Shown here: one piece after another, positions 1-64,000 of the stretch
How the letters are laid out: the number at the start of each line of letters is the position of its first letter
How positions within the stretch are numbered: the first letter of the stretch is position 1
Source of the DNA: Agromyces laixinhei
GTDB taxonomy: Bacteria; Actinomycetota; Actinomycetes; Actinomycetales; Microbacteriaceae
Length of the DNA stretch: 64,000 nt
Reading direction: 5' to 3'
NCBI RefSeq assembly: GCF_006337065.1
Contig: NZ_CP040872.1
Span: 1,736,001 to 1,800,000 of the forward strand
Translations under genes and position numbers: made by a program
Notes under the pieces: generated by a model
Seen by the model: only the letters and a program-made list of their open reading frames with translations
Told to the model about the DNA's origin: nothing
Databases searched by the model: none

Positions 1-2
1 GC

Positions 3-83
3 TCGGGCGAACCGACCCCGGTGCTGACCGGCACCGTGGTCGACCTCGGCGGCGGGTGGACCATCCAGGTGGTGGACGGCTGA
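3..83 (+). CDS. C-terminal end of an unidentified upstream protein (partial)
   Basis: An open frame enters from the left edge and stops at TGA 81-83; its last residues are WTIQVVDG. The kinase start ATG (83-85) overlaps this stop, so the two genes are probably co-transcribed. Only 26 codons are visible, too few to assign a family. Such operons often carry a PP2C phosphatase or FHA gene here, but nothing in these residues proves it. Confidence 0.5.
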   Translation, partial: SGEPTPVLTGTVVDLGGGWTIQVVDG

Positions 84-1780
84 TGCGACGCGCCCCGTCC
101 ACGCCGCCAGAGCTCCCCGGTTACGCCCCGCACGGTCTGCTCGGCTCGGGCGGGTTCGCCGACGTCTTCCTCTACGAGCAGAAGCTGCCGCGCCGCAAGG
201 TCGCCGTGAAGGTGCTGCTCGCCGAAGGGCTCGGCCGCGACACCAAGGCGCAGTTCGTCGCAGAGGCGAACCTGATGGCGCAACTGTCGGCGCATCCGTT
301 CATCGTCACGATCTTCCACGCCGACGTCTCGGCCGACGGCCGCCCGTACTTCGTCATGGAGTACTGTCCGGGGCCGAGCCTTGCCGAACGGTACAAGCGT
401 CAACCGCTCTCGATCGAAGACACGCTGCGCACGGGGGTGCGGCTCGCCGGCGCGATCGCGACGGCGCACTCCGCGGACATCCTGCACCGTGACATCAAGC
501 CGGCGAACGTGCTCACGAACGCCTACGGCTGGCCGGCGCTGACCGACTTCGGCATCTCCTCGAACCTCGAGGGCGAGCTGCCCGTGCACACCGTGACGGC
601 CGACGAACTCTCGTCGAACACCGCATCCGGCCAGTCGGCGGTGGGCATGAGCGTGCCCTGGTCGCCCCCCGAGATGTTCGAAGACGATCCCCGGCCCGAC
701 ACGCGCAGTGACGTGTTCTCGCTTGCGGCCACGGTGCACACCCTCATCGCCGGCCGCACGCCCTTCGAGATCCCCGGCCGGCCGAACGGCTCGCTCGACC
801 TCATCGGCCGCATCGAGCGCGGGGCGATCACGCCGATGGACCGGCCCGAGGTTCCCCGCAGCCTCGTCGCGGTGCTCGCCAAGGGCATGGCGGCCCGGCG
901 TGATGATCGGTATCCGAGCGCCGTCGAGTTCGCTCGCGCACTGCAGCGCGTCGAGCTCGAACTCGGGTACGCCGCCACCAGCATCGAGGTGCCCAACCTC
1001 GCGAGCGCGCGCGAGGAGGCCGAGCCCGACGACGACGACGCCACCCGGGCTCGCTCGGTGCGCACGGTCGAGGCGCAGGCGCCGAGTGCAGCGGCCGTCG
1101 TGCCGAACGACGACGCCACCCGGGCCAGGTCACCGCAGCAGATCCAGGCGCAGGTGCCGTCGGCCTCCGCCGCCGCGGGGATCGTCGACGACGGGACGGT
1201 CGTGCGCCGGCAGGCGGGCTCGGATGCGGATGCGGATGCCGATGCCGTCGGTGACGCGACGATCGTGCGCCCGGCACGAGCAGTGCCCGCACCGGCGCCG
1301 GTCGCTGCGCCCGAATCGATGTTCGTACCCGCCCCCGGCCCCGCAGCGCCCGCGCAGGTGGCCGCGCAGCGGCCCGCCAGGCTTCGGCTGGTCATCGGCA
1401 TCGTTGCCGGCGTCGTCATCGCGGCGGTGATCGGTATCGCGATCGCGATGTCGGGCTCGCTGTCGGCGCCGCCGGAGGCCGCACCGGCGAAACCGAGTGG
1501 AGAGGACGCGATCGTCGCCCAGGGCGTTCCCGCTCCCGTCGTCTCGACCGGCGTCGCGAGCCCCGACGGCACGAGCGTCACGTTCGAGGTGTCCCACGCC
1601 GACGCAGAAGACGGCGACCGCTATCGGTGGACGCTCGCCGACGGCTCCGGCGACCCGCAGATCTCAGAGGGCTCGACGATCACGGTCGAGGGCACTTCCT
1701 CCGGCATCCGAACCTGTATCGACGTTCAAGTGCAGCGTGGCAGCAAGGTGTCCGAGCCGAGAACGGGGTGCACGCCGTGA
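83..1780 (+). CDS. Membrane-anchored serine/threonine protein kinase (PknB-type)
   Basis: Eukaryote-like Ser/Thr kinase. The catalytic domain covers about residues 14-275, with a Gly-rich loop (GSGGFADV), ATP-binding Lys43, catalytic loop HRDIKPAN from residue 135 and the DFG motif at 155. A long Ala/Pro/Asp-rich linker follows, then one membrane helix (about 434-458) and a short extracellular C-terminus of about 100 residues. I chose ATG 83 over the in-frame GTG 56 because it overlaps the upstream stop. The linker holds four D-x-T-x-x-R-like repeats with Thr at 321, 346, 372 and 393, possible phosphorylation and FHA docking sites. The downstream genes encode two FHA proteins, a surface protein and a MoxR/DUF58/transglutaminase set, so the kinase probably signals about the cell envelope. 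Its substrate is unknown. Confidence 0.93.
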   Translation: MRRAPSTPPELPGYAPHGLLGSGGFADVFLYEQKLPRRKVAVKVLLAEGLGRDTKAQFVAEANLMAQLSAHPFIVTIFHADVSADGRPYFVMEYCPGPSLAERYKRQPLSIEDTLRTGVRLAGAIATAHSADILHRDIKPANVLTNAYGWPALTDFGISSNLEGELPVHTVTADELSSNTASGQSAVGMSVPWSPPEMFEDDPRPDTRSDVFSLAATVHTLIAGRTPFEIPGRPNGSLDLIGRIERGAITPMDRPEVPRSLVAVLAKGMAARRDDRYPSAVEFARALQRVELELGYAATSIEVPNLASAREEAEPDDDDATRARSVRTVEAQAPSAAAVVPNDDATRARSPQQIQAQVPSASAAAGIVDDGTVVRRQAGSDADADADAVGDATIVRPARAVPAPAPVAAPESMFVPAPGPAAPAQVAAQRPARLRLVIGIVAGVVIAAVIGIAIAMSGSLSAPPEAAPAKPSGEDAIVAQGVPAPVVSTGVASPDGTSVTFEVSHADAEDGDRYRWTLADGSGDPQISEGSTITVEGTSSGIRTCIDVQVQRGSKVSEPRTGCTP

Positions 1781-2520
1781 GGCCGCTCCGCGTCGAGTAC
1801 TGCGGCGAGTCGTACACGGTCGATGTGGGGGAGCCGTTCACGATCGGGCGCGAGTCGAACCTCACGATCGACGACAACCCCTACCTGCACCGCACCTTCC
1901 TGACCCTGTCGTCGGAGTTCGGGCTCTGGTGGCTCTCGAACGTCGGGCAGATCCTGTCGGCGACGATCTCCGATGCGACCGGCAGCGTGCAGGCCTGGCT
2001 CGCACCCGGAGCGAAGATTCCGCTCGTCTTCCAGACCGTGCACGTGATGTTCAGCGCCGGTGCGACGACCTACGACTTCACGGTGCACGCCGAAGAGGAC
2101 TTCTACAACACCTCGCTCACTGCAGCGCCCACCGACGGCGGCACCACGATCCTCCCCGTGACGCTCACCTCGAGTCAGCGGCTGCTCGTGGTCTCGCTCG
2201 CCGAGAACGTGCTGGCGCAGCCGGCCGGAGGGCGGGCGATCGTGCCGAGCTCGGCCGAGGCGGCCGCCCGCCTCGGCTGGAACATGACGACCTTCAACCG
2301 CAAGCTCGACAACGTCTGCGAGAAGCTCGACCGCATCGGCGTCGACGGTCTGCGCGGCGGTCGCGGCAAGCTCGCGACGAACCGGCGAGCGCGACTCGTG
2401 GAGTACGCCGTCGCGACACGGCTCGTGAGCATCGACGACCTCGCGCTGCTCGACGCCGCCAGGGAGCCGGATCGAACGACCGAGGATCGAGCGGGCAAGG
2501 ACCGAGCGGCCGAGGACTGA
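1777..2520 (+). CDS. FHA domain protein with C-terminal helix-turn-helix region
   Basis: 247 residues from GTG 1777, which overlaps the kinase stop (GTGA). Residues 1-105 look like an FHA phosphothreonine-binding fold: FTIGRESNLTIDDNP, then a His and a series of beta strands. The C-terminal half (about 125-225) is helical and resembles a LuxR/sigma-like HTH region, with a stretch SSAEAAARLGWNMTTFNRKL that reads like a DNA-recognition helix pair. The family is common beside actinobacterial kinases. It could carry the kinase signal to DNA or to the surface protein downstream. The HTH assignment is weaker than the FHA assignment. Confidence 0.75.
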   Translation: MRPLRVEYCGESYTVDVGEPFTIGRESNLTIDDNPYLHRTFLTLSSEFGLWWLSNVGQILSATISDATGSVQAWLAPGAKIPLVFQTVHVMFSAGATTYDFTVHAEEDFYNTSLTAAPTDGGTTILPVTLTSSQRLLVVSLAENVLAQPAGGRAIVPSSAEAAARLGWNMTTFNRKLDNVCEKLDRIGVDGLRGGRGKLATNRRARLVEYAVATRLVSIDDLALLDAAREPDRTTEDRAGKDRAAED

Positions 2521-2659
2521 CCGCCCGACGGCAGATGTTCACGTCGTGGGGAGTCCTCCCCATACGGAGGCGCGACACGCTCGTGTTAGCGTGTACCCCG
2601 GTGTGGGGGTCTGGCTTCGGCGCCACGTCGAGCTGAACGATATTCGAGGGAGTAGACGG

Positions 2660-5600
2660 TTGGGTACCTTCACGTCGTGGGTGCGCACGCGCAAGGCCGC
2701 CGCATCCACCGTGGCGATCTCGCTGCTCGCCGGAGTTCCGCTCACCTTCGCCGTGCTCCATCAGGGTTTTCCCGTCACCGATGTCGACCTCTCGGTGCGA
2801 GACGTCTGGGTCACGAACGGCAAGGAACTGCTCGCCGGCCGCCTCAACCGGCAGATCGAGGAGCTCGACGCCGCAGTGAACACCGCGTCGAACGCCTTCG
2901 ACGTGCTCCAAGACGGCGAAGACGTCTTCCTCTACGACGAGAGCCTCGGCTCGATCGAGCGAATCGACCCCGCGTTCACGACCCTCGGGCAGGGCGTCGC
3001 GGCTCCTCCCGGGTCCGAGGTCGCCCACGGCGGCGAGACGCTCGCGATCCTCTCGCCGAAGGGCGAGCTCTGGATCACCGGCGCCGCCGGCGAACTGCAG
3101 TTGAACCCGGCCGACACGAAGCCCAAGGCGAGGCTCGGCAAGGGGTCCCACGTCGCGGTGTCGAAAGACGGCGTGGTCTACGCGAGCTCGTCGGAGGACG
3201 ACGAACTCGTTCGTGTGGCATCGCCGGGTGCCGAGCCCGAAGTGAGCGAACTTCCCTCGATCGACGAGCACCAGCTGTCGATCGTCGGCGACGAACCCGT
3301 CGTGCTCGACACCGAGAACAACGCCGTCGTCATCGACGGCGCTGCGCGCGAGCTCACCGAGACCGCACTCAAGATCCAGCAGGTCGGCGCCGAGACGGGC
3401 TCGGTGCTGCTCGCCACGGGCGACGCCCTCGTGCAGGTGCCACTGGGCGGTGGCGACGAAGTGGTCCTCCCCGCCGATCTCCGCACGCCTGCAGCCGCCG
3501 ACGAGGTCGCGAGCCCGGTGTGGCTCGACGGCTGCGCCCACGGCGCCTGGGCCGGCATCGGCCGGTATCTCAACGCCTGCGACGGCGAGGAGCAGTCACT
3601 CCAGACGATCGAACAGCCGACGAAGGGCTCGCGGCTCGAGTTCCGGGTGAATCGCAGCGTCATCGCGCTCAACAACCTGTCGAACGGCAACGTGTGGCTG
3701 GTCGACTCGAACATGCGTCTCGTCGACAACTGGGACGAAGTGACGCCGCCCGACGAGACCGACGCAGAAGAGGGCGACGAGAAGGCCTCGCAGCAGACCT
3801 TCGAAGACACGCTCGCCGAACGCAGCGAGGTGAACCGTCCGCCGACCGCGCGCGACGACAGCCTCGGTGTCCGGCCAGGGCGCACCACACTCCTCGAAGT
3901 GCTCGAGAACGACACCGACCCCGACGGCGACGTGCTCACGGTGGCAAAGGTCAGCGAGATCGCCGAGCAGTCCGGCCGGCTCGAGGTCATCGACGGCGGT
4001 CGCGCGCTGCAGTTCACGCCCGCGCCCGGCGCGACCGGCACAGTGTCGTTCCAGTACACCGCCGATGACGGCCGCCTCGGCGTCGCGCAGGCCAACGTCG
4101 ACGTGACGATTCGCCCGATGGCGGAGAACAACCCGCCGGTCGCGATGCGCGCGGGCGCCATCAGCGTCGAGCAGGGCAAGTCCATGAGCTACAACGTGCT
4201 CGCCGACTGGGTCGACCCCGACGGCGATGACGTCTTCCTCGTGACGGCATCGCCGACGAGCGGCGACTCGGTGCGGTTCGCTCCCGACGGCTTCGTCACG
4301 TTCGAACACAAGACCGGCGAACTCGGCACGAAAGAGGTGCAGTTCGTCGTCTCCGACGGCAAGGCCACGTCTGCAGGCGTGCTCTCCGTCGACGTCAAGG
4401 AGCCCGGCGCGCTGAACCCCGTCGGCACTCCCGACTTCGCCGAGGTCTTCGTCGGCGAGACCACGATGATCGAGCCGCTCGTCAACGACCTCAGCCCGTC
4501 GGGCGAGCCATTGACGCTCCTCGGCGTCGAGGACACGCCGAGCAGCGCATCGGTCGTGCCCAACCTCGAGCGCGGCGCGATCGCCTTCTCCTCCGATCAG
4601 GTCGGCACGCACATCTTCCTGTACAACCTCGGCGCCGGCGCCGCGACGAGCGTCGGGCTCATCCGGGTCGACGTCAAGGAGGTGCCGGGCGAGTCCCCGC
4701 CGCCGATCGCCGTGAAAGACACGGCCTACCTGCGCCCGGGTGAGCCGACGACGCTCTCGGTGCTCACCAACGACGTGTCGGCGAGCGGGCGCGTGCTCGC
4801 CGTGCAGACGGTCGACACCGAGGCATCCGGCGACCTGCTCTCGGTCGAGGTACTGAACAACACGGTGACCCGCATCACCGCCTCGCAGGCGCTGACGGAA
4901 CAACTGCAGTTCGCCTACACCGTCTCCGACGGCATCGCGACCTCGACGAGCACGGTCACCGTCGTTCCGGTGCCGCCGCTCGTGAAGCACCAGCCGCCCG
5001 TCGCGGTCGACGACGCGGTCACGGTGCGCGCCGGTGACATCTCGACGGTGTCGGTGCTCGAGAACGACTACCACCCCGATTCCGCGCCGCTCACGCTCGA
5101 CCGGGAGCTCGCCGACGCCTCGGGCGCAGGCGGCCTCGTCTTCGTCGCCGGCGATACGGTGCGGTACCAGGCCCCGACGGAGCCCGGCGTGTACACGGTC
5201 GCCTACCGCGTGCTCGACGACTACGAGCAGACGGCGACCGCCTCGGTTCGCTTCACGGTCGTCGGCCCCGACGCCAAGTCGAACCGGCCGCCGTTGCCGA
5301 TGCCGCTCACCTCGCGCACCTTCGAGGGCACCGCGGTCAAGATCGACGTGCCCCTCAACGGCATCGATCCCGACGGCGACTCCGTCACGCTCGTCGGCAT
5401 CACGACACCGCCATCGCTCGGCCGCGTGGTCGAGACCGGCAGCACGCACATCAGCTACGAGGCACATGCCGGGTCAGCGGGCACCGAGTCGTTCACGTAC
5501 GAGGTTGCCGATACCGGCGGGGAGACCGCGACGGGCACGATCCGCATCGGGGTCATCCCGCGGCCGGCCGAGGCGCTGCCGCCGAATGCCGTCGACGATG

Positions 5601-7951
5601 TCGTCGAACTGCGACCGGGGCGCCGTGCGGCGATCGACGTGCTCGCGAACGACTCCGATCCGAGCGGCTACCCGATCAAGGTGCAGAAGAAGCTCCCCGA
5701 GGTCGGCGAGGGTCTCACCGCGAGCGTGAAGAACAATCGCGTGCTCGTGGAGGCTCCCGAGGCCGAGGGCGGCAACTCGGTGCGATACGAGATCACCAAC
5801 GGGCACGGCGGCGCCGACGGCGCCTTCATCCAGGTGCTCGTCGCGAAAGACGCGAAGATCGAGCCGCCGACCGCGCACGACCAGGTCATCGAGCCGAAGC
5901 AGGTCGTCGACAAGAACTCGGTCACGGTCGAGCCGCTGAACGACGCCCAGAATCCGGGCGGTCTCGTCGAAGACCTCGTCGTGACGCTCGAGGGACCGAA
6001 CGCCGACAACGCCGAGGTGATGACCGACGGCACCGTCAAGGTCAAGCCGACGTCGAAGCGGCAGGCGATCGCCTATCGGCTCACCAATGACATCGACGAG
6101 CTCTCGGCGATGGCGTTCATCATCGTTCCGCCGAAGGTCGACCCCGAGGCCGAGAAGAAGGAAGACGACGCGTTCCCGCCGCCGTACCTCGCTGCACTCG
6201 GCCCGCAGATCGTGCGAATGAACGGCACGATCTCGTGGAACGTCGGCGACATCGTCATCGTTCCGTCGGGCAAGCCGGCGCGCATCCTGTCGGCGACCGC
6301 GTCCAACAGCAACGGCACGTCGCCGATGACGGATGCCTCGACGCTCACGTACACGCCCGCGAAGGACTACCGCGGTCAGGCGACCGTCACGTTCGAGGTC
6401 ACCGATGGCGAGAGCGCGACCGATCCGAAGGGCAAGAAGGCCTTCCTCACGATTCCCGTCACCGTCGGCGACCCGAACTTCGAAGACGTTCCGCCGACCT
6501 TCACGCCGCGCTCGATCAAGGTCGAGGCCGGTGAGAAACCGCAGGAGATCAACCTGCGCGAGTCGAGCGGGCACCCGAGCGACAAGGTGCTGCAGGAGCT
6601 GACGTACAACAGCCTGCAGGGCGGCAACGCGGACTTCAACGCCGGCATCAATGGATCGACGCTCACCGTCGGCTCACCGCTCGGCGTGCAGCCCGGCACG
6701 AAGACGACGCTGACGTTCACGGTGAACTACAAGGAGTTCTCGGTGCCCGGCTCGATCGAGGTCGAGGTCGTGACCTCGTCGCGCCCCAAGCCGGTGCCGC
6801 GCCCCGACGGTCCGGTCGAGATGGAGCCGGCGCAGTCGGAGCGGATCGACGTGCTCTCCAACGACATCAATCCGTTCGCGGCAGAAGGCACCCCCCTGCG
6901 GGTCATCGGCGCCGAGATCGATCAGGAGTCGGTCGGCTCGTCGGCGAGCGTGAGTTTCACGGCGACCGACATCACGGTCAAGACCGGCCCCTCGTTCACC
7001 GGCGAACTGAGCGTCGTCTACACCGTGCAAGACGGCACGAAGGATCCGAGTCGCGAGGTGACGGGCCGGGCCACGGTGATCGTCCGCGACAAGCCCGACC
7101 CCCCGACGATCACGGGCATCGAGAGCGGCGACGCCAAGGTGAAGCTGACGTGGAAGGCCAACGCCACCAACAACTCGCCGATCACGGGGTACATCGTCAC
7201 CGCATCACCCGGCGGCGGCGAATGGAACTTCGACGCGAACGATGCGGGCAGAGCTCAGACCCTCGGCAGCCTCAACAACGGCACCGCGTACACCTTCACG
7301 GTGCGGGCGGTCAACGCCATCGGCACGTCCGAGCCCTCGGGTTCGAAGAGCGCGACCCCGTACGGTACGCCGACCGCACCGCGAAGCGTCGGGCACGGGT
7401 CGATCGGCTACGCGCCCGCCGACGTCAACGTCACCTGGAACGCGCCCGCAGACACCGGCGGCGGTGCGGTGCAGTACCAGACGCGCATCGACGGGGGCGG
7501 CTGGTCGGGGTGGCAGAGCGGCGAATCGCAGCGCTTCAACAACCTCGGCGCTGGCACCCACACGGTGGAAGTGCGTGCGAAGAACATGGGCAGCAACGCA
7601 GAGGGCCCGATCGGCAAGACGACGTTCGGCGTCGAGAACAAGCCGGCGCCCCCGCCTTCGGTCTCGCTGAGCCGAGGCACCTCGACCACGTGCGAGTCGA
7701 GCGGCCGCCCGGGTTGCTCGTACTACAACGTCGACGTCTCGAACTTCCCGCCGGGCGGCCCGTATACACTCCGCACGTACTGCGGTGGATCGTACTTCCG
7801 CACGGCGTCGATCTCGGTCGGCGGCAACGGGAGCGGCTCGTTCCGCGGTGGATGGTCCGAAGGCGGCGGCCACTGCGGCCAGCCCTCGGTCTGGGTCGAG
7901 ATCGACGCGGGCGGCAAGACGTACAGCAGCGGCAGACAGGATTGGAACTGA
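2660..7951 (+). CDS. Giant cell-surface protein with propeller-like head, tandem Ig-like domains and Fn3 domains
   Basis: 1,763 residues. I chose TTG 2660 because GGGAG lies 7 bases upstream and the N-terminus then becomes a short basic segment plus a membrane helix/signal anchor (about residues 13-35). Residues 40-390 form repeated beta strands resembling a propeller. From about residue 395 a series of cadherin/Ig-like modules begins; each starts near a PP-A-DD motif, followed by R-P-G and LxNDxDPDGD (for example LENDTDPDGD and LANDSDPSGYP). At least eight such modules occur. Near the C-terminus are one clear Fn3 domain (about 1480-1570) and a second Fn3-like one. The last 90 residues contain four Cys, enough for two disulfides. 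No LPXTG motif is seen. It lies in the kinase/FHA/MoxR operon; the function of the family is not established. Confidence 0.85.
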   Translation: MGTFTSWVRTRKAAASTVAISLLAGVPLTFAVLHQGFPVTDVDLSVRDVWVTNGKELLAGRLNRQIEELDAAVNTASNAFDVLQDGEDVFLYDESLGSIERIDPAFTTLGQGVAAPPGSEVAHGGETLAILSPKGELWITGAAGELQLNPADTKPKARLGKGSHVAVSKDGVVYASSSEDDELVRVASPGAEPEVSELPSIDEHQLSIVGDEPVVLDTENNAVVIDGAARELTETALKIQQVGAETGSVLLATGDALVQVPLGGGDEVVLPADLRTPAAADEVASPVWLDGCAHGAWAGIGRYLNACDGEEQSLQTIEQPTKGSRLEFRVNRSVIALNNLSNGNVWLVDSNMRLVDNWDEVTPPDETDAEEGDEKASQQTFEDTLAERSEVNRPPTARDDSLGVRPGRTTLLEVLENDTDPDGDVLTVAKVSEIAEQSGRLEVIDGGRALQFTPAPGATGTVSFQYTADDGRLGVAQANVDVTIRPMAENNPPVAMRAGAISVEQGKSMSYNVLADWVDPDGDDVFLVTASPTSGDSVRFAPDGFVTFEHKTGELGTKEVQFVVSDGKATSAGVLSVDVKEPGALNPVGTPDFAEVFVGETTMIEPLVNDLSPSGEPLTLLGVEDTPSSASVVPNLERGAIAFSSDQVGTHIFLYNLGAGAATSVGLIRVDVKEVPGESPPPIAVKDTAYLRPGEPTTLSVLTNDVSASGRVLAVQTVDTEASGDLLSVEVLNNTVTRITASQALTEQLQFAYTVSDGIATSTSTVTVVPVPPLVKHQPPVAVDDAVTVRAGDISTVSVLENDYHPDSAPLTLDRELADASGAGGLVFVAGDTVRYQAPTEPGVYTVAYRVLDDYEQTATASVRFTVVGPDAKSNRPPLPMPLTSRTFEGTAVKIDVPLNGIDPDGDSVTLVGITTPPSLGRVVETGSTHISYEAHAGSAGTESFTYEVADTGGETATGTIRIGVIPRPAEALPPNAVDDVVELRPGRRAAIDVLANDSDPSGYPIKVQKKLPEVGEGLTASVKNNRVLVEAPEAEGGNSVRYEITNGHGGADGAFIQVLVAKDAKIEPPTAHDQVIEPKQVVDKNSVTVEPLNDAQNPGGLVEDLVVTLEGPNADNAEVMTDGTVKVKPTSKRQAIAYRLTNDIDELSAMAFIIVPPKVDPEAEKKEDDAFPPPYLAALGPQIVRMNGTISWNVGDIVIVPSGKPARILSATASNSNGTSPMTDASTLTYTPAKDYRGQATVTFEVTDGESATDPKGKKAFLTIPVTVGDPNFEDVPPTFTPRSIKVEAGEKPQEINLRESSGHPSDKVLQELTYNSLQGGNADFNAGINGSTLTVGSPLGVQPGTKTTLTFTVNYKEFSVPGSIEVEVVTSSRPKPVPRPDGPVEMEPAQSERIDVLSNDINPFAAEGTPLRVIGAEIDQESVGSSASVSFTATDITVKTGPSFTGELSVVYTVQDGTKDPSREVTGRATVIVRDKPDPPTITGIESGDAKVKLTWKANATNNSPITGYIVTASPGGGEWNFDANDAGRAQTLGSLNNGTAYTFTVRAVNAIGTSEPSGSKSATPYGTPTAPRSVGHGSIGYAPADVNVTWNAPADTGGGAVQYQTRIDGGGWSGWQSGESQRFNNLGAGTHTVEVRAKNMGSNAEGPIGKTTFGVENKPAPPPSVSLSRGTSTTCESSGRPGCSYYNVDVSNFPPGGPYTLRTYCGGSYFRTASISVGGNGSGSFRGGWSEGGGHCGQPSVWVEIDAGGKTYSSGRQDWN

Positions 7952-7955
7952 CCAC

Positions 7956-8924
7956 ATGACCGTGACACAGGAACAGGCGGACTGGTTCTCCGACGCCTTC
8001 GCGAAACTCGTCGACAACGTCGACCAGGCGATCCTCGGCAAGCGCGAGGTGATCCGGCTCGTCGTGACGGCGCTGCTCAGCGACGGCCACGTGCTGCTCG
8101 AGGATGTGCCGGGCACGGGCAAGACGGTGCTCGCGAAGGCGCTCGCCAACACGCTCGACGGCTCCAACTCGCGCATCCAGTTCACCCCCGACCTGCTGCC
8201 GTCCGACGTCACGGGCGTGACGATCTACGACCAGGGCAAGGGCGTCTTCGAGTTCCACAAGGGGCCGATCTTCGCCTCGATCGTGCTCGCCGACGAGATC
8301 AACCGGGCGAGCCCGAAGACCCAGTCGGCGCTTCTCGAGGTCATGGAGGAGGGCCGGGTGACCGTCGACGGCGTGAGCCACGAGGTCGGTCGTCCGTTCA
8401 TGGTGATCGCGACGCAGAACCCCGTCGAGCAGGCGGGCACGTACACGCTGCCCGAGGCGCAGCTCGACCGCTTCCTGATCAAGACATCGCTCGGCTACCC
8501 CGACCACAAGACGGCGGTCGCCCTGCTGCTCGACTCGTCCAATCGCGCGCGCGCGTCGAAGGTGTCGCCGATCATCGCCCCCGGCTCGATCTCGGCGATG
8601 GCCCAGCTCGCGTCCGAGGTGTTCGTCGAGGCATCCGTGCTCGAATACCTGAACCACATCGTGAGCGCGACCCGCAGTCACAAGGACTCGACCCTCGGCG
8701 TCAGCATGCGCGGCGCGCTCGCGCTCGCGCGCGCCGTCAAGACCTGGGCGCTGTCGCAGGGGCGCACCTACGTCACGCCCGACGACGTGCGCGAACTCGC
8801 CGTGCCGGTGCTCGCGCACCGCATCATCGTCGACCCGGAGTCGGACTTCGCCGGAGTCTCCGCCGAAGACATCGTGAGCCGAGTGCTGGTCGACATCGAA
8901 CCGCCCGCGTACCGCGCGGCATGA
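7956..8924 (+). CDS. MoxR-family AAA+ ATPase (first copy)
   Basis: 322 residues from ATG 7956, four bases after the surface protein stop. Walker A is DVPGTGKTVLA (about residues 50-60) and Walker [20 protein letters not shown] (about 109-127), with the MoxR-type stretch [14 protein letters not shown] between them. MoxR ATPases are chaperone-like and usually act with DUF58 and VWA or transglutaminase partners; the same order follows here. The start of the next gene overlaps the stop by four bases. A paralogue with the same neighbours lies at 45642. Confidence 0.92.
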   Translation: MTVTQEQADWFSDAFAKLVDNVDQAILGKREVIRLVVTALLSDGHVLLEDVPGTGKTVLAKALANTLDGSNSRIQFTPDLLPSDVTGVTIYDQGKGVFEFHKGPIFASIVLADEINRASPKTQSALLEVMEEGRVTVDGVSHEVGRPFMVIATQNPVEQAGTYTLPEAQLDRFLIKTSLGYPDHKTAVALLLDSSNRARASKVSPIIAPGSISAMAQLASEVFVEASVLEYLNHIVSATRSHKDSTLGVSMRGALALARAVKTWALSQGRTYVTPDDVRELAVPVLAHRIIVDPESDFAGVSAEDIVSRVLVDIEPPAYRAA

Positions 8925-10236
8925 CGAGTACCGCCACGCCCGAACGCGCCGACGCTCCACCGCGCGTGCCCTCGCAGGCTGCCATCGCGCTGCGGGGTCT
9001 CTGGCGCGCCGTCGCGGGCGGAGTGCGCAACGCACTCCGGCTCTCTGGCCAAGCGCTGGGGCGCGTCTTCGGGTTCGCGGCCCCGGTCACGAGCGTCGTC
9101 TCCGATCGGCTGGATCGTCGCCGCCGGGGCAGTGGTGGCGTTCGCGCTCAGCCGCACCTTCGGCTGGATCGAGTTCGCCTACGTCGGCGCGACCCTCGCT
9201 GCGGCGCTCATCGTCGCCGTCGCGTTCGTGTTCGGTCGCGCCAACTTCGGAGTGCACATCGAGTTGAACCCGCACCGCGTCGTCGCGGGGGAGCGGGCGC
9301 TCGGGGCGCATGGTCGTCACCAACGTCGCGGCGAGCGCCTCGATCCCCTCTCGCATGGAACTGCCCGTCGGCGGCGGCGTGGCGGAGTTCATGATTCCCG
9401 TGCTCGCCCCGGGCGCCGAGCACGACGAGCTCTTCGCCGTGCCGACGCACCGTCGTGCGGTCATCGTCGCCGGCCCGGCGATCACCGTTCGCGGCGACCA
9501 GCTCGGATTGCTCCGCCGCACCGTGCGCTGGACCGACGAGGTCGAGCTCTTCGTGCATCCCGTGACCGCCCGGCTCGCGCCGAGCGCGTCGGGCCTCGTG
9601 CGCGACCTCGAGGGCGAGGTCACCAAGACGATCACGAACGACGACATCTCCTTCCACGCGCTGCGCTCCTACGAGCCCGGCGACGCGCTGCGGAACGTGC
9701 ACTGGCGCACCTCGGCCCGCACCGGCCAGCTCATGGTGCGTCAGTTCGAGGAGACCCGGCGCTCGCAGCTCACGATCGTGCACACGACCGATCGGGCCGC
9801 CTACGCCTCCGACGACGAATTCGAGCTCGCGATCTCGATCACCGCATCGATCGGCGTGCAGGTCGTTCGAGACGGCACCAGAATGAGCATCGTGAGCGAG
9901 CGGATGCCGCTCTCCACCGCCACCCCGACGTCACTGCTCGATGACACCTCGCGCCTGGTCGAGACCTCCGGTGACCACGCGAACCTGCGCGACTTCACGC
10001 GCGACGCCACGAAGCGGCTGCCGGCGCCGAGCGTCGTCATGCTCGTCGGAGGCTCCCAAGTTCCGCTCGCCGATTTCCGCGCGGCAGAGACCGTGTTCGG
10101 ACTCGACACGCAGACCATCGGATTCCGCGCCGAGCTCGGGGCGCCGTCGCGCATCGCGAAGGTGTCGGGCCTCACGGTCGTCACGATCGGCCAGATCACC
10201 GACCTTCCCCGGGTGATGCGGCGGGTGCGGCCGTGA
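8921..10236 (+). pseudogene. DUF58 protein interrupted by two frameshifts
   Basis: Three successive frames together spell one DUF58 protein of about 440 residues. The frame from ATG 8921 is sensible up to GFAAPVTSVVS (about 9103). The sense then moves to the frame read from about 9102 (PIGWIVAAGAVVAFALSRTF, a membrane helix) and continues to ERALG near 9303. It then moves to the frame of GRMVVTNVAASAS (from about 9304) and runs to the stop at 10236. The late part carries the DUF58 core around SYEPGDALRNVHWRTSARTG. The second break sits in a GGGG run (9304-9307) where GGG would restore the frame. The first needs one base removed or two added near 9098-9104. The flanking genes are intact and the downstream start overlaps this stop, so either recent inactivation or sequencing indels fits. 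Confidence 0.8.
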
Positions 10237-12728
10237 CCGAGACCCTCGCTCCCGTTCAGCCCGCCGCGCCGGCGGCGCAGGCCGCCACCAGGGCTTTCCC
10301 ATCGCAGGTGTGGCCCGACATCGCGATCCTCTCCATCCTGTCGCTCCTCGGCGTCATCGGCTACGAGACGTCGTTCGGCGACCACAACTTCCTGATCGCG
10401 GGCGTCGGCGGCCTTGTCGTGGGCACCGCATTCGGCGTGCTCGGCTACATGCTGCGGCTCGGGATCGTCACGAACGTGCTCGCGGCGCTGCTCGGCTACT
10501 TCCTCTTCGGCAGTGTGCTCACGATGCCCGCCCAGTCGCTGCTCGGCTTCGTGCCGAGCCTCGAGACGCTCGCCGGGCTCGCGCTCGGCGCCGTGTGGGG
10601 CTGGGCCGACATCGTGACGCTGCAGACGCCCGTCGAGGCCCCGTACTACATCCCGGTCGTGCCGTACTTCGCGACGTGGCTGGTCGCACTCGTCGGCACG
10701 ATGCTCGCAAGCCGGTGGCTCGCGGTCAGGCGCTCGCCGGCCCGCGCGAGCGTGCTGCTCATCGGCCCGGCGCTGCTCTTCCTCTCCGGCATCCTGCTCG
10801 GCACCGACGAGACCTACTTCGCCGGCGTGCGCGGCGTCGCGTTCGCCGTGATCGCCCTCATCTGGCTCGGATGGCGCCGGAGCGCAGCTCCCTCGGCCAG
10901 CGATTCGGGCGCGAGGCGGCTGCGCCGCCGCAAGCTCACCGGAACGGGCATGCTCGTCATCGGTGCCGTGCTCGTCGGCGCCCTCGCGGGCACGGCGCTC
11001 GCCCCGACCCAGCCCGACCGTTTCGTGCTCCGTGAAGAGATCACGCCGCCGTTCGACCCGCTCGCCTTCCCGAGCCCGCTCGCCGGGTTCCGTTCGTACA
11101 CGAAAGACCTTGCGGACACCCCGATCTTCACGGCGACCGGGCTCGAACCGGGCGACGTCATCCGGCTCGCGAGCATGGATTCGTACGACGGCCGGCTCTG
11201 GAACGTCGCCGGTCCCGACGAGATGACCTCGTCGGACGGCGGGTTCTCGCTCGTCGGCGAGACGCTCAAGCTGCCCTCGCTCATGCGGGCCGGCGGCGAG
11301 CGTACGGCCGAGATCGAGATCTCGGGCTACGACGACGTGTGGCTGCCGGGGGTCGGGTACCCGACACGGCTCACGTTCGAGAACTCGGCGAGCGCCGACA
11401 ACGCGGGTGACCTGCGGTACAACTCCGCGACGGGCACTGCCGTGCTCACGAGCGGTGCGTCCGAGGGATACCGCTACTCGATCGACTCGACCCTGCAGAA
11501 GGGCGTCGACGACGACGACCTCATCGAAACGCCGACGGCGCAGGTCGACCTCGCGCCGGTCGAGAACACCCCTGACGTCGTCGTCGCCAAGGCGCAGGAG
11601 TTCGCCGGCACCGCCGAGACGCCGATCGAGCAGTTGCGCGCGATCGAGACGGCCCTGAAGACTCAGGGCTTCCTGAGCCACGGGCTCGCCTCCGACGCGG
11701 TGCCCTCGCGCGCCGGACACGGCGCCGACCGCATGATCGAGCTCTTCACACGGAGCCAGATGATCGGCGATGAAGAGCAATATGCCTCGGCGATGGCATT
11801 GATGGCGCGCCATCTGGGCTACCCCTCGCGTGTGGTGATGGGGTTCGCGCCGGAGATCGGCGACGACGACGACTCGGTCGAGGTCGTCGGAGACGACGTC
11901 ACCGCCTGGGTCGAGGTCGCCTTCGACGGTGTGGGTTGGGTTCCGTTCCACCCGACCCCCGACGAGACCGACATCCCGCAGGACCAGACCCCGAAGCCGA
12001 AGACCGAGCCGCAGCCGCAGGTGCGCCAGCCTCCGCGCAGCGACAACGAGGATGAGGACCTGCTCACCGCCGTCGAGATCGACGACAGCGACGACGAGAA
12101 GAAGGAACAGCCGTTCGTCATCCCGCTCTGGGCATGGATCACGGCCGGAGTGGTCGGGATTCCGCTGCTGCTGTTCTTCGGCGCAATGCTCGTGTTCGCT
12201 CTGCTGAAGGCCCGGCGTCGCAGCCGGCGACGGAACCGCGGATCCGGTGACCGCCGGGTCGCCGGAGCATGGGACGAGATGACCGACGAATTCGCCGAGC
12301 TCGGCTTCGACGTGCCCCGCATCGGCAGCCGCCGTCAGGTGGCAGCGGCGATCGAGCAGCAGTTGCACGAGCAGGGACTCGGCGACGTTCGGGCGGTGCA
12401 CAGCGACACCGGACCGGTGCGCGTCGTGCGAACCGATGCGCCCGCGAGCGGGATCCGGGTGATGCCGCTGGCCGATGCGACCGACCGCGCCGTGTTCGAC
12501 GGCCAGGAGGTCGACGAGGCCGTCGTCGAGCAGAGCTGGGCCGAGGCGCTCGAATCGGTCGGACTGGCGCGCGCGGCATCCGGTCGTCTTCGCCGTCTCT
12601 TCAGTCGATTCCGCATCCGTTCGAAGCGGGACTGGGCGAAGGTCGACATCTCGGGGGCGAAGCCCGCGAAGTCGGCGAAGTCGGCGACGCGTGTGCAACC
12701 GGGCGAGGCGGGGGCGGCGACCTCGTAG
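10233..12728 (+). CDS. TgpA-like membrane protein with degenerate transglutaminase domain
   Basis: 831 residues from GTG 10233 (GTGA overlap with the DUF58 stop). The N-terminal 270 residues hold about seven membrane helices (DUF3488-like). An extracellular part with a transglutaminase-like core follows at about 500-570, then one helix near 635 and a cytosolic tail. The core has lost its catalytic residues: where relatives have G-Y-C it reads G-D-E (Glu514 for Cys), Thr557 stands where His precedes AW, and FHPTPD replaces FDPTP. The copy at 48038 keeps Cys and His. A non-enzymatic binding or structural role is therefore likely. A poly-acidic and Pro-rich linker lies just before the last helix. 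Confidence 0.85.
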   Translation: MTETLAPVQPAAPAAQAATRAFPSQVWPDIAILSILSLLGVIGYETSFGDHNFLIAGVGGLVVGTAFGVLGYMLRLGIVTNVLAALLGYFLFGSVLTMPAQSLLGFVPSLETLAGLALGAVWGWADIVTLQTPVEAPYYIPVVPYFATWLVALVGTMLASRWLAVRRSPARASVLLIGPALLFLSGILLGTDETYFAGVRGVAFAVIALIWLGWRRSAAPSASDSGARRLRRRKLTGTGMLVIGAVLVGALAGTALAPTQPDRFVLREEITPPFDPLAFPSPLAGFRSYTKDLADTPIFTATGLEPGDVIRLASMDSYDGRLWNVAGPDEMTSSDGGFSLVGETLKLPSLMRAGGERTAEIEISGYDDVWLPGVGYPTRLTFENSASADNAGDLRYNSATGTAVLTSGASEGYRYSIDSTLQKGVDDDDLIETPTAQVDLAPVENTPDVVVAKAQEFAGTAETPIEQLRAIETALKTQGFLSHGLASDAVPSRAGHGADRMIELFTRSQMIGDEEQYASAMALMARHLGYPSRVVMGFAPEIGDDDDSVEVVGDDVTAWVEVAFDGVGWVPFHPTPDETDIPQDQTPKPKTEPQPQVRQPPRSDNEDEDLLTAVEIDDSDDEKKEQPFVIPLWAWITAGVVGIPLLLFFGAMLVFALLKARRRSRRRNRGSGDRRVAGAWDEMTDEFAELGFDVPRIGSRRQVAAAIEQQLHEQGLGDVRAVHSDTGPVRVVRTDAPASGIRVMPLADATDRAVFDGQEVDEAVVEQSWAEALESVGLARAASGRLRRLFSRFRIRSKRDWAKVDISGAKPAKSAKSATRVQPGEAGAATS

Positions 12729-12738
12729 CACTCTCGCT

Positions 12739-12744
12739 TAGAGT
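12739..12744 (+). promoter_or_regulatory. -10 element TAGAGT for a leaderless FHA gene transcript
   Basis: TAGAGT fits the actinobacterial -10 pattern TANNNT and ends 6 bases before GTG 12751, so transcription would begin at or beside the start codon. No Shine-Dalgarno of its own is needed. Confidence 0.5.
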
Positions 12745-12750
12745 GGAGCC

Positions 12751-13254
12751 GTGGAGCACGAGGGGTTCATCGTTCCGCCTCCCGGGTTGATTCCCGATAC
12801 GGTCGAGGCGCCGCCGAGGCCTGCGCCCGCCGTGGCGCCGGCCTCCTTCCCGACGTTCGCGCCGGTGAGCGCTCCGGCGCCGCCGCCCGATCCGGTCGTG
12901 CCGGCCGACGAAGCGGCCCCGCACGGGCCGTGGGTGCTCGCGCTCGACGACGGCCAGCGCTTCCAGGTCGGCGGATCGCTCGTGCTCGGCCGCGACCCGG
13001 CACCGGTGCCGGTGCGTCAGCACGCGACGCTCGTGCCGGTCGCCGACCCGGCGAAATCGGTGTCGAAGACCCATGCGATCGTCGACCTCGAGGGTGCCGA
13101 GCTCTCGATCACCGACCTGCACTCGACGAACGGCGTGCTCGTCACCGACGCGCACGGCGCCGAGCACGACCTCGACCCCGGCGAGCGCGTCGTGCTCTCA
13201 CCGGGCGACAAGGTCGAGCTCGGCACCTTCGCGGTGCGCGTCGAGCGCGCGTGA
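12751..13254 (+). CDS. Small FHA domain protein
   Basis: 167 residues from GTG 12751. An Ala/Pro-rich N-terminal 60 residues precedes an FHA domain with the expected motifs: LVLGRDP, SVSKTHAIV (Ser and His of the phosphothreonine site), LHSTNGV (Asn) and a closing PGDKVELGTFAVRV. It binds phosphothreonine peptides, plausibly those of the kinase at the start of the operon. It may have its own promoter (TAGAGT at 12739). It closes the kinase/surface cluster; amino-acid biosynthesis genes follow. Confidence 0.88.
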   Translation: MEHEGFIVPPPGLIPDTVEAPPRPAPAVAPASFPTFAPVSAPAPPPDPVVPADEAAPHGPWVLALDDGQRFQVGGSLVLGRDPAPVPVRQHATLVPVADPAKSVSKTHAIVDLEGAELSITDLHSTNGVLVTDAHGAEHDLDPGERVVLSPGDKVELGTFAVRVERA

Positions 13255-13292
13255 CCGCGGGCGACGGGGCCGGGGCGATGCCTGCGAGGTGT

Positions 13293-13298
13293 TAGCCT
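13293..13298 (+). promoter_or_regulatory. -10 element TAGCCT of the leuC leader transcript
   Basis: TAGCCT (TANNNT type) ends 6 bases before GTG 13305, the start of a leucine-rich leader peptide. Spacing fits a leaderless transcript beginning at that GTG. No convincing -35 hexamer is seen. Confidence 0.55.
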
Positions 13299-13304
13299 GA
13301 TGTG

Positions 13305-13358
13305 GTGCGCGAACGACGACCTCTGCTCCTTCGTTGCCGCGGCGGGGCTTCCTTCTGA
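13305..13358 (+). CDS. Leucine leader peptide of the leuCD attenuator
   Basis: GTG 13305 to TGA 13356-13358 encodes 17 residues, MRERRPLLLRCRGGASF, with three consecutive leucine codons (CTG CTC CTT, 13323-13331). The peptide ends inside the loop of a strong hairpin that lies between it and leuC. Leucine codon runs in short leader ORFs ahead of leucine or branched-chain genes are the classical mark of ribosome-mediated attenuation, reported for actinobacterial leu/ilv genes. The codon run ends five bases before the left hairpin arm, so a stalled ribosome would cover that arm. Confidence 0.65.
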   Translation: MRERRPLLLRCRGGASF

Positions 13359-13375
13359 GGCCTTCCCCGCCGCGG
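13337..13375 (+). terminator. Hairpin of the leuC attenuator
   Basis: A perfect 11-bp inverted repeat, CCGCGGCGGGG (13337-13347) and CCCCGCCGCGG (13365-13375), with a 17-base loop. It overlaps the end of the leader peptide and sits 43 bases before leuC. There is no T-run after it, so it may act as a non-canonical terminator or as a translational or Rho-linked control element. Confidence 0.6.
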
Positions 13376-13418
13376 AGTCTGTCGTCGGCTGACCCCTGGA
13401 CCTGAGGAAGACGAACGC

Positions 13419-14897
13419 ATGAACGCAGCACCAACGAACGCCGCGCCCACCACAGAAGATGTCGCGGCGGGCGAACACCCCCGCACCCTGGCCGAGAAGG
13501 TGTGGAACGCCCACCTGGTCAAACAGGGCGAAGACGGCACCCCCGACCTGATCTACATCGACCTGCACCTCGTGCACGAGGTCACCAGCCCGCAGGCCTT
13601 CGACGGCCTGCGCATGGCCGGTCGCCCGGTGCGCCGGCCCGACCTGACGATCGCCACAGAGGACCACAACACACCCACGCTCGACATCGACAAGCCGATC
13701 GCCGACCTCACGAGCCGCACTCAGATCGAGACGCTGCGTCGCAACGCCGCCGAGTTCGGCATCCGCCTGCACTCGCTCGGCGACAAGGAGCAGGGCATCG
13801 TGCACGTCGTCGGCCCGCAACTCGGCCTGACGCAGCCCGGCATCACGGTGGTCTGCGGCGACTCGCACACCTCGACGCACGGCGCGTTCGGTGCGATGGC
13901 GTTCGGCATCGGCACGAGCGAGGTCGAGCACGTGCTCGCCACGCAGACCCTGCCGCTGAAGCCCTTCAAGACCATGGCGATCAACGTCGAGGGCACCCTG
14001 CGACCCGGGGTCACCGCGAAAGACATCATCCTCGCGGTCATCGCGAAGATCGGCACCGGCGGCGGGCAGGGCTACGTGCTCGAATACCGTGGCAGCGCGA
14101 TCCGTGCGCTCTCGATGGACGGTCGCATGACGATCTGCAACATGTCGATCGAGGCGGGTGCGCGGGCCGGCATGGTGGCACCGGATGCCACGACGTACGC
14201 GTATCTCGAGGGTCGCGACCACGCGCCGTCGGGTGCCGAGTGGGATGCCGCCGTCGCGTATTGGCAGACGCTCGCGACCGACGAGGGTGCGCAGTTCGAC
14301 GCCGAGGTGTTCATCGACGCCGACGCGCTCGAGCCGTTCGTCACGTGGGGCACGAACCCCGGCCAGGGGGTCTCGCTCTCCGACACGGTGCCCGACCCCG
14401 CGTCGATCGACGACCAGCACGAACGCGCCGCCGCCGAGCGCGCGCTCGAGTACATGGCGCTCGAGCCCGGCACGCCGCTGAAGGAGATCGCGGTCGACGC
14501 GGTCTTCATGGGCTCGTGCACCAACAGCCGCATCGAAGACCTGCGGGCCTTCGCCTCGATCATCAAGGGCAAGCAGAAGGCCGAGGGCGTGCGCGTCATG
14601 GTCGTGCCCGGTTCGGCTCGTGTGCGGCTCGAGGCCGAAGCCGAGGGCCTCGACAAGGTCTTCACCGACTTCGGTGCCGAGTGGCGCTTCGCCGGGTGCT
14701 CGATGTGCCTCGGCATGAATCCCGATCAGCTCGCCCCCGGCGAGCGCTGCGCCTCGACCTCGAACCGCAACTTCGAGGGTCGCCAGGGCAAGGGCGGCCG
14801 CACGCACCTCGTGTCGCCGCTCGTCGCCGCCGCCACCGCCGTGCGCGGCACACTGTCGAGTCCCTGGGATCTGGAGACCGCGGGAGAGGAGCACTGA
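13419..14897 (+). CDS. leuC: 3-isopropylmalate dehydratase large subunit
   Basis: 492 residues. Aconitase-family subunit that, with LeuD, isomerises 2-isopropylmalate to 3-isopropylmalate in leucine synthesis. The [4Fe-4S] ligands are visible: Cys367 in GSCTNSR and Cys427/Cys430 in [25 protein letters not shown] and EDHNTPT are typical active-site stretches. ATG 13419 is preceded by GAGGAAG (13404-13410). The first 20 residues form a variable Ala/Thr-rich extension. leuD follows after one base, and the pair is probably controlled by the leader and hairpin upstream. Confidence 0.97.
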
Positions 14898-14898
14898 C

Positions 14899-15519
14899 AT
14901 GGAGAAGATCACGACCGTCACCGGCACCGCAGCCCCGCTGCGCCGTTCGAACGTCGACACCGACCAGATCATCCCCGCGGTGTTCCTGAAGCGCGTCACG
15001 AAGACCGGATTCGACGACGCCCTCTTCCACGCCTGGCGACAGGACCCCGAGTTCGTGCTGAACCGCCCTGAGTACCAGGGCGTCAAGGTGCTCATCGCCG
15101 GCCCCGACTTCGGCACGGGTTCGAGCCGAGAGCACGCCGTCTGGGCGCTGCGCGACTTCGGCTTCGACGTCGTCATCAGTTCACGATTCGGCGACATCTT
15201 CCGCGGCAACTCGGGCAAGCAGGGACTCGTCGCTGCCCAGGTCGCCTACGAAGACGTCGAACGGCTCTGGGCGGTCGTCGAGGCCGACCCGGGAATAGCC
15301 GTGACCGTCGATCTGGTTGAGCGAACAGTGACCGTCGGGTCACTGAACGTACCGTTCGAGATCGACGACTACACTCGGTGGAGGCTGCTCGAGGGGCTCG
15401 ACGACATCGGGCTCACCCTCAGAGATGAAGCAGCCATCGCCGAGTTCGAGTCTCATCGAGAGTCGTGGCGGCCGAAGACGCTCCCCATCCGGGAGCCGGC
15501 GGAATCAGGGAGTCTGTGA
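14899..15519 (+). CDS. leuD: 3-isopropylmalate dehydratase small subunit
   Basis: 206 residues, normal length. LeuD supplies the swivelling domain of isopropylmalate isomerase. Diagnostic stretches are [12 protein letters not shown] near the N-terminus and [17 protein letters not shown] (about residues 70-86). It begins one base after leuC, and its stop overlaps the murA start (GTGA), tying leucine synthesis to the following envelope genes. Confidence 0.97.
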
Positions 15520-16886
15520 ACACACTCGGGCAGGATGCCAAGAACCACGCGACCGCAGTCGGGCTGGACGTCGACAAGATCACGATCAACGGTGGCAAGC
15601 CGCTGGTCGGGCGCATCGAGCTGAAGGGCGCGAAGAACCTCGTCACGAAGGCGATGGTCGCGGCCATCCTCGGCGATACCCCGAGCGTGCTGAAAGACGT
15701 TCCGAACATCAGCGACGTGCGCATCGTCCGCGGCCTCCTCGAGGTGCACGGCGTGAGCGTGACGGCGGGCGCCGACGAGGGCGAGCTCATCCTCGACCCT
15801 TCGGCGGTCGAGACCGCCCACATGGCCGACATCGACGCGCACGCGGGTTCCAGCCGCATCCCGATCCTGTTCTGCGGGCCCCTGCTGCACCGCCTCGGCG
15901 AGGCGTTCATCCCCGACCTCGGCGGCTGCCGCATCGGCGACCGGCCGATCGACTACCACCTCGAGGTGCTGCGCAACTTCGGCGCCATCGTCGAGAAGCT
16001 GCCGAGCGGCATCCGCATGTCGGCGCCGGGCGGCCTGCACGGCGCCAAGGTGTCGCTGCCCTACCCGAGCGTGGGGGCCACCGAGCAGGTGCTGCTCACC
16101 GCGGTGCTCGCCGACGGCATCACCGAGCTCTCGGGCGCGGCGATCGAGCCCGAGATCATGGATCTCATCAACATCCTGCAGAAGATGGGCGCGATCATCA
16201 CGGTCGACACCGACCGGGTCATCCGCATCGAGGGCGTCGAGAAGCTCGACGGCTACACGCACCGCGCGCTCTTCGATCGCAACGAGGCGGCGAGCTGGGC
16301 TGCTGCGGCCCTCGCGACCGACGGCGACATCTTCGTCGGCGGCGCACGCCAGGCCGAGATGCTCACCTTCCTCAACGTCTTCCGCAAGGTCGGCGGCGAC
16401 TTCGAGATCGAAGATGACGGCATCCGCTTCTTCCACCCCGGGGGCGAGCTCTCACCGGTCATCATCGAGACCGACGTGCATCCCGGCTTCATGACCGACT
16501 GGCAGCAACCGCTCGTCGTCGCCCTCGCGAAGGCGAAGGGCGTGTCGATCGTGCACGAGACCGTCTACGAGCAGCGTTTCGGCTTCGTCGATGCGCTGGT
16601 CGAGATGGGAGCGTCGATCGAGGTGCACAAGGAGTGCCTGGGCTCAGCGCCCTGCCGCTTCGGGCAGCGCAACTTCAAGCACTCCGCCGTCATCTCGGGG
16701 CCCACGAAGCTCACCGGCGCCGACATCGAGGTGCCCGACCTGCGCGGCGGATTCAGCCACCTCATCGCGGCGCTCACGGCAGACGGCCGCTCGACCGTGT
16801 CGAACGTCGGCATCATCGCACGAGGCTACGAGAACTTCATCACGAAGCTGGAGCTCCTCGGGGCGGACTTCGAACTCGAAGGATAA
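15516..16886 (+). CDS. murA: UDP-N-acetylglucosamine 1-carboxyvinyltransferase
   Basis: 456 residues from GTG 15516, which overlaps the leuD stop. MurA transfers enolpyruvate from PEP to UDP-GlcNAc, the first committed step of peptidoglycan synthesis. The PEP-reactive Cys is present in [14 protein letters not shown] (Cys138, the fosfomycin target position), and the substrate Lys-Asn pair in [11 protein letters not shown]. The N-terminus is about 23 residues longer than in E. coli. murA beside leuCD and gpsA/ddl is a recurring arrangement in Actinobacteria. Confidence 0.95.
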
Positions 16887-16893
16887 TAGGGGA

Positions 16894-17670
16894 GTGCCTC
16901 ACGACGACACACCCCCGAAGAGCTCGGTGAAGCCGCGTTCGGAGACCCGCCGACCGTCGTTCTTCTGGCTGCTCGCAGCCATCGCGCTCCCGCCCCTGAG
17001 CCTCGCGGTGCGCTACCGGTTCCATCACCGCGAGCGGATGCCGCAGTCGGGCGCATTCGTGCTCGCGCCGAACCACTACAGCGAGATCGATCCGCTCGTG
17101 ATCGGTGCCGCCGTGTGGAAGCTCGGCAGGGCTCCGCGGTTCCTCGCCAAGGCCTCGCTCTTCAAGAACCCGATGCTCGGCTGGCTCCTCCGAACGTCGG
17201 GGCAGATCCCGGTCGAGCGTGCGGGCAGCCAGAGCCACCGTGCGCTCCGCGCCGCGGAGGAGCTGGTCGAGAAGGGCCGCATGGTCGTCGTCTACCCCGA
17301 AGGCTCGCTCACACGCGACCCCGACCTGTGGCCGATGCGCGGCAAGACGGGTGCCATGCGCATCGCGCTCGAGCGCGACATCCCCGTCATTCCTGCGGCG
17401 CACTGGGGCACTCAAGAGCTCATGCCGCGCTACGGCAGGAAGCTCCATCCCTTCCCCCGCAAGACGATCGACGTCATCGTCGGCGAACCGCTCGACCTGA
17501 GCGCCTACCGCGGCGGCCCGCTCGACCAGCGCACGCTGCTCGCCGCGACGGGCGAGCTCATGGACGCGATCGCCGAACTGCTCTCGGAGGTGCGCGGCGA
17601 ACCGGCGCCGGCCGAACGCTGGGATCCGACGCAGCACGGTCAGAAGGAGACGGGTCGTCTTGAAGACTAG
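16894..17670 (+). CDS. 1-acyl-sn-glycerol-3-phosphate acyltransferase (PlsC family)
   Basis: 258 residues from GTG 16894 with AGGGGAG immediately upstream. The acyltransferase box NHYSEID gives the HX4D motif (His61, Asp66), and YPEGSLTRDPDL is the second conserved block. A hydrophobic segment at about residues 24-40 would hold it to the inner face of the membrane, where it would make phosphatidate. It sits between murA and gpsA, both linked to envelope or glycerolipid synthesis; the next gene's start overlaps its end. Confidence 0.9.
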   Translation: MPHDDTPPKSSVKPRSETRRPSFFWLLAAIALPPLSLAVRYRFHHRERMPQSGAFVLAPNHYSEIDPLVIGAAVWKLGRAPRFLAKASLFKNPMLGWLLRTSGQIPVERAGSQSHRALRAAEELVEKGRMVVVYPEGSLTRDPDLWPMRGKTGAMRIALERDIPVIPAAHWGTQELMPRYGRKLHPFPRKTIDVIVGEPLDLSAYRGGPLDQRTLLAATGELMDAIAELLSEVRGEPAPAERWDPTQHGQKETGRLED

Positions 17671-18799
17671 AGCTCCCGCCAGGAAGTCGGCAGGCAAGCG
17701 GGTCGCCGTGCTCGGCGCAGGCAGCTGGGGCACGACGTTCGCGAAGATCCTCGCCGACGGCGGCGCCGATGTCGTGCTGTGGGCCCGGCGCCCGGAACTC
17801 GCACGAGAGATCCAGGAGGCCAAGCGCAACAGCGACTACCTCCAGGGCGTGAACCTTCCGCTCGGCCTCAGGGCCACGAACCGTCTCGATCTCGCGCTCG
17901 CGGGCGCCGAGCAGGTCTTCATCTCGGTGCCGAGCCAATCGCTGCGCGAGAACCTCGCGCTCGTCGCGCCGCACCTGCACGCACAGGCATCCGTGGTCTC
18001 GCTCATGAAGGGCGTCGAGAAGTCGACCGGCATGCGCATGAGCGAGGTCATCGCCGAGGTGCTGCGCATCGACCCGGCGCAGATCGCGGTCATCTCGGGG
18101 CCGAACCTCGCGCTCGAGATCGCGAAGGAGCAGCCGACGGCCGCCGTCGTGTCGTCGGCGAGCCTCGAGACGGCGCAGGCCGTGGCATCCGTCGCCCGCA
18201 ACCGCTACTTCCGCTCGTTCGTGAACACCGACGTGATCGGCACCGAGTTCGGCGGTGTGCTGAAGAACCTCATCGCCGTCGCGATCGGCATCGTCGACGG
18301 CGTCGGCTACGGCGAGAACACGAAGGCGTCGATCATCACGCGCGGCCTCGTCGAGATGACGGACTTCGCGGTCGCCTACGGCGCGCACCCCGAGACCCTC
18401 GCGGGTCTCGCCGGGCTCGGCGACCTCATCGCGACGAGCCAGTCGCCGCTCTCGCGCAACAACACCGCGGGCCGGCTGCTCGGCCAGGGCTACCACCTGA
18501 ACGACGTCGTCCATCAGATGCAGCAGACCACCGAGGGGCTCGCATCGGTCGGGCCGATCCTCGAACTGGCGCGCGCGAAGGGCGTCGACATGCCCATCGT
18601 CGAACAGGTTCGGCAGGTGCTCGCGGGCACGCTCGACCCGAGAGACATCGCGCCGCACCTCACGACCGATGACGAGCCGCAGGGCGAAAGGACGATCGAT
18701 GGACAAGCTCAGGGTGGTTCTGCTGTTCGGAGGGCGTTCCAGCGAGCATTCGATCAGCTGCGCCACGGCGGGCGGAGTGCTTCGGGCGATCGACCGTAG
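17660..18799 (+). CDS. gpsA: Glycerol-3-phosphate dehydrogenase [NAD(P)+]
   Basis: 379 residues from TTG 17660, inside the end of the acyltransferase gene. It reduces dihydroxyacetone phosphate to sn-glycerol-3-phosphate for phospholipids. The Rossmann motif is VLGAGSWGTTFA near residue 17; SGPNLALEIA, VGYGENTKAS (active-site Lys region) and GLGDLIATSQSPLSRN are family signatures. The protein runs about 35-40 residues past the usual end: after LTTDDEPQGER it continues in a basic tail that lies wholly inside the start of ddl, a 101-base overlap. The tail may be real or a consequence of a lost stop. Confidence 0.95.
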   Translation: MKTRAPARKSAGKRVAVLGAGSWGTTFAKILADGGADVVLWARRPELAREIQEAKRNSDYLQGVNLPLGLRATNRLDLALAGAEQVFISVPSQSLRENLALVAPHLHAQASVVSLMKGVEKSTGMRMSEVIAEVLRIDPAQIAVISGPNLALEIAKEQPTAAVVSSASLETAQAVASVARNRYFRSFVNTDVIGTEFGGVLKNLIAVAIGIVDGVGYGENTKASIITRGLVEMTDFAVAYGAHPETLAGLAGLGDLIATSQSPLSRNNTAGRLLGQGYHLNDVVHQMQQTTEGLASVGPILELARAKGVDMPIVEQVRQVLAGTLDPRDIAPHLTTDDEPQGERTIDGQAQGGSAVRRAFQRAFDQLRHGGRSASGDRP

Positions 18800-19805
18800 C
18801 CGATACGAGGTGATCCCCGTCGGGATCACCCGTGACGGCGCGTTCGTGCTCGAGTCCGACGATCCCGATCGCTTCGCCCTCGACCCGGCGCACCTGCCCG
18901 AGATCGTCGATGACGGCAGCCGGGTGCGCCTGCCGGAGAGCGCGTCGTCGAGAGAGCTCCGCGTGACGACGGCGTCCGCTGAAACAGGCGGCTCGGGCGA
19001 ACGCTCGCTCGGCGACGTCGACGTCGTCTTCCCGATCCTGCACGGGCGGTTCGGCGAAGACGGCACGATCCAGGGGATGCTCGAACTCCTCGGCCTGCCG
19101 TACGTCGGCAACGGGGTGCTCGCCTCGTCGATCGGCATGGACAAGCACTTCACGAAGACCGTGCTCGAGGGCGCGGGCATCGCCGTGGCGCCGTGGGTGA
19201 CGCTGACGCGCTCGGCACTCGACGAGGATCGTGAGTTGTGGGGGCGCCGCACGAGGGCGCTCGGACTCCCCGTGTTCGTCAAGCCCGCGCGGGCCGGATC
19301 CTCGGTCGGGGTCACGAAGGTGACCGACTGGTCCGAGCTCGATGCGGCGCTCGAGACCGCGTTCGCCGAAGACGACTCAGTGCTGGTCGAAGCGGCCGTG
19401 GTCGGCCGCGAGATCGAGTGCGGCGTGCTCGGCGGTGCCGGGGCACCCGTTCGCGTGAGCACCGCGGGGGAGGTCGTCGTCACCGGACGCGACTTCTACG
19501 ATTTCGAGGCGAAGTACCTCGATGCGCCCGGGGTCGACCTGATCTGCCCGGCCGGGCTGGGTGACGGCGAGCTCTTCGAACTGCAGCGCATCGCGCGGCG
19601 GGCCTTCGAGGCGATCGGGTGCGAGGGGCTCGCTCGGGTCGACGTGTTCCTGACCGACGAGGGATTCGTCGTCAACGAGATCAACACGATGCCGGGCTTC
19701 ACCCCGATCTCCATGTTCCCGACGTGCTGGCAGCAGTCAGGGCTCGCCTACCCCGAACTCATCGCCGAACTCATCGATGCGGGTCACGCGCGCGGCAGCC
19801 GTTAG
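18699..19805 (+). CDS. ddl: D-alanine--D-alanine ligase
   Basis: 368 residues from ATG 18699 (GAAAGGA just upstream). ATP-grasp enzyme that makes D-Ala-D-Ala for peptidoglycan. Signatures are LLFGGRSSEHSISC at the N-terminus, FPILHGRFGEDGTIQG, and the C-terminal NEINTMPGFTPISMFP metal-binding block. It overlaps the end of gpsA by 101 bases on the same strand. It converges with the DUF3515 gene, sharing four bases at their stops. Confidence 0.96.
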   Translation: MDKLRVVLLFGGRSSEHSISCATAGGVLRAIDRSRYEVIPVGITRDGAFVLESDDPDRFALDPAHLPEIVDDGSRVRLPESASSRELRVTTASAETGGSGERSLGDVDVVFPILHGRFGEDGTIQGMLELLGLPYVGNGVLASSIGMDKHFTKTVLEGAGIAVAPWVTLTRSALDEDRELWGRRTRALGLPVFVKPARAGSSVGVTKVTDWSELDAALETAFAEDDSVLVEAAVVGREIECGVLGGAGAPVRVSTAGEVVVTGRDFYDFEAKYLDAPGVDLICPAGLGDGELFELQRIARRAFEAIGCEGLARVDVFLTDEGFVVNEINTMPGFTPISMFPTCWQQSGLAYPELIAELIDAGHARGSR

Positions 19806-20314
19806 CCGGCGTCGAGGTTCGTGCAGCCGCCTTCGGCCGGGATCACCGAGACCGCGGCGGCGAGTTCGGTGATGACGGTCGTGCCCGAGACGACGTCGTT
19901 GTCGACGAGCACCTCGACGGCGGGCGAGCGTCCGTACGTGGTGAACAGGTAGTCCGGGGCCTCGGACTCGTCGATGATCCAGTCGACGCCGTTGACGCTC
20001 ACGCATCGCTCGGTCGTCGGGCCGGGGGCCTCGGCGCCGCAGCGCAGCACGACGGATGCCGGTTCGCCCCATGCACCCGTGCCCTGCGCGTTCGTCTCGC
20101 GCTGCTGCTGTTCGGCCTCCGTGTCCCTGGCGAGTGCGTCTGGGAGCCGCACGACGACGGCGGCGCACTCGGGGTCGCTCGCGAGCGGTGCGGTCTCGAT
20201 GGGCACGGCCTGGCTGCAACCGGCGAACACGAGCACCGAGGCGAGTGCGACGGTCGCGGAGGTGAAGGGGCGGGCCCCCGTGCGAGGCCGGGCGGGGGCG
20301 GATGAATCGGACAT
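19802..20314 (-). CDS. DUF3515 lipoprotein
   Basis: 170 residues. A basic N-terminus, a hydrophobic stretch and the lipobox VFAGC (Cys33) mark an exported lipoprotein. The body has the DUF3515 pattern with two conserved Cys (RCGAEAPG and ERCVSVNGVDWI) and a final Cys near the C-terminus. The family is usually encoded beside ddl and thiL in Actinobacteria; its function is unknown. The start at 20314 has TAACCT seven bases upstream on the minus strand, so the transcript is probably leaderless. Confidence 0.85.
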   Translation of the reverse strand: MSDSSAPARPRTGARPFTSATVALASVLVFAGCSQAVPIETAPLASDPECAAVVVRLPDALARDTEAEQQQRETNAQGTGAWGEPASVVLRCGAEAPGPTTERCVSVNGVDWIIDESEAPDYLFTTYGRSPAVEVLVDNDVVSGTTVITELAAAVSVIPAEGGCTNLDAG

Positions 20315-20321
20315 CCTGATC

Positions 20322-20327
20322 AGGTTA
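20322..20327 (-). promoter_or_regulatory. -10 element TAACCT for the DUF3515 gene
   Basis: Read on the minus strand, TAACCT lies 7 bases before the ATG at 20314, the spacing expected for leaderless transcription. It also marks the edge between the conserved block and the accessory catabolic cluster. Confidence 0.4.
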
Positions 20328-20340
20328 TCGCGAGCGGAGA

Positions 20341-21768
20341 TCAGCCGGCGGTCGCTCCTGGCCGGCCGGCGTCGTCACCCATCGGCGGCACGCCGAACGG
20401 CGCAGCAGCGGCGTAGGCGGCGGCCGCCCGCAGCACGAGCGCGTCGGAGTGTCGCGGGCCGACCAGTTGCAGGCCGATCGGCATGCCGTCTCGGGTGAGT
20501 CCGCACGGCACGCTGATGGCCGGTTGCTGAGTCAGATTGAACGGGTAGGTGAACGGCGTCCACTCGGTCCAGCGAGTCAGCCCTCGACCGGCCGGTGTCT
20601 CCGCAGCGACCTCGAACGCCCCGATCGGCACGGTCGGGGTGATCAGCAGATCGTAGGTCTCGTGGAACGCACCCATCCGCCGACCGAGGTCGGCCCTCAC
20701 CTGGTTGGCGGCGAGTACGTCCATCGCGCTCATCTGCCTGCCGGCGTCCGCGACATCGAGCAGGGCAGGGTCGACCTCCGACCAGCGCTCAGGGTCGTAC
20801 CCGTCGAGCACCTTTGCCGCGCCGGCGAACCACAGTACGTGGTACGCCCCGCGCGGGTCATCGAATCCGGGGTCGACCTCGTCGATGCGCGCGCCGAGCC
20901 CGGCGAGAACGCGCGCTGCCTGCTCGACGGATGCCGCGACATCCGGATCGACCTCTGCGTAGCCGAAATCGCGACTGTAGCCGATTCGCAGTCCGTCGAT
21001 TCCGTCGTTCAGCCGTGCCCGATACGACTCGGTCGGCGGCCGTAACGCCGACCAGTCCCGAGCGTCGAATCCGCACAGTACATCCATCATCAGTGCGGCG
21101 TCCTCGACCGTCCTGGTCATCGGTCCGGCGTGCGCGAGGGTTCCGAACGGACTCGACGGATAGAGCGGAATCGCCCCGTAGGTGGGCTTCATACCGACGA
21201 TTCCCGAGAAGGCGGCGGGGATCCGCACGGACCCGCCGCCGTCCGTGCCGACCGACAACTGTCCCATCCCGAGCGCGACGGCGCTGGCTGATCCGCCACT
21301 CGACCCGCCGCTCGTTCGGGTCTCGTTCCATGCGTTCGTCGTGGCGCCGGTGAGCGGATTGTCAGTGACGCCCTTCCAGCCGAATTCGGGCGTCGTCGTC
21401 TTGCCGATCAGCACGGCTCCGGCCTCGCGGAGCCGCGCCACAGACGGGGCATCCTCATTCCAGTCCTGGTCGGGGTTCGACAACCGCGAGCCGCGGAGCG
21501 TCGGCCAGCCCTGCGTCAACAACAGGTCTTTGATGCTGGTCGGCACCCCATCGAGCGCGCCGGCCGGAGTGCCGCGATTCCACCGCGACTCGGAGTCACG
21601 CGCCTGCCGCAGTGCCTCTTCCTCATCGATCAGGCAGAACGCGTTGACCTCTGCGTCGAAGCGGGCGATGCGATCGAAGGCCGCTTCGGTGGCCTCGACC
21701 GGCGACACCGCCTTCGATCGGTAGGCGGCTACGAGGTCGGTCGCGGGCAGGTCTGCGAGATCATCCAC
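20341..21768 (-). CDS. Amidase (amidase signature family)
   Basis: 475 residues from the GTG at 21768; a longer frame extends upstream but would run through the operator. The Ser-cis-Ser-Lys triad region is intact: Lys80 in TSIKDLLLT, the GGSSGGSA block at 154-161 and Ser180 in TDGGGSVRIPAA. It hydrolyses a carboxamide or similar C-N bond; the true substrate cannot be read from sequence. It is transcribed away from the aminotransferase operon, with one shared palindrome (21797-21808) about 30 bases upstream, so it probably belongs to the same GntR-controlled system. GAGGG is only two bases before the start. Confidence 0.88.
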   Translation of the reverse strand: MDDLADLPATDLVAAYRSKAVSPVEATEAAFDRIARFDAEVNAFCLIDEEEALRQARDSESRWNRGTPAGALDGVPTSIKDLLLTQGWPTLRGSRLSNPDQDWNEDAPSVARLREAGAVLIGKTTTPEFGWKGVTDNPLTGATTNAWNETRTSGGSSGGSASAVALGMGQLSVGTDGGGSVRIPAAFSGIVGMKPTYGAIPLYPSSPFGTLAHAGPMTRTVEDAALMMDVLCGFDARDWSALRPPTESYRARLNDGIDGLRIGYSRDFGYAEVDPDVAASVEQAARVLAGLGARIDEVDPGFDDPRGAYHVLWFAGAAKVLDGYDPERWSEVDPALLDVADAGRQMSAMDVLAANQVRADLGRRMGAFHETYDLLITPTVPIGAFEVAAETPAGRGLTRWTEWTPFTYPFNLTQQPAISVPCGLTRDGMPIGLQLVGPRHSDALVLRAAAAYAAAAPFGVPPMGDDAGRPGATAG

Positions 21769-21796
21769 GCCCTCAGTGTGAAGTCCACATGTTTGG

Positions 21797-21808
21797 ATTG
21801 TCAACAAT
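21797..21808. promoter_or_regulatory. GntR-type operator, copy 1 (ATTGTCAACAAT)
   Basis: Palindrome of the form ATTGTNNACAAT between the divergent amidase and aminotransferase genes, nearest the amidase. The same 12-mer or its reverse complement occurs at 21849, 28446, 33835 and 37887, always upstream of cluster genes. GT...AC palindromes of this kind are typical for FadR-subfamily GntR proteins. Confidence 0.75.
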
Positions 21809-21813
21809 ATGCA

Positions 21814-21843
21814 TTGCTTGTCGTCGGGGCGGGCACGTAGAAT
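21814..21843 (+). promoter_or_regulatory. Promoter of the aminotransferase operon
   Basis: TTGCTT (21814-21819), an 18-base spacer and TAGAAT (21838-21843). The expected transcription start, near 21850, falls inside the second operator, so a bound repressor would block it. Confidence 0.55.
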
Positions 21844-21848
21844 GTCTA

Positions 21849-21860
21849 ATTGTTGACAAT
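21849..21860. promoter_or_regulatory. GntR-type operator, copy 2 (ATTGTTGACAAT)
   Basis: Second palindrome in the divergent region, 52 bases from copy 1 and in inverted orientation. It covers the probable transcription start of the aminotransferase operon and ends 23 bases before its ATG. Confidence 0.78.
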
Positions 21861-21883
21861 CTGTTTCGGTGAGGAAACTCGAT

Positions 21884-23197
21884 ATGACCACTCTCAGCTC
21901 GACCGCGCAGCCCATCGGCGTCCACGAAGCCACCGCCCCGGAAGCCACGCTCAGCCCACTGCTGAAGCAAGCCACTCCCGTCGTGGTCGAGCGGGCACTC
22001 GGCAGTTGGATCTACGGCGCGGACGGAGCGGAGTACCTCGATTTCACCACGGGGATCGGTGTGACGAGCACCGGTCACTGCCACCCGCGTGTCGTGGCGG
22101 CCGCTCGGGAGCAGACCGGCCTGATCATCCACGCCCAATACACGACGGTGATGCACAAGCCGTTGCTCGTCCTCACCGAGAAGCTCGGTGAGGTGCTTCC
22201 CGAGGGTCTCGACAGCGTGTTCTACGCCAACTCGGGATCCGAAGCCGTCGAGGCCTCCATCCGCCTCGCGCGGATGGCCACCGGGCGGCCGAACATCATC
22301 GCGTTCCACGGCGGGTTCCACGGCCGTACCGTGGCCGCCGCGTCGCTCACGACGGCCGGCACCAAGTTCCGCGCCGGCTTCAGCCCGATCATGGGCGGCG
22401 TGCACATCGCGCCGTTCCCCCACGCCTTCCGCTACGGCTGGGATCTCGATACCGCGATCGACTTCGCGCTCACTGAGCTCGACTACCTGCTCCAGACGAT
22501 CTCGAGTCCAGCTGACACTGCCGGATTCATCATCGAACCGGTGCTCGGCGACGGTGGGTACCTCCCGACGCCCCCGCGCTTCCTCGAAGGTCTCCGCGAG
22601 CGCGCGGATCGTCACGGCATCGTGTTGATCCTCGACGAGGTGCAGGCCGGCGTCGGGCGAACGGGTCGGTTCTGGGGGCACCAGCACAGCTCGATCGTCC
22701 CCGACGTGGTGATCACGGCGAAGGGGCTCGCGAGCGGGTTCCCGATTTCCGCGATCGCGGCGTCGACCGAGCTGATGTCGAAGGCATGGCCGGGTTCCCA
22801 GGGCGGAACGTACGGTGGCAACGCCGTGGCTGCTGCGGCGGCCGTGGCGACGTTGGACGTCGTCAGAGACGAGGGGCTGGTCGAGAACGCGAGGGAGCGG
22901 GGCGACCAATTACAGAAGGGACTGAAGGCGCTGACCGAGGCGAACCCGCTCGCGGGCGACGTTCGAGGTCTCGGCCTCATGCAGGCCGTCGAGTTCGTCA
23001 GCGAGACGGGAGCGCCGAACGCGGTGCTCGCAGGCGCGGTGCAGCAGGCGGCCATCGCCGAGAACCTGCTGCTGTTGACGTGCGGCGCCGCCGGCAATGT
23101 GGTCCGCGTCATCCCAGCCCTCACCGTCTCAGCCGACGAGATCGAGACCGGCCTCGGTCGATTCGGCGCCGCTCTGCGTGTTGCGCAACGGTCATGA
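21884..23197 (+). CDS. Class III PLP aminotransferase (4-aminobutyrate / diaminobutyrate type)
   Basis: 437 residues from ATG 21884; GAGGAA lies about 8 bases upstream. Fold-type I class III transaminase: YANSGSEAVEAS (PLP phosphate), ILDEVQAGVGRTG (Asp of the cofactor ring) and the Schiff-base Lys280 in ITAKGLASG. Relatives act on omega-amino groups of GABA, ornithine or 2,4-diaminobutyrate. It heads a run with overlapping stops and starts (FAD/Fe-S protein, then aldehyde dehydrogenase). In an ectoine-like pathway it would be the DoeD equivalent giving aspartate semialdehyde; in a GABA route it would be GabT. Sequence alone does not decide. Confidence 0.88.
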   Translation: MTTLSSTAQPIGVHEATAPEATLSPLLKQATPVVVERALGSWIYGADGAEYLDFTTGIGVTSTGHCHPRVVAAAREQTGLIIHAQYTTVMHKPLLVLTEKLGEVLPEGLDSVFYANSGSEAVEASIRLARMATGRPNIIAFHGGFHGRTVAAASLTTAGTKFRAGFSPIMGGVHIAPFPHAFRYGWDLDTAIDFALTELDYLLQTISSPADTAGFIIEPVLGDGGYLPTPPRFLEGLRERADRHGIVLILDEVQAGVGRTGRFWGHQHSSIVPDVVITAKGLASGFPISAIAASTELMSKAWPGSQGGTYGGNAVAAAAAVATLDVVRDEGLVENARERGDQLQKGLKALTEANPLAGDVRGLGLMQAVEFVSETGAPNAVLAGAVQQAAIAENLLLLTCGAAGNVVRVIPALTVSADEIETGLGRFGAALRVAQRS

Positions 23198-26160
23198 CGA
23201 TCACCGCCGACGGCGGCCTGATCCGGCAGGTGGGGGCGCTCGGCATCGAACTCGACACGGCACCGCGCCGCGTGGCCGAGTACGCCTACGACGCCTCGAA
23301 CTACCGCATCGAGCCACTCGGAGTCGCCTTCCCGCGCACCGCGTCCGAAGTCGCCGAGCTGCTGGCACTCTGTCACCGGCTTCGGGTGCCGGTCGTGAGC
23401 AGAGGCGGCGGCACGTCGATGGCCGGAGGCGCGATCGGCGCCGGCATCGTGCTCGACTTCTCGCGCCACATGAACGCCGTGCTGCGGGTCGATGCGGCAG
23501 CCGAAGAGGCCACCGCACAGCCGGGCATCGTGCTGACGACCCTGCAGCGGGAGGTGGCGCAGGCGACCGGCGACGCCATGACCTTCGCGCCTGACCCGTC
23601 CAGCAGATCCAGGGCCACCCTCGGCGGCGCCATCGCGAACGACGCGTGCGGCAACCACTCGGTGCGATACGGTCGCACCTCCGATCACGTCATTGCGCTC
23701 GACATCGTCACGGCAGACGGACTCATGCTCACCGCCACTCGCTCCGGTCTCGAGCCGACCATCGCCGGAGACCAACTCGCCGAACAGCGCGCCGCCGACC
23801 TGAACGACGAGCTGCGAGGCCTCGCCGCCGCCAACCTCAGTGCGTTCCGTCTCGAACTCGGGCGCATCCCGCGTCAGGTTTCGGGGTTCCACCTCGCTCA
23901 CCTGCTGCCTGAGCACGACTTCGATGTGGTGCGAGCGCTGGTCGGCAGCGAGGGCACCTGTGCGGTCATCGTTGCGGCGACGGTGCGCCTCGTGCCGACG
24001 CCGGCCGCCGCGCTGCTGCTGACCCTCGGGTACGACGATGTCGTCGAAGCGGCCCGCGACGTCATGACCATCCTCGAGTTCTCTCCTGCAGCCGTCGAAG
24101 GCATCGACGAGGCCATCGTCGACACCATGCGGCACCTGCGCGGCGATGACTCCGTGCTGGGTCTGCCTGACGGCCGCGCCTGGCTGTATGTGGATCTCGA
24201 CGGCGACGATCCCGCCGATGTCGCGGCCGAGGCCGGTGAACTGCTCGCGCGGCTCCGTGAGAACGGCAGGATGCGCGCCGGCCGGGTGGTCGAGGACCTC
24301 GTCGAGCGGGCATCGCTCTGGCGGGTGCGTGAAGACGGCGCCGGGCTCTCCGCGCGGCTGCACACCGGCGGCGAGTCGTGGCCAGGCTGGGAGGACTCCG
24401 CCGTGGCGCCCGAGCACCTGGCCGCATATCTGTCCGAATTCCGCGAGCTGCTCGAGCGATTCGAGCTGCACGGCGTGATGTACGGCCACTTCGGCGCGGG
24501 CTGCATGCACGTGCGCATCACCTTCGACCTACGCACCGACGCAGGGCGTGCGGTGATGGAGGCGTTCTGCTTGGCTGCCGCCGAACTCGTGGTCGAGCAC
24601 GGCGGGTCGCTCTCGGGCGAGCACGGCGACGGCAGATCACGGAGTGAACTGCTGTCGGTCATGTACTCGCCGGCGATGCTCGAGGCCTTCGCCGCCTTCA
24701 AGTCCGCCTGGGATCCGGCCGGCATTCTGAATCCCGGCATTCTGGTCGATGCCGACGCACTCGCCGACAATCTCGCGCTCGACGGCGTTCCCGAGCGCGA
24801 ATGGCGAACGAGCTTCGACCTGACCCCGCACACCGCGTCGCCGCATCAACGGGCGGTGGACCCGTTCGTGCATGCCGTGCAGGGCTGCGTCGGCATCGGT
24901 CGCTGCCGGTCGGAGGTCGGCGGCGTCATGTGCCCGAGTTACCGGGCGACCGGCGACGAGAAGGACTCGACCAGGGGCAGGTCGCGAGTCCTGCAGGAGA
25001 TGGTACGTGGCGCGCGCAGCGTCGAGATGGGATGGCGGTCGGAAGATGTGCGCGAGGCCCTCGATCTCTGCCTGTCGTGCAAGGCGTGCTCGACCGATTG
25101 CCCGGTCGGCGTCGACATGGCCAGCTACAAGTCGGAGTTCTTCGATCATTACTACGAGCGGCGATTGCGCCCCCGCTCTCACTACTCGCTCGGGTGGTTG
25201 CCGGTCTGGTTGCGGTTCACGCCGCACGTGGCGCCGCTCTTGAACGTCATTCTCGCCTCGCCGCTCGGCAAGGTGGTCGCTGCGCTGGGCGGGCTGACCA
25301 CCAAGCGCAGCCTGCCCCGCTTCGCCGGCGCGCGGCAGCTCCGGCGCGCGCTCGACCGCACGCAACACGTGGCCGACCCCGAGATCGTGCTCGTCATCGA
25401 CAGCTTCACGAAGGGGTTCCGGCCAGAGGTGGCCGGAGCCGCCCGACGGGTGCTGAACAGCAGCGGCAACACGGTCGAGTGCAACGCCGAGGTGTGCTGC
25501 GGCCTCACGATGATCTCCACCGGCCAACTCGACGCAGCCAAGCAGCGATTGGCGAAGGCAGCGCAGGCCCTCGACGACGACACCGACCGACCCATCGTGG
25601 TGATCGAGCCGAGCTGCGCCGCGGCCTTCCGCAAAGACCTTCCCGAGCTGGTGCACACCGACGCCGCCCGTCGCGTCGCTCGTCGCATCCGCAGCTTCGC
25701 CGGCATGATGGCCGAGCTCGTCGAAGCGGGATGGCAGCCCGACTGGCGTGACGGCCGGGCCCCGAAGGAGGTGACAGTGCAGACCCACTGCCACGAGTAC
25801 GCGGTGTTCGGGGCGAAGAGTCAGGTCACGGCGCTGCACGCGATCGGTGTGGAGAGCGTTCGAGAAGCGACCGGATGCTGCGGGGTTGCCGGCAACTTCG
25901 GATTCGAGCCGGAGCACTTCGACATCAGCATGCAGATCGCCGAACAGGCGCTCATCCCCGCACTGCGCCGAACCGCCGCCGAGACGCCGGTGCTCGCCGA
26001 CGGATTCAGCTGCCAGATGCAGCTCATGCAGGTTGCGAAAGAGCAAACCGGCATGCACCTCGCGGAACTCGTCGATGCCGGCACGATGCCCACCACGGCG
26101 GCGCCTTCGGCACCGTCGACCCCACCATCACGACCCCCCTTCGACAAAGGACGATCATGA
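23194..26160 (+). CDS. FAD-linked oxidase fused to [4Fe-4S] and CCG domains
   Basis: 988 residues from ATG 23194 (ATGA overlap). The N-terminal 530 residues are a GlcD/D-lactate dehydrogenase-type FAD module, with the nucleotide-binding stretch SRGGGTSMAGGAIG. A ferredoxin-like segment follows: CVGIGRCR, MCPS and CLSCKACSTDCPVG (from about residue 626). The last 300 residues form a cysteine-rich CCG region with EVCCGLTM (about 768) and TGCCGVAGNFG (about 895). Such fusions (Dld- and YdiJ-like) oxidise D-2-hydroxyacids and pass electrons to the respiratory chain. Here it lies between an aminotransferase and an aldehyde dehydrogenase; the substrate is probably a D-2-hydroxyacid intermediate or by-product. 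Confidence 0.88.
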   Translation: MTITADGGLIRQVGALGIELDTAPRRVAEYAYDASNYRIEPLGVAFPRTASEVAELLALCHRLRVPVVSRGGGTSMAGGAIGAGIVLDFSRHMNAVLRVDAAAEEATAQPGIVLTTLQREVAQATGDAMTFAPDPSSRSRATLGGAIANDACGNHSVRYGRTSDHVIALDIVTADGLMLTATRSGLEPTIAGDQLAEQRAADLNDELRGLAAANLSAFRLELGRIPRQVSGFHLAHLLPEHDFDVVRALVGSEGTCAVIVAATVRLVPTPAAALLLTLGYDDVVEAARDVMTILEFSPAAVEGIDEAIVDTMRHLRGDDSVLGLPDGRAWLYVDLDGDDPADVAAEAGELLARLRENGRMRAGRVVEDLVERASLWRVREDGAGLSARLHTGGESWPGWEDSAVAPEHLAAYLSEFRELLERFELHGVMYGHFGAGCMHVRITFDLRTDAGRAVMEAFCLAAAELVVEHGGSLSGEHGDGRSRSELLSVMYSPAMLEAFAAFKSAWDPAGILNPGILVDADALADNLALDGVPEREWRTSFDLTPHTASPHQRAVDPFVHAVQGCVGIGRCRSEVGGVMCPSYRATGDEKDSTRGRSRVLQEMVRGARSVEMGWRSEDVREALDLCLSCKACSTDCPVGVDMASYKSEFFDHYYERRLRPRSHYSLGWLPVWLRFTPHVAPLLNVILASPLGKVVAALGGLTTKRSLPRFAGARQLRRALDRTQHVADPEIVLVIDSFTKGFRPEVAGAARRVLNSSGNTVECNAEVCCGLTMISTGQLDAAKQRLAKAAQALDDDTDRPIVVIEPSCAAAFRKDLPELVHTDAARRVARRIRSFAGMMAELVEAGWQPDWRDGRAPKEVTVQTHCHEYAVFGAKSQVTALHAIGVESVREATGCCGVAGNFGFEPEHFDISMQIAEQALIPALRRTAAETPVLADGFSCQMQLMQVAKEQTGMHLAELVDAGTMPTTAAPSAPSTPPSRPPFDKGRS

Positions 26161-27641
26161 CCCTGTTGACAGCTCCGACCGACGCCCGCTCGGTCATCGA
26201 TGCCCTGCACACCGGCCTCTTCCTGAACGGTGAGTGGGTCGACGCCGAGCACGGCAAGACCTTCTCCGTCGAGAATCCGGCGACGGGAGAAGTGCTCACC
26301 CGGGTCGCCGACGGTTCGGTTGCCGATGCCGGTCGGGCGATTCAGGCGGCCGGCGATGCCCAAGCCGATTGGGCGAGGACGGCGCCACGCGCCCGGAGTG
26401 AGATCCTGCGGCGGGCATACGAACTCATCATCGAACGCAGCGAGGAGCTCGCGGCCATCATGACCGCCGAAATGGGTAAGCCTCTCGCGGAGGCCCGCGG
26501 CGAGGTGGCGTACGGCGCCGAGTTCTTCCGCTGGTTCTCAGAAGAGGCGGTGCGGATCAACGGCGACTACACGACCACCGGCGACGGCAGGAATCGCATC
26601 CTGGTCTCACGCGTTCCCGTCGGACCCTGCGTGCTCGTCACGCCGTGGAACTTCCCGTTGGCCATGGGTACTCGCAAGATCGGGCCGGCCGTCGCCGCGG
26701 GATGCACGATGGTGTTCAAGCCCGCGGCGCAGACGCCGCTGACCTCGCTCGCACTCGTGCAGATCCTGCTGGAGGCCGGCCTGCCGGCGGGGGTGCTGAA
26801 CGTGGTGACGACGTCGAACTCATCCTCCGTGGTCAGCACCTGGATGAGCAGCGGCATCGCTCGCAAGGTGAGCTTCACCGGATCGACCGAGGTGGGGAAG
26901 ATCCTGCTCAGGCAGGCGGCCGAGAATGTGATGCGGTCGTCGATGGAGCTCGGCGGCAACGCCCCGTTCATCGTCTGCGCGGATGCGGACGTCGATCGCG
27001 CTGTGGACGGGGCGATGACGGCCAAGCTGCGCAACATGGGGGAGGCGTGCACGGCGGCGAACCGCTTTCTGGTGCATCGATCGGTCGCCGCAGAGTTCAC
27101 CGAGAAGCTTGCGAAGCGGATGGCGGTGCTCCGTGTAGGTGATGGCAGCGAACCCGGCACGGACATCGGTCCGCTCGTCGACCAGGCCGGGCTCGACAAG
27201 GTGCAGTCGTTCGTCGACGACGCGGTCGAACGTGGCGCGTCGGTCGCCATCGGCGGCAGTCGCCCCGACAGGCCCGGCTACTTCTACCCGCCGACCGTGC
27301 TTGCCGACGTCAGCGCCGACGCTGCGCTGATGACGGCGGAGATCTTCGGCCCGGTTGCTCCGGTCATCCCGTTCGATGACGAGGCCGATGCCGTTCGCAT
27401 CGCCAACGACACCGAGTGGGGGCTTGTCGGTTACCTCTTCACCCAGGACATCGACCGCGCCCTTCGCCTCAGCGACGAACTCGAGGTGGGCATGGTCGGC
27501 TTGAATTCCGGCCTTGTCTCGAACCCGGCGGCGCCGTTCGGCGGCATCAAGCAGTCCGGGCTCGGTCGGGAGGGCGGTAGGTCCGGCATCGACGAGTTCC
27601 TCGAACAGAAGTACGTGGCGATTCCGCGCTCGCGAACCTGA
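26157..27641 (+). CDS. Succinate-semialdehyde dehydrogenase-like aldehyde dehydrogenase
   Basis: 494 residues from ATG 26157, overlapping the previous stop (ATGA). NAD(P)-dependent ALDH: TPWNFPLAMGTRKIGPA, SFTGSTEVGK, general base Glu264 in MELGGNAP and nucleophile Cys298 in GEACTAANR. It is closest in style to GabD-type enzymes. Next to a class III aminotransferase it should oxidise the semialdehyde made by transamination: aspartate semialdehyde (DoeC role) or succinate semialdehyde. It is the last gene of the first operon; 45 bases separate it from the GntR gene. Confidence 0.9.
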   Translation: MTLLTAPTDARSVIDALHTGLFLNGEWVDAEHGKTFSVENPATGEVLTRVADGSVADAGRAIQAAGDAQADWARTAPRARSEILRRAYELIIERSEELAAIMTAEMGKPLAEARGEVAYGAEFFRWFSEEAVRINGDYTTTGDGRNRILVSRVPVGPCVLVTPWNFPLAMGTRKIGPAVAAGCTMVFKPAAQTPLTSLALVQILLEAGLPAGVLNVVTTSNSSSVVSTWMSSGIARKVSFTGSTEVGKILLRQAAENVMRSSMELGGNAPFIVCADADVDRAVDGAMTAKLRNMGEACTAANRFLVHRSVAAEFTEKLAKRMAVLRVGDGSEPGTDIGPLVDQAGLDKVQSFVDDAVERGASVAIGGSRPDRPGYFYPPTVLADVSADAALMTAEIFGPVAPVIPFDDEADAVRIANDTEWGLVGYLFTQDIDRALRLSDELEVGMVGLNSGLVSNPAAPFGGIKQSGLGREGGRSGIDEFLEQKYVAIPRSRT

Positions 27642-27689
27642 ACCACGCTCAGGAATCTGAAACACTGATGTCGATCCAAGGAGGACATG

Positions 27690-28385
27690 ATGGCGGGTGA
27701 AGTAGGACTGTCGGCTCTTGAGGGGCGACCGACCTCTGTCTTGATCGCAGACCAGTTGCGCGAACGAATCATCGATGGCTCGTTCCGGCCCGGCGAGCAG
27801 ATTCGGGAGTCGGTGCTCGTCGATCAGCTGCAGGTCTCACGTGGTCCGGTGCGGGAGGCGCTGCAGCGGCTGAGCCAAGAGGGCCTGCTGGTCAGCCACC
27901 GCAACCGTGGCGTGTTCGTGCTCGACCTGAGTGTGACCGATGTCGCTGAGATCTACGCCGCTCGAGAAGCGATCGAGCTCGCCGCTGCCCGGGGCATCCT
28001 CGCCCAGGAGCCGAGTGCAGTGGCAGCGGTGGCCCGACCGCTCAAGAAGATCATCGGACGCATGGTACCGCTGGTCGAAGCGAGCGACTGGCGGCGACTG
28101 GCCGAACTCGATCTCGGCTTTCACCTGACCTTCGTCAAGGGGGCGAAGAACTCGCGCCTGTCGCGGATCTATTCGACGCTCGCGGCAGAATCCCGCATCT
28201 GCATCGTCAACCTCGAAGGGTCGTACCCGCATGCGCATGACCTCGTCGAAGAGCACCGACAGCTCGTAGACCTGCTCGTCGCAGGAGACGGGCCGCGATT
28301 GCGCAAGGCGATCCGAGCCCACATGCGGTCGGCGGTCTCGGACCTGACCAAGTCGATGCTGGCCGATCAACCGAGTAGTGCATAG
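27690..28385 (+). CDS. GntR-family regulator, FadR subfamily (FCD domain)
   Basis: 231 residues from ATG 27690; an ATG three bases earlier is only two bases from the AAGGAGG Shine-Dalgarno (27678-27684), so the second is preferred. The N-terminal winged helix has the GntR pattern LRERIIDGSFRPGEQIRES and VSRGPVREALQRLSQEGL. The C-terminal helical FCD domain includes YAAREAIELAAAR and a metal/ligand region with His residues (DLGFHLTFV, EEHRQLV, RAHMRSAV). It is the only regulator in the cluster and the obvious candidate to bind the five ATTGTNNACAAT palindromes, releasing on a pathway metabolite. No palindrome lies directly before its own gene, so it may not repress itself there. Confidence 0.9.
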   Translation: MAGEVGLSALEGRPTSVLIADQLRERIIDGSFRPGEQIRESVLVDQLQVSRGPVREALQRLSQEGLLVSHRNRGVFVLDLSVTDVAEIYAAREAIELAAARGILAQEPSAVAAVARPLKKIIGRMVPLVEASDWRRLAELDLGFHLTFVKGAKNSRLSRIYSTLAAESRICIVNLEGSYPHAHDLVEEHRQLVDLLVAGDGPRLRKAIRAHMRSAVSDLTKSMLADQPSSA

Positions 28386-28445
28386 CTCTCGGTCGTCCCG
28401 GACGACGTCGGCGCTTGCGTGCCGGAAACGAGCCGCGATACGCTA

Positions 28446-28457
28446 ATTGTCAACAAT
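28446..28457. promoter_or_regulatory. GntR-type operator, copy 3 (ATTGTCAACAAT), with -10 TACAAT
   Basis: Palindrome lying just upstream of a strong -10, TACAAT (28459-28464), before the DoeA-like gene at 28490. It occupies the spacer between -35 and -10, a position where binding excludes RNA polymerase. The -35 is weak. Confidence 0.75.
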
Positions 28458-28489
28458 CTACAATGACGTAGCCGAGAGGACCGGATCCA

Positions 28490-29680
28490 GTGAGCATCTC
28501 CGAAAGGGAATACCGCGAGCGCCTCGCGCGAGTGCGCGCACGAATGGACAGCCGCGGACTCGACGCCCTGATCGTCTCCGATCCCGCCAATCTCTACTAC
28601 CTGACCGGGTACAACGCGTGGTCGTTCTATACGCCGCAGTTCCTGTTCGTGCCCGCCACCGGAACGATGCTGCTCTTCACGCGAGCGATGGATGCCAATG
28701 GTGCGATCAGAACCGCGGTGTTGCCTCGCGACGTGATCTTCGGCTACCCAGAGGAACTCGTGCACCGGGCGAGCGTGCACCCCTTCGGCTGGGTGGGCGG
28801 GAAGCTTCGTGAACTGGGTGCCGTCGCCGAGCTCGGCACGGGCGCCCAGATCGGGCTCGAGCTCGACTCGCACTTCTTCTCACCGAAGGCGTACCTCGCG
28901 CTCATCGGCGGACTGCCCGAGTGGGATTTCGTCGACAGTCACGAGCTCGTCAACTGGGTGCGGCTGGTCAAGTCCCCGGCAGAGATCGACCTGATGCGCG
29001 CGGCCGCACAGGTGTCGACCGCAGCGATGCGCACCGCAATCGACATGATCCGAGTCGGGGTTCGCCAGTGCGACGCGGCCGCTGCGATCAGCCGGGCGCA
29101 GATCGCAGGCACCGAGGAGTTCGGCGGGGACTATCCCGCGATCGTGCCGATGATGCCGACCGGCGAGGCCGCCGACACCCCCCATCTGACGTGGAGCGAG
29201 GAACGCTTCGTCGCCGATGAAGGCGTCATCGTCGAACTCGCCGGCGCGTACCGGCGCTACCACGTTCCGCTGGCCAGGACCATCATGCCTGGCAGGCCGT
29301 CCGCGCAACTGCTCAGGGTGGCAGGGGCGGCGGGCGAGGGGATCGCGGCCGTGCTCGACGCAGTCGAGCCCGGAGCCCCGGCTCGCGAGCTCTCCGTCGC
29401 GTGGGACGCGGTGCTGGCCCGATACGAACTGAGCAAGCCATCGCGCATCGGGTATTCGATCGGGATCGGCTATCCGCCCGATTGGGGGGAGCGCACTGTC
29501 AGCCTGCGCAACGAAGACGACACCGTATTGGAGGAGAACATGACCTTCCACCTGATCTGCGGCATGTGGATGGACGGCTACGGATACGAGGTTTCCGAGT
29601 CATTCCGAGTCTCGGCCGATGGGGCCGAGACATTCACCGACCTGCCACGTGACCTGATCAGCGTCGGGAGCACAGCATGA
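28490..29680 (+). CDS. doeA: Ectoine hydrolase-like M24 family protein (DoeA/EutD type)
   Basis: 396 residues from GTG 28490. It has the M24 (aminopeptidase P/creatinase) two-domain architecture and the stretches I recall as typical for DoeA/EutD: LTGYNAWSFYTPQ, GGDYPAIVPMMPTGE, TPHLTW, YPPDWGERTVSLRN and ENMTFHLICGMWMDGYGYE. DoeA opens the ectoine ring to N-acetyl-2,4-diaminobutyrate. Gene context supports this: an EhuBCDA-like transporter, EutA-like proteins, an aminotransferase and an aldehyde dehydrogenase are in the same regulon. The usual partner DoeB (M14 deacetylase) is absent. A relative acting on another cyclic amidine or a dipeptide-like compound is possible. It starts an overlapping four-gene operon. 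Confidence 0.8.
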   Translation: MSISEREYRERLARVRARMDSRGLDALIVSDPANLYYLTGYNAWSFYTPQFLFVPATGTMLLFTRAMDANGAIRTAVLPRDVIFGYPEELVHRASVHPFGWVGGKLRELGAVAELGTGAQIGLELDSHFFSPKAYLALIGGLPEWDFVDSHELVNWVRLVKSPAEIDLMRAAAQVSTAAMRTAIDMIRVGVRQCDAAAAISRAQIAGTEEFGGDYPAIVPMMPTGEAADTPHLTWSEERFVADEGVIVELAGAYRRYHVPLARTIMPGRPSAQLLRVAGAAGEGIAAVLDAVEPGAPARELSVAWDAVLARYELSKPSRIGYSIGIGYPPDWGERTVSLRNEDDTVLEENMTFHLICGMWMDGYGYEVSESFRVSADGAETFTDLPRDLISVGSTA

Positions 29681-30888
29681 CCGCGACGCTCCTGCCCTAC
29701 GCCGCCCGTGTTTCCAGGCTGACCGGCTCGGTGATCGATTCGAGCACGGCATTGCTCGCCTCCCAGCCGCATGACATCGTGCGCTTCGCCATGGGCTCCC
29801 CGGCAGACGAGGCCGTTCCTCTGGAGATCTTCAGATCGATCTCGGCGTCGACACTCGACCACAGCAGCTATACGTACGGAGCCACACAGGGGGAGCCCGA
29901 GCTGTTGGAAGCGCTCGTGGACTATCTGGGGGGCACATCCGAGCCGACCACCCACGAGCGCGTCACGATCACGTCCGGCGGAATGCAGGGCCTCGATCTG
30001 GCCTGCAAGATCTTCGTCGACCCCGACGATCTCGTCATCGTGGAGAGTCCCACCTACACCAACGGCAGTGCGACCGCTGCGAGTTACCGCGCCAAGCTGC
30101 TCGAAGCCCCAACGGATGAGAACGGCCTGATCGTCGAAGCGCTGCCGGAGCTCGTCGAGCGGGCCGGCCGAACACCGAAGGCGATCTACGTCATCCCGAA
30201 CTTCCAGAACCCATCCGGTACGACACTCTCAGCGCCGCGGCGAGAACTCCTGCTCGACCTCGCACACCGCTGGAACAGCGTCATCATCGATGACGACCCC
30301 TACGGCCTGCTGCGGTTCGCCGGCGATGACCTGCCGAGCTTTCAGAGCCTCAGTCCGTCGGACCCGCTGCTGTTCTCGGTGCGCACCTTCTCGAAGATCC
30401 TGGCCCCGGGGCTGCGGGTCGGCTGGGTCGACACCGACCCGTCCATCCGCCGGCTCGTGATCAACGCCAAGCAATCGATGGACACGTGCGCCAACGTGCC
30501 CTCCCAGCAGCTGGTCTCCGAGTTCATCCGGCGCGGCGGTCTCAGCGATCACCTCACGGCTATCAAAGCCCTCTACCGGGAACGGAAGGGCGTGATGACC
30601 GAGAGCCTCCGGCGCAACCTCGGAGACCGGATCGCGATGACCGACCCTGAAGGCGGATTCTTCCTCTGGGTCTCGCTGCGCGGTGAGGATGCCGCGACCT
30701 CGACGACGGCCCTGTTCGACATCGCGCTCGCCGAAGGTGTCGCGTTCATCCCCGGGCCGGCGCTGTCGGCGAGCGGGAAGTTCGACGACTCCCTGCGGTT
30801 GTGCTTCGCCACGTCCGATCCCGAGCGCATCGAAGAGGGCGTGCAGCGCCTGGCTCGGGCGCTCGACATCGCGCGATCGCTGCGGTGA
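29677..30888 (+). CDS. Class I/II PLP aminotransferase (MocR/2-aminoadipate aminotransferase-like)
   Basis: 403 residues from ATG 29677, overlapping the upstream stop (ATGA). Fold-type I transaminase: YTYGATQGEPELLEALVDYL, IPNFQNPSGTTLS, DDDPYGLLRF and the PLP-binding Lys240 in FSKILAPGLRVGW. These match the aminotransferase domain found in MocR regulators and in LysN-type enzymes, but no N-terminal DNA-binding domain is present. It probably transaminates an alpha-amino acid of the pathway. It is the second aminotransferase in the cluster, so either two amino groups are removed or the two enzymes serve different substrates. Confidence 0.88.
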   Translation: MTATLLPYAARVSRLTGSVIDSSTALLASQPHDIVRFAMGSPADEAVPLEIFRSISASTLDHSSYTYGATQGEPELLEALVDYLGGTSEPTTHERVTITSGGMQGLDLACKIFVDPDDLVIVESPTYTNGSATAASYRAKLLEAPTDENGLIVEALPELVERAGRTPKAIYVIPNFQNPSGTTLSAPRRELLLDLAHRWNSVIIDDDPYGLLRFAGDDLPSFQSLSPSDPLLFSVRTFSKILAPGLRVGWVDTDPSIRRLVINAKQSMDTCANVPSQQLVSEFIRRGGLSDHLTAIKALYRERKGVMTESLRRNLGDRIAMTDPEGGFFLWVSLRGEDAATSTTALFDIALAEGVAFIPGPALSASGKFDDSLRLCFATSDPERIEEGVQRLARALDIARSLR

Positions 30889-32090
30889 GCGCCGTGCTGA
30901 GCCTCCCCGCCGAGGCGGAACGACGAGTTGTCGACAACCTCGATGTCGAGGCGCTGCAGCAGCTCGCCGCCGATCTGGTGGCCGCCGGGGGCGAGAACCC
31001 CGGTTCCACCGAAGCCGCGACCGTAGCTGTGCTTCGCGCTGCCTGCGAACAGCACGGCTTCACCGTTGAGGTGACCGATGTCGCGCCCGGCCGTGCGAAT
31101 CTCACGGCGACCCTCGCGGGAGGCTCCGGCCCCGGCCTGCTCTTTCTCGGTCATTCCGATGTGGTCCCGGCCGGCGACGGCTGGCGCACCGACCCGTTCG
31201 AACCCGTGGTCCGTGACGGGCGCCTCTTCGGTCGAGGCTCTGCGGACATGAAGGGCGGTCTGGCCTCGGTCGTGCTGGCGATGTCGGCGATCAACCGCAG
31301 CGACGTCGCCCTGCGCGGCCCGGTCCAGCTCGTCTGCACCGTCGATGAGGAAGACCTCGGTTTCGGCATCCGTGCCTACGCGCCCACAGCGCCCCGCGGC
31401 GTGTTCGCGGCCTGCGTGGTGGCCGAGCCCACCGACCTCAACACGGTGGTCGGATGCCGCGGCGACAGTTATCTGACGCTCGCGGTGAGCGGCGCGGCCG
31501 CCCACTCCGGTCGCCCCGACGACGGACGGAATGCCATTGCCGCCGCTGCTCGCGTGCTCGAGCTGGTCAGGGCGGATCACGACGCACTCAGACTCGCGCC
31601 CGACCCCCTTCTCGGCACCGGCACATGGAGCATCGGCACGATCACCGGTGGCACCGGCACCTCGATCGTCGCGGCAGAGTGCACCGTCACGCTCGACCGG
31701 CGCCTCATGCCGGATGAGGACGCCGACCTGATCGCCGACCGGCTGCGGGCGCAGATCGGCGCGACCGGCCTCGAAGACGACGGCTTCGTGATCGACCTCG
31801 CCATCGAGATGGAGATGCCGGGATTCAGGACGGATGCCGAGCATCCACTCGTCGTCGAAGCCGTCGGCGCGATTGCGGATGCCGGTGGCCGCAGCGAGAT
31901 CACCGGTTGGACGGCCGCCTGCGACGGCGGCTTCATCGCCAGAGATGTCGGCGTGCCCTGCATCGTGCTCGGCCCGGGCGGGTTGAACGACCAGGCGCAC
32001 CAGGCCAACGAATCGGTCGGACTCGACGAGTTGCGCGTCGCCGCGCTCGCCTACGCACTCCTCGCACTGCGAATGGTGGGGGAGCGGTGA
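30885..32090 (+). CDS. M20 family deacylase/peptidase (ArgE/DapE type)
   Basis: 401 residues from GTG 30885 (GTGA overlap). Di-zinc amidohydrolase: GHSDVVPAGDGW (first metal His and Asp), GRGSADMKGG (bridging Asp), CTVDEEDLGFG (general base Glu and metal Glu) and a late His in NDQAHQANE. Family members remove N-acetyl or N-succinyl groups from amino acids. Sitting right after a DoeA-like hydrolase, it is a good candidate for the N-acetyl-diaminobutyrate deacetylase step that DoeB/EutE carries out elsewhere with an unrelated fold. The substrate is inferred, not shown. Confidence 0.88.
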   Translation: MSAVLSLPAEAERRVVDNLDVEALQQLAADLVAAGGENPGSTEAATVAVLRAACEQHGFTVEVTDVAPGRANLTATLAGGSGPGLLFLGHSDVVPAGDGWRTDPFEPVVRDGRLFGRGSADMKGGLASVVLAMSAINRSDVALRGPVQLVCTVDEEDLGFGIRAYAPTAPRGVFAACVVAEPTDLNTVVGCRGDSYLTLAVSGAAAHSGRPDDGRNAIAAAARVLELVRADHDALRLAPDPLLGTGTWSIGTITGGTGTSIVAAECTVTLDRRLMPDEDADLIADRLRAQIGATGLEDDGFVIDLAIEMEMPGFRTDAEHPLVVEAVGAIADAGGRSEITGWTAACDGGFIARDVGVPCIVLGPGGLNDQAHQANESVGLDELRVAALAYALLALRMVGER

Positions 32091-33064
32091 GCGCCGAACG
32101 GCCGGTGCTGGTCGTCCTGTACCGGGATGATCTTCCCGATGTCATGCCTCGCCTCGAGGAACTCGCCGAGGTCCGTTGCACGAAGGCCGACGGGCTCGCC
32201 GAAGCGATCAGCGGCGCAGAGATCCTGCTGCTCTGGGACTTCTTCTCCTCGGCGGTCGAAGAGGTATGGGAGCATGCCGACGCCCTGAAGTGGATCCACG
32301 TGGCCGCCGCAGGAGTCGACAAGCTGCTCTTCGACGGGCTCGCCGGGTCCGATGTGATCGTGACCAATTCACGCGGAATCTTCGATCGACCGATCGCCGA
32401 GTTCGTGCTCGCGAGTATCCTCGCGATGGCCAAGGACATCCCCGGGTCTCTCCGTCGACAGCAGGATGCCCGCTGGGAGCATCGCGAGACGGAACGCATC
32501 GACGACGCGAGGGTGCTCATCGTCGGCACAGGATCGATCGGACGCGAGACGGCGCGACTCCTGAGGGCGGTGGGCATGCTCGTCGAAGGCGTCGGACGCA
32601 CCCGTCGCTCGGGCGATCCCGACTTCGGCACGGTCCATTCCTCCGACCGACTGGTTTCCGTCGTCCACGACAGCGACTACGTCGTGCTGATCGCGCCGCT
32701 CACGGAGAGCACCAGGGGAATGGTCGATGCCGACGTGCTCAGCGCCATGAAACCGACCGCCCGGCTCGTCAATGTCGGACGAGGTGAACTCGTCGACGAC
32801 GATGCTCTGGAGGTCGCGCTCCGCACGCATGCGATCGCCGGCGCTTGTCTCGATGTCTTCAGCGTTGAGCCGCTCCCCGCCACCAGCCCGCTCTGGGGGC
32901 TCGAGAACGCCATGATCTCCTCGCACTTGAGCGGCGATGCAGTGGGCTGGCTTCACCGGCTCTCCGCGCTGTTCGCGGCGAATCTCGATCGATACGTGCA
33001 TGGGGCGGAGTTGGAGAACGTGGTCGACAAGAAGCTCGGATTCGTTCCCTCCCGACGTGACTAA
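32087..33064 (+). CDS. D-2-hydroxyacid dehydrogenase
   Basis: 325 residues from GTG 32087 (GTGA overlap). NAD-dependent dehydrogenase with the Rossmann stretch VLIVGTGSIGRETARLL and catalytic residues in the usual order: Arg in VNVGRGELVDDDAL, Glu in DVFSVEPLP and His in ISSHLSGDAVGW. It would interconvert a 2-oxoacid and a D-2-hydroxyacid. With the FAD/Fe-S dehydrogenase in the same regulon, the cluster could both make and oxidise a hydroxyacid. It is the last gene of this operon and its stop overlaps that of the convergent racemase gene. Confidence 0.87.
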   Translation: MSAERPVLVVLYRDDLPDVMPRLEELAEVRCTKADGLAEAISGAEILLLWDFFSSAVEEVWEHADALKWIHVAAAGVDKLLFDGLAGSDVIVTNSRGIFDRPIAEFVLASILAMAKDIPGSLRRQQDARWEHRETERIDDARVLIVGTGSIGRETARLLRAVGMLVEGVGRTRRSGDPDFGTVHSSDRLVSVVHDSDYVVLIAPLTESTRGMVDADVLSAMKPTARLVNVGRGELVDDDALEVALRTHAIAGACLDVFSVEPLPATSPLWGLENAMISSHLSGDAVGWLHRLSALFAANLDRYVHGAELENVVDKKLGFVPSRRD

Positions 33065-33789
33065 CGGAACAGTTCGCCGAGATTCTCCAGGCGCGGCGGA
33101 TGCCCCGCGATCCTGAGCCCCTCCCAAACCGTGACCTGGTTCGCCGTCAGCACGATCTTGCCCGCAGCGACCTCCAGGTCGTCGATCCACCGCAACGAAT
33201 GCATGGCGGTGTCGGGGATGAGGATCGCGTCGGCTCCGGGGTGGTCGGCCGCCGATGCCATTGCGATCACGTCGTCTTTGCCGAGCAGTCCGACTTCGCC
33301 GGCCGTTGCGATACCGCTGCTGCGGAACGAGACGACATCCACACCGGAATCGGCGAGAAATCGGGTGAAGTGCCGGGCCAGGTCATCGGGGTAGCTCGCC
33401 GCAACGGCCACCCGACCGACTCCCAACGATCTGCACGCTTCGGCGAATGCGATCGACGTCGAAGAGACCGGCACGCCCACCGCGGTGCTCACCTCGTTCG
33501 CCTGATCGTGCGCACCGCGCCAGCCGTATACGAAGCTGCCCGACGTGCACGCCCACATCACCGATTCCGGCTCATGCACGGCAAGTCGGCGCGCACCGTC
33601 GAGCAGGTTCTCCGAACCTCCGACCGCGATGAGTTCATCGACGAGGTGGGCGACATCACCGCCGGCAGTTCGCACGAGGGGCAATCGCAGCGCCTCCGGC
33701 GCGACGTGCTCGAGATACTCGAAGTCGTCGTCGGCGCCGAGGCCGGGGTAGAGCAGGCCGACGATGGGGGCTCGCGATTGATCTGTCAC
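33061..33789 (-). CDS. Asp/Glu racemase-superfamily protein (EutA/maleate isomerase-like), one catalytic Cys missing
   Basis: 242 residues from the GTG at 33789 (GAGGAG upstream). The N-terminal half has the active-site motif WACTSGSFVYG with Cys81. In the second half, where family members carry a second Cys, this protein reads ILIPDTAMHS, so Asp193 replaces Cys. Superfamily members with only one Cys (arylmalonate decarboxylase) do one-sided proton chemistry rather than racemisation, though there it is the other Cys that is kept. EutA-like proteins are part of ectoine-use clusters. It diverges from the transporter genes across a shared operator, and its own -10, TAGGAT, abuts that operator. 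Confidence 0.8.
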   Translation of the reverse strand: MTDQSRAPIVGLLYPGLGADDDFEYLEHVAPEALRLPLVRTAGGDVAHLVDELIAVGGSENLLDGARRLAVHEPESVMWACTSGSFVYGWRGAHDQANEVSTAVGVPVSSTSIAFAEACRSLGVGRVAVAASYPDDLARHFTRFLADSGVDVVSFRSSGIATAGEVGLLGKDDVIAMASAADHPGADAILIPDTAMHSLRWIDDLEVAAGKIVLTANQVTVWEGLRIAGHPPRLENLGELFR

Positions 33790-33834
33790 TGCTCCTCGAT
33801 CCGTTCCGAAATCGTCATCGAATTGTAGCCGAAG

Positions 33835-33867
33835 ATTGTTGACAATCCTACATGAAGACAATACATT
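33835..33867 (+). promoter_or_regulatory. Operator copy 4 overlapping the ehuB promoter
   Basis: ATTGTTGACAAT spans 33835-33846 and contains the -35 TTGACA (33839-33844). A 17-base spacer leads to -10 TACATT (33862-33867). The repressor site and -35 coincide, so binding should shut off the transporter. On the other strand TAGGAT touching the same palindrome is a likely -10 for the divergent EutA-like gene, so one site could control both. Confidence 0.8.
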
Positions 33868-33960
33868 CCTACCTGAAGCACCGAGCGCTCCACCGCGGTG
33901 TCCGCTCCGGCGGGCGCCCCCACACGGCCCAGAGCCGGGCCTCGACGATCGGAATCAACG

Positions 33961-34863
33961 ATGAACCGAATCACCACACGACGCACCACCGTTCTGCGCA
34001 CGATCGGAGCGACCGCGGCCGGACTGCTCCTCGCCGGCGGCCTTGCCGCCTGCTCCACCGTCACACCGGGCGGGGGCGGAGAGAGCGGCTCCGAGACCGT
34101 CAACACCCTCGACCGGGGCATGGAGCAGGGATACCTGCGCGTCGGCATCGCGAACGAACCGCCGTACACCCAGGTCAACGCCGACGGGTCGGTGCACGGC
34201 GCGGCGCCCGACGTGCTCCGAGCGGTTCTGCAGACCATGGGCGTGGAGGAGATCCAAGGCGTCGTCACGCCGTACGAAGCGATGATCCCCGGTCTCAACG
34301 CAGACCGGTGGGACGTGATCGCGGCCGGGCTGTTCATGAAGCAATCACGGTGCGAAGCAGTTGCGTACTCCGAGCCCGTCATCGTCTCGACGGAGTCCTT
34401 CGGCGTCCCCGCGGGCAACCCGAAGGACATCACGACCATCGCAGACATCTCCGCGAACACCGAACTCAAGATCGCGGTGCTCACCGGCGGGTTCGAGGAA
34501 GGCATCCTGAAGACCGCGAGCATCCCGGAGGGCCAGATCGTGCTGGTCAAAGACTCGCGAAGTGGCATGGAGGCCGTGACCGCCAACCGGGCCGACGCCT
34601 TCCTGCTTCCCACACTGTCGCTGAACGCGTTGGTCGAGCAGGACCCGAGCATCGAGGTGACCGAACCGATCGAAGACGCTCCGCGCACCGGCTCGGGCGC
34701 TGCATTCCGCAAGGAAGACACCGAGTTGCTCGAGGCCTACAACACGGCACTGGCCGAGTTCAAGAAGACGCCCGAATTCGCGAAGATCCTGACCGACTGG
34801 GGTTTCGATCCGACAGTGGTCGAGGGCGTCACCACCGAGGAACTCTGCAAGACGGAGGGCTGA
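33961..34863 (+). CDS. ehuB: Ectoine-type ABC transporter substrate-binding lipoprotein (EhuB-like)
   Basis: 300 residues from ATG 33961. A basic N-terminus and hydrophobic helix end in a lipobox, AGGLAAC (Cys31). The mature protein is a cluster-F type solute-binding protein; VGIANEPPYTQV, HGAAPDVLRAVL and NADRWDVIAAGLFM match the pattern I associate with EhuB, the ectoine/hydroxyectoine receptor. It hands ligand to the permeases encoded next. A stem-loop after the stop probably keeps its mRNA more abundant than that of the permeases. The closeness to EhuB is by recognition, not alignment. Confidence 0.82.
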   Translation: MNRITTRRTTVLRTIGATAAGLLLAGGLAACSTVTPGGGGESGSETVNTLDRGMEQGYLRVGIANEPPYTQVNADGSVHGAAPDVLRAVLQTMGVEEIQGVVTPYEAMIPGLNADRWDVIAAGLFMKQSRCEAVAYSEPVIVSTESFGVPAGNPKDITTIADISANTELKIAVLTGGFEEGILKTASIPEGQIVLVKDSRSGMEAVTANRADAFLLPTLSLNALVEQDPSIEVTEPIEDAPRTGSGAAFRKEDTELLEAYNTALAEFKKTPEFAKILTDWGFDPTVVEGVTTEELCKTEG

Positions 34864-34887
34864 TCCGCCACCACCCTCATCACGCAC

Positions 34888-34920
34888 CGGGGCACGGTGC
34901 GCCCGAAGCGCCGTGCCCCG
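34888..34920 (+). terminator. Stem-loop between receptor and permease genes
   Basis: CGGGGCACGG (34888-34897) pairs perfectly with CCGTGCCCCG (34911-34920); the loop can pair further (GCGC/GCGC). No T-run follows. Its place after a binding-protein gene suits an mRNA-stabilising or partial-termination hairpin that sets unequal receptor and permease levels. Confidence 0.6.
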
Positions 34921-34951
34921 CTCGTGGACCCAGTGAAAGGCTGGTAATGGA

Positions 34952-35650
34952 TTGCTCTCCGTCCTTGATTTCGCCCCCCTCCTGCTGCAGGGACTGCTCG
35001 TCACCATTCTGGTCACTGTGCTCGGAGCGCTGCTGACCGTCGTCGTGGCGTTCACCGCCGGGTTGAGCGGGCTGTCGAAGCACTGGTTCCTGCGGTGGCC
35101 CTCTTCGATCTTCGTCGAGTTCTTTCGTGGCTCGGGACTGCTCGTGCAGATGTTCTGGTTCTTCTACGCGTTGCCGTTCCTCGGCATCCAACTCGCCCCG
35201 TTGCTCGCCGGCGTACTGGCCCTCGGGCTGAACGAGGGCGCCTACGCTGCCGAGGTCGTTCGCGGCACGATCAGGTCGCGCGCGAAAGGCCAGACCGAGG
35301 CTGCGATCGCGCTCGGCATGAGCCCGTCGCTCCGGATGCGTCGCATCCTCATCCCGCAATCGATCCCGGCCATGCTTCCGGCATTCGGAAACGTCATGGT
35401 CGACCTGCTGAAGAACACTTCGCTGGTCTCGCTCGTCACCGTCGCCGACCTCACCTGGCGCGCGTTCAACGCACGAACGGTGACCGGTCAGACCGTGACG
35501 CTCTTCCTGACGATCCTGGTGCTGTACTACATCATGTCGCTCCTGATCGGCTGGCTCACGAGATGGCTCGAGCGGCGCTTCGCCCTCGACCGCAAGTCGC
35601 TCGCGAAGGCCAAGCCGTTGAAGAGCCTGGTGGGAGGGATCTCCTCGTGA
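34952..35650 (+). CDS. ehuC: Polar amino acid/ectoine ABC transporter permease (EhuC-like)
   Basis: 232 residues from TTG 34952, with GAAAGG 11 bases upstream. About five membrane helices and the EAA loop (QTEAAIALGMSPSLRMRRILIP) of binding-protein-dependent permeases. VEFFRGSGLLVQMFWFF is the typical HisMQ/GlnP-type stretch. It forms the membrane channel with the next gene product. Its stop overlaps the next start. Confidence 0.88.
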   Translation: MLSVLDFAPLLLQGLLVTILVTVLGALLTVVVAFTAGLSGLSKHWFLRWPSSIFVEFFRGSGLLVQMFWFFYALPFLGIQLAPLLAGVLALGLNEGAYAAEVVRGTIRSRAKGQTEAAIALGMSPSLRMRRILIPQSIPAMLPAFGNVMVDLLKNTSLVSLVTVADLTWRAFNARTVTGQTVTLFLTILVLYYIMSLLIGWLTRWLERRFALDRKSLAKAKPLKSLVGGISS

Positions 35651-36306
35651 ACATATGGGACAACGCCTTCGCGATCGAGATCATCCCGATCCTGCTGCAG
35701 GGTCTCTGGCTGACGGTTCAGATCACCTTCTTCTCCTTCCTGATCAGTCTCGTCGTCGGTCTGCTCGTCGCCATCATCCGATTCTTGAGAATCCCGGTGG
35801 TCTCACACATCTTCGACTTCTACGTCTCCTTCATCCGCGGCACCCCACTCCTGGTGCAGGCCTACGTCGCGTACTTCGTGCTCCCGCAGGTGGGGCTGAC
35901 CTTCGAGGTGCTGGCCACGGGCATCGTGGTACTCGGCCTGAACTACAGCGCCTACACGGCCGAGGTCTACCGGGCGGGCATCGAGCAGCTTCCCAAGGGG
36001 CAGTGGGAGGCGGCGCGTGCCTTGAGCCTTCCGCCGCTGCGCACCTGGTTCAGGATCGTCGTCCCACAGGCAGTGCGGCCGATCATTCCAGTGCTCGGCA
36101 ACTACCTGATCATGATGTTCAAAGACTCGGCGATCCTCTCCTCCATCACGATCATCGAACTGATGGGCACCGCCCTGCAGATCGGCAGCAACTTCTATCG
36201 ATATCTCGAACCCATCACGATTGCGGGCCTGATGTACCTCATCATCAGCTTCCCGTGTTCGCTACTGATCAGACGACTGGAGCATCGTTTTGTCCCCACA
36301 CACTGA
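35647..36306 (+). CDS. ehuD: Polar amino acid/ectoine ABC transporter permease (EhuD-like)
   Basis: 219 residues from GTG 35647 (GTGA overlap). Same family as the preceding permease: FIRGTPLLVQAYVAYF, the EAA loop QWEAARALSLPPLRTWFRIVVPQ and about five helices. The two permeases would form the heterodimeric channel. The ATPase gene begins 17 bases before its end. Confidence 0.88.
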   Translation: MNIWDNAFAIEIIPILLQGLWLTVQITFFSFLISLVVGLLVAIIRFLRIPVVSHIFDFYVSFIRGTPLLVQAYVAYFVLPQVGLTFEVLATGIVVLGLNYSAYTAEVYRAGIEQLPKGQWEAARALSLPPLRTWFRIVVPQAVRPIIPVLGNYLIMMFKDSAILSSITIIELMGTALQIGSNFYRYLEPITIAGLMYLIISFPCSLLIRRLEHRFVPTH

Positions 36307-37105
36307 GACACTCAGAGCCCTGAATTCCGAAGACGGCACTCGAGACGTCGAGATCTCGTTCGACGGCGTGAGCAAGGCCTGGGGTGAGAACCAAGTGCTG
36401 CGCGGCCTCGACTTCGACGTGCGTGCGGGCGAGAAGGTCTCCATCATCGGACCGTCCGGGTCGGGCAAGACGACCATCCTGCGCATTCTGATGACCCTCG
36501 AGACTCCCGACGTGGGGGTCGTCTGCGTCGGCGGCGACGTGCTCTGGGATGCGAAACCCGGTGTCAAGAACAAGGAGACCAGGCAGACGATCGCGACCCG
36601 CCGCAAGGTGGGCATGGTATTCCAGCAGTTCAACCTCTTTCCGCACATGACCGTGCTCGAGAACGTCATCGAAGCCCCGATCCACGTGCTGGGACTCTCG
36701 AAGGCGGATGCGACGGAGCGGGCGACCGACCTGCTCGAGCTCGTCGGCCTGCAAGACCACATGAGGCACACACCGCCCGAACTGTCGGGCGGTCAGCAGC
36801 AGCGTGTGGCAATCGCCAGAGCGCTCGCGATGCGGCCGAGGGTGATGCTCTTCGACGAACCGACCTCTGCGCTCGACCCCGAACTCATCGGTGAGGTGCT
36901 GAACGTCATCAGACGTCTCGCCACCACCACTGACATGACCATGCTCATGGTCACCCACGAGATGCGGTTCGCGCAGGAGATCTCCGACCGCGTGGTGATG
37001 TTCGACAAGGGCGTCGTCGTCGAACAGGGGCCACCCGAGCAGTTGTTCAAGAACCCGCAGCACGAGCGCACGCAGCGGTTCCTGAAGGCGGTCAACCCCT
37101 ATTGA
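36290..37105 (+). CDS. ehuA: ABC transporter ATP-binding protein (EhuA-like)
   Basis: 271 residues from TTG 36290, overlapping ehuD. Complete nucleotide-binding domain: Walker A GPSGSGKTTIL, Q-loop MVFQQFNLFPHM, signature LSGGQQQRVAIARAL, Walker B VMLFDEPTSALDP and the H-loop His in MVTHEMRFA. The N-terminal 20 residues are an extension beyond the family core. It powers uptake through the two permeases. Its stop is one base from the end of the convergent racemase-like gene. Confidence 0.92.
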   Translation: MSPHTETLRALNSEDGTRDVEISFDGVSKAWGENQVLRGLDFDVRAGEKVSIIGPSGSGKTTILRILMTLETPDVGVVCVGGDVLWDAKPGVKNKETRQTIATRRKVGMVFQQFNLFPHMTVLENVIEAPIHVLGLSKADATERATDLLELVGLQDHMRHTPPELSGGQQQRVAIARALAMRPRVMLFDEPTSALDPELIGEVLNVIRRLATTTDMTMLMVTHEMRFAQEISDRVVMFDKGVVVEQGPPEQLFKNPQHERTQRFLKAVNPY

Positions 37106-37133
37106 TCAGGTGCCACCCGGGTTGATCAGGTGC
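37102..37133. repeat. Short tandem duplication at the ehuA/racemase convergence
   Basis: TTGATCAGGTGC occurs at 37102-37113 and again at 37122-37133, a 20-base unit repeated once with small changes. It changes the last few codons of the minus-strand gene (INPGGT instead of a shorter end) and leaves the ehuA stop intact. Confidence 0.6.
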
Positions 37134-37861
37134 TGCCCCGGCCCGACCGCGGCGAGGCCGCACTGCGTCAGGACCGCCCACATCGTGGCCTGATTCGCGC
37201 TGATGATCGGCTTGCCGAGTTCGTGTTCGAGGGGGGTGATCAGATCGTACGTCGGCAGGTTCGTGCATGAGACGACGATCGCCTCCGCCGCGTCGGAGTT
37301 CGCCTCCCTGATCAGGTCGGCGGTACGTGCGTAGGGCACCGTCCACATCCGCGAGTCCAGGTCGAGCTGACGGATGCCGGTCACGGCGACTCCTGCCTCG
37401 ACCAGGAAGCTCTCCAGCCGGGCCGTGATCGTCGCGTCGTACGGAGTTGCGACGGCGACGCGGCGGATTCGGAGGTGTCCGAGCGCGGCAAGGATCGCGC
37501 CCGACGCCGTGATGCCCGGCGCGCCGCCGGCCTCGCTGAGCGCAGCGGCAGCCGCTCGCTCTCCCGCGCGCCCATGCACGAAGCTGCCCGAGGTGCAGGC
37601 GAAGGCATAGGCCACCGGCTCGATGGCCTTGAGCTGTTCGGTCGCGCACCTGATACCCGTGATGTCGCCGAGCAGCTCGACCATCTCGAGGGAGACGGCG
37701 AGCGGGAGATACGACGTCCTGGCGAAGAACAGGGCAGCCTCGTCGGGCACCCAACGCCAGAGTTCGGCGTCGAGAGCCATGTCGTGCGGGGCGACCACGC
37801 CGATCGGCACGCGTCGGGGTGGGCCGGTCGGAATGTCGCCGCGACCCATCGTGCTGCCCAT
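37106..37861 (-). CDS. Maleate isomerase/Asp-Glu racemase-like protein (EutA-like), both Cys present
   Basis: 251 residues from the ATG at 37861; CAGGAG sits about 9 bases upstream. Both catalytic cysteines are present: Cys89 in FACTSGSFVHG and Cys199 in VVSCTNLPTYDL. Members include maleate cis-trans isomerase, arylmalonate decarboxylase and EutA of ectoine-use clusters. It is about the same size as the racemase-like protein at 33061 and shares its N-terminal motif, so the two are probably paralogues with different chemistry. It diverges from the DUF3830 gene over the fifth operator. Confidence 0.85.
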   Translation of the reverse strand: MGSTMGRGDIPTGPPRRVPIGVVAPHDMALDAELWRWVPDEAALFFARTSYLPLAVSLEMVELLGDITGIRCATEQLKAIEPVAYAFACTSGSFVHGRAGERAAAAALSEAGGAPGITASGAILAALGHLRIRRVAVATPYDATITARLESFLVEAGVAVTGIRQLDLDSRMWTVPYARTADLIREANSDAAEAIVVSCTNLPTYDLITPLEHELGKPIISANQATMWAVLTQCGLAAVGPGQHLINPGGT

Positions 37862-37886
37862 GTTCCCACTCCTGAGGCCGGCGCTG

Positions 37887-37920
37887 ATTGTTGACAATCC
37901 TACGTTTCCGAACATACTCT
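37887..37920 (+). promoter_or_regulatory. Operator copy 5 overlapping the DUF3830 promoter
   Basis: ATTGTTGACAAT at 37887-37898 includes the -35 TTGACA (37891-37896); an 18-base spacer leads to -10 TACTCT (37915-37920). The block GATTGTTGACAATCCTAC is the same as at copy 4, and TAGGAT on the other strand again serves the divergent racemase-like gene. Confidence 0.78.
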
Positions 37921-37956
37921 CTGGGGGACAGGATCACCAAGAGCGGAAGGCATTCC

Positions 37957-38463
37957 ATGGCTCGCCACATCACGGTCACGCTCGAATCCCGGGGCGTCAG
38001 TGCGCTCGCCTGTCTCCTCGACGAGGAGGCTCCGCGCACCGCGTCCGCCGTCTGGAACGCGTTGCCGCTGTCTTCGCCCGTCTTCCACGGCAAGTACGCG
38101 CGCAACGAGATCTACCATCTCGTTCCGGCGTTCGCAGAGACCGAGCCCGGACGCGAGAACTCGACGGTCACGCCGATTCCCGGCGACCTGTGCTACTTCC
38201 AGTTCGACGCTGATGTGCTGGCGACACCGTCGCACGCCTACGGCGGCGGCGAAGTCCCGACCGAGAAGCACGGCATCATCGACCTCGCACTGTTCTACGG
38301 CCGAAACAACCTGTTGATCAACGGAGATCAGGGTTGGGTCCCCGGCAACGTCTTCGGAACGGTCGTCGAGGGGCTCGACGAGATGGCGGTGGCCTGCCAG
38401 GACATCTGGATGGGCGGCGCGCGCGGGGAATCCCTCACGTTCGCACGTTCCGACCGAACCTGA
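37957..38463 (+). CDS. DUF3830 protein (cyclophilin-like fold)
   Basis: 168 residues from ATG 37957 (GGAAGG upstream). The sequence has the DUF3830 pattern: APRTASAVWNALPLSSP (cyclophilin-like), HGKYARNEIYH, GDLCYFQFD, HGIIDLALFYGRNNLL and a C-terminal CQDIWMGGARGE. The family is small, soluble and uncharacterised, and is seen with racemase-, amidase- and hydrolase-encoding catabolic genes. It belongs to the palindrome regulon here. Roles such as ligand binding, prolyl isomerisation or a lyase step are all possible; I cannot choose. Confidence 0.8.
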   Translation: MARHITVTLESRGVSALACLLDEEAPRTASAVWNALPLSSPVFHGKYARNEIYHLVPAFAETEPGRENSTVTPIPGDLCYFQFDADVLATPSHAYGGGEVPTEKHGIIDLALFYGRNNLLINGDQGWVPGNVFGTVVEGLDEMAVACQDIWMGGARGESLTFARSDRT

Positions 38464-38640
38464 CCGCTGCGGCCTCCAGAAACGCCGGCCCGGATGTCGA
38501 GCGGGGCGTGCAATCGCGGCGCGTGACTGTAATGATTGCTTACCAACGCAGGCGGAGCTCGCCCCCTCCACCCCCTCGACGAGCACCGCGGCCGACCCGA
38601 GCGCCGATCGAGAGTGCTCACCGCCGAGCAATGGAGCACG

Positions 38641-40377
38641 ATGAGCCGACGAAGCGAACGTGAGGAGAGCCGGAAACGCCGTCGCCGGACGAGCAGGATC
38701 GTTGCCGCGACGGTCGCAGTGGTGGCGCTCGTCGGCGGGGTCGGCGCCGTCGGCACCGCCTGGGCGACGGGCGGCCTCGGCGAATGGATGGACCCGACCG
38801 CCGAGTGCGTGGAGCCCATCGAGCTGACGGTGCTCACCGACCGGGCGATCGCGGCCACGGTACAGGCCGTCGCCGCGGAGTACGACGCGAGCGAGACGGC
38901 GTGCTCGCACACCGAGGTGGTCGCGCAGGAGTCCGCGGACACGGCGGCGGTGCTCGCCTCGGGCAACGCCACCGACGTCGACGCATGGATTCCCGACTCC
39001 CCGGTCTGGCTCGTGCGCATGGCGAGCATGGCGCGCTCACTCGGACGCCCCGTGCCCGACATCGCGCTCGAGCGGTCGATCGCGACCAGCCCGATCGTCT
39101 TCGCGGTGCCCGTCAGCCGGGCCGAGGAGTTCGCGGGCCGGGATCTGAGCTGGAAGGGGCTGCTCACCGACGAGTTCGCGGCGATCCTGCCAGACCCCGA
39201 AGCGTCCTCGGCAAGCCTGAACGCGCTCCAGTCGCTCGAGAGCCGGGTCGACATCGCGCAGCCGCGCCAGTTCCAGAACGCGATGATCCGGCTGAACGCC
39301 GAGGTGCCCGCGAACGCCGATGCCGCCTTCGCCGCCCTCAGCGTGAGCGATCCGGGAACCGTGGCGATCGCGAGCGAGCAGCAGGTCGCCCTGCACAATC
39401 GCAAGACCGGCGCCGACCCGCTGCTCGCCCTCTACCCGAGCGACGGGAGCCTCGCCCTCAGCTACCCGTTCCTGCGCCTGCTCGACGAGAGCGAGCTCGC
39501 CAAGAACCTGCCGGGCGCCGACGAGCAGGCGGGCGACGCCGACCCCGAGTCGGCCGAACTCGCTCGCCGCGCTCGCGAACTCGGTGCGCTGAAGATCGCG
39601 CTCTGGGAGGCGACCGCCCGCTTCGCGGGCGACGGTTTCCGCGACGGGCTCGGCGGCGGCGAACTCGAACAGGACGGCGTGGTCGAGGACCCCGTCGAGG
39701 TCAGTTCGGCGGCGGCATCCGCTCAGGTGGCGATTCTGCGCACGTGGGGCGTCGTGAGCGTGCGCTCGCGCATCCTGACCGTGATCGACCTGTCGGGGTC
39801 GATGGAGGAGCCGACCGTGTCGGGGCAGCGGCGCATCGACGTGCTGCAGCAGGCGGCCGCCGCGACGCTCTCGCAGTTCTCGGGGCAGGTCGACCTCGGT
39901 GTGTGGGGCTTCTCGACGCTGCGTGCGGGAGCCCAGGACTGGGAGTCGCTCGCGCCGATCGACCAGCTCTCGAGCGACGCGCATCGCCAGCTGCTGAACG
40001 AGGTCATCGCCTCGCTGCCCACGCGGCTCGGCGGTGCGACGGGGCTCTACGACACGACGCTCGCGGCGGTGCAGAGCGTGCTCGAGAGCTACGACCCTGC
40101 GAAGGTCAACTCGGTGCTGCTCCTCACCGACGGCCGCAACGAAGACGAGAACGGCATCTCCGGAGAGCAGCTCCTCGCCGAACTCGCCGCGCTGCAGGAT
40201 CCGGAGCGGCCCGTGCCGGTGACGCTCGTCGGCATCGGCCCCGACACCGATCTCGAGTCCATGCGGCGGATCGCCGAGGCGACCGGTGGCGCGGCCTACT
40301 CGGCGGCACGCCCCGAGGACCTCACCGTGGTGTTGAACGATGCGCTCTCGCAACGGGCCTGCCGGCCGAACTGCTGA
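38641..40377 (+). CDS. Membrane-anchored protein with substrate-binding-like and VWA domains
   Basis: 578 residues from ATG 38641. A basic start and one helix (about 20-42) anchor the protein with its bulk outside. Residues 50-330 resemble a type 2 periplasmic binding fold (ELTVLTDRAIAATVQAVAAEY). A von Willebrand A domain follows with an intact MIDAS, DLSGSM near residue 383, and later Thr and Asp residues (GGATGLYDT, LLTDGRNED). Such extracellular proteins bind metal and ligand; no specific role is known. The region 38464-38640 before it holds a possible -10, TGTAAT, at 38528. Confidence 0.85.
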   Translation: MSRRSEREESRKRRRRTSRIVAATVAVVALVGGVGAVGTAWATGGLGEWMDPTAECVEPIELTVLTDRAIAATVQAVAAEYDASETACSHTEVVAQESADTAAVLASGNATDVDAWIPDSPVWLVRMASMARSLGRPVPDIALERSIATSPIVFAVPVSRAEEFAGRDLSWKGLLTDEFAAILPDPEASSASLNALQSLESRVDIAQPRQFQNAMIRLNAEVPANADAAFAALSVSDPGTVAIASEQQVALHNRKTGADPLLALYPSDGSLALSYPFLRLLDESELAKNLPGADEQAGDADPESAELARRARELGALKIALWEATARFAGDGFRDGLGGGELEQDGVVEDPVEVSSAAASAQVAILRTWGVVSVRSRILTVIDLSGSMEEPTVSGQRRIDVLQQAAAATLSQFSGQVDLGVWGFSTLRAGAQDWESLAPIDQLSSDAHRQLLNEVIASLPTRLGGATGLYDTTLAAVQSVLESYDPAKVNSVLLLTDGRNEDENGISGEQLLAELAALQDPERPVPVTLVGIGPDTDLESMRRIAEATGGAAYSAARPEDLTVVLNDALSQRACRPNC

Positions 40378-40389
40378 GGGCGCGCACGC

Positions 40390-40395
40390 TAGCGT
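40390..40395 (+). promoter_or_regulatory. -10 element TAGCGT for leaderless thiL
   Basis: TAGCGT ends seven bases before ATG 40403, giving a transcript starting at or beside the start codon. GAGGA in between may also serve as a ribosome site for read-through mRNA. Confidence 0.45.
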
Positions 40396-40402
40396 GAGGA
40401 GC

Positions 40403-41413
40403 ATGCACGAGGCCCAGAGAGCAGATGCCGCGCCCCGCCGTCAGACCGTCGGCGAACTCGGCGAAGACGCCGTGCTGGCGCGCATCCTGCCCCGGCTGCG
40501 CCCGGCTTCCGCGGCCCTCCTCGGCCCCGGTGACGATGCCGCGGTGATCGCCGCGGCCGACGGGCGTTTCGTCGTGACCGCGGACCTCATGGTGCACGGG
40601 CCCGACTTCCGGCTCGCCTGGTCGACGCCGTTCGACCTCGGCTGGAAGGCGGCCGCCACGAATCTGACGGATGTCGCGGCCATGGGTGCCCGCCCGACCG
40701 CGCTCGTCGTGGCGATCGCCGCACCGCCCTCGCTCGACGCCTCGGTGCTCGACGGCATCGCCGACGGGCTTCGTGAGGGCCTCGAGGCGCTCGCGCCCGG
40801 TGCCGGCGTGGTCGGCGGCGACCTCTCGGCCTCCTCGGTGCTGACACTCGCGGTGACGGCGTTCGGCGACCTCGAAGGGAGGCCGCCGGTCACTCGCAGC
40901 GGCGCGCGCCCGGGCGACGTGGTGGCGCACGCCGGTGCTCGCGGCGACGCAGCACGCGGCCTCGCCCTGCTCTTCGATGAGGCGACGGATGCCTCGGGCG
41001 AACCCGACGCCGCGGCAGCCGAGGCGGCGCGCGCCCGGCACCCGGGGCTGATCGCCGCCCAGCTGGCACCCTCGCCGCCCGTCGCCGCAGGAACGGCCGC
41101 CGCGATCGCCGGCGCCACGGCCATGCTCGACGTCTCCGACGGTCTCGCGCGGGATGCGCGTCGCATCGCGCAGGCGAGCGGCGTCGGCATCGACTTCTCG
41201 GCCGCCGCGCTCGGGCCGGAGTTGCGGCTTGCGCTCGCGGGCGGTGAAGACCACGGCCTGCTCGCGACGTTCCCGGCCGGCGCGGCGCTGCCGGAGCCGT
41301 TCGAGGCCATCGGGCGTGTGACGGATGCCGCGGGGCTGCTCTTCGTCGACGGCATCGCGATCGACTCGGCAGGATGGGATCCCTACTCGGGCTGGGACGG
41401 CCGGTCGGGCTGA
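40403..41413 (+). CDS. thiL: Thiamine-monophosphate kinase
   Basis: 336 residues from ATG 40403. ThiL phosphorylates thiamine monophosphate to the diphosphate cofactor. Motifs: LGPGDDAAVI (metal/ATP site), NLTDVAAMGARP, GGDLSAS, MLDVSDGLARDARRIA and GGEDHGLLATFP. Relatives in Actinobacteria usually follow ddl/DUF3515; here the 18-kb catabolic cluster and a VWA gene intervene. It overlaps the end of the convergent rsmD by 31 bases. Confidence 0.94.
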   Translation: MHEAQRADAAPRRQTVGELGEDAVLARILPRLRPASAALLGPGDDAAVIAAADGRFVVTADLMVHGPDFRLAWSTPFDLGWKAAATNLTDVAAMGARPTALVVAIAAPPSLDASVLDGIADGLREGLEALAPGAGVVGGDLSASSVLTLAVTAFGDLEGRPPVTRSGARPGDVVAHAGARGDAARGLALLFDEATDASGEPDAAAAEAARARHPGLIAAQLAPSPPVAAGTAAAIAGATAMLDVSDGLARDARRIAQASGVGIDFSAAALGPELRLALAGGEDHGLLATFPAGAALPEPFEAIGRVTDAAGLLFVDGIAIDSAGWDPYSGWDGRSG

Positions 41414-41994
41414 GCCGTGCGGGCGGGCCGAGCGGTGGTCGCCCACCAGAGCGACGTCTCGCCGTAGTCGCGGCGACGCTCGACCTCGATGCCGGCCGGC
41501 CACGAGGGCTCGGGGGAGCGGGAGCTGCGCTCGACCATCACGACGGCTTCGGCCGCGAGGAGCGGGGCGAGCAGTTCGAGGTCGCGTGCAAGGGCGCGCT
41601 CGCCGAGGTCGTAGGGCGGATCGATGAACGCGAGGTCGACGCCTGCTGCGGCCGTCTCGAGGTACGCCGCCACCGGGCGCACGGCAACGCGGAGATGCGG
41701 TCGCGGTCCGCCCCTCGCCGCCTTCAGCAGCGACTCGACGTTGGCCCGGCAGATGTCGGCCGCGGGCCTGGCCCGTTCGACGAGCACGACATCGGTCGCG
41801 CCGCGGCTCGCCGCCTCGAGCCCGAGGGCGCCGGAGCCGGCATACAGGTCGAGCACGCGAGCGCCGTCGAGGGCATCGCGAGCCTCGAGTGCGGAGAAGA
41901 TCGCCTCCCGCACGCGGTCGCTCGTGGGGCGGGTGCCGGAGCGCGGCACCCGGAGGGTGAGGGAGCCGGCGAATCCGGCGATGATGCGGGTCAT
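41383..41994 (-). CDS. rsmD: 16S rRNA (guanine(966)-N(2))-methyltransferase
   Basis: 203 residues from the ATG at 41994. SAM-dependent methylase: MTRIIAGFAGSLTLRVP start typical of RsmD, TSDRVREAIFSAL, SAM motif VLDLYAGSGALGLEAASRGA and the catalytic DPPYD. A good -10, TATGCT, lies nine bases before the start on the minus strand. The C-terminal 20 residues (rich in Ala, Arg and Pro) are an extension that overlaps thiL. Confidence 0.93.
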   Translation of the reverse strand: MTRIIAGFAGSLTLRVPRSGTRPTSDRVREAIFSALEARDALDGARVLDLYAGSGALGLEAASRGATDVVLVERARPAADICRANVESLLKAARGGPRPHLRVAVRPVAAYLETAAAGVDLAFIDPPYDLGERALARDLELLAPLLAAEAVVMVERSSRSPEPSWPAGIEVERRRDYGETSLWWATTARPARTAQPDRPSQPE

Positions 41995-42043
41995 GCTCAG
42001 GGCAGCATAACGGCCGGGCTCTGCGCACTGCCATGATGGACGG

Positions 42044-42850
42044 GTGGATGACTCGACCGACCAGGTGCCCGCCGAACCGTCCCGACACCGCGGCGCCGAA
42101 CAGCAGATGATCGACCGGCTCTGGGACTTCGGGGACCCTGCGGCCAGCGAGGAGCGGTTCCGGGAGGCCGCAGACGACGACGACAACTCGGCGCACCTTC
42201 GCGCGGTGATGACGACCCAACTCGCCAGGGCGCTCGGCATCCAGGGCCGCTCCGACGAGGCGCTCGCCGCGCTCGAGCGCGTCGCCGTCGGGCCCTCGGC
42301 AGGCCTGGTCGGTGCGGATGCCGCGGAGCTGCGAGCACGTGTGGCGATCGAGTGGGGCCGGCTCGCGGCATCCGCTGCCCGCCCGGCCGACGCCGTACCC
42401 GAACTCACCCGCGGGGTGCGCGAGGCCGCGCTCGCCGGGTCGACATTCCTCGTGCTCGACGCGCTGCACATGCTGGCACTGAACGACGCCGGCCACGAGG
42501 AGGAATGGGCGGCCGAGGGGTTCGACGTGCTCGACGGGGTGCGCGACGCACGCCAGCTTCGCTGGGGCATCGCCCTGCACAACAACCTCGGCTGGACCAT
42601 GCACGACGCAGGCAGGGCCGAGGCGGCCCTCGCGCACTTCGAGCAGGCCGTCGAGGCCGCCGACCGCTACGGCACGGCCGAGCAGCGCCACGTCGCCCGC
42701 TGGTCGGTCGCACGGTGCCTGCGCGGACTCGGGCGCACCGGGGAGGCACTCGCGTTGCAGCGCGAACTCGCAGCCGCCCGACCAGACGACCCGTACGTGC
42801 AGGCCGAACTCGCCGCACTGACGGAGGCTGAGTCTACGATCGAGGCATGA
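42044..42850 (+). CDS. Tetratricopeptide-repeat protein
   Basis: 268 residues from GTG 42044. Helical throughout, with TPR-like pairs such as GRSDEALAALERVA, NNLGWTMHDAGRAEAALAHFEQAVEAA and LRGLGRTGEALALQRELAAARPDDP. No catalytic motif or signal sequence. The family is often found upstream of recG in this group; function unknown. CATGAT six bases before the start may be a weak -10. Its stop overlaps the recG start (ATGA). Confidence 0.75.
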   Translation: MDDSTDQVPAEPSRHRGAEQQMIDRLWDFGDPAASEERFREAADDDDNSAHLRAVMTTQLARALGIQGRSDEALAALERVAVGPSAGLVGADAAELRARVAIEWGRLAASAARPADAVPELTRGVREAALAGSTFLVLDALHMLALNDAGHEEEWAAEGFDVLDGVRDARQLRWGIALHNNLGWTMHDAGRAEAALAHFEQAVEAADRYGTAEQRHVARWSVARCLRGLGRTGEALALQRELAAARPDDPYVQAELAALTEAESTIEA

Positions 42851-45102
42851 CCGAGCGGCGCGGCACCGAGCGGCGTGACCATACGGCCGGTGACGAGATC
42901 GCTCCCGGGTCGTTCACGCTCGATTCCCGCCTGTCGGGCGCACTCGGCGGCCGAACGGCGAAGGCGTTCGAGCGGGGCTTCGGGCATCGCACGGTCGGCG
43001 ACCTGCTCGCGCACTACCCGCGGCGCTACGCCATGCGCGGCGAGCTCACCGCCCTGGCGACCTTGCCGCTCGACGAGAACATCACGATCATCGCCGAGGT
43101 GATCGAGGTGGGCGAGCGATCGATGCGCGCCCGCCGCGGTTCGATCGTCGAGGCGAAGATCACCGACGGCACCGGCGTGCTGACGCTCACGTTCTTCAAC
43201 CAGCGCTGGCGCGCCGCCGACCTCCGCCCGGGGCGGCGCGGCATCTTCGCCGGCAAGGTGAGCGACTACAAGGGGCAGCGCCAGCTCGCTCACCCCGACT
43301 ACGAACTGTTCGATGACGCGACGCCGCTCGAGGCGGGCGACGCCGCGGCCAAACGCTGGGCCGAGTCGCCGATCCCGATCTACCCGGCGACGGCGACGCT
43401 CGCGAGCTGGCAGATCGCGAAGGCGATCGCGCTCGTGCTCGATGGGCTCGCCCCCCTCGACGACCCGCTTCCGGCCTCCGTGCGTCAGGCGAAGTCGCTC
43501 CTCGCCCATGCCGACGCGCTCGAACTCGTGCACCGGCCTGAACGCGACGGCGATTGGAAGCGTGCGCGCGGCACGCTTCGCTTCACCGAGGCGTTCGTGC
43601 TGCAGACAGCGCTGCTCGAGCGCCGTGCCGAACTGCGCACGCACACGACGGCAGCCCGGCAGCCCGTGCCGGGGGGCCTGCTCGAACGATTCGACGCTGC
43701 GCTGGCGTTCACCCTCACCGGCGATCAGCTCGAGGTCGGCGGCGAGATCGCCCGCGACCTCGGCGAGCCCGTGCCGATGAACCGGCTCGTGCAGGGCGAG
43801 GTGGGCTCCGGCAAGACCGTCGTGGCCCTTCGCGCGATGCTCGCCGTCGCCGACTCCGGCGGTCAGTCGGCGCTGCTGGCACCGACCGAGGTGCTCGCCG
43901 GCCAGCACTTGCGATCGATCGCGAAGATGCTCGGCCCCGATCTGGCGGCTGAACTCATGCCGACCCTGCTCACGGGTCAACTGCCCGTCGCAGAACGCAA
44001 GAAGGCGCTCCTGCGCGCCGCCGCCGGGCAGTCCCGCATCGTCGTCGGCACGCACGCACTGCTCGGCGACAACGTCTCATTCGCCGACCTCGGGCTCGTC
44101 GTCGTCGACGAGCAGCACCGATTCGGCGTCGAGCAGCGCGAGGCGCTGCGACTGAAGGGCCAGAGCCCTCCGCACGTGCTCGTGCTCACGGCCACGCCGA
44201 TTCCGCGCACCGTGGCGATGACCGTCTTCGGCGACCTCGACGTGTCGACGATCCGCGAACTTCCGGCCGGGCGCGCGGGCATCACCTCGCAGGTCGTTCC
44301 GCTCTCGATCAGGCCGGCCTGGCGGCCGCGCGTCTGGGAACGACTCGCCGAAGAGCTCGCGCTCGGCCGGCAGGGGTTCGTCGTGTGTCCGGCCATCGAA
44401 GCGAAGGTCGTCGAAGACGAGGGGCCCGGCGCCCCAGACGGCCGGCCCGAAGCGAGCGGCGAGGTCGCCCCGGCGGCGAACGCGGCGCCCGTGGCATCCG
44501 TCGCCGTCGTGCTCGCCGAGCTTCGCGCCGACCCGCGATTCGCCGAGGTGCGCATCGCGCCGCTGCACGGCCGCATGCCGGCCGACGAGAAAGACGCGGC
44601 GATGCGCGCGTTCTCGGCCGGGCAGATCGACGTGCTCGTCGCGACCACGGTCATCGAGGTCGGCGTCGACGTGCCGAACGCGAGCGCCATGGTCGTCGTC
44701 GACGCCGACCGCTTCGGCGTCTCGCAGCTGCACCAACTCCGGGGCAGGGTCGGCCGGGGCTCCGTGCCCGGCCTCTGCCTGCTCGTGACCGCGGCGGTGC
44801 CGGGGTCGCTCGCCCTGCAGCGCGTCGAAGCCGTGGCCGCGACGCTCGACGGCTTCGAACTCGCGCAGGCCGACCTCGAGCTGCGGCAGGAGGGCGACGT
44901 GCTCGGCGCGACGCAATCGGGGGGTCGGTCGTCGTTGAAGCTGCTGAGGGTGGCCCGCGACGGCGACCTCATCGCCGAAGCGCGCGACATGGCGCAGGAA
45001 GTGCTCGCAGAGGGTGGGGGTCTCGCGGCGCAACCCGCGCTCGAGGCTGCGGTGCGCCGCCGGCTCGACGAGGAGGCGAGCGGATACCTGAGCAAGGGCT
45101 GA
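42847..45102 (+). CDS. recG: ATP-dependent DNA helicase RecG
   Basis: 751 residues. RecG remodels stalled replication forks and branched DNA. The N-terminal OB-fold wedge domain is at about 75-150; the helicase core has Walker A GEVGSGKTVVAL, motif II VVDEQHRFGVEQR, motif III LTATPIPRT and the motif VI stretch LRGRVGRGSVPG. An inserted Ala/Pro/Gly-rich stretch near residue 535 (between motifs III and V) is a lineage-specific loop. ATG 42847 overlaps the TPR gene stop. Confidence 0.96.
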   Translation: MTERRGTERRDHTAGDEIAPGSFTLDSRLSGALGGRTAKAFERGFGHRTVGDLLAHYPRRYAMRGELTALATLPLDENITIIAEVIEVGERSMRARRGSIVEAKITDGTGVLTLTFFNQRWRAADLRPGRRGIFAGKVSDYKGQRQLAHPDYELFDDATPLEAGDAAAKRWAESPIPIYPATATLASWQIAKAIALVLDGLAPLDDPLPASVRQAKSLLAHADALELVHRPERDGDWKRARGTLRFTEAFVLQTALLERRAELRTHTTAARQPVPGGLLERFDAALAFTLTGDQLEVGGEIARDLGEPVPMNRLVQGEVGSGKTVVALRAMLAVADSGGQSALLAPTEVLAGQHLRSIAKMLGPDLAAELMPTLLTGQLPVAERKKALLRAAAGQSRIVVGTHALLGDNVSFADLGLVVVDEQHRFGVEQREALRLKGQSPPHVLVLTATPIPRTVAMTVFGDLDVSTIRELPAGRAGITSQVVPLSIRPAWRPRVWERLAEELALGRQGFVVCPAIEAKVVEDEGPGAPDGRPEASGEVAPAANAAPVASVAVVLAELRADPRFAEVRIAPLHGRMPADEKDAAMRAFSAGQIDVLVATTVIEVGVDVPNASAMVVVDADRFGVSQLHQLRGRVGRGSVPGLCLLVTAAVPGSLALQRVEAVAATLDGFELAQADLELRQEGDVLGATQSGGRSSLKLLRVARDGDLIAEARDMAQEVLAEGGGLAAQPALEAAVRRRLDEEASGYLSKG

Positions 45103-45140
45103 GACTCTCCTCGGCCGGGCCCGCGGTGCCGTGGGCGCAG

Positions 45141-45146
45141 TACGCT
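45141..45146 (+). promoter_or_regulatory. -10 element TACGCT for leaderless coaD
   Basis: TACGCT ends seven bases before ATG 45154; no Shine-Dalgarno is seen in the gap. Confidence 0.5.
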
Positions 45147-45153
45147 GGGGCGT

Positions 45154-45645
45154 ATGCAGCGGATCGCCGTCGTTCCCGGATCATTCGACCCCGTCACGCT
45201 CGGGCACCTCGATGTCATCGAGCGAGCGGCGGGTCTCTACGACGAACTGCACGTCGTCGTCGTGCACAACCCCGACAAGTCGGCGTTGTTGCCGATCGCC
45301 CAGCGGGTCTCCCTCATCGAACGCGCGATCACCGACGCCGGCATTCCGGGGCACATCGTCGTGGCGTCGTGGAGCATGGGCCTCCTCGTCGACTACTGCA
45401 CCGACGTCGGCGCCTCCGTGCTGGTCAAGGGCGTTCGATCACAGCTCGACATCGCGTACGAGACGCCGATGGCGATCGTCAACCGCCACCTCGCGGGGGT
45501 CGAGACGGTGTTCCTCCTGCCCGACCCGGCGAACGCCCACGTCTCGAGTTCCCTCGTGCGTCAGGTGTCGGCCCTCGGCGGCGACGTCACTCCCTACGTG
45601 CCCGCCGCCGTGTCCGAGTACCTCCAGGCGGCGATGACGCCATGA
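45154..45645 (+). CDS. coaD: Pantetheine-phosphate adenylyltransferase
   Basis: 163 residues. CoaD adenylates phosphopantetheine to dephospho-CoA. Motifs: [19 protein letters not shown] (nucleotidyl-transferase TxGH) and [21 protein letters not shown] near the C-terminus; [14 protein letters not shown] is also typical. It follows recG in the usual order. Its stop overlaps the start of the second MoxR gene, so the MoxR-DUF58-transglutaminase set may be transcribed from the coaD promoter. Confidence 0.96.
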
Positions 45646-46646
45646 CCGACACCACGGTCGTGGCGGCGACGATGGGCATCGACGAGGTCGGTGCGCGTGC
45701 TGCCGCCGTCGTGGCGAACGTCGAGGCGGTCATCGCCGGCAAGCGCGACGCCGTCACGAGCGCGCTCACCGTGCTGCTCGCCGAAGGACACCTCCTCATC
45801 GAAGACGTGCCCGGCGTGGGAAAGACCATGCTCGCCAAGACCCTCGCCCGCTCGGTCGACGCCTCGGTCAGCCGCATCCAGTTCACCCCAGACCTCCTGC
45901 CGAGCGACGTCACCGGCGTCTCGGTGTTCGATCAGGCGAGTCGCCGGTTCGAGTTCAAGCACGGTCCCGTCTTCGCCAACATCGTGATCGGCGACGAGAT
46001 CAACCGTGCGAGCCCGAAGACCCAGTCGGCGCTGCTCGAGTGCATGGAGGAGCGCCAGGTCACCGCCGACGGCATGACCTACCGGCTCGACCCGCCGTTC
46101 ACGGTCGTCGCGACGCAGAACCCGGTCGAGATGGAGGGCACCTACCCGTTGCCCGAGGCGCAGCGCGACCGGTTCATGGCCCGCATCTCGATGGGATATC
46201 CCTCGGCGACCGACGAGCTGGCGATGCTCTCGACCCGGGAGACCTCGAGCCCGCTCGACGCACTCGAGCCCGTCGTCACCCTCGCCGAGCTTCGCGGCAT
46301 GATCGGGGCCGTGCAGCACGTCTTCACGTCGCAGCCGGTCAAGGAGTACGCCGTCGACCTGGCACGGGCGACGCGCGAAGACCGCCAGTTGCGGCTCGGC
46401 GCGAGCCCGCGAGCCACCCTGCAGCTCATCCGGGCAGCGAAGGCCCATGCGGCCATGCACGGGCGCGATTTCGTGCTGCCAGACGACGTCGACGCGCTCG
46501 CGGTGCCCGTGCTCGCGCACCGTCTCGTGCCGACGAGCCGCGCCGTCGGCGCTCACGACCGCGACAGCGGGCCGCTCATCGACGCCATCGTGCGCCGCAT
46601 CGTGGGGGAGACGCCGATTCCGGTCGGCAGCGCACGAAGGAACTGA
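45642..46646 (+). CDS. MoxR-family AAA+ ATPase (second copy)
   Basis: 334 residues from ATG 45642 (ATGA overlap with coaD). Walker [12 protein letters not shown], the shared [14 protein letters not shown], Walker [20 protein letters not shown], and the sensor region [17 protein letters not shown]. It is clearly a paralogue of the ATPase at 7956 and likewise precedes DUF58 and transglutaminase genes. It should act as a chaperone for those partners. Confidence 0.92.
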
Positions 46647-46647
46647 C

Positions 46648-48048
46648 ATGTGGCGCCCTCGTCCCGTTCGAGTCGCGATCTGGCCGCGACTGACCCGGCG
46701 CGGTGCCACGCTCGTGATCGTCGGGGCGCTGCTCCTCGCGGTCTCCCTGTGGTTCGACTCCCGCGACGTGCTCGTGCTCGCCTTCGTCGGCATCGCCATG
46801 CCGGGTGTTGCCGCGCTCTTCGTGGTGCTGCGCAAGCCGAGCCTCGCCGTGACGCGCCGGTTCGCCCCACCCGTCGTCGGCGCCGGCACGTCGACGCAGG
46901 TCGCACTCGTCATCAAGAACCGATCGCGACGCACCTTCGACGGCGCGCACTGGCGTGACGGCGTGCCGACGACGCTGACGGCTGCACCCGAGGCGATCCT
47001 CCCGGCGATGGGGCCGTATGAATCGATGCTCCCGTCGGGTGACGACACGGTGCGTGTCGAGTACCGGCTCCGTATGCCCCGACGCGGCGTCTACCCGATC
47101 GGTCCGCTGCGCGTCGGCATCACCGATCCGTTCGGGCTCGCTCGGGTCGATCGCGACGTCGGCACTGCACACGAGGTCGTGGTCACGCCGCGCGTGACGC
47201 CGCTCGACACCGCGCTCGGCACGACCGCGAGCGTCGACGGGGTGCTGAACGGCCTGCAGCTGCGGACCCACCCGAACTCCGACGAGCTCATCGCGCGCGA
47301 GTACCGGTACGGCGATCCGATGCGCCGGGTGAACTGGCCGGCGACCGCGCGTCGCGGCGAGCTCATGGTGCGAGAAGAGGAGCAGCGCGGCGACCCTGAG
47401 GCGCGCATCCTCCTCGACACGACCCTCGCCGGTCGCGACCGGCAGGCTCACCGCCGCGAGAACGACGATGCACCCCACTTCGGCTTCGAACTCGGCGTCG
47501 AGATCACGGCATCGATCGGCGTGCACCTGCTCGAGCGGGGGTACCGGGTGCGGTGCGACCGGGTCGACGACCCCGAGCGAAGCCTCGCCGCCGACGGATC
47601 GGGTGCCGGCTATCGGCTGCCAGGCGGCGATCGACTGCTGCTCGAAGATCTGGCCCGCCTGGGAGGCCCGGCGCTTCAGGCGGGTGGCGGTACCGACCGG
47701 TCCGCCGCCCCCACCGGCACGGGCACGGGAACGGACGCGGGGCCGAGGCCGCGCGGCCGCGACGCACGCACCCCGGGCTTCGCGGTGCTCGTCGACCCCG
47801 ACGAGCACGACGCGCATGCCCTCGTGGCACTTCGCTCGAGCTTCGAGCCCGCGGTGGCGTTCGCGACGCAGGGCGTCGCCGGCGGCATCGTCGAGGCCCT
47901 CGAGAAGGCCGACTGGCGTGTCGTTCGGGTGCGCAGGGCCGCGGAGATCGACGCCGGATGGTCGGGGACGACCGGGCCGCAGGCGTCACCCGAGCGCACC
48001 ACCGCCCGCGGGCCGGCAGACGATGGCGCGGTGACCGATGCGTCCTGA
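46648..48048 (+). CDS. DUF58 protein (second copy, intact)
   Basis: 466 residues from ATG 46648, one base after the MoxR stop. Two N-terminal membrane helices (about 22-60), then a beta-rich section and the DUF58 core around EYRYGDPMRRVNWPATARRGELMVREEEQ (residues about 215-245). A low-complexity Gly/Thr/Ala/Pro stretch near residue 350 is an addition. This is the functional counterpart of the frameshifted gene at 8921. MoxR-DUF58-transglutaminase sets are linked to envelope functions, with no fixed biochemical role. Confidence 0.9.
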   Translation: MWRPRPVRVAIWPRLTRRGATLVIVGALLLAVSLWFDSRDVLVLAFVGIAMPGVAALFVVLRKPSLAVTRRFAPPVVGAGTSTQVALVIKNRSRRTFDGAHWRDGVPTTLTAAPEAILPAMGPYESMLPSGDDTVRVEYRLRMPRRGVYPIGPLRVGITDPFGLARVDRDVGTAHEVVVTPRVTPLDTALGTTASVDGVLNGLQLRTHPNSDELIAREYRYGDPMRRVNWPATARRGELMVREEEQRGDPEARILLDTTLAGRDRQAHRRENDDAPHFGFELGVEITASIGVHLLERGYRVRCDRVDDPERSLAADGSGAGYRLPGGDRLLLEDLARLGGPALQAGGGTDRSAAPTGTGTGTDAGPRPRGRDARTPGFAVLVDPDEHDAHALVALRSSFEPAVAFATQGVAGGIVEALEKADWRVVRVRRAAEIDAGWSGTTGPQASPERTTARGPADDGAVTDAS

Positions 48049-50365
48049 CCCCGTGCCCCTCTCCCGTGCTCAGCGGCTCCTCCTCGCCGCAGCCTCGTTC
48101 CTCCTGCTCGCGACCGCTGCGATGGCGCTCGGCCCGCTCATCGCTGGCAGCGGATGGTGGTGGCTCTGCGCCTTCGTCGCGGGCGGGGTGCTGTTCGCGG
48201 GAACTGCGCTCCGGGCACTGCGCACCCCGGCCTCCCTCGTGCCCGTGCTCGAACTCGTCGTGCTGCTGCTGCTGCTCACGCTCGTGTTCGGCGGCACTTC
48301 GAGCATCGCCCTCGTCATCCCGACCCAGGGCACCTTCGAGGTGTTCGACGGCCTCCTGTCGGGTGCGCAACGCACGATCGAGCAGCAGTCGGTGCCCGCC
48401 ATCCCGGTGCCGCCGTTGCTGTTCGCCCTGGCGCTCGGCATCGGGCTGCTCGCGTTCGTCACCGACATCCTCGTGCAGACGCTGCGCGTACCCGCGCTCG
48501 CCGCAGTGCCCGCGCTCGTGCCCATCCTCGTGCCGGGCTTCATCATCGAGGCAGGGGCCGAGGGGCCGACGCTCGTGCTCACGGCAGCGGCGTACCTGCT
48601 GCTGCTCCGCGTCGACGTTCGCGTGCGACGACGAGCACGTTTCCTCGCCGGTGACGAGGGCGACGACGCCCCGACCGTCGTGCCGCCCAAGCGCGTGCCC
48701 ATCGTCTCGACGCTCGGTGCGTCGCTCGGGCTCGCCGCCGTCGGCCTCCTGACGGCATCGGTGCTCGCCGCATCGACGCCGAGCGTCTCGACGAGCCTGC
48801 TGCTCGGCACACCAGGCCAGGGCACGCTGTTCGCGCGCGGAGTGAGCCCGTTCATCGACCTCGGGAGAGACCTCCGGCGCCCGGAGCCACGGCCGGCGTT
48901 CCACTACTTCGCCCGCGATGCCGACCGGCCCTACTTCACCCTGCTCACGCTCGACCGATTCGAGGGCGAGGTCTGGGGAGTGGGCGACCGGGCCGTCGAC
49001 GGTGACAACACGGTCGACGCGATGCCGCGGCCCGACGGGCTCTCCGAGGAGGTCGAGACCTCGGAGCATCCGATCGAGGTGATCGTCGACGAGGTACGCA
49101 CCACGTGGTTGCCGGTGCCGTACCCGGCCACGCGCATCGAGGGCCTCAGCGGCTCCTGGTTCTGGGACGCCGGCTCACTCGCGGTGCGCAGCGTCGACAC
49201 GAACACCGGCGGCCAGCGGTACCAGGTCACCCGGCTCGAGGTGGAACCCACCGTGGCGCAGCTGCGCGGCGCATCCGCCATGGTGCCGCCCGGGCTCGAG
49301 GTCAACCTCACGCTGCCCGACGATGCTCCGCCGATCATCGCAGAGACCGCGGCATCCGTCACCGCAGGGACCGCGTCGAAGTACGACGCCGCGGTCGCGA
49401 TCCAGTCGTACCTGCGTTCGTCGCCGTTCGACTACTCGACCGAGGCACCCGTCACCGACGGTTACGACGGCGGGGGTTTCGACGTCATCGCGCAGTTCCT
49501 CGAGACCAAGGCCGGCTACTGCGTGCACTTCGCCTCGACGATGGCGGTGCTCGCGCGAGAGGCCGGCATCCCCTCGCGCATCTCGCTGGGGTACACCCAG
49601 GGCTCGCCGTCGCAGGAACGCGTCGACGGCGTGCAGCGGGTCGAGGTCGATTCGCACGACCTGCACGCGTGGCCCGAACTGTACTTCGAGGGCGTCGGGT
49701 GGGTGCCGTTCGAGCCGACCCCCGGGCGCGGCAGCGTGCCCGAGTACTCGCGGCCCGGAGCCGGCGACGGCACCGGTGCCGCCGTTCCGAATTCGGCTCC
49801 GGCAACTCCGGGGGCGAGCGGCCGACCCGATCGCGAGCTCGACAGCGGGCTCGCCGACCAGTCGGGCGGTGGCGCGACCGTCGACTCGTGGTGGCAGCGC
49901 GGTGTCGCTCTCGGAATCGTCGTGGTGCTCGTGCTGCTCCTTCCGGCGGCGCTGCGACTCGGCCAGCGATGGACCCGCCGCCGCCGCATCGCGAGCGGAC
50001 AACGACCGGCGGATGCCGCGTGGGACGAGGTCATCGCGACGGCACGCGACCTCGGAGCCGGAGGCGACGTCGCCGTGACGCCCCGTGCCTTCGCGGCCGC
50101 GGCCGCCGAGCGCGAGGCGTTCGGCGGGGCCGAGCCCCTGTCGTCGCTCCTCGCCCTGCGCGATGCCGTCGAACGCGAGCGGTACGGGCCCGGTGCCGGC
50201 CCGGCGCCCCGGGCTTCCGAGCTGGAGGCGAACCTCGCGAATGTGCGCGCGGCGCTCCGCCACGACGCGGCACCGGCAGCGCGCGCACGCGCGGTGCTCG
50301 TGCCCAGATCGCTCTTCGACGCCGCGCGACGGCCGTTCGGCGAACGCCCACCTGCCGGCGCGTAG
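48038..50365 (+). CDS. TgpA-like membrane transglutaminase (second copy, catalytic Cys and His present)
   Basis: 775 residues from ATG 48038, 11 bases inside the DUF58 gene. About six membrane helices at the N-terminus, an exported transglutaminase core and one C-terminal helix (about 622-645). The core keeps catalytic Cys495 in KAGYCVHFAS and His543 in DLHAWPEL; the third position is Glu559 (VPFEPTP) where Asp is usual. It could cross-link or cut proteins at the cell surface. The stop TAG (50363-50365) forms the first half of the -10 of the next gene. Confidence 0.9.
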   Translation: MRPDPVPLSRAQRLLLAAASFLLLATAAMALGPLIAGSGWWWLCAFVAGGVLFAGTALRALRTPASLVPVLELVVLLLLLTLVFGGTSSIALVIPTQGTFEVFDGLLSGAQRTIEQQSVPAIPVPPLLFALALGIGLLAFVTDILVQTLRVPALAAVPALVPILVPGFIIEAGAEGPTLVLTAAAYLLLLRVDVRVRRRARFLAGDEGDDAPTVVPPKRVPIVSTLGASLGLAAVGLLTASVLAASTPSVSTSLLLGTPGQGTLFARGVSPFIDLGRDLRRPEPRPAFHYFARDADRPYFTLLTLDRFEGEVWGVGDRAVDGDNTVDAMPRPDGLSEEVETSEHPIEVIVDEVRTTWLPVPYPATRIEGLSGSWFWDAGSLAVRSVDTNTGGQRYQVTRLEVEPTVAQLRGASAMVPPGLEVNLTLPDDAPPIIAETAASVTAGTASKYDAAVAIQSYLRSSPFDYSTEAPVTDGYDGGGFDVIAQFLETKAGYCVHFASTMAVLAREAGIPSRISLGYTQGSPSQERVDGVQRVEVDSHDLHAWPELYFEGVGWVPFEPTPGRGSVPEYSRPGAGDGTGAAVPNSAPATPGASGRPDRELDSGLADQSGGGATVDSWWQRGVALGIVVVLVLLLPAALRLGQRWTRRRRIASGQRPADAAWDEVIATARDLGAGGDVAVTPRAFAAAAAEREAFGGAEPLSSLLALRDAVERERYGPGAGPAPRASELEANLANVRAALRHDAAPAARARAVLVPRSLFDAARRPFGERPPAGA

Positions 50366-50368
50366 AAT
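50363..50368 (+). promoter_or_regulatory. -10 element TAGAAT for the yceD-rpmF operon
   Basis: TAGAAT ends eight bases before GTG 50377 and shares its TAG with the stop codon of the preceding gene. The spacing suggests a leaderless transcript. Confidence 0.55.
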
Positions 50369-50376
50369 CGTCGCTC

Positions 50377-50946
50377 GTGGACACCAAGCATTCTCCGTTC
50401 CGAGTGAACGTGCGAGACCTCGTCAACCGGCCGGGCGAGATGCGCGAGCACGCATTCGCCGTCGCGGCCGGCGACCGGATGGGTGAGGGACTCGTCTCGG
50501 TCAAGGCCGGTTCCGAACTCGATCTCGAGGTTCGTCTCGAGTCGGTGCACGAGGGCATCCTCGTCACCGCAGAGGTCGACGCCGTCGCCGAGGGGGAGTG
50601 CGGTCGCTGCCTGATCGACATCGCACTGCCGGTCGAAGTCGAGTTCCAGGAACTCTTCGGGTATCATTCTGGGGAAGCCATCGAGTTTGAGGTTCAAGAC
50701 GACCACGTGGATCTTGAACCGATCATCCGAGATGCGGTAGTGCTGGCACTGCCGTTCCAGCCGGTGTGCCGACCGGACTGCCCGGGTCTCGACCCCGAGA
50801 CCGGGCTCCGACTGGCCGATCATCCGGAACTCGTCACCCCTGAGCACAGCGATCCACGCTGGTCCGCGCTCGCCGGGTTCCAGGCTTCCGAAGACAACGA
50901 CGCGGATGACGCATCCGACGCCGACCAGCAGAGAGAAGAGAGATAG
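50377..50946 (+). CDS. YceD family protein (DUF177)
   Basis: 189 residues from GTG 50377. Pattern of the YceD/DUF177 family encoded beside rpmF in most bacteria: GECGRCLIDIALPVEVEFQE and FQPVCRPDCPGL with four Cys (CxxC and CxxxC), which may bind zinc. It is thought to have a role in 23S rRNA or large-subunit biogenesis. The tail after residue 165 is acidic. rpmF starts two bases after its stop. Confidence 0.9.
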   Translation: MDTKHSPFRVNVRDLVNRPGEMREHAFAVAAGDRMGEGLVSVKAGSELDLEVRLESVHEGILVTAEVDAVAEGECGRCLIDIALPVEVEFQELFGYHSGEAIEFEVQDDHVDLEPIIRDAVVLALPFQPVCRPDCPGLDPETGLRLADHPELVTPEHSDPRWSALAGFQASEDNDADDASDADQQREER

Positions 50947-50948
50947 TC

Positions 50949-51152
50949 ATGGCTGTTCCGAAGCGGAAGAAGTCACGCTCCAACACCCACGCGCGCCGTT
51001 CGCAGTGGAAGGCCGAGGTTCCCACGCTGGTCAAGACCGTGGAGAACGGCAAGGTCACCTACAGCCTCCCGCACCGCGCGAAGGTCGTCGAGGATGCCGC
51101 CGGCACCCCGCTCTTCCTCGAGTACAAGGGCCGCAAGGTCGCCGACGTCTAG
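50949..51152 (+). CDS. rpmF: 50S ribosomal protein L32
   Basis: 67 residues, usual length, starting AVPKRKKSRSNTHARRSQW after Met. No zinc-binding cysteines are present, so this is the Cys-less form. GAGAGA lies just ahead of ATG 50949. It shares an operon with yceD and precedes rnc, the standard order. Confidence 0.97.
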   Translation: MAVPKRKKSRSNTHARRSQWKAEVPTLVKTVENGKVTYSLPHRAKVVEDAAGTPLFLEYKGRKVADV

Positions 51153-51180
51153 TCGGCCCCAGGCACCCGAACGACCGGTC

Positions 51181-51891
51181 GTGACGCGAACGGAGCTCAC
51201 CGGGGCTGAGGATCGCACGCTCGAGCAACTGCAGCAACGCCTGCAGACCTCGATCGATCCCGCCCTGCTCCTCCTCGCGCTCACGCACCGGTCTTTCGCG
51301 TACGAGAACGGCGGTATCCCGACGAACGAGCGCCTGGAGTTCCTCGGCGACTCGATCCTCGGGCAGGCCGTGACGGTCAAGCTCTTCCGCGATCACCCCG
51401 ATCTCGACGAGGGTGAGCTCGCGAAGCGGCGGGCGAGTCTGGTCTCGAGCGTGGCACTCGCCGAGGTCGGTCGCGAGATCGGCGTCGGACCCTTCATCCG
51501 GCTCGGCCGGGGCGAGACGATGACCGGCGGCGCCGACAAGCCGTCGATCCTCGCAGACACCGTCGAGGCCATCATCGGCGCGGTCTATCTCGACGCAGGC
51601 GGCGATGCCGCGACCGCGCTCGTGTTGCGCCTCGTGGCACCACTGATGAACGACCCGGCACGGTTCGGTGCCGCCATGGACCCGAAGACGAGCCTGCAGG
51701 AGATCGCGGCGCGTCGCGGCGCCACTGCACCCGTCTACGCCGTGGCCGAGAGCGGCCCCGACCACCACAAGCACTTCGTCGCCACCGTGACCGTGGGCGA
51801 CCTCGTCGAGGCGTCGGGCGAGGGCTCGAGCAAGAAGCAGGCCGAGATGGCCGCGGCGCTCGAAGCCTGGACCGTGCTGAACTCGCACTGA
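51181..51891 (+). CDS. rnc: Ribonuclease III
   Basis: 236 residues from GTG 51181. Double-strand RNA endonuclease for rRNA processing. The catalytic signature ERLEFLGDSILGQAV (about residues 43-57) and the second acidic set ADTVEAIIGAVYLDAGG are intact. A double-stranded RNA-binding domain (DPKTSLQEIAARRG to the end) closes it. mutM starts two bases after the stop. Confidence 0.96.
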   Translation: MTRTELTGAEDRTLEQLQQRLQTSIDPALLLLALTHRSFAYENGGIPTNERLEFLGDSILGQAVTVKLFRDHPDLDEGELAKRRASLVSSVALAEVGREIGVGPFIRLGRGETMTGGADKPSILADTVEAIIGAVYLDAGGDAATALVLRLVAPLMNDPARFGAAMDPKTSLQEIAARRGATAPVYAVAESGPDHHKHFVATVTVGDLVEASGEGSSKKQAEMAAALEAWTVLNSH

Positions 51892-51892
51892 C

Positions 51893-52816
51893 GTGCCCGA
51901 ACTGCCCGAAGTCGAGGTGGTGCGGGCCGGACTCGCTCCGGCCGTCACCGGCGCCGTCGTGTCGGCGGTCGAGGTGCTCGAACCTCGTTCGCTGAAGCGG
52001 CACGACGCGGCATCCGGCGATTTCGAAGCGCTGCTGACGGGTGCGCGCATCGAGGCGGCCGTGCGCCGCGGCAAGTTCCTCTGGCTGCCGCTGTCGGGCG
52101 ATGAGCGACGTTCGGGCCGTGCGGTCGTCGGACACCTCGGCATGAGCGGTCAGATGCTGCTGCGAACGCCCGACCACCCCAGCACCGATGCCCACGCCCG
52201 AGTGCGACTGCACCTCGAGCATGCCGAGCACGGCGAACTGCGCGTCGATTTCGTCGACCAGCGCATCTTCGGTTCGCTCGCGATCGACCGCCTCGTTCCC
52301 ACGGCCGATGGCGAGGTCGGCGGCTTCTCCGACGGCGTTTCGGGGGAGTGGGCGCGGCAGGTTCCGGCACAGGTCGCTCACATCGCGCGCGACCCGCTCG
52401 ATCCGGCGTTCTCCGACCGCGCCTTCTTCGCGGCCCTCGCCAAGCGGGGCACGGCGATCAAGCGCGTGCTGCTCGATCAGGGGGTCGTCAGCGGCATCGG
52501 CAACATCTACGCCGACGAGTCGCTCTGGGCGGTGCGGCTGCACGGCGGGCAGCCTGCGCGCTCGCTCTCCCGGCGGCGCGCCCGCGACCTGCTCGGTGCG
52601 GTGCGCGAGGTGCTCGGCAAGGCGCTCGCCGAGGGCGGCACGAGTTTCGACGCCCAGTACGTGAACGTCAACGGGGCATCCGGTACTTCACAAGCAAACC
52701 TCAATGTCTATGGGCGTCAGGGACTGCCATGCAAGCGCTGCGGAGCCCAGATCGTGCGTGAGCGTTTCATGAACCGCTCGAGCCATTTTTGCCGCTCCTG
52801 CCAGCGAAAGCGGTAG
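51893..52816 (+). CDS. mutM: Formamidopyrimidine-DNA glycosylase with a replaced 3' end
   Basis: 307 residues from GTG 51893. MutM/Fpg excises 8-oxoguanine: PELPEVEVVR N-terminus (catalytic Pro/Glu), RRGKFLWLP (Lys of the active site), HLGMSGQMLL, H2TH region VSGIGNIYADESLW and a C-terminal zinc finger CKRC...CRSC. Up to GGAS-G (52684) codon use is local; from 52685 the sequence is less GC-rich and of different style, ending in QRKR. The native tail lies 5.9 kb away at 58562-58717. The hybrid still encodes a full zinc finger, so it is probably active. Confidence 0.93.
   Translation: MPELPEVEVVRAGLAPAVTGAVVSAVEVLEPRSLKRHDAASGDFEALLTGARIEAAVRRGKFLWLPLSGDERRSGRAVVGHLGMSGQMLLRTPDHPSTDAHARVRLHLEHAEHGELRVDFVDQRIFGSLAIDRLVPTADGEVGGFSDGVSGEWARQVPAQVAHIARDPLDPAFSDRAFFAALAKRGTAIKRVLLDQGVVSGIGNIYADESLWAVRLHGGQPARSLSRRRARDLLGAVREVLGKALAEGGTSFDAQYVNVNGASGTSQANLNVYGRQGLPCKRCGAQIVRERFMNRSSHFCRSCQRKR
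52676..52692 (+). other. Left junction of the mutM insertion (candidate attL)
   Basis: Reads GCATCCGGTACTTCACA. Native mutM coding ends at GT 52683-52684; sequence to the right belongs to the insert. The GT dinucleotide is the only base pair shared in frame with the right junction, compatible with a serine-recombinase core. Confidence 0.5.
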
Positions 52817-53003
52817 CGGATACCTGGTACTTGCAACTCCGATCTTCGGTCGGACGGCTCGCCTCGACTCACTGCACGTCAATGCGCAGAGCTTCGAAAC
52901 GCTGCACGTGACTTCGAGGTGTGTGGGCACGATCGTAGCCCGGCGCTCAGCGAAGGGAACCGGCCCGACGTAGCTGTCGGCCGGAGACTGGAAACTACGG
53001 ACG

Positions 53004-53458
53004 ATGCCTGAGCTCCCTGAAGTCGAGGTCGTGCGCCGAGGACTCGACGATCATGTCCGTGGCCGGACGATCGCGGCGGCCGTCATTCGACACACGCGGG
53101 CCGCGCGTCGGCACGTGGCGGGTCCTGAGGATCTGGCGGCACGGATAGTTGGTGCGACGGTCACGGGGACTGCGCGTCGCGGCAAGTACCTCTGGCTAAT
53201 GCTGGATGATCGGGACGCGCTGCTTATGCATCTGGGGATGAGCGGGCAGATGCTGATCACGTCGTCTGATACGGCGATCGCTCCGCACGAGCGGGCGCGG
53301 TTCACCTTCGAGGATGGTGGCAGCGATCTGCGCTTCGACGATCAACGCACGTTCGGTCACCTGATGTACGACGAGGGCGGTGCGAAGTTGCCGTCGCCGA
53401 TCGCCCATATCGCGCGGGATCCGTTCGACCCGGAGTTTGATCAAGCGGCGACGGTCGC
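53004..53458 (+). pseudogene. Second mutM, truncated after the N-terminal domain
   Basis: ATG 53004 starts a second MutM: PELPEVEVVRRGLDDHVRG, RRGKYLWLMLDD, LHLGMSGQMLITS analogues and IAHIARDPFDPEFDQAATVAR. Homology stops near 53458; the H2TH motif and zinc finger are absent and the frame then reads unrelated basic residues. It is not a recent copy of the neighbouring mutM, because the proteins differ at many positions. It marks either an older occupant of this site or material brought by the insertion. The 187 bases before it (52817-53003) hold no gene that I can see. Confidence 0.8.
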
Positions 53459-53459
53459 G

Positions 53460-53649
53460 CGGCGAAGGGGTCGACCTTGTCCCAGGCGATGATCGACATC
53501 GAGATCAGGGGCACCAGGGCGATGCCTCCGAGCAGCCCGGCCGCGCCGACGACCTTCTGCGCAACGCGCCGGGGCCCGGCGGGCACACATCCGCGCGCAA
53601 GCCGTCGAACATCGGTCGCCAGCAGCAGGCAGCGTGAGCCCAATGGCAA
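53460..53649 (-). pseudogene. Fragment with a membrane-like segment
   Basis: On the minus strand this stretch reads ARRVAQKVVGAAGLLGG followed by a hydrophobic run ending in SMSIIAWDKVDPFAAR, which looks like one membrane helix of a larger protein. Neither end is a proper gene end: one abuts the broken mutM copy and the other an unrelated fragment. I do not recognise the family. Confidence 0.35.
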
Positions 53650-53700
53650 GCAGCTCGTGCTCGCGCCCTATGCACGGAAGCCCTTTCCTGCCGCCCTCAA

Positions 53701-53880
53701 CCGGCGCCCGGGCGCTTCTTTGCGGACGAGCCCGATGCGTTGGTGGAGGAGCTACGCCGTGACGAAGCGATCCAGACGGCCGATACGCTGCTGTTGACAG
53801 TGCTGACACAGCTTGGGGTGAGCTATAACGCTCATCTGTTGGAGGCGCTAGTGACGCATGTAGCGCCTGCCCTCGGCGTG
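53701..53880 (+). pseudogene. C-terminal fragment of an LLM-class flavin oxidoreductase
   Basis: The frame FFADEPDALVEELRRDEA...ADTLLLTVLTQLGVSYNAH...LTHVAPALG resembles the conserved end of bacterial luciferase-like monooxygenases. The first 300 or so residues are missing and no start is present. The end runs into the convergent AraC gene. It is one of several broken genes packed into 53.0-53.9 kb. Confidence 0.5.
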
Positions 53881-54726
53881 GGGCTGTCGCAGGTCAGTCG
53901 GCCATGCCGTGGCATCGACTGCCAAGAACGGTTCGTTGGGAACGGTGCCGGGGGTGACCCCGGCGAAGGCCACGACCTCTCGATGCAGATGCGCCTGGTC
54001 GGTGTAGCCACAGTCCGCAGCAACCAGAGCCGGCCGATGCCCGGCTACCAGCCGATGGGCGGCGATATCGAATCGAACCAACCTCGCGGCCTGTTTCGGC
54101 GGCAGTCCGATCTGTGACTGGAACCGAGACCAGAGCCGCTTTCGACTCCATCCCAGCTCGGCTGCCAGCCGGTCGACTCGGATATCCCCGCCGCCGAGGC
54201 GCATCTGCTCCCAGGCCCATTGCACCTGCGGATCGACCAGCCTCTGCTCGGCCCAGCGATCGGCGAGCGCGGTGTCGGCGATCGCGAACCGCTCTGGCCA
54301 GGAGCGGGCATCGGTCAGTCGTTCACCGATCCGGACCGCCTCCGCTCCCCAAAGGTCGTCCAAGGACACCAGGCCACCGGCGATGTCGGCCAGCCTGACG
54401 CCCAGCAGAGATTCGGCGACGAGAGGCGAGAGGCGTACCTGTATAGCGTCGATGTTCTCCCCGCGCACTCTCACCGCGCCGCCGAGACCGAGGCCGGCTA
54501 CCAGACTTCCCCGGTGCCGTCGCCCGGAGGCGTCATCCACGAGCGGCGGTTCCGCACCGAAATCCAACACCAGCGTCACGGTCGGATGCGCGACCAGGCG
54601 ATGGCCCGTAGGTGGCATGTCTCGATCGGAGAAACCCGCCATCCAGACACCGCGAATCCGACTCGGCTGCTCAGGCCGGGCGACATCCCAAACCATTGTC
54701 GGGGTTCCGGAAGCGGTGAACCGCAT
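53848..54726 (-). CDS. AraC-family transcriptional regulator
   Basis: 292 residues from the ATG at 54726 (a GTG three bases upstream is also possible). The C-terminal third is an AraC HTH pair: IRVDRLAAELGWSRKRLWSRF, then ADCGYTDQAHLHREVVAFAGVTP. The N-terminal part is a ligand-binding region without a motif I recognise. It is divergent from the hydrolase at 54792 with 65 bases between, so it probably regulates that gene. It is part of the cargo within the mutM insertion. Confidence 0.85.
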   Translation of the reverse strand: MRFTASGTPTMVWDVARPEQPSRIRGVWMAGFSDRDMPPTGHRLVAHPTVTLVLDFGAEPPLVDDASGRRHRGSLVAGLGLGGAVRVRGENIDAIQVRLSPLVAESLLGVRLADIAGGLVSLDDLWGAEAVRIGERLTDARSWPERFAIADTALADRWAEQRLVDPQVQWAWEQMRLGGGDIRVDRLAAELGWSRKRLWSRFQSQIGLPPKQAARLVRFDIAAHRLVAGHRPALVAADCGYTDQAHLHREVVAFAGVTPGTVPNEPFLAVDATAWPTDLRQPHAEGRRYMRH

Positions 54727-54791
54727 CACCTGAGTCTACCGAAGGAACATTCGTACAAGCCTGGGTACGCGGGAGTCGCGAGAGTGGTCCC

Positions 54792-55607
54792 ATGACGACT
54801 CAGAGAGAAACCTCCGACATCCTTCACGTGATCCAAGACGGATCACCAGACGCCCCCGCGCTCGTGCTGGTCCATGGCACCGGTGCTTCGGGCCGCTCAT
54901 GGGACGCGCTCGTCCCGAGGCTGGCCGGCGTTCACCGGGTGATCCGGCCGGACCTGCTCGGTCATGGCTGCTCACCGGTCCCCGCCAGCGGTGATTACGG
55001 GATCACCGACCAGGCGTGGTGGCTGGCACGGACCCTGGACCACATCGGCATCGAACAGGCGGTCCTGATCGGGCACTCCACCGGAGGGGCCGTGGCCACC
55101 GCGCTGGCGGAGTTGCGCCCCGAGATCATCTCCGCGCTGACGCTGATCAACACCGGACCTCATGTGAATGCCTATATCGCTCCTGATCTGGCCATCGACC
55201 GGGCGCAGTGGCCGGAGTTGAGCGACGCGCAGATCCGCCAGGCCATGACCTCCGCGTTCAGCCGCCCCGACTTCGAGGTTCCCCAGCAGATGGTGGACGA
55301 TGTGCGTGCGGTGAGCTTCGACGCCTTCGTCGGGACGACCCGCGCCTCGTTGGCCTATCTCGCCGAACGGCCCCTGCCGGAGCGATTGACCAGGCTCGGC
55401 ATGTCGCTCATGGTGGTCTTCGGGGCGGAAGACCGACGATGGCGATCCTCCTCGGCTGCCGATTATCGTGCCGTGCCGGGTGCCGAGGTCCGGTTGCTGC
55501 CCGGCATCGGGCATACGCCGATTGTTGAGGAACCGGCGGCGATCGAATCGCTCATCCTGCCTTTCGTCGCTGCCCACGCGATGCCGACTGTCAGCGCCGG
55601 AGACTGA
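54792..55607 (+). CDS. Alpha/beta hydrolase
   Basis: 271 residues from ATG 54792. Alpha/beta-hydrolase fold: LVHGTGASGRSW (oxyanion hole), nucleophile Ser in GHSTGG, Asp in VFGAEDRRW and His in PGIGHTPIVEEP. Substrate unknown. The divergent AraC regulator suggests induction by a small molecule. A catalytic role in breaking down or activating an ester or lactone would fit, but nothing in the sequence is more specific. Confidence 0.85.
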   Translation: MTTQRETSDILHVIQDGSPDAPALVLVHGTGASGRSWDALVPRLAGVHRVIRPDLLGHGCSPVPASGDYGITDQAWWLARTLDHIGIEQAVLIGHSTGGAVATALAELRPEIISALTLINTGPHVNAYIAPDLAIDRAQWPELSDAQIRQAMTSAFSRPDFEVPQQMVDDVRAVSFDAFVGTTRASLAYLAERPLPERLTRLGMSLMVVFGAEDRRWRSSSAADYRAVPGAEVRLLPGIGHTPIVEEPAAIESLILPFVAAHAMPTVSAGD

Positions 55608-55758
55608 CCTGCCATTTACCAGCTCCGGCGTTTGCGGCTGCAGCGTTCGCCCACCATCATGGCGAGGTCAGGAAGGACTCGTCGGCACCGTGCAACTCCT
55701 GCACGTCGCAATAGTCGGTGCTGACCTCGAAGGCCGCCCGCGTGAGCCGACGGAGCGT

Positions 55759-56238
55759 TCACGCCGGCTCGGACACAATCGTCAACGGACCCTCGTCCGG
55801 GGAGGGCGGCTCGAAGTGGTCGATCTACCGCCGGGCCACGTCGGCCGGGAGCGGGAACCCGTCGGGCTGCGCGGCGGATCGCCTCTCGACCCGGGCCAGC
55901 GCAGTGCCTGGGTCGGTCGCGACCAGCACGGTCTCGGGCACCACGCGGGTCGGCGCGAGGACCGACCTCCACTCCTCACGCATCCGCCGCGACCAGAACG
56001 ATAGGTCCAGCACCACGTCGTGGCCGCGGCGCACCAGGTCGAGCAGGCGATCTCGCAGGTCCTCCACGATCGCGGACTCCGCGTCCGGCGGGAGCGGCAT
56101 CGCTCGGTGCCCACGCTCCCACGCCTCGCGGTCGATCGAGAGCAGCTGGAAGCCCTCTGCCTCGAGCCGGCGAGCGTAAGTCGACTTCCCCGAGCCCGCC
56201 GGACCGCACATGAACACCGCTCTGGCCATCCCAGTCAT
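55759..56238 (-). pseudogene. P-loop small-molecule kinase-like gene with an in-frame TAG near the end
   Basis: From ATG 56238 (ATGA overlap with the membrane gene upstream) the product is a P-loop kinase of the chloramphenicol/gluconate-kinase style: FMCGPAGSGKSTYARRL at the N-terminus, LLSIDREAWERG and VVLDLSFWSRRMREEW. TAG at 55827-55825 ends the frame after PADVARR. The same frame then continues IDHFEPPSPDEGPLTIVSEPA to a TGA at 55761-55759. Relatives, as I recall, read RRYIDHFEPP, so TAC or TAT has probably become TAG. The product loses its last 22 residues and may or may not still work. Confidence 0.7.
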
Positions 56239-56732
56239 CCCCTCGGGCGAGGGATCGACAGGCTGGCCGGGATCAGCGCGCACACCAGCGCGGTCCAGAC
56301 GATCATGTAGAGGGTGAACGGGAGCCCGCCGTCTCCGGCGATCACACGCATCCCGAAGAGCAGCGACATGCCGGCCAGGAAGGCCGCCGCCACGATGACC
56401 GGCAGCGTACGGAGCCATCGGTTCCAGCGGTGCGTGACGGGCCCCAGCGGCAGCAAGACGAGCACGGCGATCAGGACCGCGACCGCGGCATTGCCCCACT
56501 GCGCGGCCGAGATCTCCGCCGCACCGCCGTACTCGGCGGCGTCCTCGGGGGTGACCGCCGGGCCGCCGTGGACGCCGAGCCGGCCCTGCATGGCGTGATG
56601 AGCCTTGGAGACGATGTAGGGGAGCGCCCAGCACGCCGCTGCGACCGCGACGACTCTGCCGGGCGTCCGGCTCGTGACGCGTCGCTTGTCGTCGAGGGCG
56701 GACATCGGCCGCGCGGTTCGTTCGGGACGCAT
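56235..56732 (-). CDS. Small membrane protein of unknown family
   Basis: 165 residues from the ATG at 56732; an internal ATG (MSALDDKRR) is an alternative start. Four hydrophobic segments (about 27-43, 80-100, 112-132, 138-158) separated by short loops, one with a HAMQGRLGVHGG stretch. I do not recognise the family; DUF3995-like proteins look similar. Its stop overlaps the start of the broken kinase gene, so they form a two-gene unit. Confidence 0.65.
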   Translation of the reverse strand: MRPERTARPMSALDDKRRVTSRTPGRVVAVAAACWALPYIVSKAHHAMQGRLGVHGGPAVTPEDAAEYGGAAEISAAQWGNAAVAVLIAVLVLLPLGPVTHRWNRWLRTLPVIVAAAFLAGMSLLFGMRVIAGDGGLPFTLYMIVWTALVCALIPASLSIPRPRG

Positions 56733-56775
56733 GAGGTGCCTGCCTTCCTGATTGTCGGAGCATCGAGTCGGGTGA

Positions 56776-57267
56776 TCACCGGGAGCTGCAGGGTGCCGCG
56801 AGCGGCACGTACTTCCGGTCTCCGGTGCGGGCCACGGCGTCGAGGAGCGCCCCGGCGCGGGCGAGCCTTCGAGCGCGTGCGGGATGGCCCTGCCTGCGGG
56901 CGAGTGCGCGCCCGAGGTCGCGATTAAGGGCCGTGAGGGCTGGAAGCGGCCGAACGGCCAGGGTGATCCTGGCGCTCGCGCCGTCCCCGTCGAGCTCGAG
57001 GTGCTGGAACTCGTGGATCTCGACGCCGCCGACCCATGCCCTCGAAGTCAGGAAGGCTTCCCCGTCCCCGCGCAGGTCGCGCTCGTACAGGTAGTCCGAC
57101 ACGACCTCGAACACTGCCTCCAGGAGCTGCCCGATCTCGCCCGGGCCGCGGAACCGGAGCTGGTCGGTCAGCGGCGAGACGAGCTCGCCATGAGGTGCGA
57201 CAACGGCCACCGCTGCGTCGAAATCACGCGCTGCGCCGGCCTGCTTCCATGCGTCGATCGAGTCCAC
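56776..57267 (-). CDS. NTF2-like (SnoaL-type) protein
   Basis: 163 residues from the GTG at 57267 (GAAGG eight bases upstream); longer starts exist. Pattern of an NTF2-like fold: WKQAGAARDFDAAVAVVAPHGELVSPLTDQLRFRGPGEIGQLLEAVFEVV, then antiparallel strands. No catalytic residue is assigned. The Arg/Ala-rich last 40 residues may be an unstructured tail. Start and tail are uncertain. Confidence 0.6.
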   Translation of the reverse strand: MDSIDAWKQAGAARDFDAAVAVVAPHGELVSPLTDQLRFRGPGEIGQLLEAVFEVVSDYLYERDLRGDGEAFLTSRAWVGGVEIHEFQHLELDGDGASARITLAVRPLPALTALNRDLGRALARRQGHPARARRLARAGALLDAVARTGDRKYVPLAAPCSSR

Positions 57268-57405
57268 CGATACTGCCTTCGTGACCGCTGAGCAGAGTTC
57301 CAGCAACGCCGCCTCGTCGTCCGGGCCACATCGGCAACCCTTCGCTCGTGAGTGTCACCGAGCCTTGTCTTGCCTCCCGGAACCCGACTTGAAGAAGAAA
57401 ATACC

Positions 57406-57419
57406 ATACTGTTTCGTAT
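57406..57419. promoter_or_regulatory. Palindromic operator-like site ATACTGTTTCGTAT
   Basis: ATAC-N6-GTAT in an AT-rich island of about 35 bases between the divergent NTF2-like gene and the membrane gene. The form resembles TetR-family operators. No TetR gene is in the window, so the regulator would have been left behind or lie elsewhere. Confidence 0.4.
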
Positions 57420-57460
57420 AGAAGCACCGACGGACCATCGCATCCCGAGGGGGATCCCGC

Positions 57461-57928
57461 GTGATCGAAGGCCCGAGCACACGAATCGACCTGCCGAATG
57501 TGGCCGGCCTGCGCAGGCAGGCGGGCACCGTGGGGGCCGTCGCGCTGTTCGGCGTCGGCGTCGTCCACACGGTCACCAACACGGTCGCGTTCGCCCTCGC
57601 CGGCTGGGATGGGTCGTGGCCGCTGTTCCTGCTGTTCAATCCCGGCCTGAGCGCCGTGCTCATCGCGATCGCCGTCGTCGTCTGGCGGGATGTCCGTCAG
57701 TGCCGCCCGCGCTGGCCGGCACGCGTCGTCATGGGTCCCGGGGCGCTGTTCTGCACCGTCAAGCTCATCAACGTGCTGCGCGTCGACCCAGCGGCGATCT
57801 GGATCCCGATCGGGCCCGGCCCCTGGGTGCTGGTCGGCGCACCCGCCCTGCTCGCAGCCGCCCTCCCCGCCGGCGGGAGCCGAACCCACCGCGAGCCGGA
57901 TCCCGCGACCGCTGACGTCTCCGGCTGA
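57461..57928 (+). CDS. Small membrane protein, DUF4383/DoxX-like in shape
   Basis: 155 residues from GTG 57461. Four hydrophobic segments (about 24-44, 53-75, 88-104, 112-132) with a conserved-looking GVVHTVTNTVAF in the first. Family not recognised with confidence. The upstream palindrome at 57406 may control it. It precedes an acetyltransferase gene by 44 bases. Confidence 0.6.
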   Translation: MIEGPSTRIDLPNVAGLRRQAGTVGAVALFGVGVVHTVTNTVAFALAGWDGSWPLFLLFNPGLSAVLIAIAVVVWRDVRQCRPRWPARVVMGPGALFCTVKLINVLRVDPAAIWIPIGPGPWVLVGAPALLAAALPAGGSRTHREPDPATADVSG

Positions 57929-57972
57929 TCGCCGATCACGCAGTCCTCGACGACGACACGAAGGAGCACCGA

Positions 57973-58839
57973 ATGCCCACGATCTTCAGCCACAAGCCGA
58001 CGCTTCGCGGCGACCGCGTCACCCTGCGCCCGATCCGGGCCAGCGACGCCGACCCGCTCGACGCGATCATGCGCCACGACCCCGAGATCGCGATCCTGAC
58101 CGGATCGGTGCACTCCCTCGACGAACCGGTCACCAATCCGCCGATCGATCGGATGCGCGAGACCTACGGCCAGTGGAGCACAGCGGACGACCGGCTCGTC
58201 CTCGCCGTGATCGACAACGACGACGGCGACTGCCGAGTGCTCGGCGAGGTCGTGCTCAACGAATGGGACGAGGAGAACCTGTCCTGCGGCTTCCGCACTC
58301 TCATCGGCGCGGCCGGATGCGGGCGCGGACTCGGTACCGAGGCGACCCGGCTGATCGTCGCGTACGGCCTGCAGGAACTCGGTCTGCACCGCATCGCGCT
58401 GCAAGTCTACGCCTTCAACCCTCGCGCACGGCACGTGTACGAGAAGGTCGGCTTCCGGCACGAGGGCACCGGCCGCGACGCGCTCCGGTTCGACGGCGGA
58501 TGGGTCGACGTCGACTACATGGCCGCCCTTTCCACCGACCCTGAGCCCGGACTTGGGATGTGTCTTCGAGCACTCACTGAACGCGTACGGAGGCGCCGGC
58601 CGACCCTGCCCGCGATGCGGCACGCCGATGGTGCGCGAGCAGTTCATGAACCGCGGTTCGCATTTCTGCCCCAACTGCCAGCGGGTCAGGACGGCGCGTC
58701 AGCGGACTCCGGGCTGATCGTCGACGCGCTGCCAGGTGGCTTCGAGGCCGCATCGGATGAAGCCGAGGGCGATGTTGATCGCGAGCATGTGCTCGTTCTC
58801 GTCGGCGTTCCACGTGTAGACGACGGTGCGCTCGGGTGA
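57973..58839 (+). CDS. GNAT acetyltransferase whose frame runs past the insertion end
   Basis: 288 residues as read, with ATG 57973. Residues 1-190 form a RimJ-type GNAT domain: [19 protein letters not shown], the acetyl-CoA loop [15 protein letters not shown] and [23 protein letters not shown]. At 58561 the frame crosses the end of the insertion and enters the displaced mutM tail out of frame, then the antisense of the next gene, adding about 90 basic and random residues. The original stop must have been lost at the junction. The GNAT core is complete, so activity is possible. Confidence 0.75.
58552..58569 (+). other. Right junction of the mutM insertion (candidate attR)
   Basis: Reads CTTGGGATGTGTCTTCGA. 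GT 58560-58561 is the last base pair of the insert side; the native mutM codons GTC TTC GAG resume at 58562. Confidence 0.5.
58562..58717 (+). pseudogene. Displaced native 3' end of mutM
   Basis: Without a start, the frame reads [20 protein letters not shown] and then a zinc-finger end with HFCPNCQRV and a TGA at 58715-58717: the normal C-terminus of a microbacterial MutM. Placed after 52684 it restores a 315-residue protein in frame. It now lies 5.9 kb from the gene body and is cut off from any promoter or start. Its end overlaps that of the convergent acetyltransferase gene by 19 bases, which must be the ancestral arrangement. Confidence 0.85.
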
Positions 58840-59799
58840 GGTCGCGGCGAGCCGCTCCAGGTTCGCGAGCTTCACGAGCATGCCGAGTCCGTTGCCGCGG
58901 TGCGCACCGACGACGAGGGTGTCGGACTGATACGCGAACCTGCGACCGAGCGGCAGCTCGAGCTCCGTGTATCCCGCGATCTCGCCGCCCTCCGTCACCG
59001 CCGCGGCCACGAGCAGCGTCGCGTCGCCGTCGATCGACTCCGACTCGTGTTCGCGAACGCGAGCGGCGTCCCAGCGTTCCTCGTCGATCGTGACGCCGCC
59101 AGCGGGCACGTCGAGCACCATGCGTTCGCGAGCGGCGGCATAGGCGTCGACGAGATCGCCCGGAGTGCGATCGGTCCAGCACTCGATGCGGTAGCCGCCG
59201 GCGTTCGCACGCGCCGCACGAGACTCGAGCTCTCGGTGGACCTCGCCGAGGCGACCTGCCACGGTGAGACTGCTCACCCGTTCGAGCTGAGCGAGTGCAT
59301 AGCCGCGGGCAGAGGCGAAGCGCGCCGTGGCGACGGATGCCGCGAGCCCGGCGTCTCCGTCAGGGGCGCGCAGCACGGGCCCGTCGACGGAGCCGCTCTC
59401 GGTGTCGGGATGATCCGAGTACCCGACCACGGTCGACCGGCCCAGACGTCGAGCCACGTCTTCTGCTGCGTCGAGCAGCCTCGAACCGATGCCTCGCCTG
59501 CGATGCGACGGGAGCACGCCGAGGGTGAGTTCGACCGTGGCGGCCTCCTCGTCACGCTCCCAGCCGAGGCTGGCCCTTCCGACCATCGTGTCGCCGTCCC
59601 ATGCGCCGAAGAGCGCGTGCCCGCGATGGACGTCGTTGCGGTGCCGCCCGAGCAGCTCGGCGGCGCTCTCTGCGAAGTGGTCGTGACCCCAGTTCGCTCG
59701 TTCGAGCTGGAAGCCGAGGGCTGCGCAGGCCTCGAGGTCGGCGGAATCCGGGGCTCCGAGCGACGTGGGCACCAGGATCGGGCGGATATCGACGTTCAT
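58699..59799 (-). CDS. Two-domain GNAT acetyltransferase
   Basis: 366 residues from the ATG at 59799; a far longer frame continues into antisense smc and is not real. Two GNAT domains: the first has [21 protein letters not shown] (acetyl-CoA loop), the second [22 protein letters not shown] and [19 protein letters not shown]. The arrangement is like the Eis or mycothiol-synthase group, but I cannot assign a substrate. It lies between mutM and smc on the opposite strand as a conserved neighbour. Confidence 0.85.
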
Positions 59800-59973
59800 C
59801 TGCGGGGCTGCACTCTCCGGCCCGCACCGATGCGGGCAGCCGATCAGGCTATCGGCGCGCCGATTCGGCCGCAACCGTGATTGCCCCTCGGCGGCGAGGG
59901 CGACACGCCGCGAGCCATGCGCTCGGGTACGATTTCCGAGGTATCCGCACCATTCTGAGTCGCACGGGGGGCC

Positions 59974-62900
59974 ATGTACCTGAAGAGCCTGACGCTCAAG
60001 GGCTTCAAGTCCTTCGCGCAGCCGACGACGTTCGCGTTCGAACCGGGCGTCACCTGCATCGTCGGCCCCAACGGCTCCGGCAAGTCCAACGTCGTCGACG
60101 CCCTCGCCTGGGTCATGGGCGAGCAGGGGGCGAAGACCCTGCGCGGCGGCAAGATGGAGGACGTCATCTTCGCCGGCACCTCGACGCGCGGCCCACTCGG
60201 CCGCGCCGAGGTCAGCCTCACGATCGACAACGGCGACGGCGCGCTGCCGATCGAGTACAGCGAGGTCACGATCTCGCGCACCCTGTTCCGCAACGGCACG
60301 AGCGAGTATGCGATCAACGGCGAGAACTGCCGCCTGCTCGACGTGCAGGAGTTGCTGAGCGACTCCGGTCTCGGCCGGGAGATGCACGTGATCGTCGGGC
60401 AGGGCCAGCTCGACCAGGTGCTGCGGGCGACGCCTGAAGACCGTCGCGGATTCATCGAAGAGGCGGCGGGCATCCTGAAGCACCGCCGCCGCAAAGAGAA
60501 GACGCTGCGCAAGCTCGACGCCATGCAGGCGAACCTCACCCGGCTCTCCGACCTCGCCGGCGAGATCCGGCGTCAGTTGAAGCCGCTCGGCCGCCAGGCC
60601 GAGGTCGCCCGTGAGGCCGCCACGATCGCGGCCGTCGTGCGTGATGCGAAAGCGCGCCTGCTCGCCGACGAAGTCGTCGGCCTTCGCCGCGCCCTCGACG
60701 AGCACGGCAAGAGCGAGCACGAACGGCATGCCGAACGCCTCGTGCTGCAAGACCAGCTCGAGGCGCACCAGGCCAAGCTGACCCGGCTCGAGCAGGAGCA
60801 GGGCGGTGACGCCGTCGACCGGGCCCGATCGACGACCTTCGCGCTCGAGCAGGCTCAGGGCGGCTTGCGTTCGCTCGACTCGCTCGCACGGCAGCGCATC
60901 GCGCTGCTCGGCAGCGCGGCCGAGCAGGCGGATGTCGCGCCGAGCGTCACCCGAACCATGATCGACGAGGCCGTCGCCGAACTCACGGGTATCCGCGACA
61001 GCGTCGGCTCCGCGGCATCCGCTCTCGACGACGCGCACGAGGCGACCATGCGCCGCCGTGCCGAGCTCGACACGGTCGACGAGGGCATCGCCCGGCAGAG
61101 CGCGCTCGTCTCGGCCTACGACCTCGATCTCTCGAAGCTGACCGGGCAGGCCGACACCGCGGCCTCGCAGCTCGCCGCCGTTCGCGGCGAGGTGCTGCGT
61201 CATGAGCACGCCCTCGCGGCGTCGGCAGAGCGGCGCGCCTCGGCGGCGTCGGCGCTCGCCGCAGCCGAGATGGAAGCCGAGACCGGCGAGACCGCCGAGA
61301 CCGATCTCGACGAGGCCTTCGAGCTCGCCCAAGCGGCGGTGTTCGAGGCTGAGGCCGAGATCGAACGCATCCGCGAAGCGCTGCACGATCGTGAGCGCGA
61401 ACACGGCGCCCTCGGCGCTCGCACGCAGGCACTCTCGCTCGCCCTCGACCAGAAAGACGGCTCGGCGGCCCTCGTCGGCGCCGGCGTCGCCGGCGTTCGC
61501 GGGCTGCTCGCCGAGGCGCTGCAGGTCGAGCCCGGCTACGAACCCGCGATCGCCGCAGCGCTCGGCTCCCTGAGCGATGCCGTGCTCGTCGATGACCGTG
61601 CCGCAGCGTTCCGCGCCCTCGAGCACGCCGAGCGCGGCGAACTCGGTCGCGTCGCCCTGGCACTCGCCGAAGCGGGTGCTGCGCCGGCGGCGGCGGCACC
61701 GGTCGCGGGGCTCACCGCGGCATCCGAGGTCGTCACGGCGCCCGCCGGCATGCTCGGCCTGCTCGCCGAGGTGCTCATCGCCGACGATCTCGCCGCCGCC
61801 CGTGACGCCGAGGCGGCGCTCGCGACGCGATCGACCCCGGCCACGGTCATCACGAAAGACGGCACGGTCGTCGGCCGCTACGTGCTGCGCGGCGGCTCGG
61901 GCCGCAAGCAGAGCCGCATCGAGCTCATCGCCGAACGCGACCGCGCCGCCGTCCGCCTCGAGGAGGTGCGCGGCGACATCGAGCGCGCCCGCTTCGAGCT
62001 CACCGAGCAGCGCCGGATCGTCGAGCAGTCGAAGGAGCAGTCGAAGCGCGCACTCGCGGCGCTCCGCGAGTTCGACGCGCAGCTCGCCCAGCGCACCGAA
62101 CGCCTGAACCGCGCCCGTGTGCAGGCTGAGGCTGCCGACGCGGACTCCGACCGACTCCGGCAGGCCGCCGCACTCGCCGAGGAACGAGTCGCCGAGGCGG
62201 CCCAGTCCGCCGCCGATGCGAAGGTCGCACTCGAGGCCGCTCGCACCGAGCCTCGGCCGGTGCTCGAGACCGATGCCCGCGACGGCGCCCTCGCCGCGCT
62301 CGAGACGGCACGCGAGGCCGAGGTCGAGGCGAAGCTGCGGCTCGAGACGGCGAAGGAGCGTGTACGTGCCGAAGAGGCCCGCATCCGCGCCATGGAGGCG
62401 CAGTTCGAGGCGGAGCGACAGGCCGCTGCGGATGCCGCGCGGCGCGCCGTGATCCGCCGCGCACAGCTCGAGGCGGCCACGCGAGTCGCCGAGGCGCTGC
62501 CCGGCGCGCTCGCCTCCGTCGATGCCTCGGTGGCCGAGGCCCGCGTCGCGCTCGGCCGTGCGGAGGCCGAACGCGCGAGCCGCAACGAAGAGCTGCAGGC
62601 GGTGCGCCGGCAGGAGGCCGGGGTGCGCGAGCGCCTGCAGTCGGTCACCGAAGACGTGCACGGTCTCGAGCTGCGCATCTACGAGAAGAAGCTCCACGTG
62701 GCCGGTCTCGTCGAGCGTGCGGAGTCCGAGCTGGGCCTCACCGAGGAGGTGCTCGTCGACGAATACGGACCGGAGCAGGAGATCCCGGCCGACGACGAGG
62801 AGGGCGAGCCCCGCCGATTCCGGCGTGAAGACGAGCAACGCCGGCTCGCGCAGGCCGAGCGCAAGATCGCGCAGCTCGGTCGCGTGAATCCGCTCGCGCT

Positions 62901-63492
62901 CGAGGAGTTCGCGGCCCTCGAGCAGCGCCACCAGTTCCTCACCGAGCAGCTCACCGATCTTGCGAACACCCGCAAGGACCTGCTGACGATCATCGAGGAG
63001 ATCGACGGCAAGATGGAGTCGATCTTCGCCAGCGCCTTCGAAGACACCCGAGCGGCATTCGCCGAGGTCTTCCCGGTGCTCTTCCCGGGTGGCGCGGGCA
63101 GCATCTCGCTCACCGATCCCGAGAATCTGCTCACCACCGGCATCGAGGTGAGCGTCAAGCCTGCGGGCAAGAAGATCGAGCGGCTGTCGCTGCTCTCGGG
63201 CGGGGAGCGTTCGCTCGCCGCCGTCGCGTTGCTCATCGCGATCTTCAAGGCCCGCCCCAGCCCGTTCTACATCATGGACGAGGTCGAGGCCGCGCTCGAC
63301 GATGCGAATCTCGGGCGCCTGCTCACGACCATGGAGTCCCTGCGCGACGATTCCCAGCTCATCGTCATCACGCACCAGAAGCGCACGATGGAGATCGCCG
63401 ACGCGCTCTACGGCGTCTCGATGCGGCACGACGGGGTCTCTGCCGTCGTCGGCCAGCGTGTGCGTGAAGAGCGCGAGGCGAAGGCGAGCTGA
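59974..63492 (+). CDS. smc: Chromosome segregation protein SMC
   Basis: 1,172 residues. The condensin ATPase: N-terminal Walker A GPNGSGKSNVVDALAWVMGE, two long coiled coils (about 170-500 and 660-1000), a hinge at about 500-640 and the C-terminal block LSGGERSLAAVALLIAIF with Walker B PFYIMDEVEAALD. Length is normal. A possible -10, TACGAT (59928-59933), lies 40 bases upstream. It precedes ftsY as usual. Confidence 0.97.
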   Translation: MYLKSLTLKGFKSFAQPTTFAFEPGVTCIVGPNGSGKSNVVDALAWVMGEQGAKTLRGGKMEDVIFAGTSTRGPLGRAEVSLTIDNGDGALPIEYSEVTISRTLFRNGTSEYAINGENCRLLDVQELLSDSGLGREMHVIVGQGQLDQVLRATPEDRRGFIEEAAGILKHRRRKEKTLRKLDAMQANLTRLSDLAGEIRRQLKPLGRQAEVAREAATIAAVVRDAKARLLADEVVGLRRALDEHGKSEHERHAERLVLQDQLEAHQAKLTRLEQEQGGDAVDRARSTTFALEQAQGGLRSLDSLARQRIALLGSAAEQADVAPSVTRTMIDEAVAELTGIRDSVGSAASALDDAHEATMRRRAELDTVDEGIARQSALVSAYDLDLSKLTGQADTAASQLAAVRGEVLRHEHALAASAERRASAASALAAAEMEAETGETAETDLDEAFELAQAAVFEAEAEIERIREALHDREREHGALGARTQALSLALDQKDGSAALVGAGVAGVRGLLAEALQVEPGYEPAIAAALGSLSDAVLVDDRAAAFRALEHAERGELGRVALALAEAGAAPAAAAPVAGLTAASEVVTAPAGMLGLLAEVLIADDLAAARDAEAALATRSTPATVITKDGTVVGRYVLRGGSGRKQSRIELIAERDRAAVRLEEVRGDIERARFELTEQRRIVEQSKEQSKRALAALREFDAQLAQRTERLNRARVQAEAADADSDRLRQAAALAEERVAEAAQSAADAKVALEAARTEPRPVLETDARDGALAALETAREAEVEAKLRLETAKERVRAEEARIRAMEAQFEAERQAAADAARRAVIRRAQLEAATRVAEALPGALASVDASVAEARVALGRAEAERASRNEELQAVRRQEAGVRERLQSVTEDVHGLELRIYEKKLHVAGLVERAESELGLTEEVLVDEYGPEQEIPADDEEGEPRRFRREDEQRRLAQAERKIAQLGRVNPLALEEFAALEQRHQFLTEQLTDLANTRKDLLTIIEEIDGKMESIFASAFEDTRAAFAEVFPVLFPGGAGSISLTDPENLLTTGIEVSVKPAGKKIERLSLLSGGERSLAAVALLIAIFKARPSPFYIMDEVEAALDDANLGRLLTTMESLRDDSQLIVITHQKRTMEIADALYGVSMRHDGVSAVVGQRVREEREAKAS

Positions 63493-63542
63493 GTCGAGGG
63501 CTCCTGCCGTCGAAGACGGCGAGCCGCTGCATCCGCTGCCCG

Positions 63543-63548
63543 TAGGCT
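63543..63548 (+). promoter_or_regulatory. -10 element TAGGCT for leaderless ftsY
   Basis: TAGGCT ends six bases before ATG 63555, fitting transcription from the start codon. Confidence 0.5.
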
Positions 63549-63554
63549 GGTGAC

Positions 63555-64000
63555 ATGGCAGAACGTGCATCCTGGTCGCTCGGAGCGGCCCTTCGCGGGG
63601 TCTTCGGAGCGAAGACGATCGACGAGGACACGTGGGACGACCTCGAGTCGGCGCTCATCCGGGCCGATTTCGGCCCTGCCGTCACCGAAGAGATCGTCGA
63701 ACAGATCCGCTCGCAGGTCGATCGGTACAAGACCACCGACCCCAAAGACGTGCAGCGGATGCTCCGTGAGATCGTCGAGGAGCGGCTGGCGAAGTACGAT
63801 CCCACGTTGAAGCTCACCGAGCGGCCCGCCGTCGTGCTCGTCGTCGGCGTCAACGGGGTCGGCAAGACCACGACGATCGGCAAGTTCGCCCGGTTCCTGC
63901 GCACCTTCGACCGCAGCGTCGTGGTGGGGGCGGCAGACACGTTCCGTGCCGCTGCCGTCGACCAGCTCGCGACGTGGGCCGAACGCGCGGGCGTCGGCAT
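63555..64000 (+). CDS. ftsY: Signal recognition particle receptor FtsY (partial, 5' end)
   Basis: 148 residues visible; the gene leaves the window. The N domain (DTWDDLESALIRADFGPAVTEEIV) and the start of the G domain with GVNGVGKTTTIGKFARFLR and ADTFRAAAVDQL are clear. There is no long acidic A domain, so this is the short actinobacterial form as far as seen. FtsY docks SRP-ribosome complexes at the membrane. Confidence 0.95.
   Translation, partial: MAERASWSLGAALRGVFGAKTIDEDTWDDLESALIRADFGPAVTEEIVEQIRSQVDRYKTTDPKDVQRMLREIVEERLAKYDPTLKLTERPAVVLVVGVNGVGKTTTIGKFARFLRTFDRSVVVGAADTFRAAAVDQLATWAERAGVG

What the first reader, a model, noticed from the sequence alone, without database searches (positions are those of the whole stretch)
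52685..58561. mutM-targeted insertion that swaps the gene's 3' end for a new one
Direct reading shows mutM up to GGT at 52684 followed by a foreign tail with a full zinc finger, while the native tail (52 codons including stop) sits at 58562-58717. Joining 52684 to 58562 gives one continuous 315-residue frame. Both ends share GT. Elements that enter protein genes and supply a replacement end are known for other genes; a mutM-targeting one with a GT core and this cargo is not something I can name. No recombinase is left in the insert.
Basis: partly seen in the sequence, partly recalled or inferred. Interest (0 to 1): 0.82.

Follow-up and report, generated by a model that had tools for sequence, protein, structure and literature searches.

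The report
Mobile element replaces mutM gene's end
A decayed mobile DNA element sits inside the DNA-repair gene mutM, has given that gene a foreign ending that keeps it full length, and left behind part of a spare mutM; related elements, several of them carrying anti-phage genes, sit at the same spot in other actinobacteria, so the end of mutM appears to be an unreported landing site.

Summary
The insertion is real. The host mutM head (51893-52683) is fused in frame to a foreign zinc-finger tail (52684-52816); the native tail lies about 5.7 kb downstream (58564-58717) and matches uninterrupted relatives at 87.6-88.4%. It recurs: 15 of 398 sampled family genomes, this one included, have an extra mutM tail downstream on the same strand, and 9 more of 297 order genomes do (three over contig ends). 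One insert (G140) carries a large serine recombinase about 40 bp from its right end. Many, not all, element ends show the 5-bp attP/attB offset known for serine integrases (9 of 17). Tail, spacer and mutM2 match an element in another family at 81% over 831 gapless bp, where mutM2 is complete; mutM2 is one clade across three families and under purifying selection. The window copy is a remnant: no recombinase found, mutM2 truncated, right attachment half gone. The "GT core" is not supported. Kind: elements that reconstitute their target gene. New: the mutM site, the spare mutM, an associated HTH protein.

The parts
51893..52683 (+). Host mutM 5' part (catalytic N-terminal domain and H2TH domain)
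   Evidence: Pfam PF01149 and PF06831; 93% aa identity to the same stretch of L002 over 264 codons
52661..52683 (+). Left attachment half: GTGAACGTCA followed 23 bp on by the end of GG, the spacing of uninterrupted mutM genes; GG 52682-52683 is the proposed exchange point
   Evidence: Sequence; attB spacing over 34 mutM genes. Exchange dinucleotide is inferred
52684..52816 (+). Element-supplied mutM 3' end with zinc finger and stop
   Evidence: zf-FPG_IleRS; homologous tails in G612 and G826; dN 0.139, dS 1.41 against G826 tail 1, 40 codons
52817..53003 (.). Element spacer between tail and second mutM
   Evidence: Inside the 831-bp gapless 81% match to G612; 52685-53003 is 60.5% G+C against 71.5% for the mutM head
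53004..53466 (+). Truncated head of the element's own second mutM (mutM2)
   Evidence: PF01149 only; 84% aa to mutM2 of G612 and G826 over 153 codons; one clade with mutM2 of G612, G826, G703. End of homology at about 53462-53466
53467..53847 (.). Fragmentary sequence after the mutM2 break
   Evidence: No sizeable gene recognised by eye; not searched further
53848..54729 (-). AraC-type regulator; origin uncertain
   Evidence: PF12833; next to the hydrolase also on Streptomyces plasmids at 64-67% nt
54792..55607 (+). Alpha/beta hydrolase; origin uncertain
   Evidence: PF00561
55825..56292 (-). Frame with an AAA_33 kinase-like domain; origin uncertain
   Evidence: PF13671
57973..58545 (+). GNAT acetyltransferase whose frame runs through the right junction without a stop; origin uncertain
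   Evidence: PF13302; frame 57973-58839
58562..58563 (.). Right junction, eroded: neither the attP motif nor the native GGGTA is left
   Evidence: Motif scan of the junction, best 5 of 10 letters
58564..58717 (+). Displaced native mutM 3' end
   Evidence: blastn 87.6-88.4% to L002, L003, L004 over 121 bp; translation

Best explanation
The window holds the left part of a decayed integrative element of a family that enters mutM at one point, the GG of the glycine codon before Tyr-Phe, between the H2TH domain and the zinc finger. Integration was most likely catalysed by a large serine recombinase acting on an attP that carries a mutM-like 3' end. The chromosomal head is joined to the element's tail, so the host keeps a full-length chimeric MutM, and the native tail is pushed to the far end. 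Elements of this sub-family also carry a complete second mutM (mutM2), probably as a spare. Here the element later lost its right end, any recombinase and most of mutM2, leaving the chimera as the only full-length mutM at the locus. Shown: displaced tail, recurring insertion point, chimeric frame, the homologous tail-spacer-mutM2 block in another family, the mutM2 clade, purifying selection on mutM2, a serine recombinase in one insert, and a 5-bp attP/attB offset in many ends. Inferred: that such a recombinase made this particular insertion, GG as the exchanged dinucleotide, activity of the chimera, and the rescue role of mutM2.
For: Displaced tail and empty-site relatives. 15 of 398 family genomes and 9 further of 297 order genomes with an extra tail; in 20 of 20 same-contig cases besides the window it is downstream on the same strand. 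Serine recombinase about 40 bp from the orphan tail of G140. Element ends: motif at 28 bp from the end of GG as unique best in 9 of 17 arms, tied in 2, against 23 bp in mutM genes; none of the 17 has it at 23; the 5-bp shift is described for serine integrases (PMC3783163, passage). Window block 81% identical over 831 bp to G612 of another family; mutM2 clade 100/87; mutM2 dN 0.097, dS 0.696 between G612 and G826. The chimera aligns over residues 1-305 to solved MutM 1l1t.
Against: The window itself has no recombinase and no right attachment half. A recombinase was found in only one insert; PF07508 gave 16 matches in 16 genomes asked, one of them inside an insert. In 6 of 17 element ends the motif is best elsewhere, and the motif was chosen by eye before it was counted. 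Half of the family cases (7 of 14 besides the window) have tblastn matches that start before or after residues 263-266. Movement has not been observed.
Confidence: 0.8

Rival explanations
1. The inserts without a recombinase are not decayed but built as dependents: they keep an attP, a small HTH (excisionase-like) protein near the right end and cargo, and are moved by a recombinase encoded elsewhere. The window element would be a broken member of that class.
For: The HTH protein is near the right end in G221, G515, G608, G500 and G612, and in 297 order genomes it was found only in these five (four of which supplied the profile) and in G703, 950 bp from a mutM2 piece; G826 has it inside its array. 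None of these inserts showed a recombinase in the searches made. In G518 a weak HTH match lies about 1.1 kb from a serine recombinase at another locus. Weak excisionase match in PHROGs for two of four.
Against: Loss of the recombinase with retained ends (CIME-like decay) would look the same (PMC5704250, passages). G140 has a recombinase and no HTH match. No helper was identified.
Confidence: 0.35
2. No site-specific element: a foreign mutM segment (tail, spacer, second mutM) came in by homologous or illegitimate recombination and displaced the native end.
For: The window's right end has no attachment half; first and orphan tails are nearly identical in G318 and G076, which could also be gene conversion or duplication.
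Against: The same seam recurs in different families with unrelated inserts, always with the extra tail downstream (20 of 20); the block matches G612 across families, spacer included; a recombinase stands at the right end in G140.
Confidence: 0.08
3. A tyrosine recombinase with a longer identical overlap made the insertion.
For: Many element tails keep the host GGNTAYTTC stretch, so the identical stretch can be long.
Against: In the window, G612 and G826 nothing after GG is kept. No tyrosine recombinase was noticed by eye in the frames listed for the larger inserts; no profile search for one was made.
Confidence: 0.05

Closest known systems
Genomic islands that enter a protein gene's end and reconstitute it (e.g. 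SGI1 at the 3' end of trmE)
   Same: Fixed site in a conserved protein gene; the host gene regains a full-length frame after integration. PMC12884075 (passage) says islands often reconstitute the genes they enter; PMC8409611 (start of abstract in listing) gives SGI1 at trmE.
   Different: Target is mutM, the exchanged part is a whole zinc-finger domain, and a complete second copy of the target gene is carried by some members. The enzyme type differs from SGI1's (recalled, no call).
Integrative and mobilizable elements with a serine recombinase
   Same: G140's insert has a serine recombinase and a MobA-type relaxase at a specific site.
   Different: PMC5704250 (passages) says integration of the site-specific serine-recombinase IMEs it reviews disrupts dispensable genes; here the gene keeps an open full-length frame. 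Nothing of this kind is left in the window.
CIMEs and accretion at attR
   Same: Elements without integration genes, stacked in tandem at one site (G826, G318), as described in PMC5704250 (passages).
   Different: A shared HTH protein marks several of them; the window copy has also lost its right end, so it does not keep both att sites.
SCC elements at rlmH/orfX (recalled, no call)
   Same: Serine recombinases, arrays at the end of a housekeeping gene; the G140 enzyme has weak matches to CcrA, CcrB and CcrC models.
   Different: Those matches are far below the curated cut-offs (68 of 900 bits at best); different host range and target.

Membership tests
Integrative element that reconstitutes its target gene | Inserted within a gene with native end displaced; relatives show the empty site | tested here: met
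Integrative element that reconstitutes its target gene | Element supplies a replacement end in frame | tested here: met
   One 307-residue frame with all three MutM Pfam domains
Integrative element that reconstitutes its target gene | Same site in independent genomes with different inserts | tested here: met
Large-serine-recombinase element | Encodes a serine recombinase (Resolvase plus Recombinase domains) | tested here: not met
   Window: no match of the G140 enzyme. Met in G140
Large-serine-recombinase element | attP half-site with the recombinase motif 5 bp further out than in attB | tested here: inconclusive
   Family: unique best in 9 of 17 ends, tied in 2. Window's own right end lacks it
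Large-serine-recombinase element | Recombination of attP with attB by its enzyme | not testable with these tools
   Needs a bench assay
CIME (element keeping attL and attR, lacking integration and transfer genes) | Both attL and attR retained | tested here: not met
   Left half present, right half absent in the window
Integrative and mobilizable element | Relaxase or oriT | tested here: inconclusive
   Relaxase in G140; in the window none among the nine frames scanned; oriT not sought
MutM (formamidopyrimidine-DNA glycosylase) | N-terminal Pro-Glu, H2TH domain, four-cysteine zinc finger | tested here: met
   Window chimera. The role of these residues is recalled; activity not tested

The most novel reading that the evidence does not exclude
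A natural 'home and rescue' element family: it lands in the repair gene mutM, restores it with a selected replacement zinc finger and, as insurance, brings a complete second mutM of its own lineage. The mutM site serves as an exchange point for anti-phage cassettes across actinobacterial families, and the recombinase-less cassettes are dependents that carry a dedicated HTH factor to use recombinases encoded elsewhere.
Probability: 0.28. Interest if true: 0.82.

Novelty: new variant of a known kind. Interest (0 to 1): 0.62.

Why it matters
It marks the 3' end of mutM as a recurring integration site in at least six actinobacterial families, with defence genes in at least 11 of the inserts looked at. 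Reading what lies between mutM and its displaced tail is then a direct way to look for new anti-phage genes. It is also a natural case of a mobile element that carries a spare copy of the gene it interrupts, and it offers a serine recombinase with a predicted site in a widely conserved gene.

Tried and rejected
GT as exchange core: rejected; relatives read GGG TAC TTC or the like and the window's right end is eroded. A compensated frameshift in the new tail (my note): dropped once G612 and G826 showed that tails of this sub-family differ in sequence and length just after Ser-Gly. tRNA target: no tRNA in the window. Carriers among phages, plasmids or viral contigs: the tail gave only other glycosylase genes, mostly below 60% or nothing; mutM2 gave 3 plasmid records and 1 phage record at 66-69% nt and 6 viral contigs at 26-33% aa; the HTH protein gave nothing. 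Relatives of the G140 recombinase: 22 other genomes of 398 at E<=1e-40 and 8 viral contigs, none with a convincing mutM piece in the loci fetched, mostly about 1.5 kb either side. One result (window orphan tail against L002) was read in a wrong frame and is not used. In one search most element arms were cut one base shorter than the mutM arms and 7 of 16 arms shown were left out; one search repeats the count with 17 arms cut alike, which lowers the support (9 of 17 instead of 8 or 9 of 10).

Not counted as displaced tails, read off the tables by hand: 13 of 31 with only a distant paralog (G062, G073, G079, G106, G138, G158, G258, G296, G325, G346, G406, G431, G443), 3 unclear (G246, G276, G347), and G651, G653, G681, G691. 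Searches scored only part of the candidates in each genome, so the counts are lower bounds; the two samples share some genomes. Frames in the inserts were judged by eye; only the proteins named were scanned, chosen because they looked like defence or mobility genes.

Papers: full-text searches listed none on mutM as an attachment site. In PMC10083194 and PMC12884075 the words mutM and glycosylase do not occur in the main text (passages seen). PMC3783163 and PMC5704250: passages only. PMC8409611: start of abstract in a listing. Supplementary tables could not be searched, so an unnamed entry in a recombinase table is not excluded.
Full report
OBSERVATION. mutM starts at 51893, after rnc, and ends at 52816. 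Its last part is foreign: same-genus relatives read GCATCCGG-GTACTTCGAGCAC at the seam, the window reads GCATCCGG-TACTTCACAAGC, and about 5.9 kb further on stands GGGATGTGT-CTTCGAGCAC. The stretch from 58564 matches the native tail of L002, L003 and L004 at 87.6-88.4% over 121 bp; in L007 and L008 tail, convergent acetyltransferase and smc start align as one piece. The window is part of one 3.44-Mb contig. Of six matches to MutM in this genome four are listed: the chimera, the second head described next (48%, residues 1-185) and two partial matches at 37% and 32%.

SECOND mutM. 53004-53466 is a MutM N-terminal domain with nothing after it. In G612, a genome of another family, the same block is present: host head, foreign tail, about 190 bp spacer, and then a complete second mutM. 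Window 52632-53462 aligns to it at 81% over 831 bp without a gap; the first 52 of these bases are host head. A complete copy also occurs in G826 (82% aa to that of G612), a truncated one in G703 and a C-terminal piece in G318 (77% nt to that of G826). In a tree of 46 MutM N-termini the copies of window, G612, G826 and G703 form one clade (100/87), away from the hosts' own genes; the bootstrap had not settled. Between G612 and G826 dN is 0.097 and dS 0.696. In G612 the host chimera has lost the fourth zinc cysteine and its stop while mutM2 is complete; in the window the chimera is complete and mutM2 truncated; in G826 both are complete. Each of these three keeps at least one complete copy.

RECURRENCE. 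A profile of nine tails (A1) was run on 398 family genomes: 392 match, 31 of them at least twice. Full listing of those 31 leaves 15, the window included, with an extra tail on the same contig and strand, downstream, 0.6 to 11.4 kb away: G000, G060, G076, G078, G115, G140, G147, G205, G206, G215, G218, G221, G308, G318, G380. Thirteen have only a distant paralog and three are unclear. Of 297 order genomes (detail) six more have head and extra tail on one contig (G493, G515, G518, G539, G544, G608) and three over contig ends (G500, G609, G612). In the genus of G140, 2 of 27 have two matches, G140 and G462. G826 adds an array of about 40 kb. In 20 of 20 same-contig cases besides the window the extra tail is downstream on the same strand. 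The tblastn match of the orphan starts at residue 263 or 264 in 6 of the 14 family cases besides the window, at 266 in G215 as in the window, and at 249-259 or 277 in the other seven.

RECOMBINASE. The 11-kb insert of G140 ends in a 491-residue frame with Resolvase and Recombinase domains whose start is about 40 bp from the orphan tail; it also holds a MobA-type relaxase and a type I restriction system. It is the only serine recombinase seen inside an insert: PF07508 gave 16 matches in 10 of 16 genomes asked, one of them at mutM. For the draft cases over contig ends (G609, G612) linkage cannot be judged. G500's match is some 20 kb beyond its orphan tail, in what looks like a comM gene. The window genome's own match is about 460 kb away.

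ATTACHMENT SITE. In 34 uninterrupted or host mutM genes the motif GTGAACGTCA stands 23 bp from the end of GG. In 17 element right ends cut alike it is best matched at 28 bp in 9, tied there in 2 (G221, G515) and best elsewhere in 6 (G318, G215, G518, G609, G544 and the last end of G826); in none is it at 23. With the ten arms, no shuffle of 2000 reached the observed mean, but the motif was picked by eye and the arms were a selection. A 5-bp shift of the zinc-domain motif between attP and attB is described for serine integrases (PMC3783163, passage). In window, G612 and G826 nothing after GG is shared with the host, which puts the exchange at or before GG. The window's own right end has neither the motif nor the native GGGTA: the right terminus is lost.

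HTH PROTEIN. A small HTH protein lies near the right end of the inserts of G221, G515, G608 (with an internal stop), G500 and G612. A four-row profile (A2) finds it in 6 of 297 order genomes: these five, four of which supplied the profile, and G703, where it lies 950 bp from a mutM2 piece. Of 22 further genomes, nearly all with displaced tails, G826 has it inside its array and G518 has a weak match elsewhere (E 2.4e-4), about 1.1 kb from a serine recombinase; 20 have none. Pfam names HTH_17 for one of three tested, PHROGs gives weak excisionase matches for two of four, NCBIfam none. The 398-genome family sample was not searched with it.

CARGO. Eighteen proteins from other inserts, picked because they looked like defence genes, were run against PADLOC: 14 match, from 11 inserts with AbiH of G318 by Pfam and GmrSD domains in G205 and G518. 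Types include type I restriction-modification, AbiU/AIPR, OLD/Gabija-like ATPase, Stk2-like kinase, SoFic, ApeA-type HEPN and PDC-S06. This is no rate. G826 and G493 instead share metal-resistance-like cargo (judged by eye) at 85-86% nt. The window's cargo differs: an AraC regulator beside an alpha/beta hydrolase, also found side by side on Streptomyces plasmids at 64-67% nt, a kinase-like frame and a GNAT protein. Two window proteins run against PADLOC gave nothing. Whether this cargo came with the element cannot be told.

MECHANISM. The seam lies between the H2TH domain and the zinc finger, so a whole domain is exchanged; the chimera aligns with solved MutM 1l1t over residues 1-305. Element tails look selected for this job: window tail against G826 tail 1 gives dN 0.139 and dS 1.41 (40 codons, dS near saturation). 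The likeliest course is integration by a serine recombinase, use of the chimeric gene, mutM2 as a spare, then decay from the right. Stacked tails in G826 and G318 point to repeated use of the site.

KNOWN AND NEW. Elements that reconstitute the gene they enter are known (PMC12884075, passage), as are decayed elements and their stacking (PMC5704250, passages). None of the papers listed names mutM as such a site. New here are the site, its breadth, the spare mutM and the HTH protein.

Noticed in passing
L192:1214-2090 (G612): The host chimera there has lost the fourth zinc-finger cysteine and its stop codon, while the mutM2 behind it is complete: the reverse of the window.
   Followed up: partly
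L222/L223/L244 (G826:C5:77000-126500) and L181 (G493): Two genomes share metal-resistance-like cargo at 85-86% nt in their mutM inserts; G826 also has a second element tail about 14 kb behind the first.
   Followed up: partly
L135 and L138 (G206, G147): Very small inserts in two genera carry a similar single HNH-nuclease gene (Pfam for L135 only; similarity by eye).
   Followed up: no
L147/L215 (G276:C14:432-1262): A second complete mutM (57% aa to mutM2 of G612) near a contig end, far from that genome's own mutM and outside the mutM2 clade.
   Followed up: partly
G518:C1:861085-861192 and 862296-862541: A weak match to the HTH protein lies about 1.1 kb from a serine recombinase; a possible hint that the HTH protein partners such enzymes.
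   Followed up: no
window 57973-58839: The GNAT frame runs through the right junction into the displaced tail in another frame, as if a deletion had removed its own stop.
   Followed up: no
L002, L003, L006: These relatives have about 1.3 kb between mutM and the convergent acetyltransferase that the window and L007/L008 lack.
   Followed up: no
G500:C51, oriented 24869-27668: A serine recombinase frame overlaps the cut end of a comM-like gene, apparently another protein-gene target.
   Followed up: no
L247 (G000:C1:1326527-1326808): The window genome's only PF07508 match, about 460 kb from mutM.
   Followed up: no
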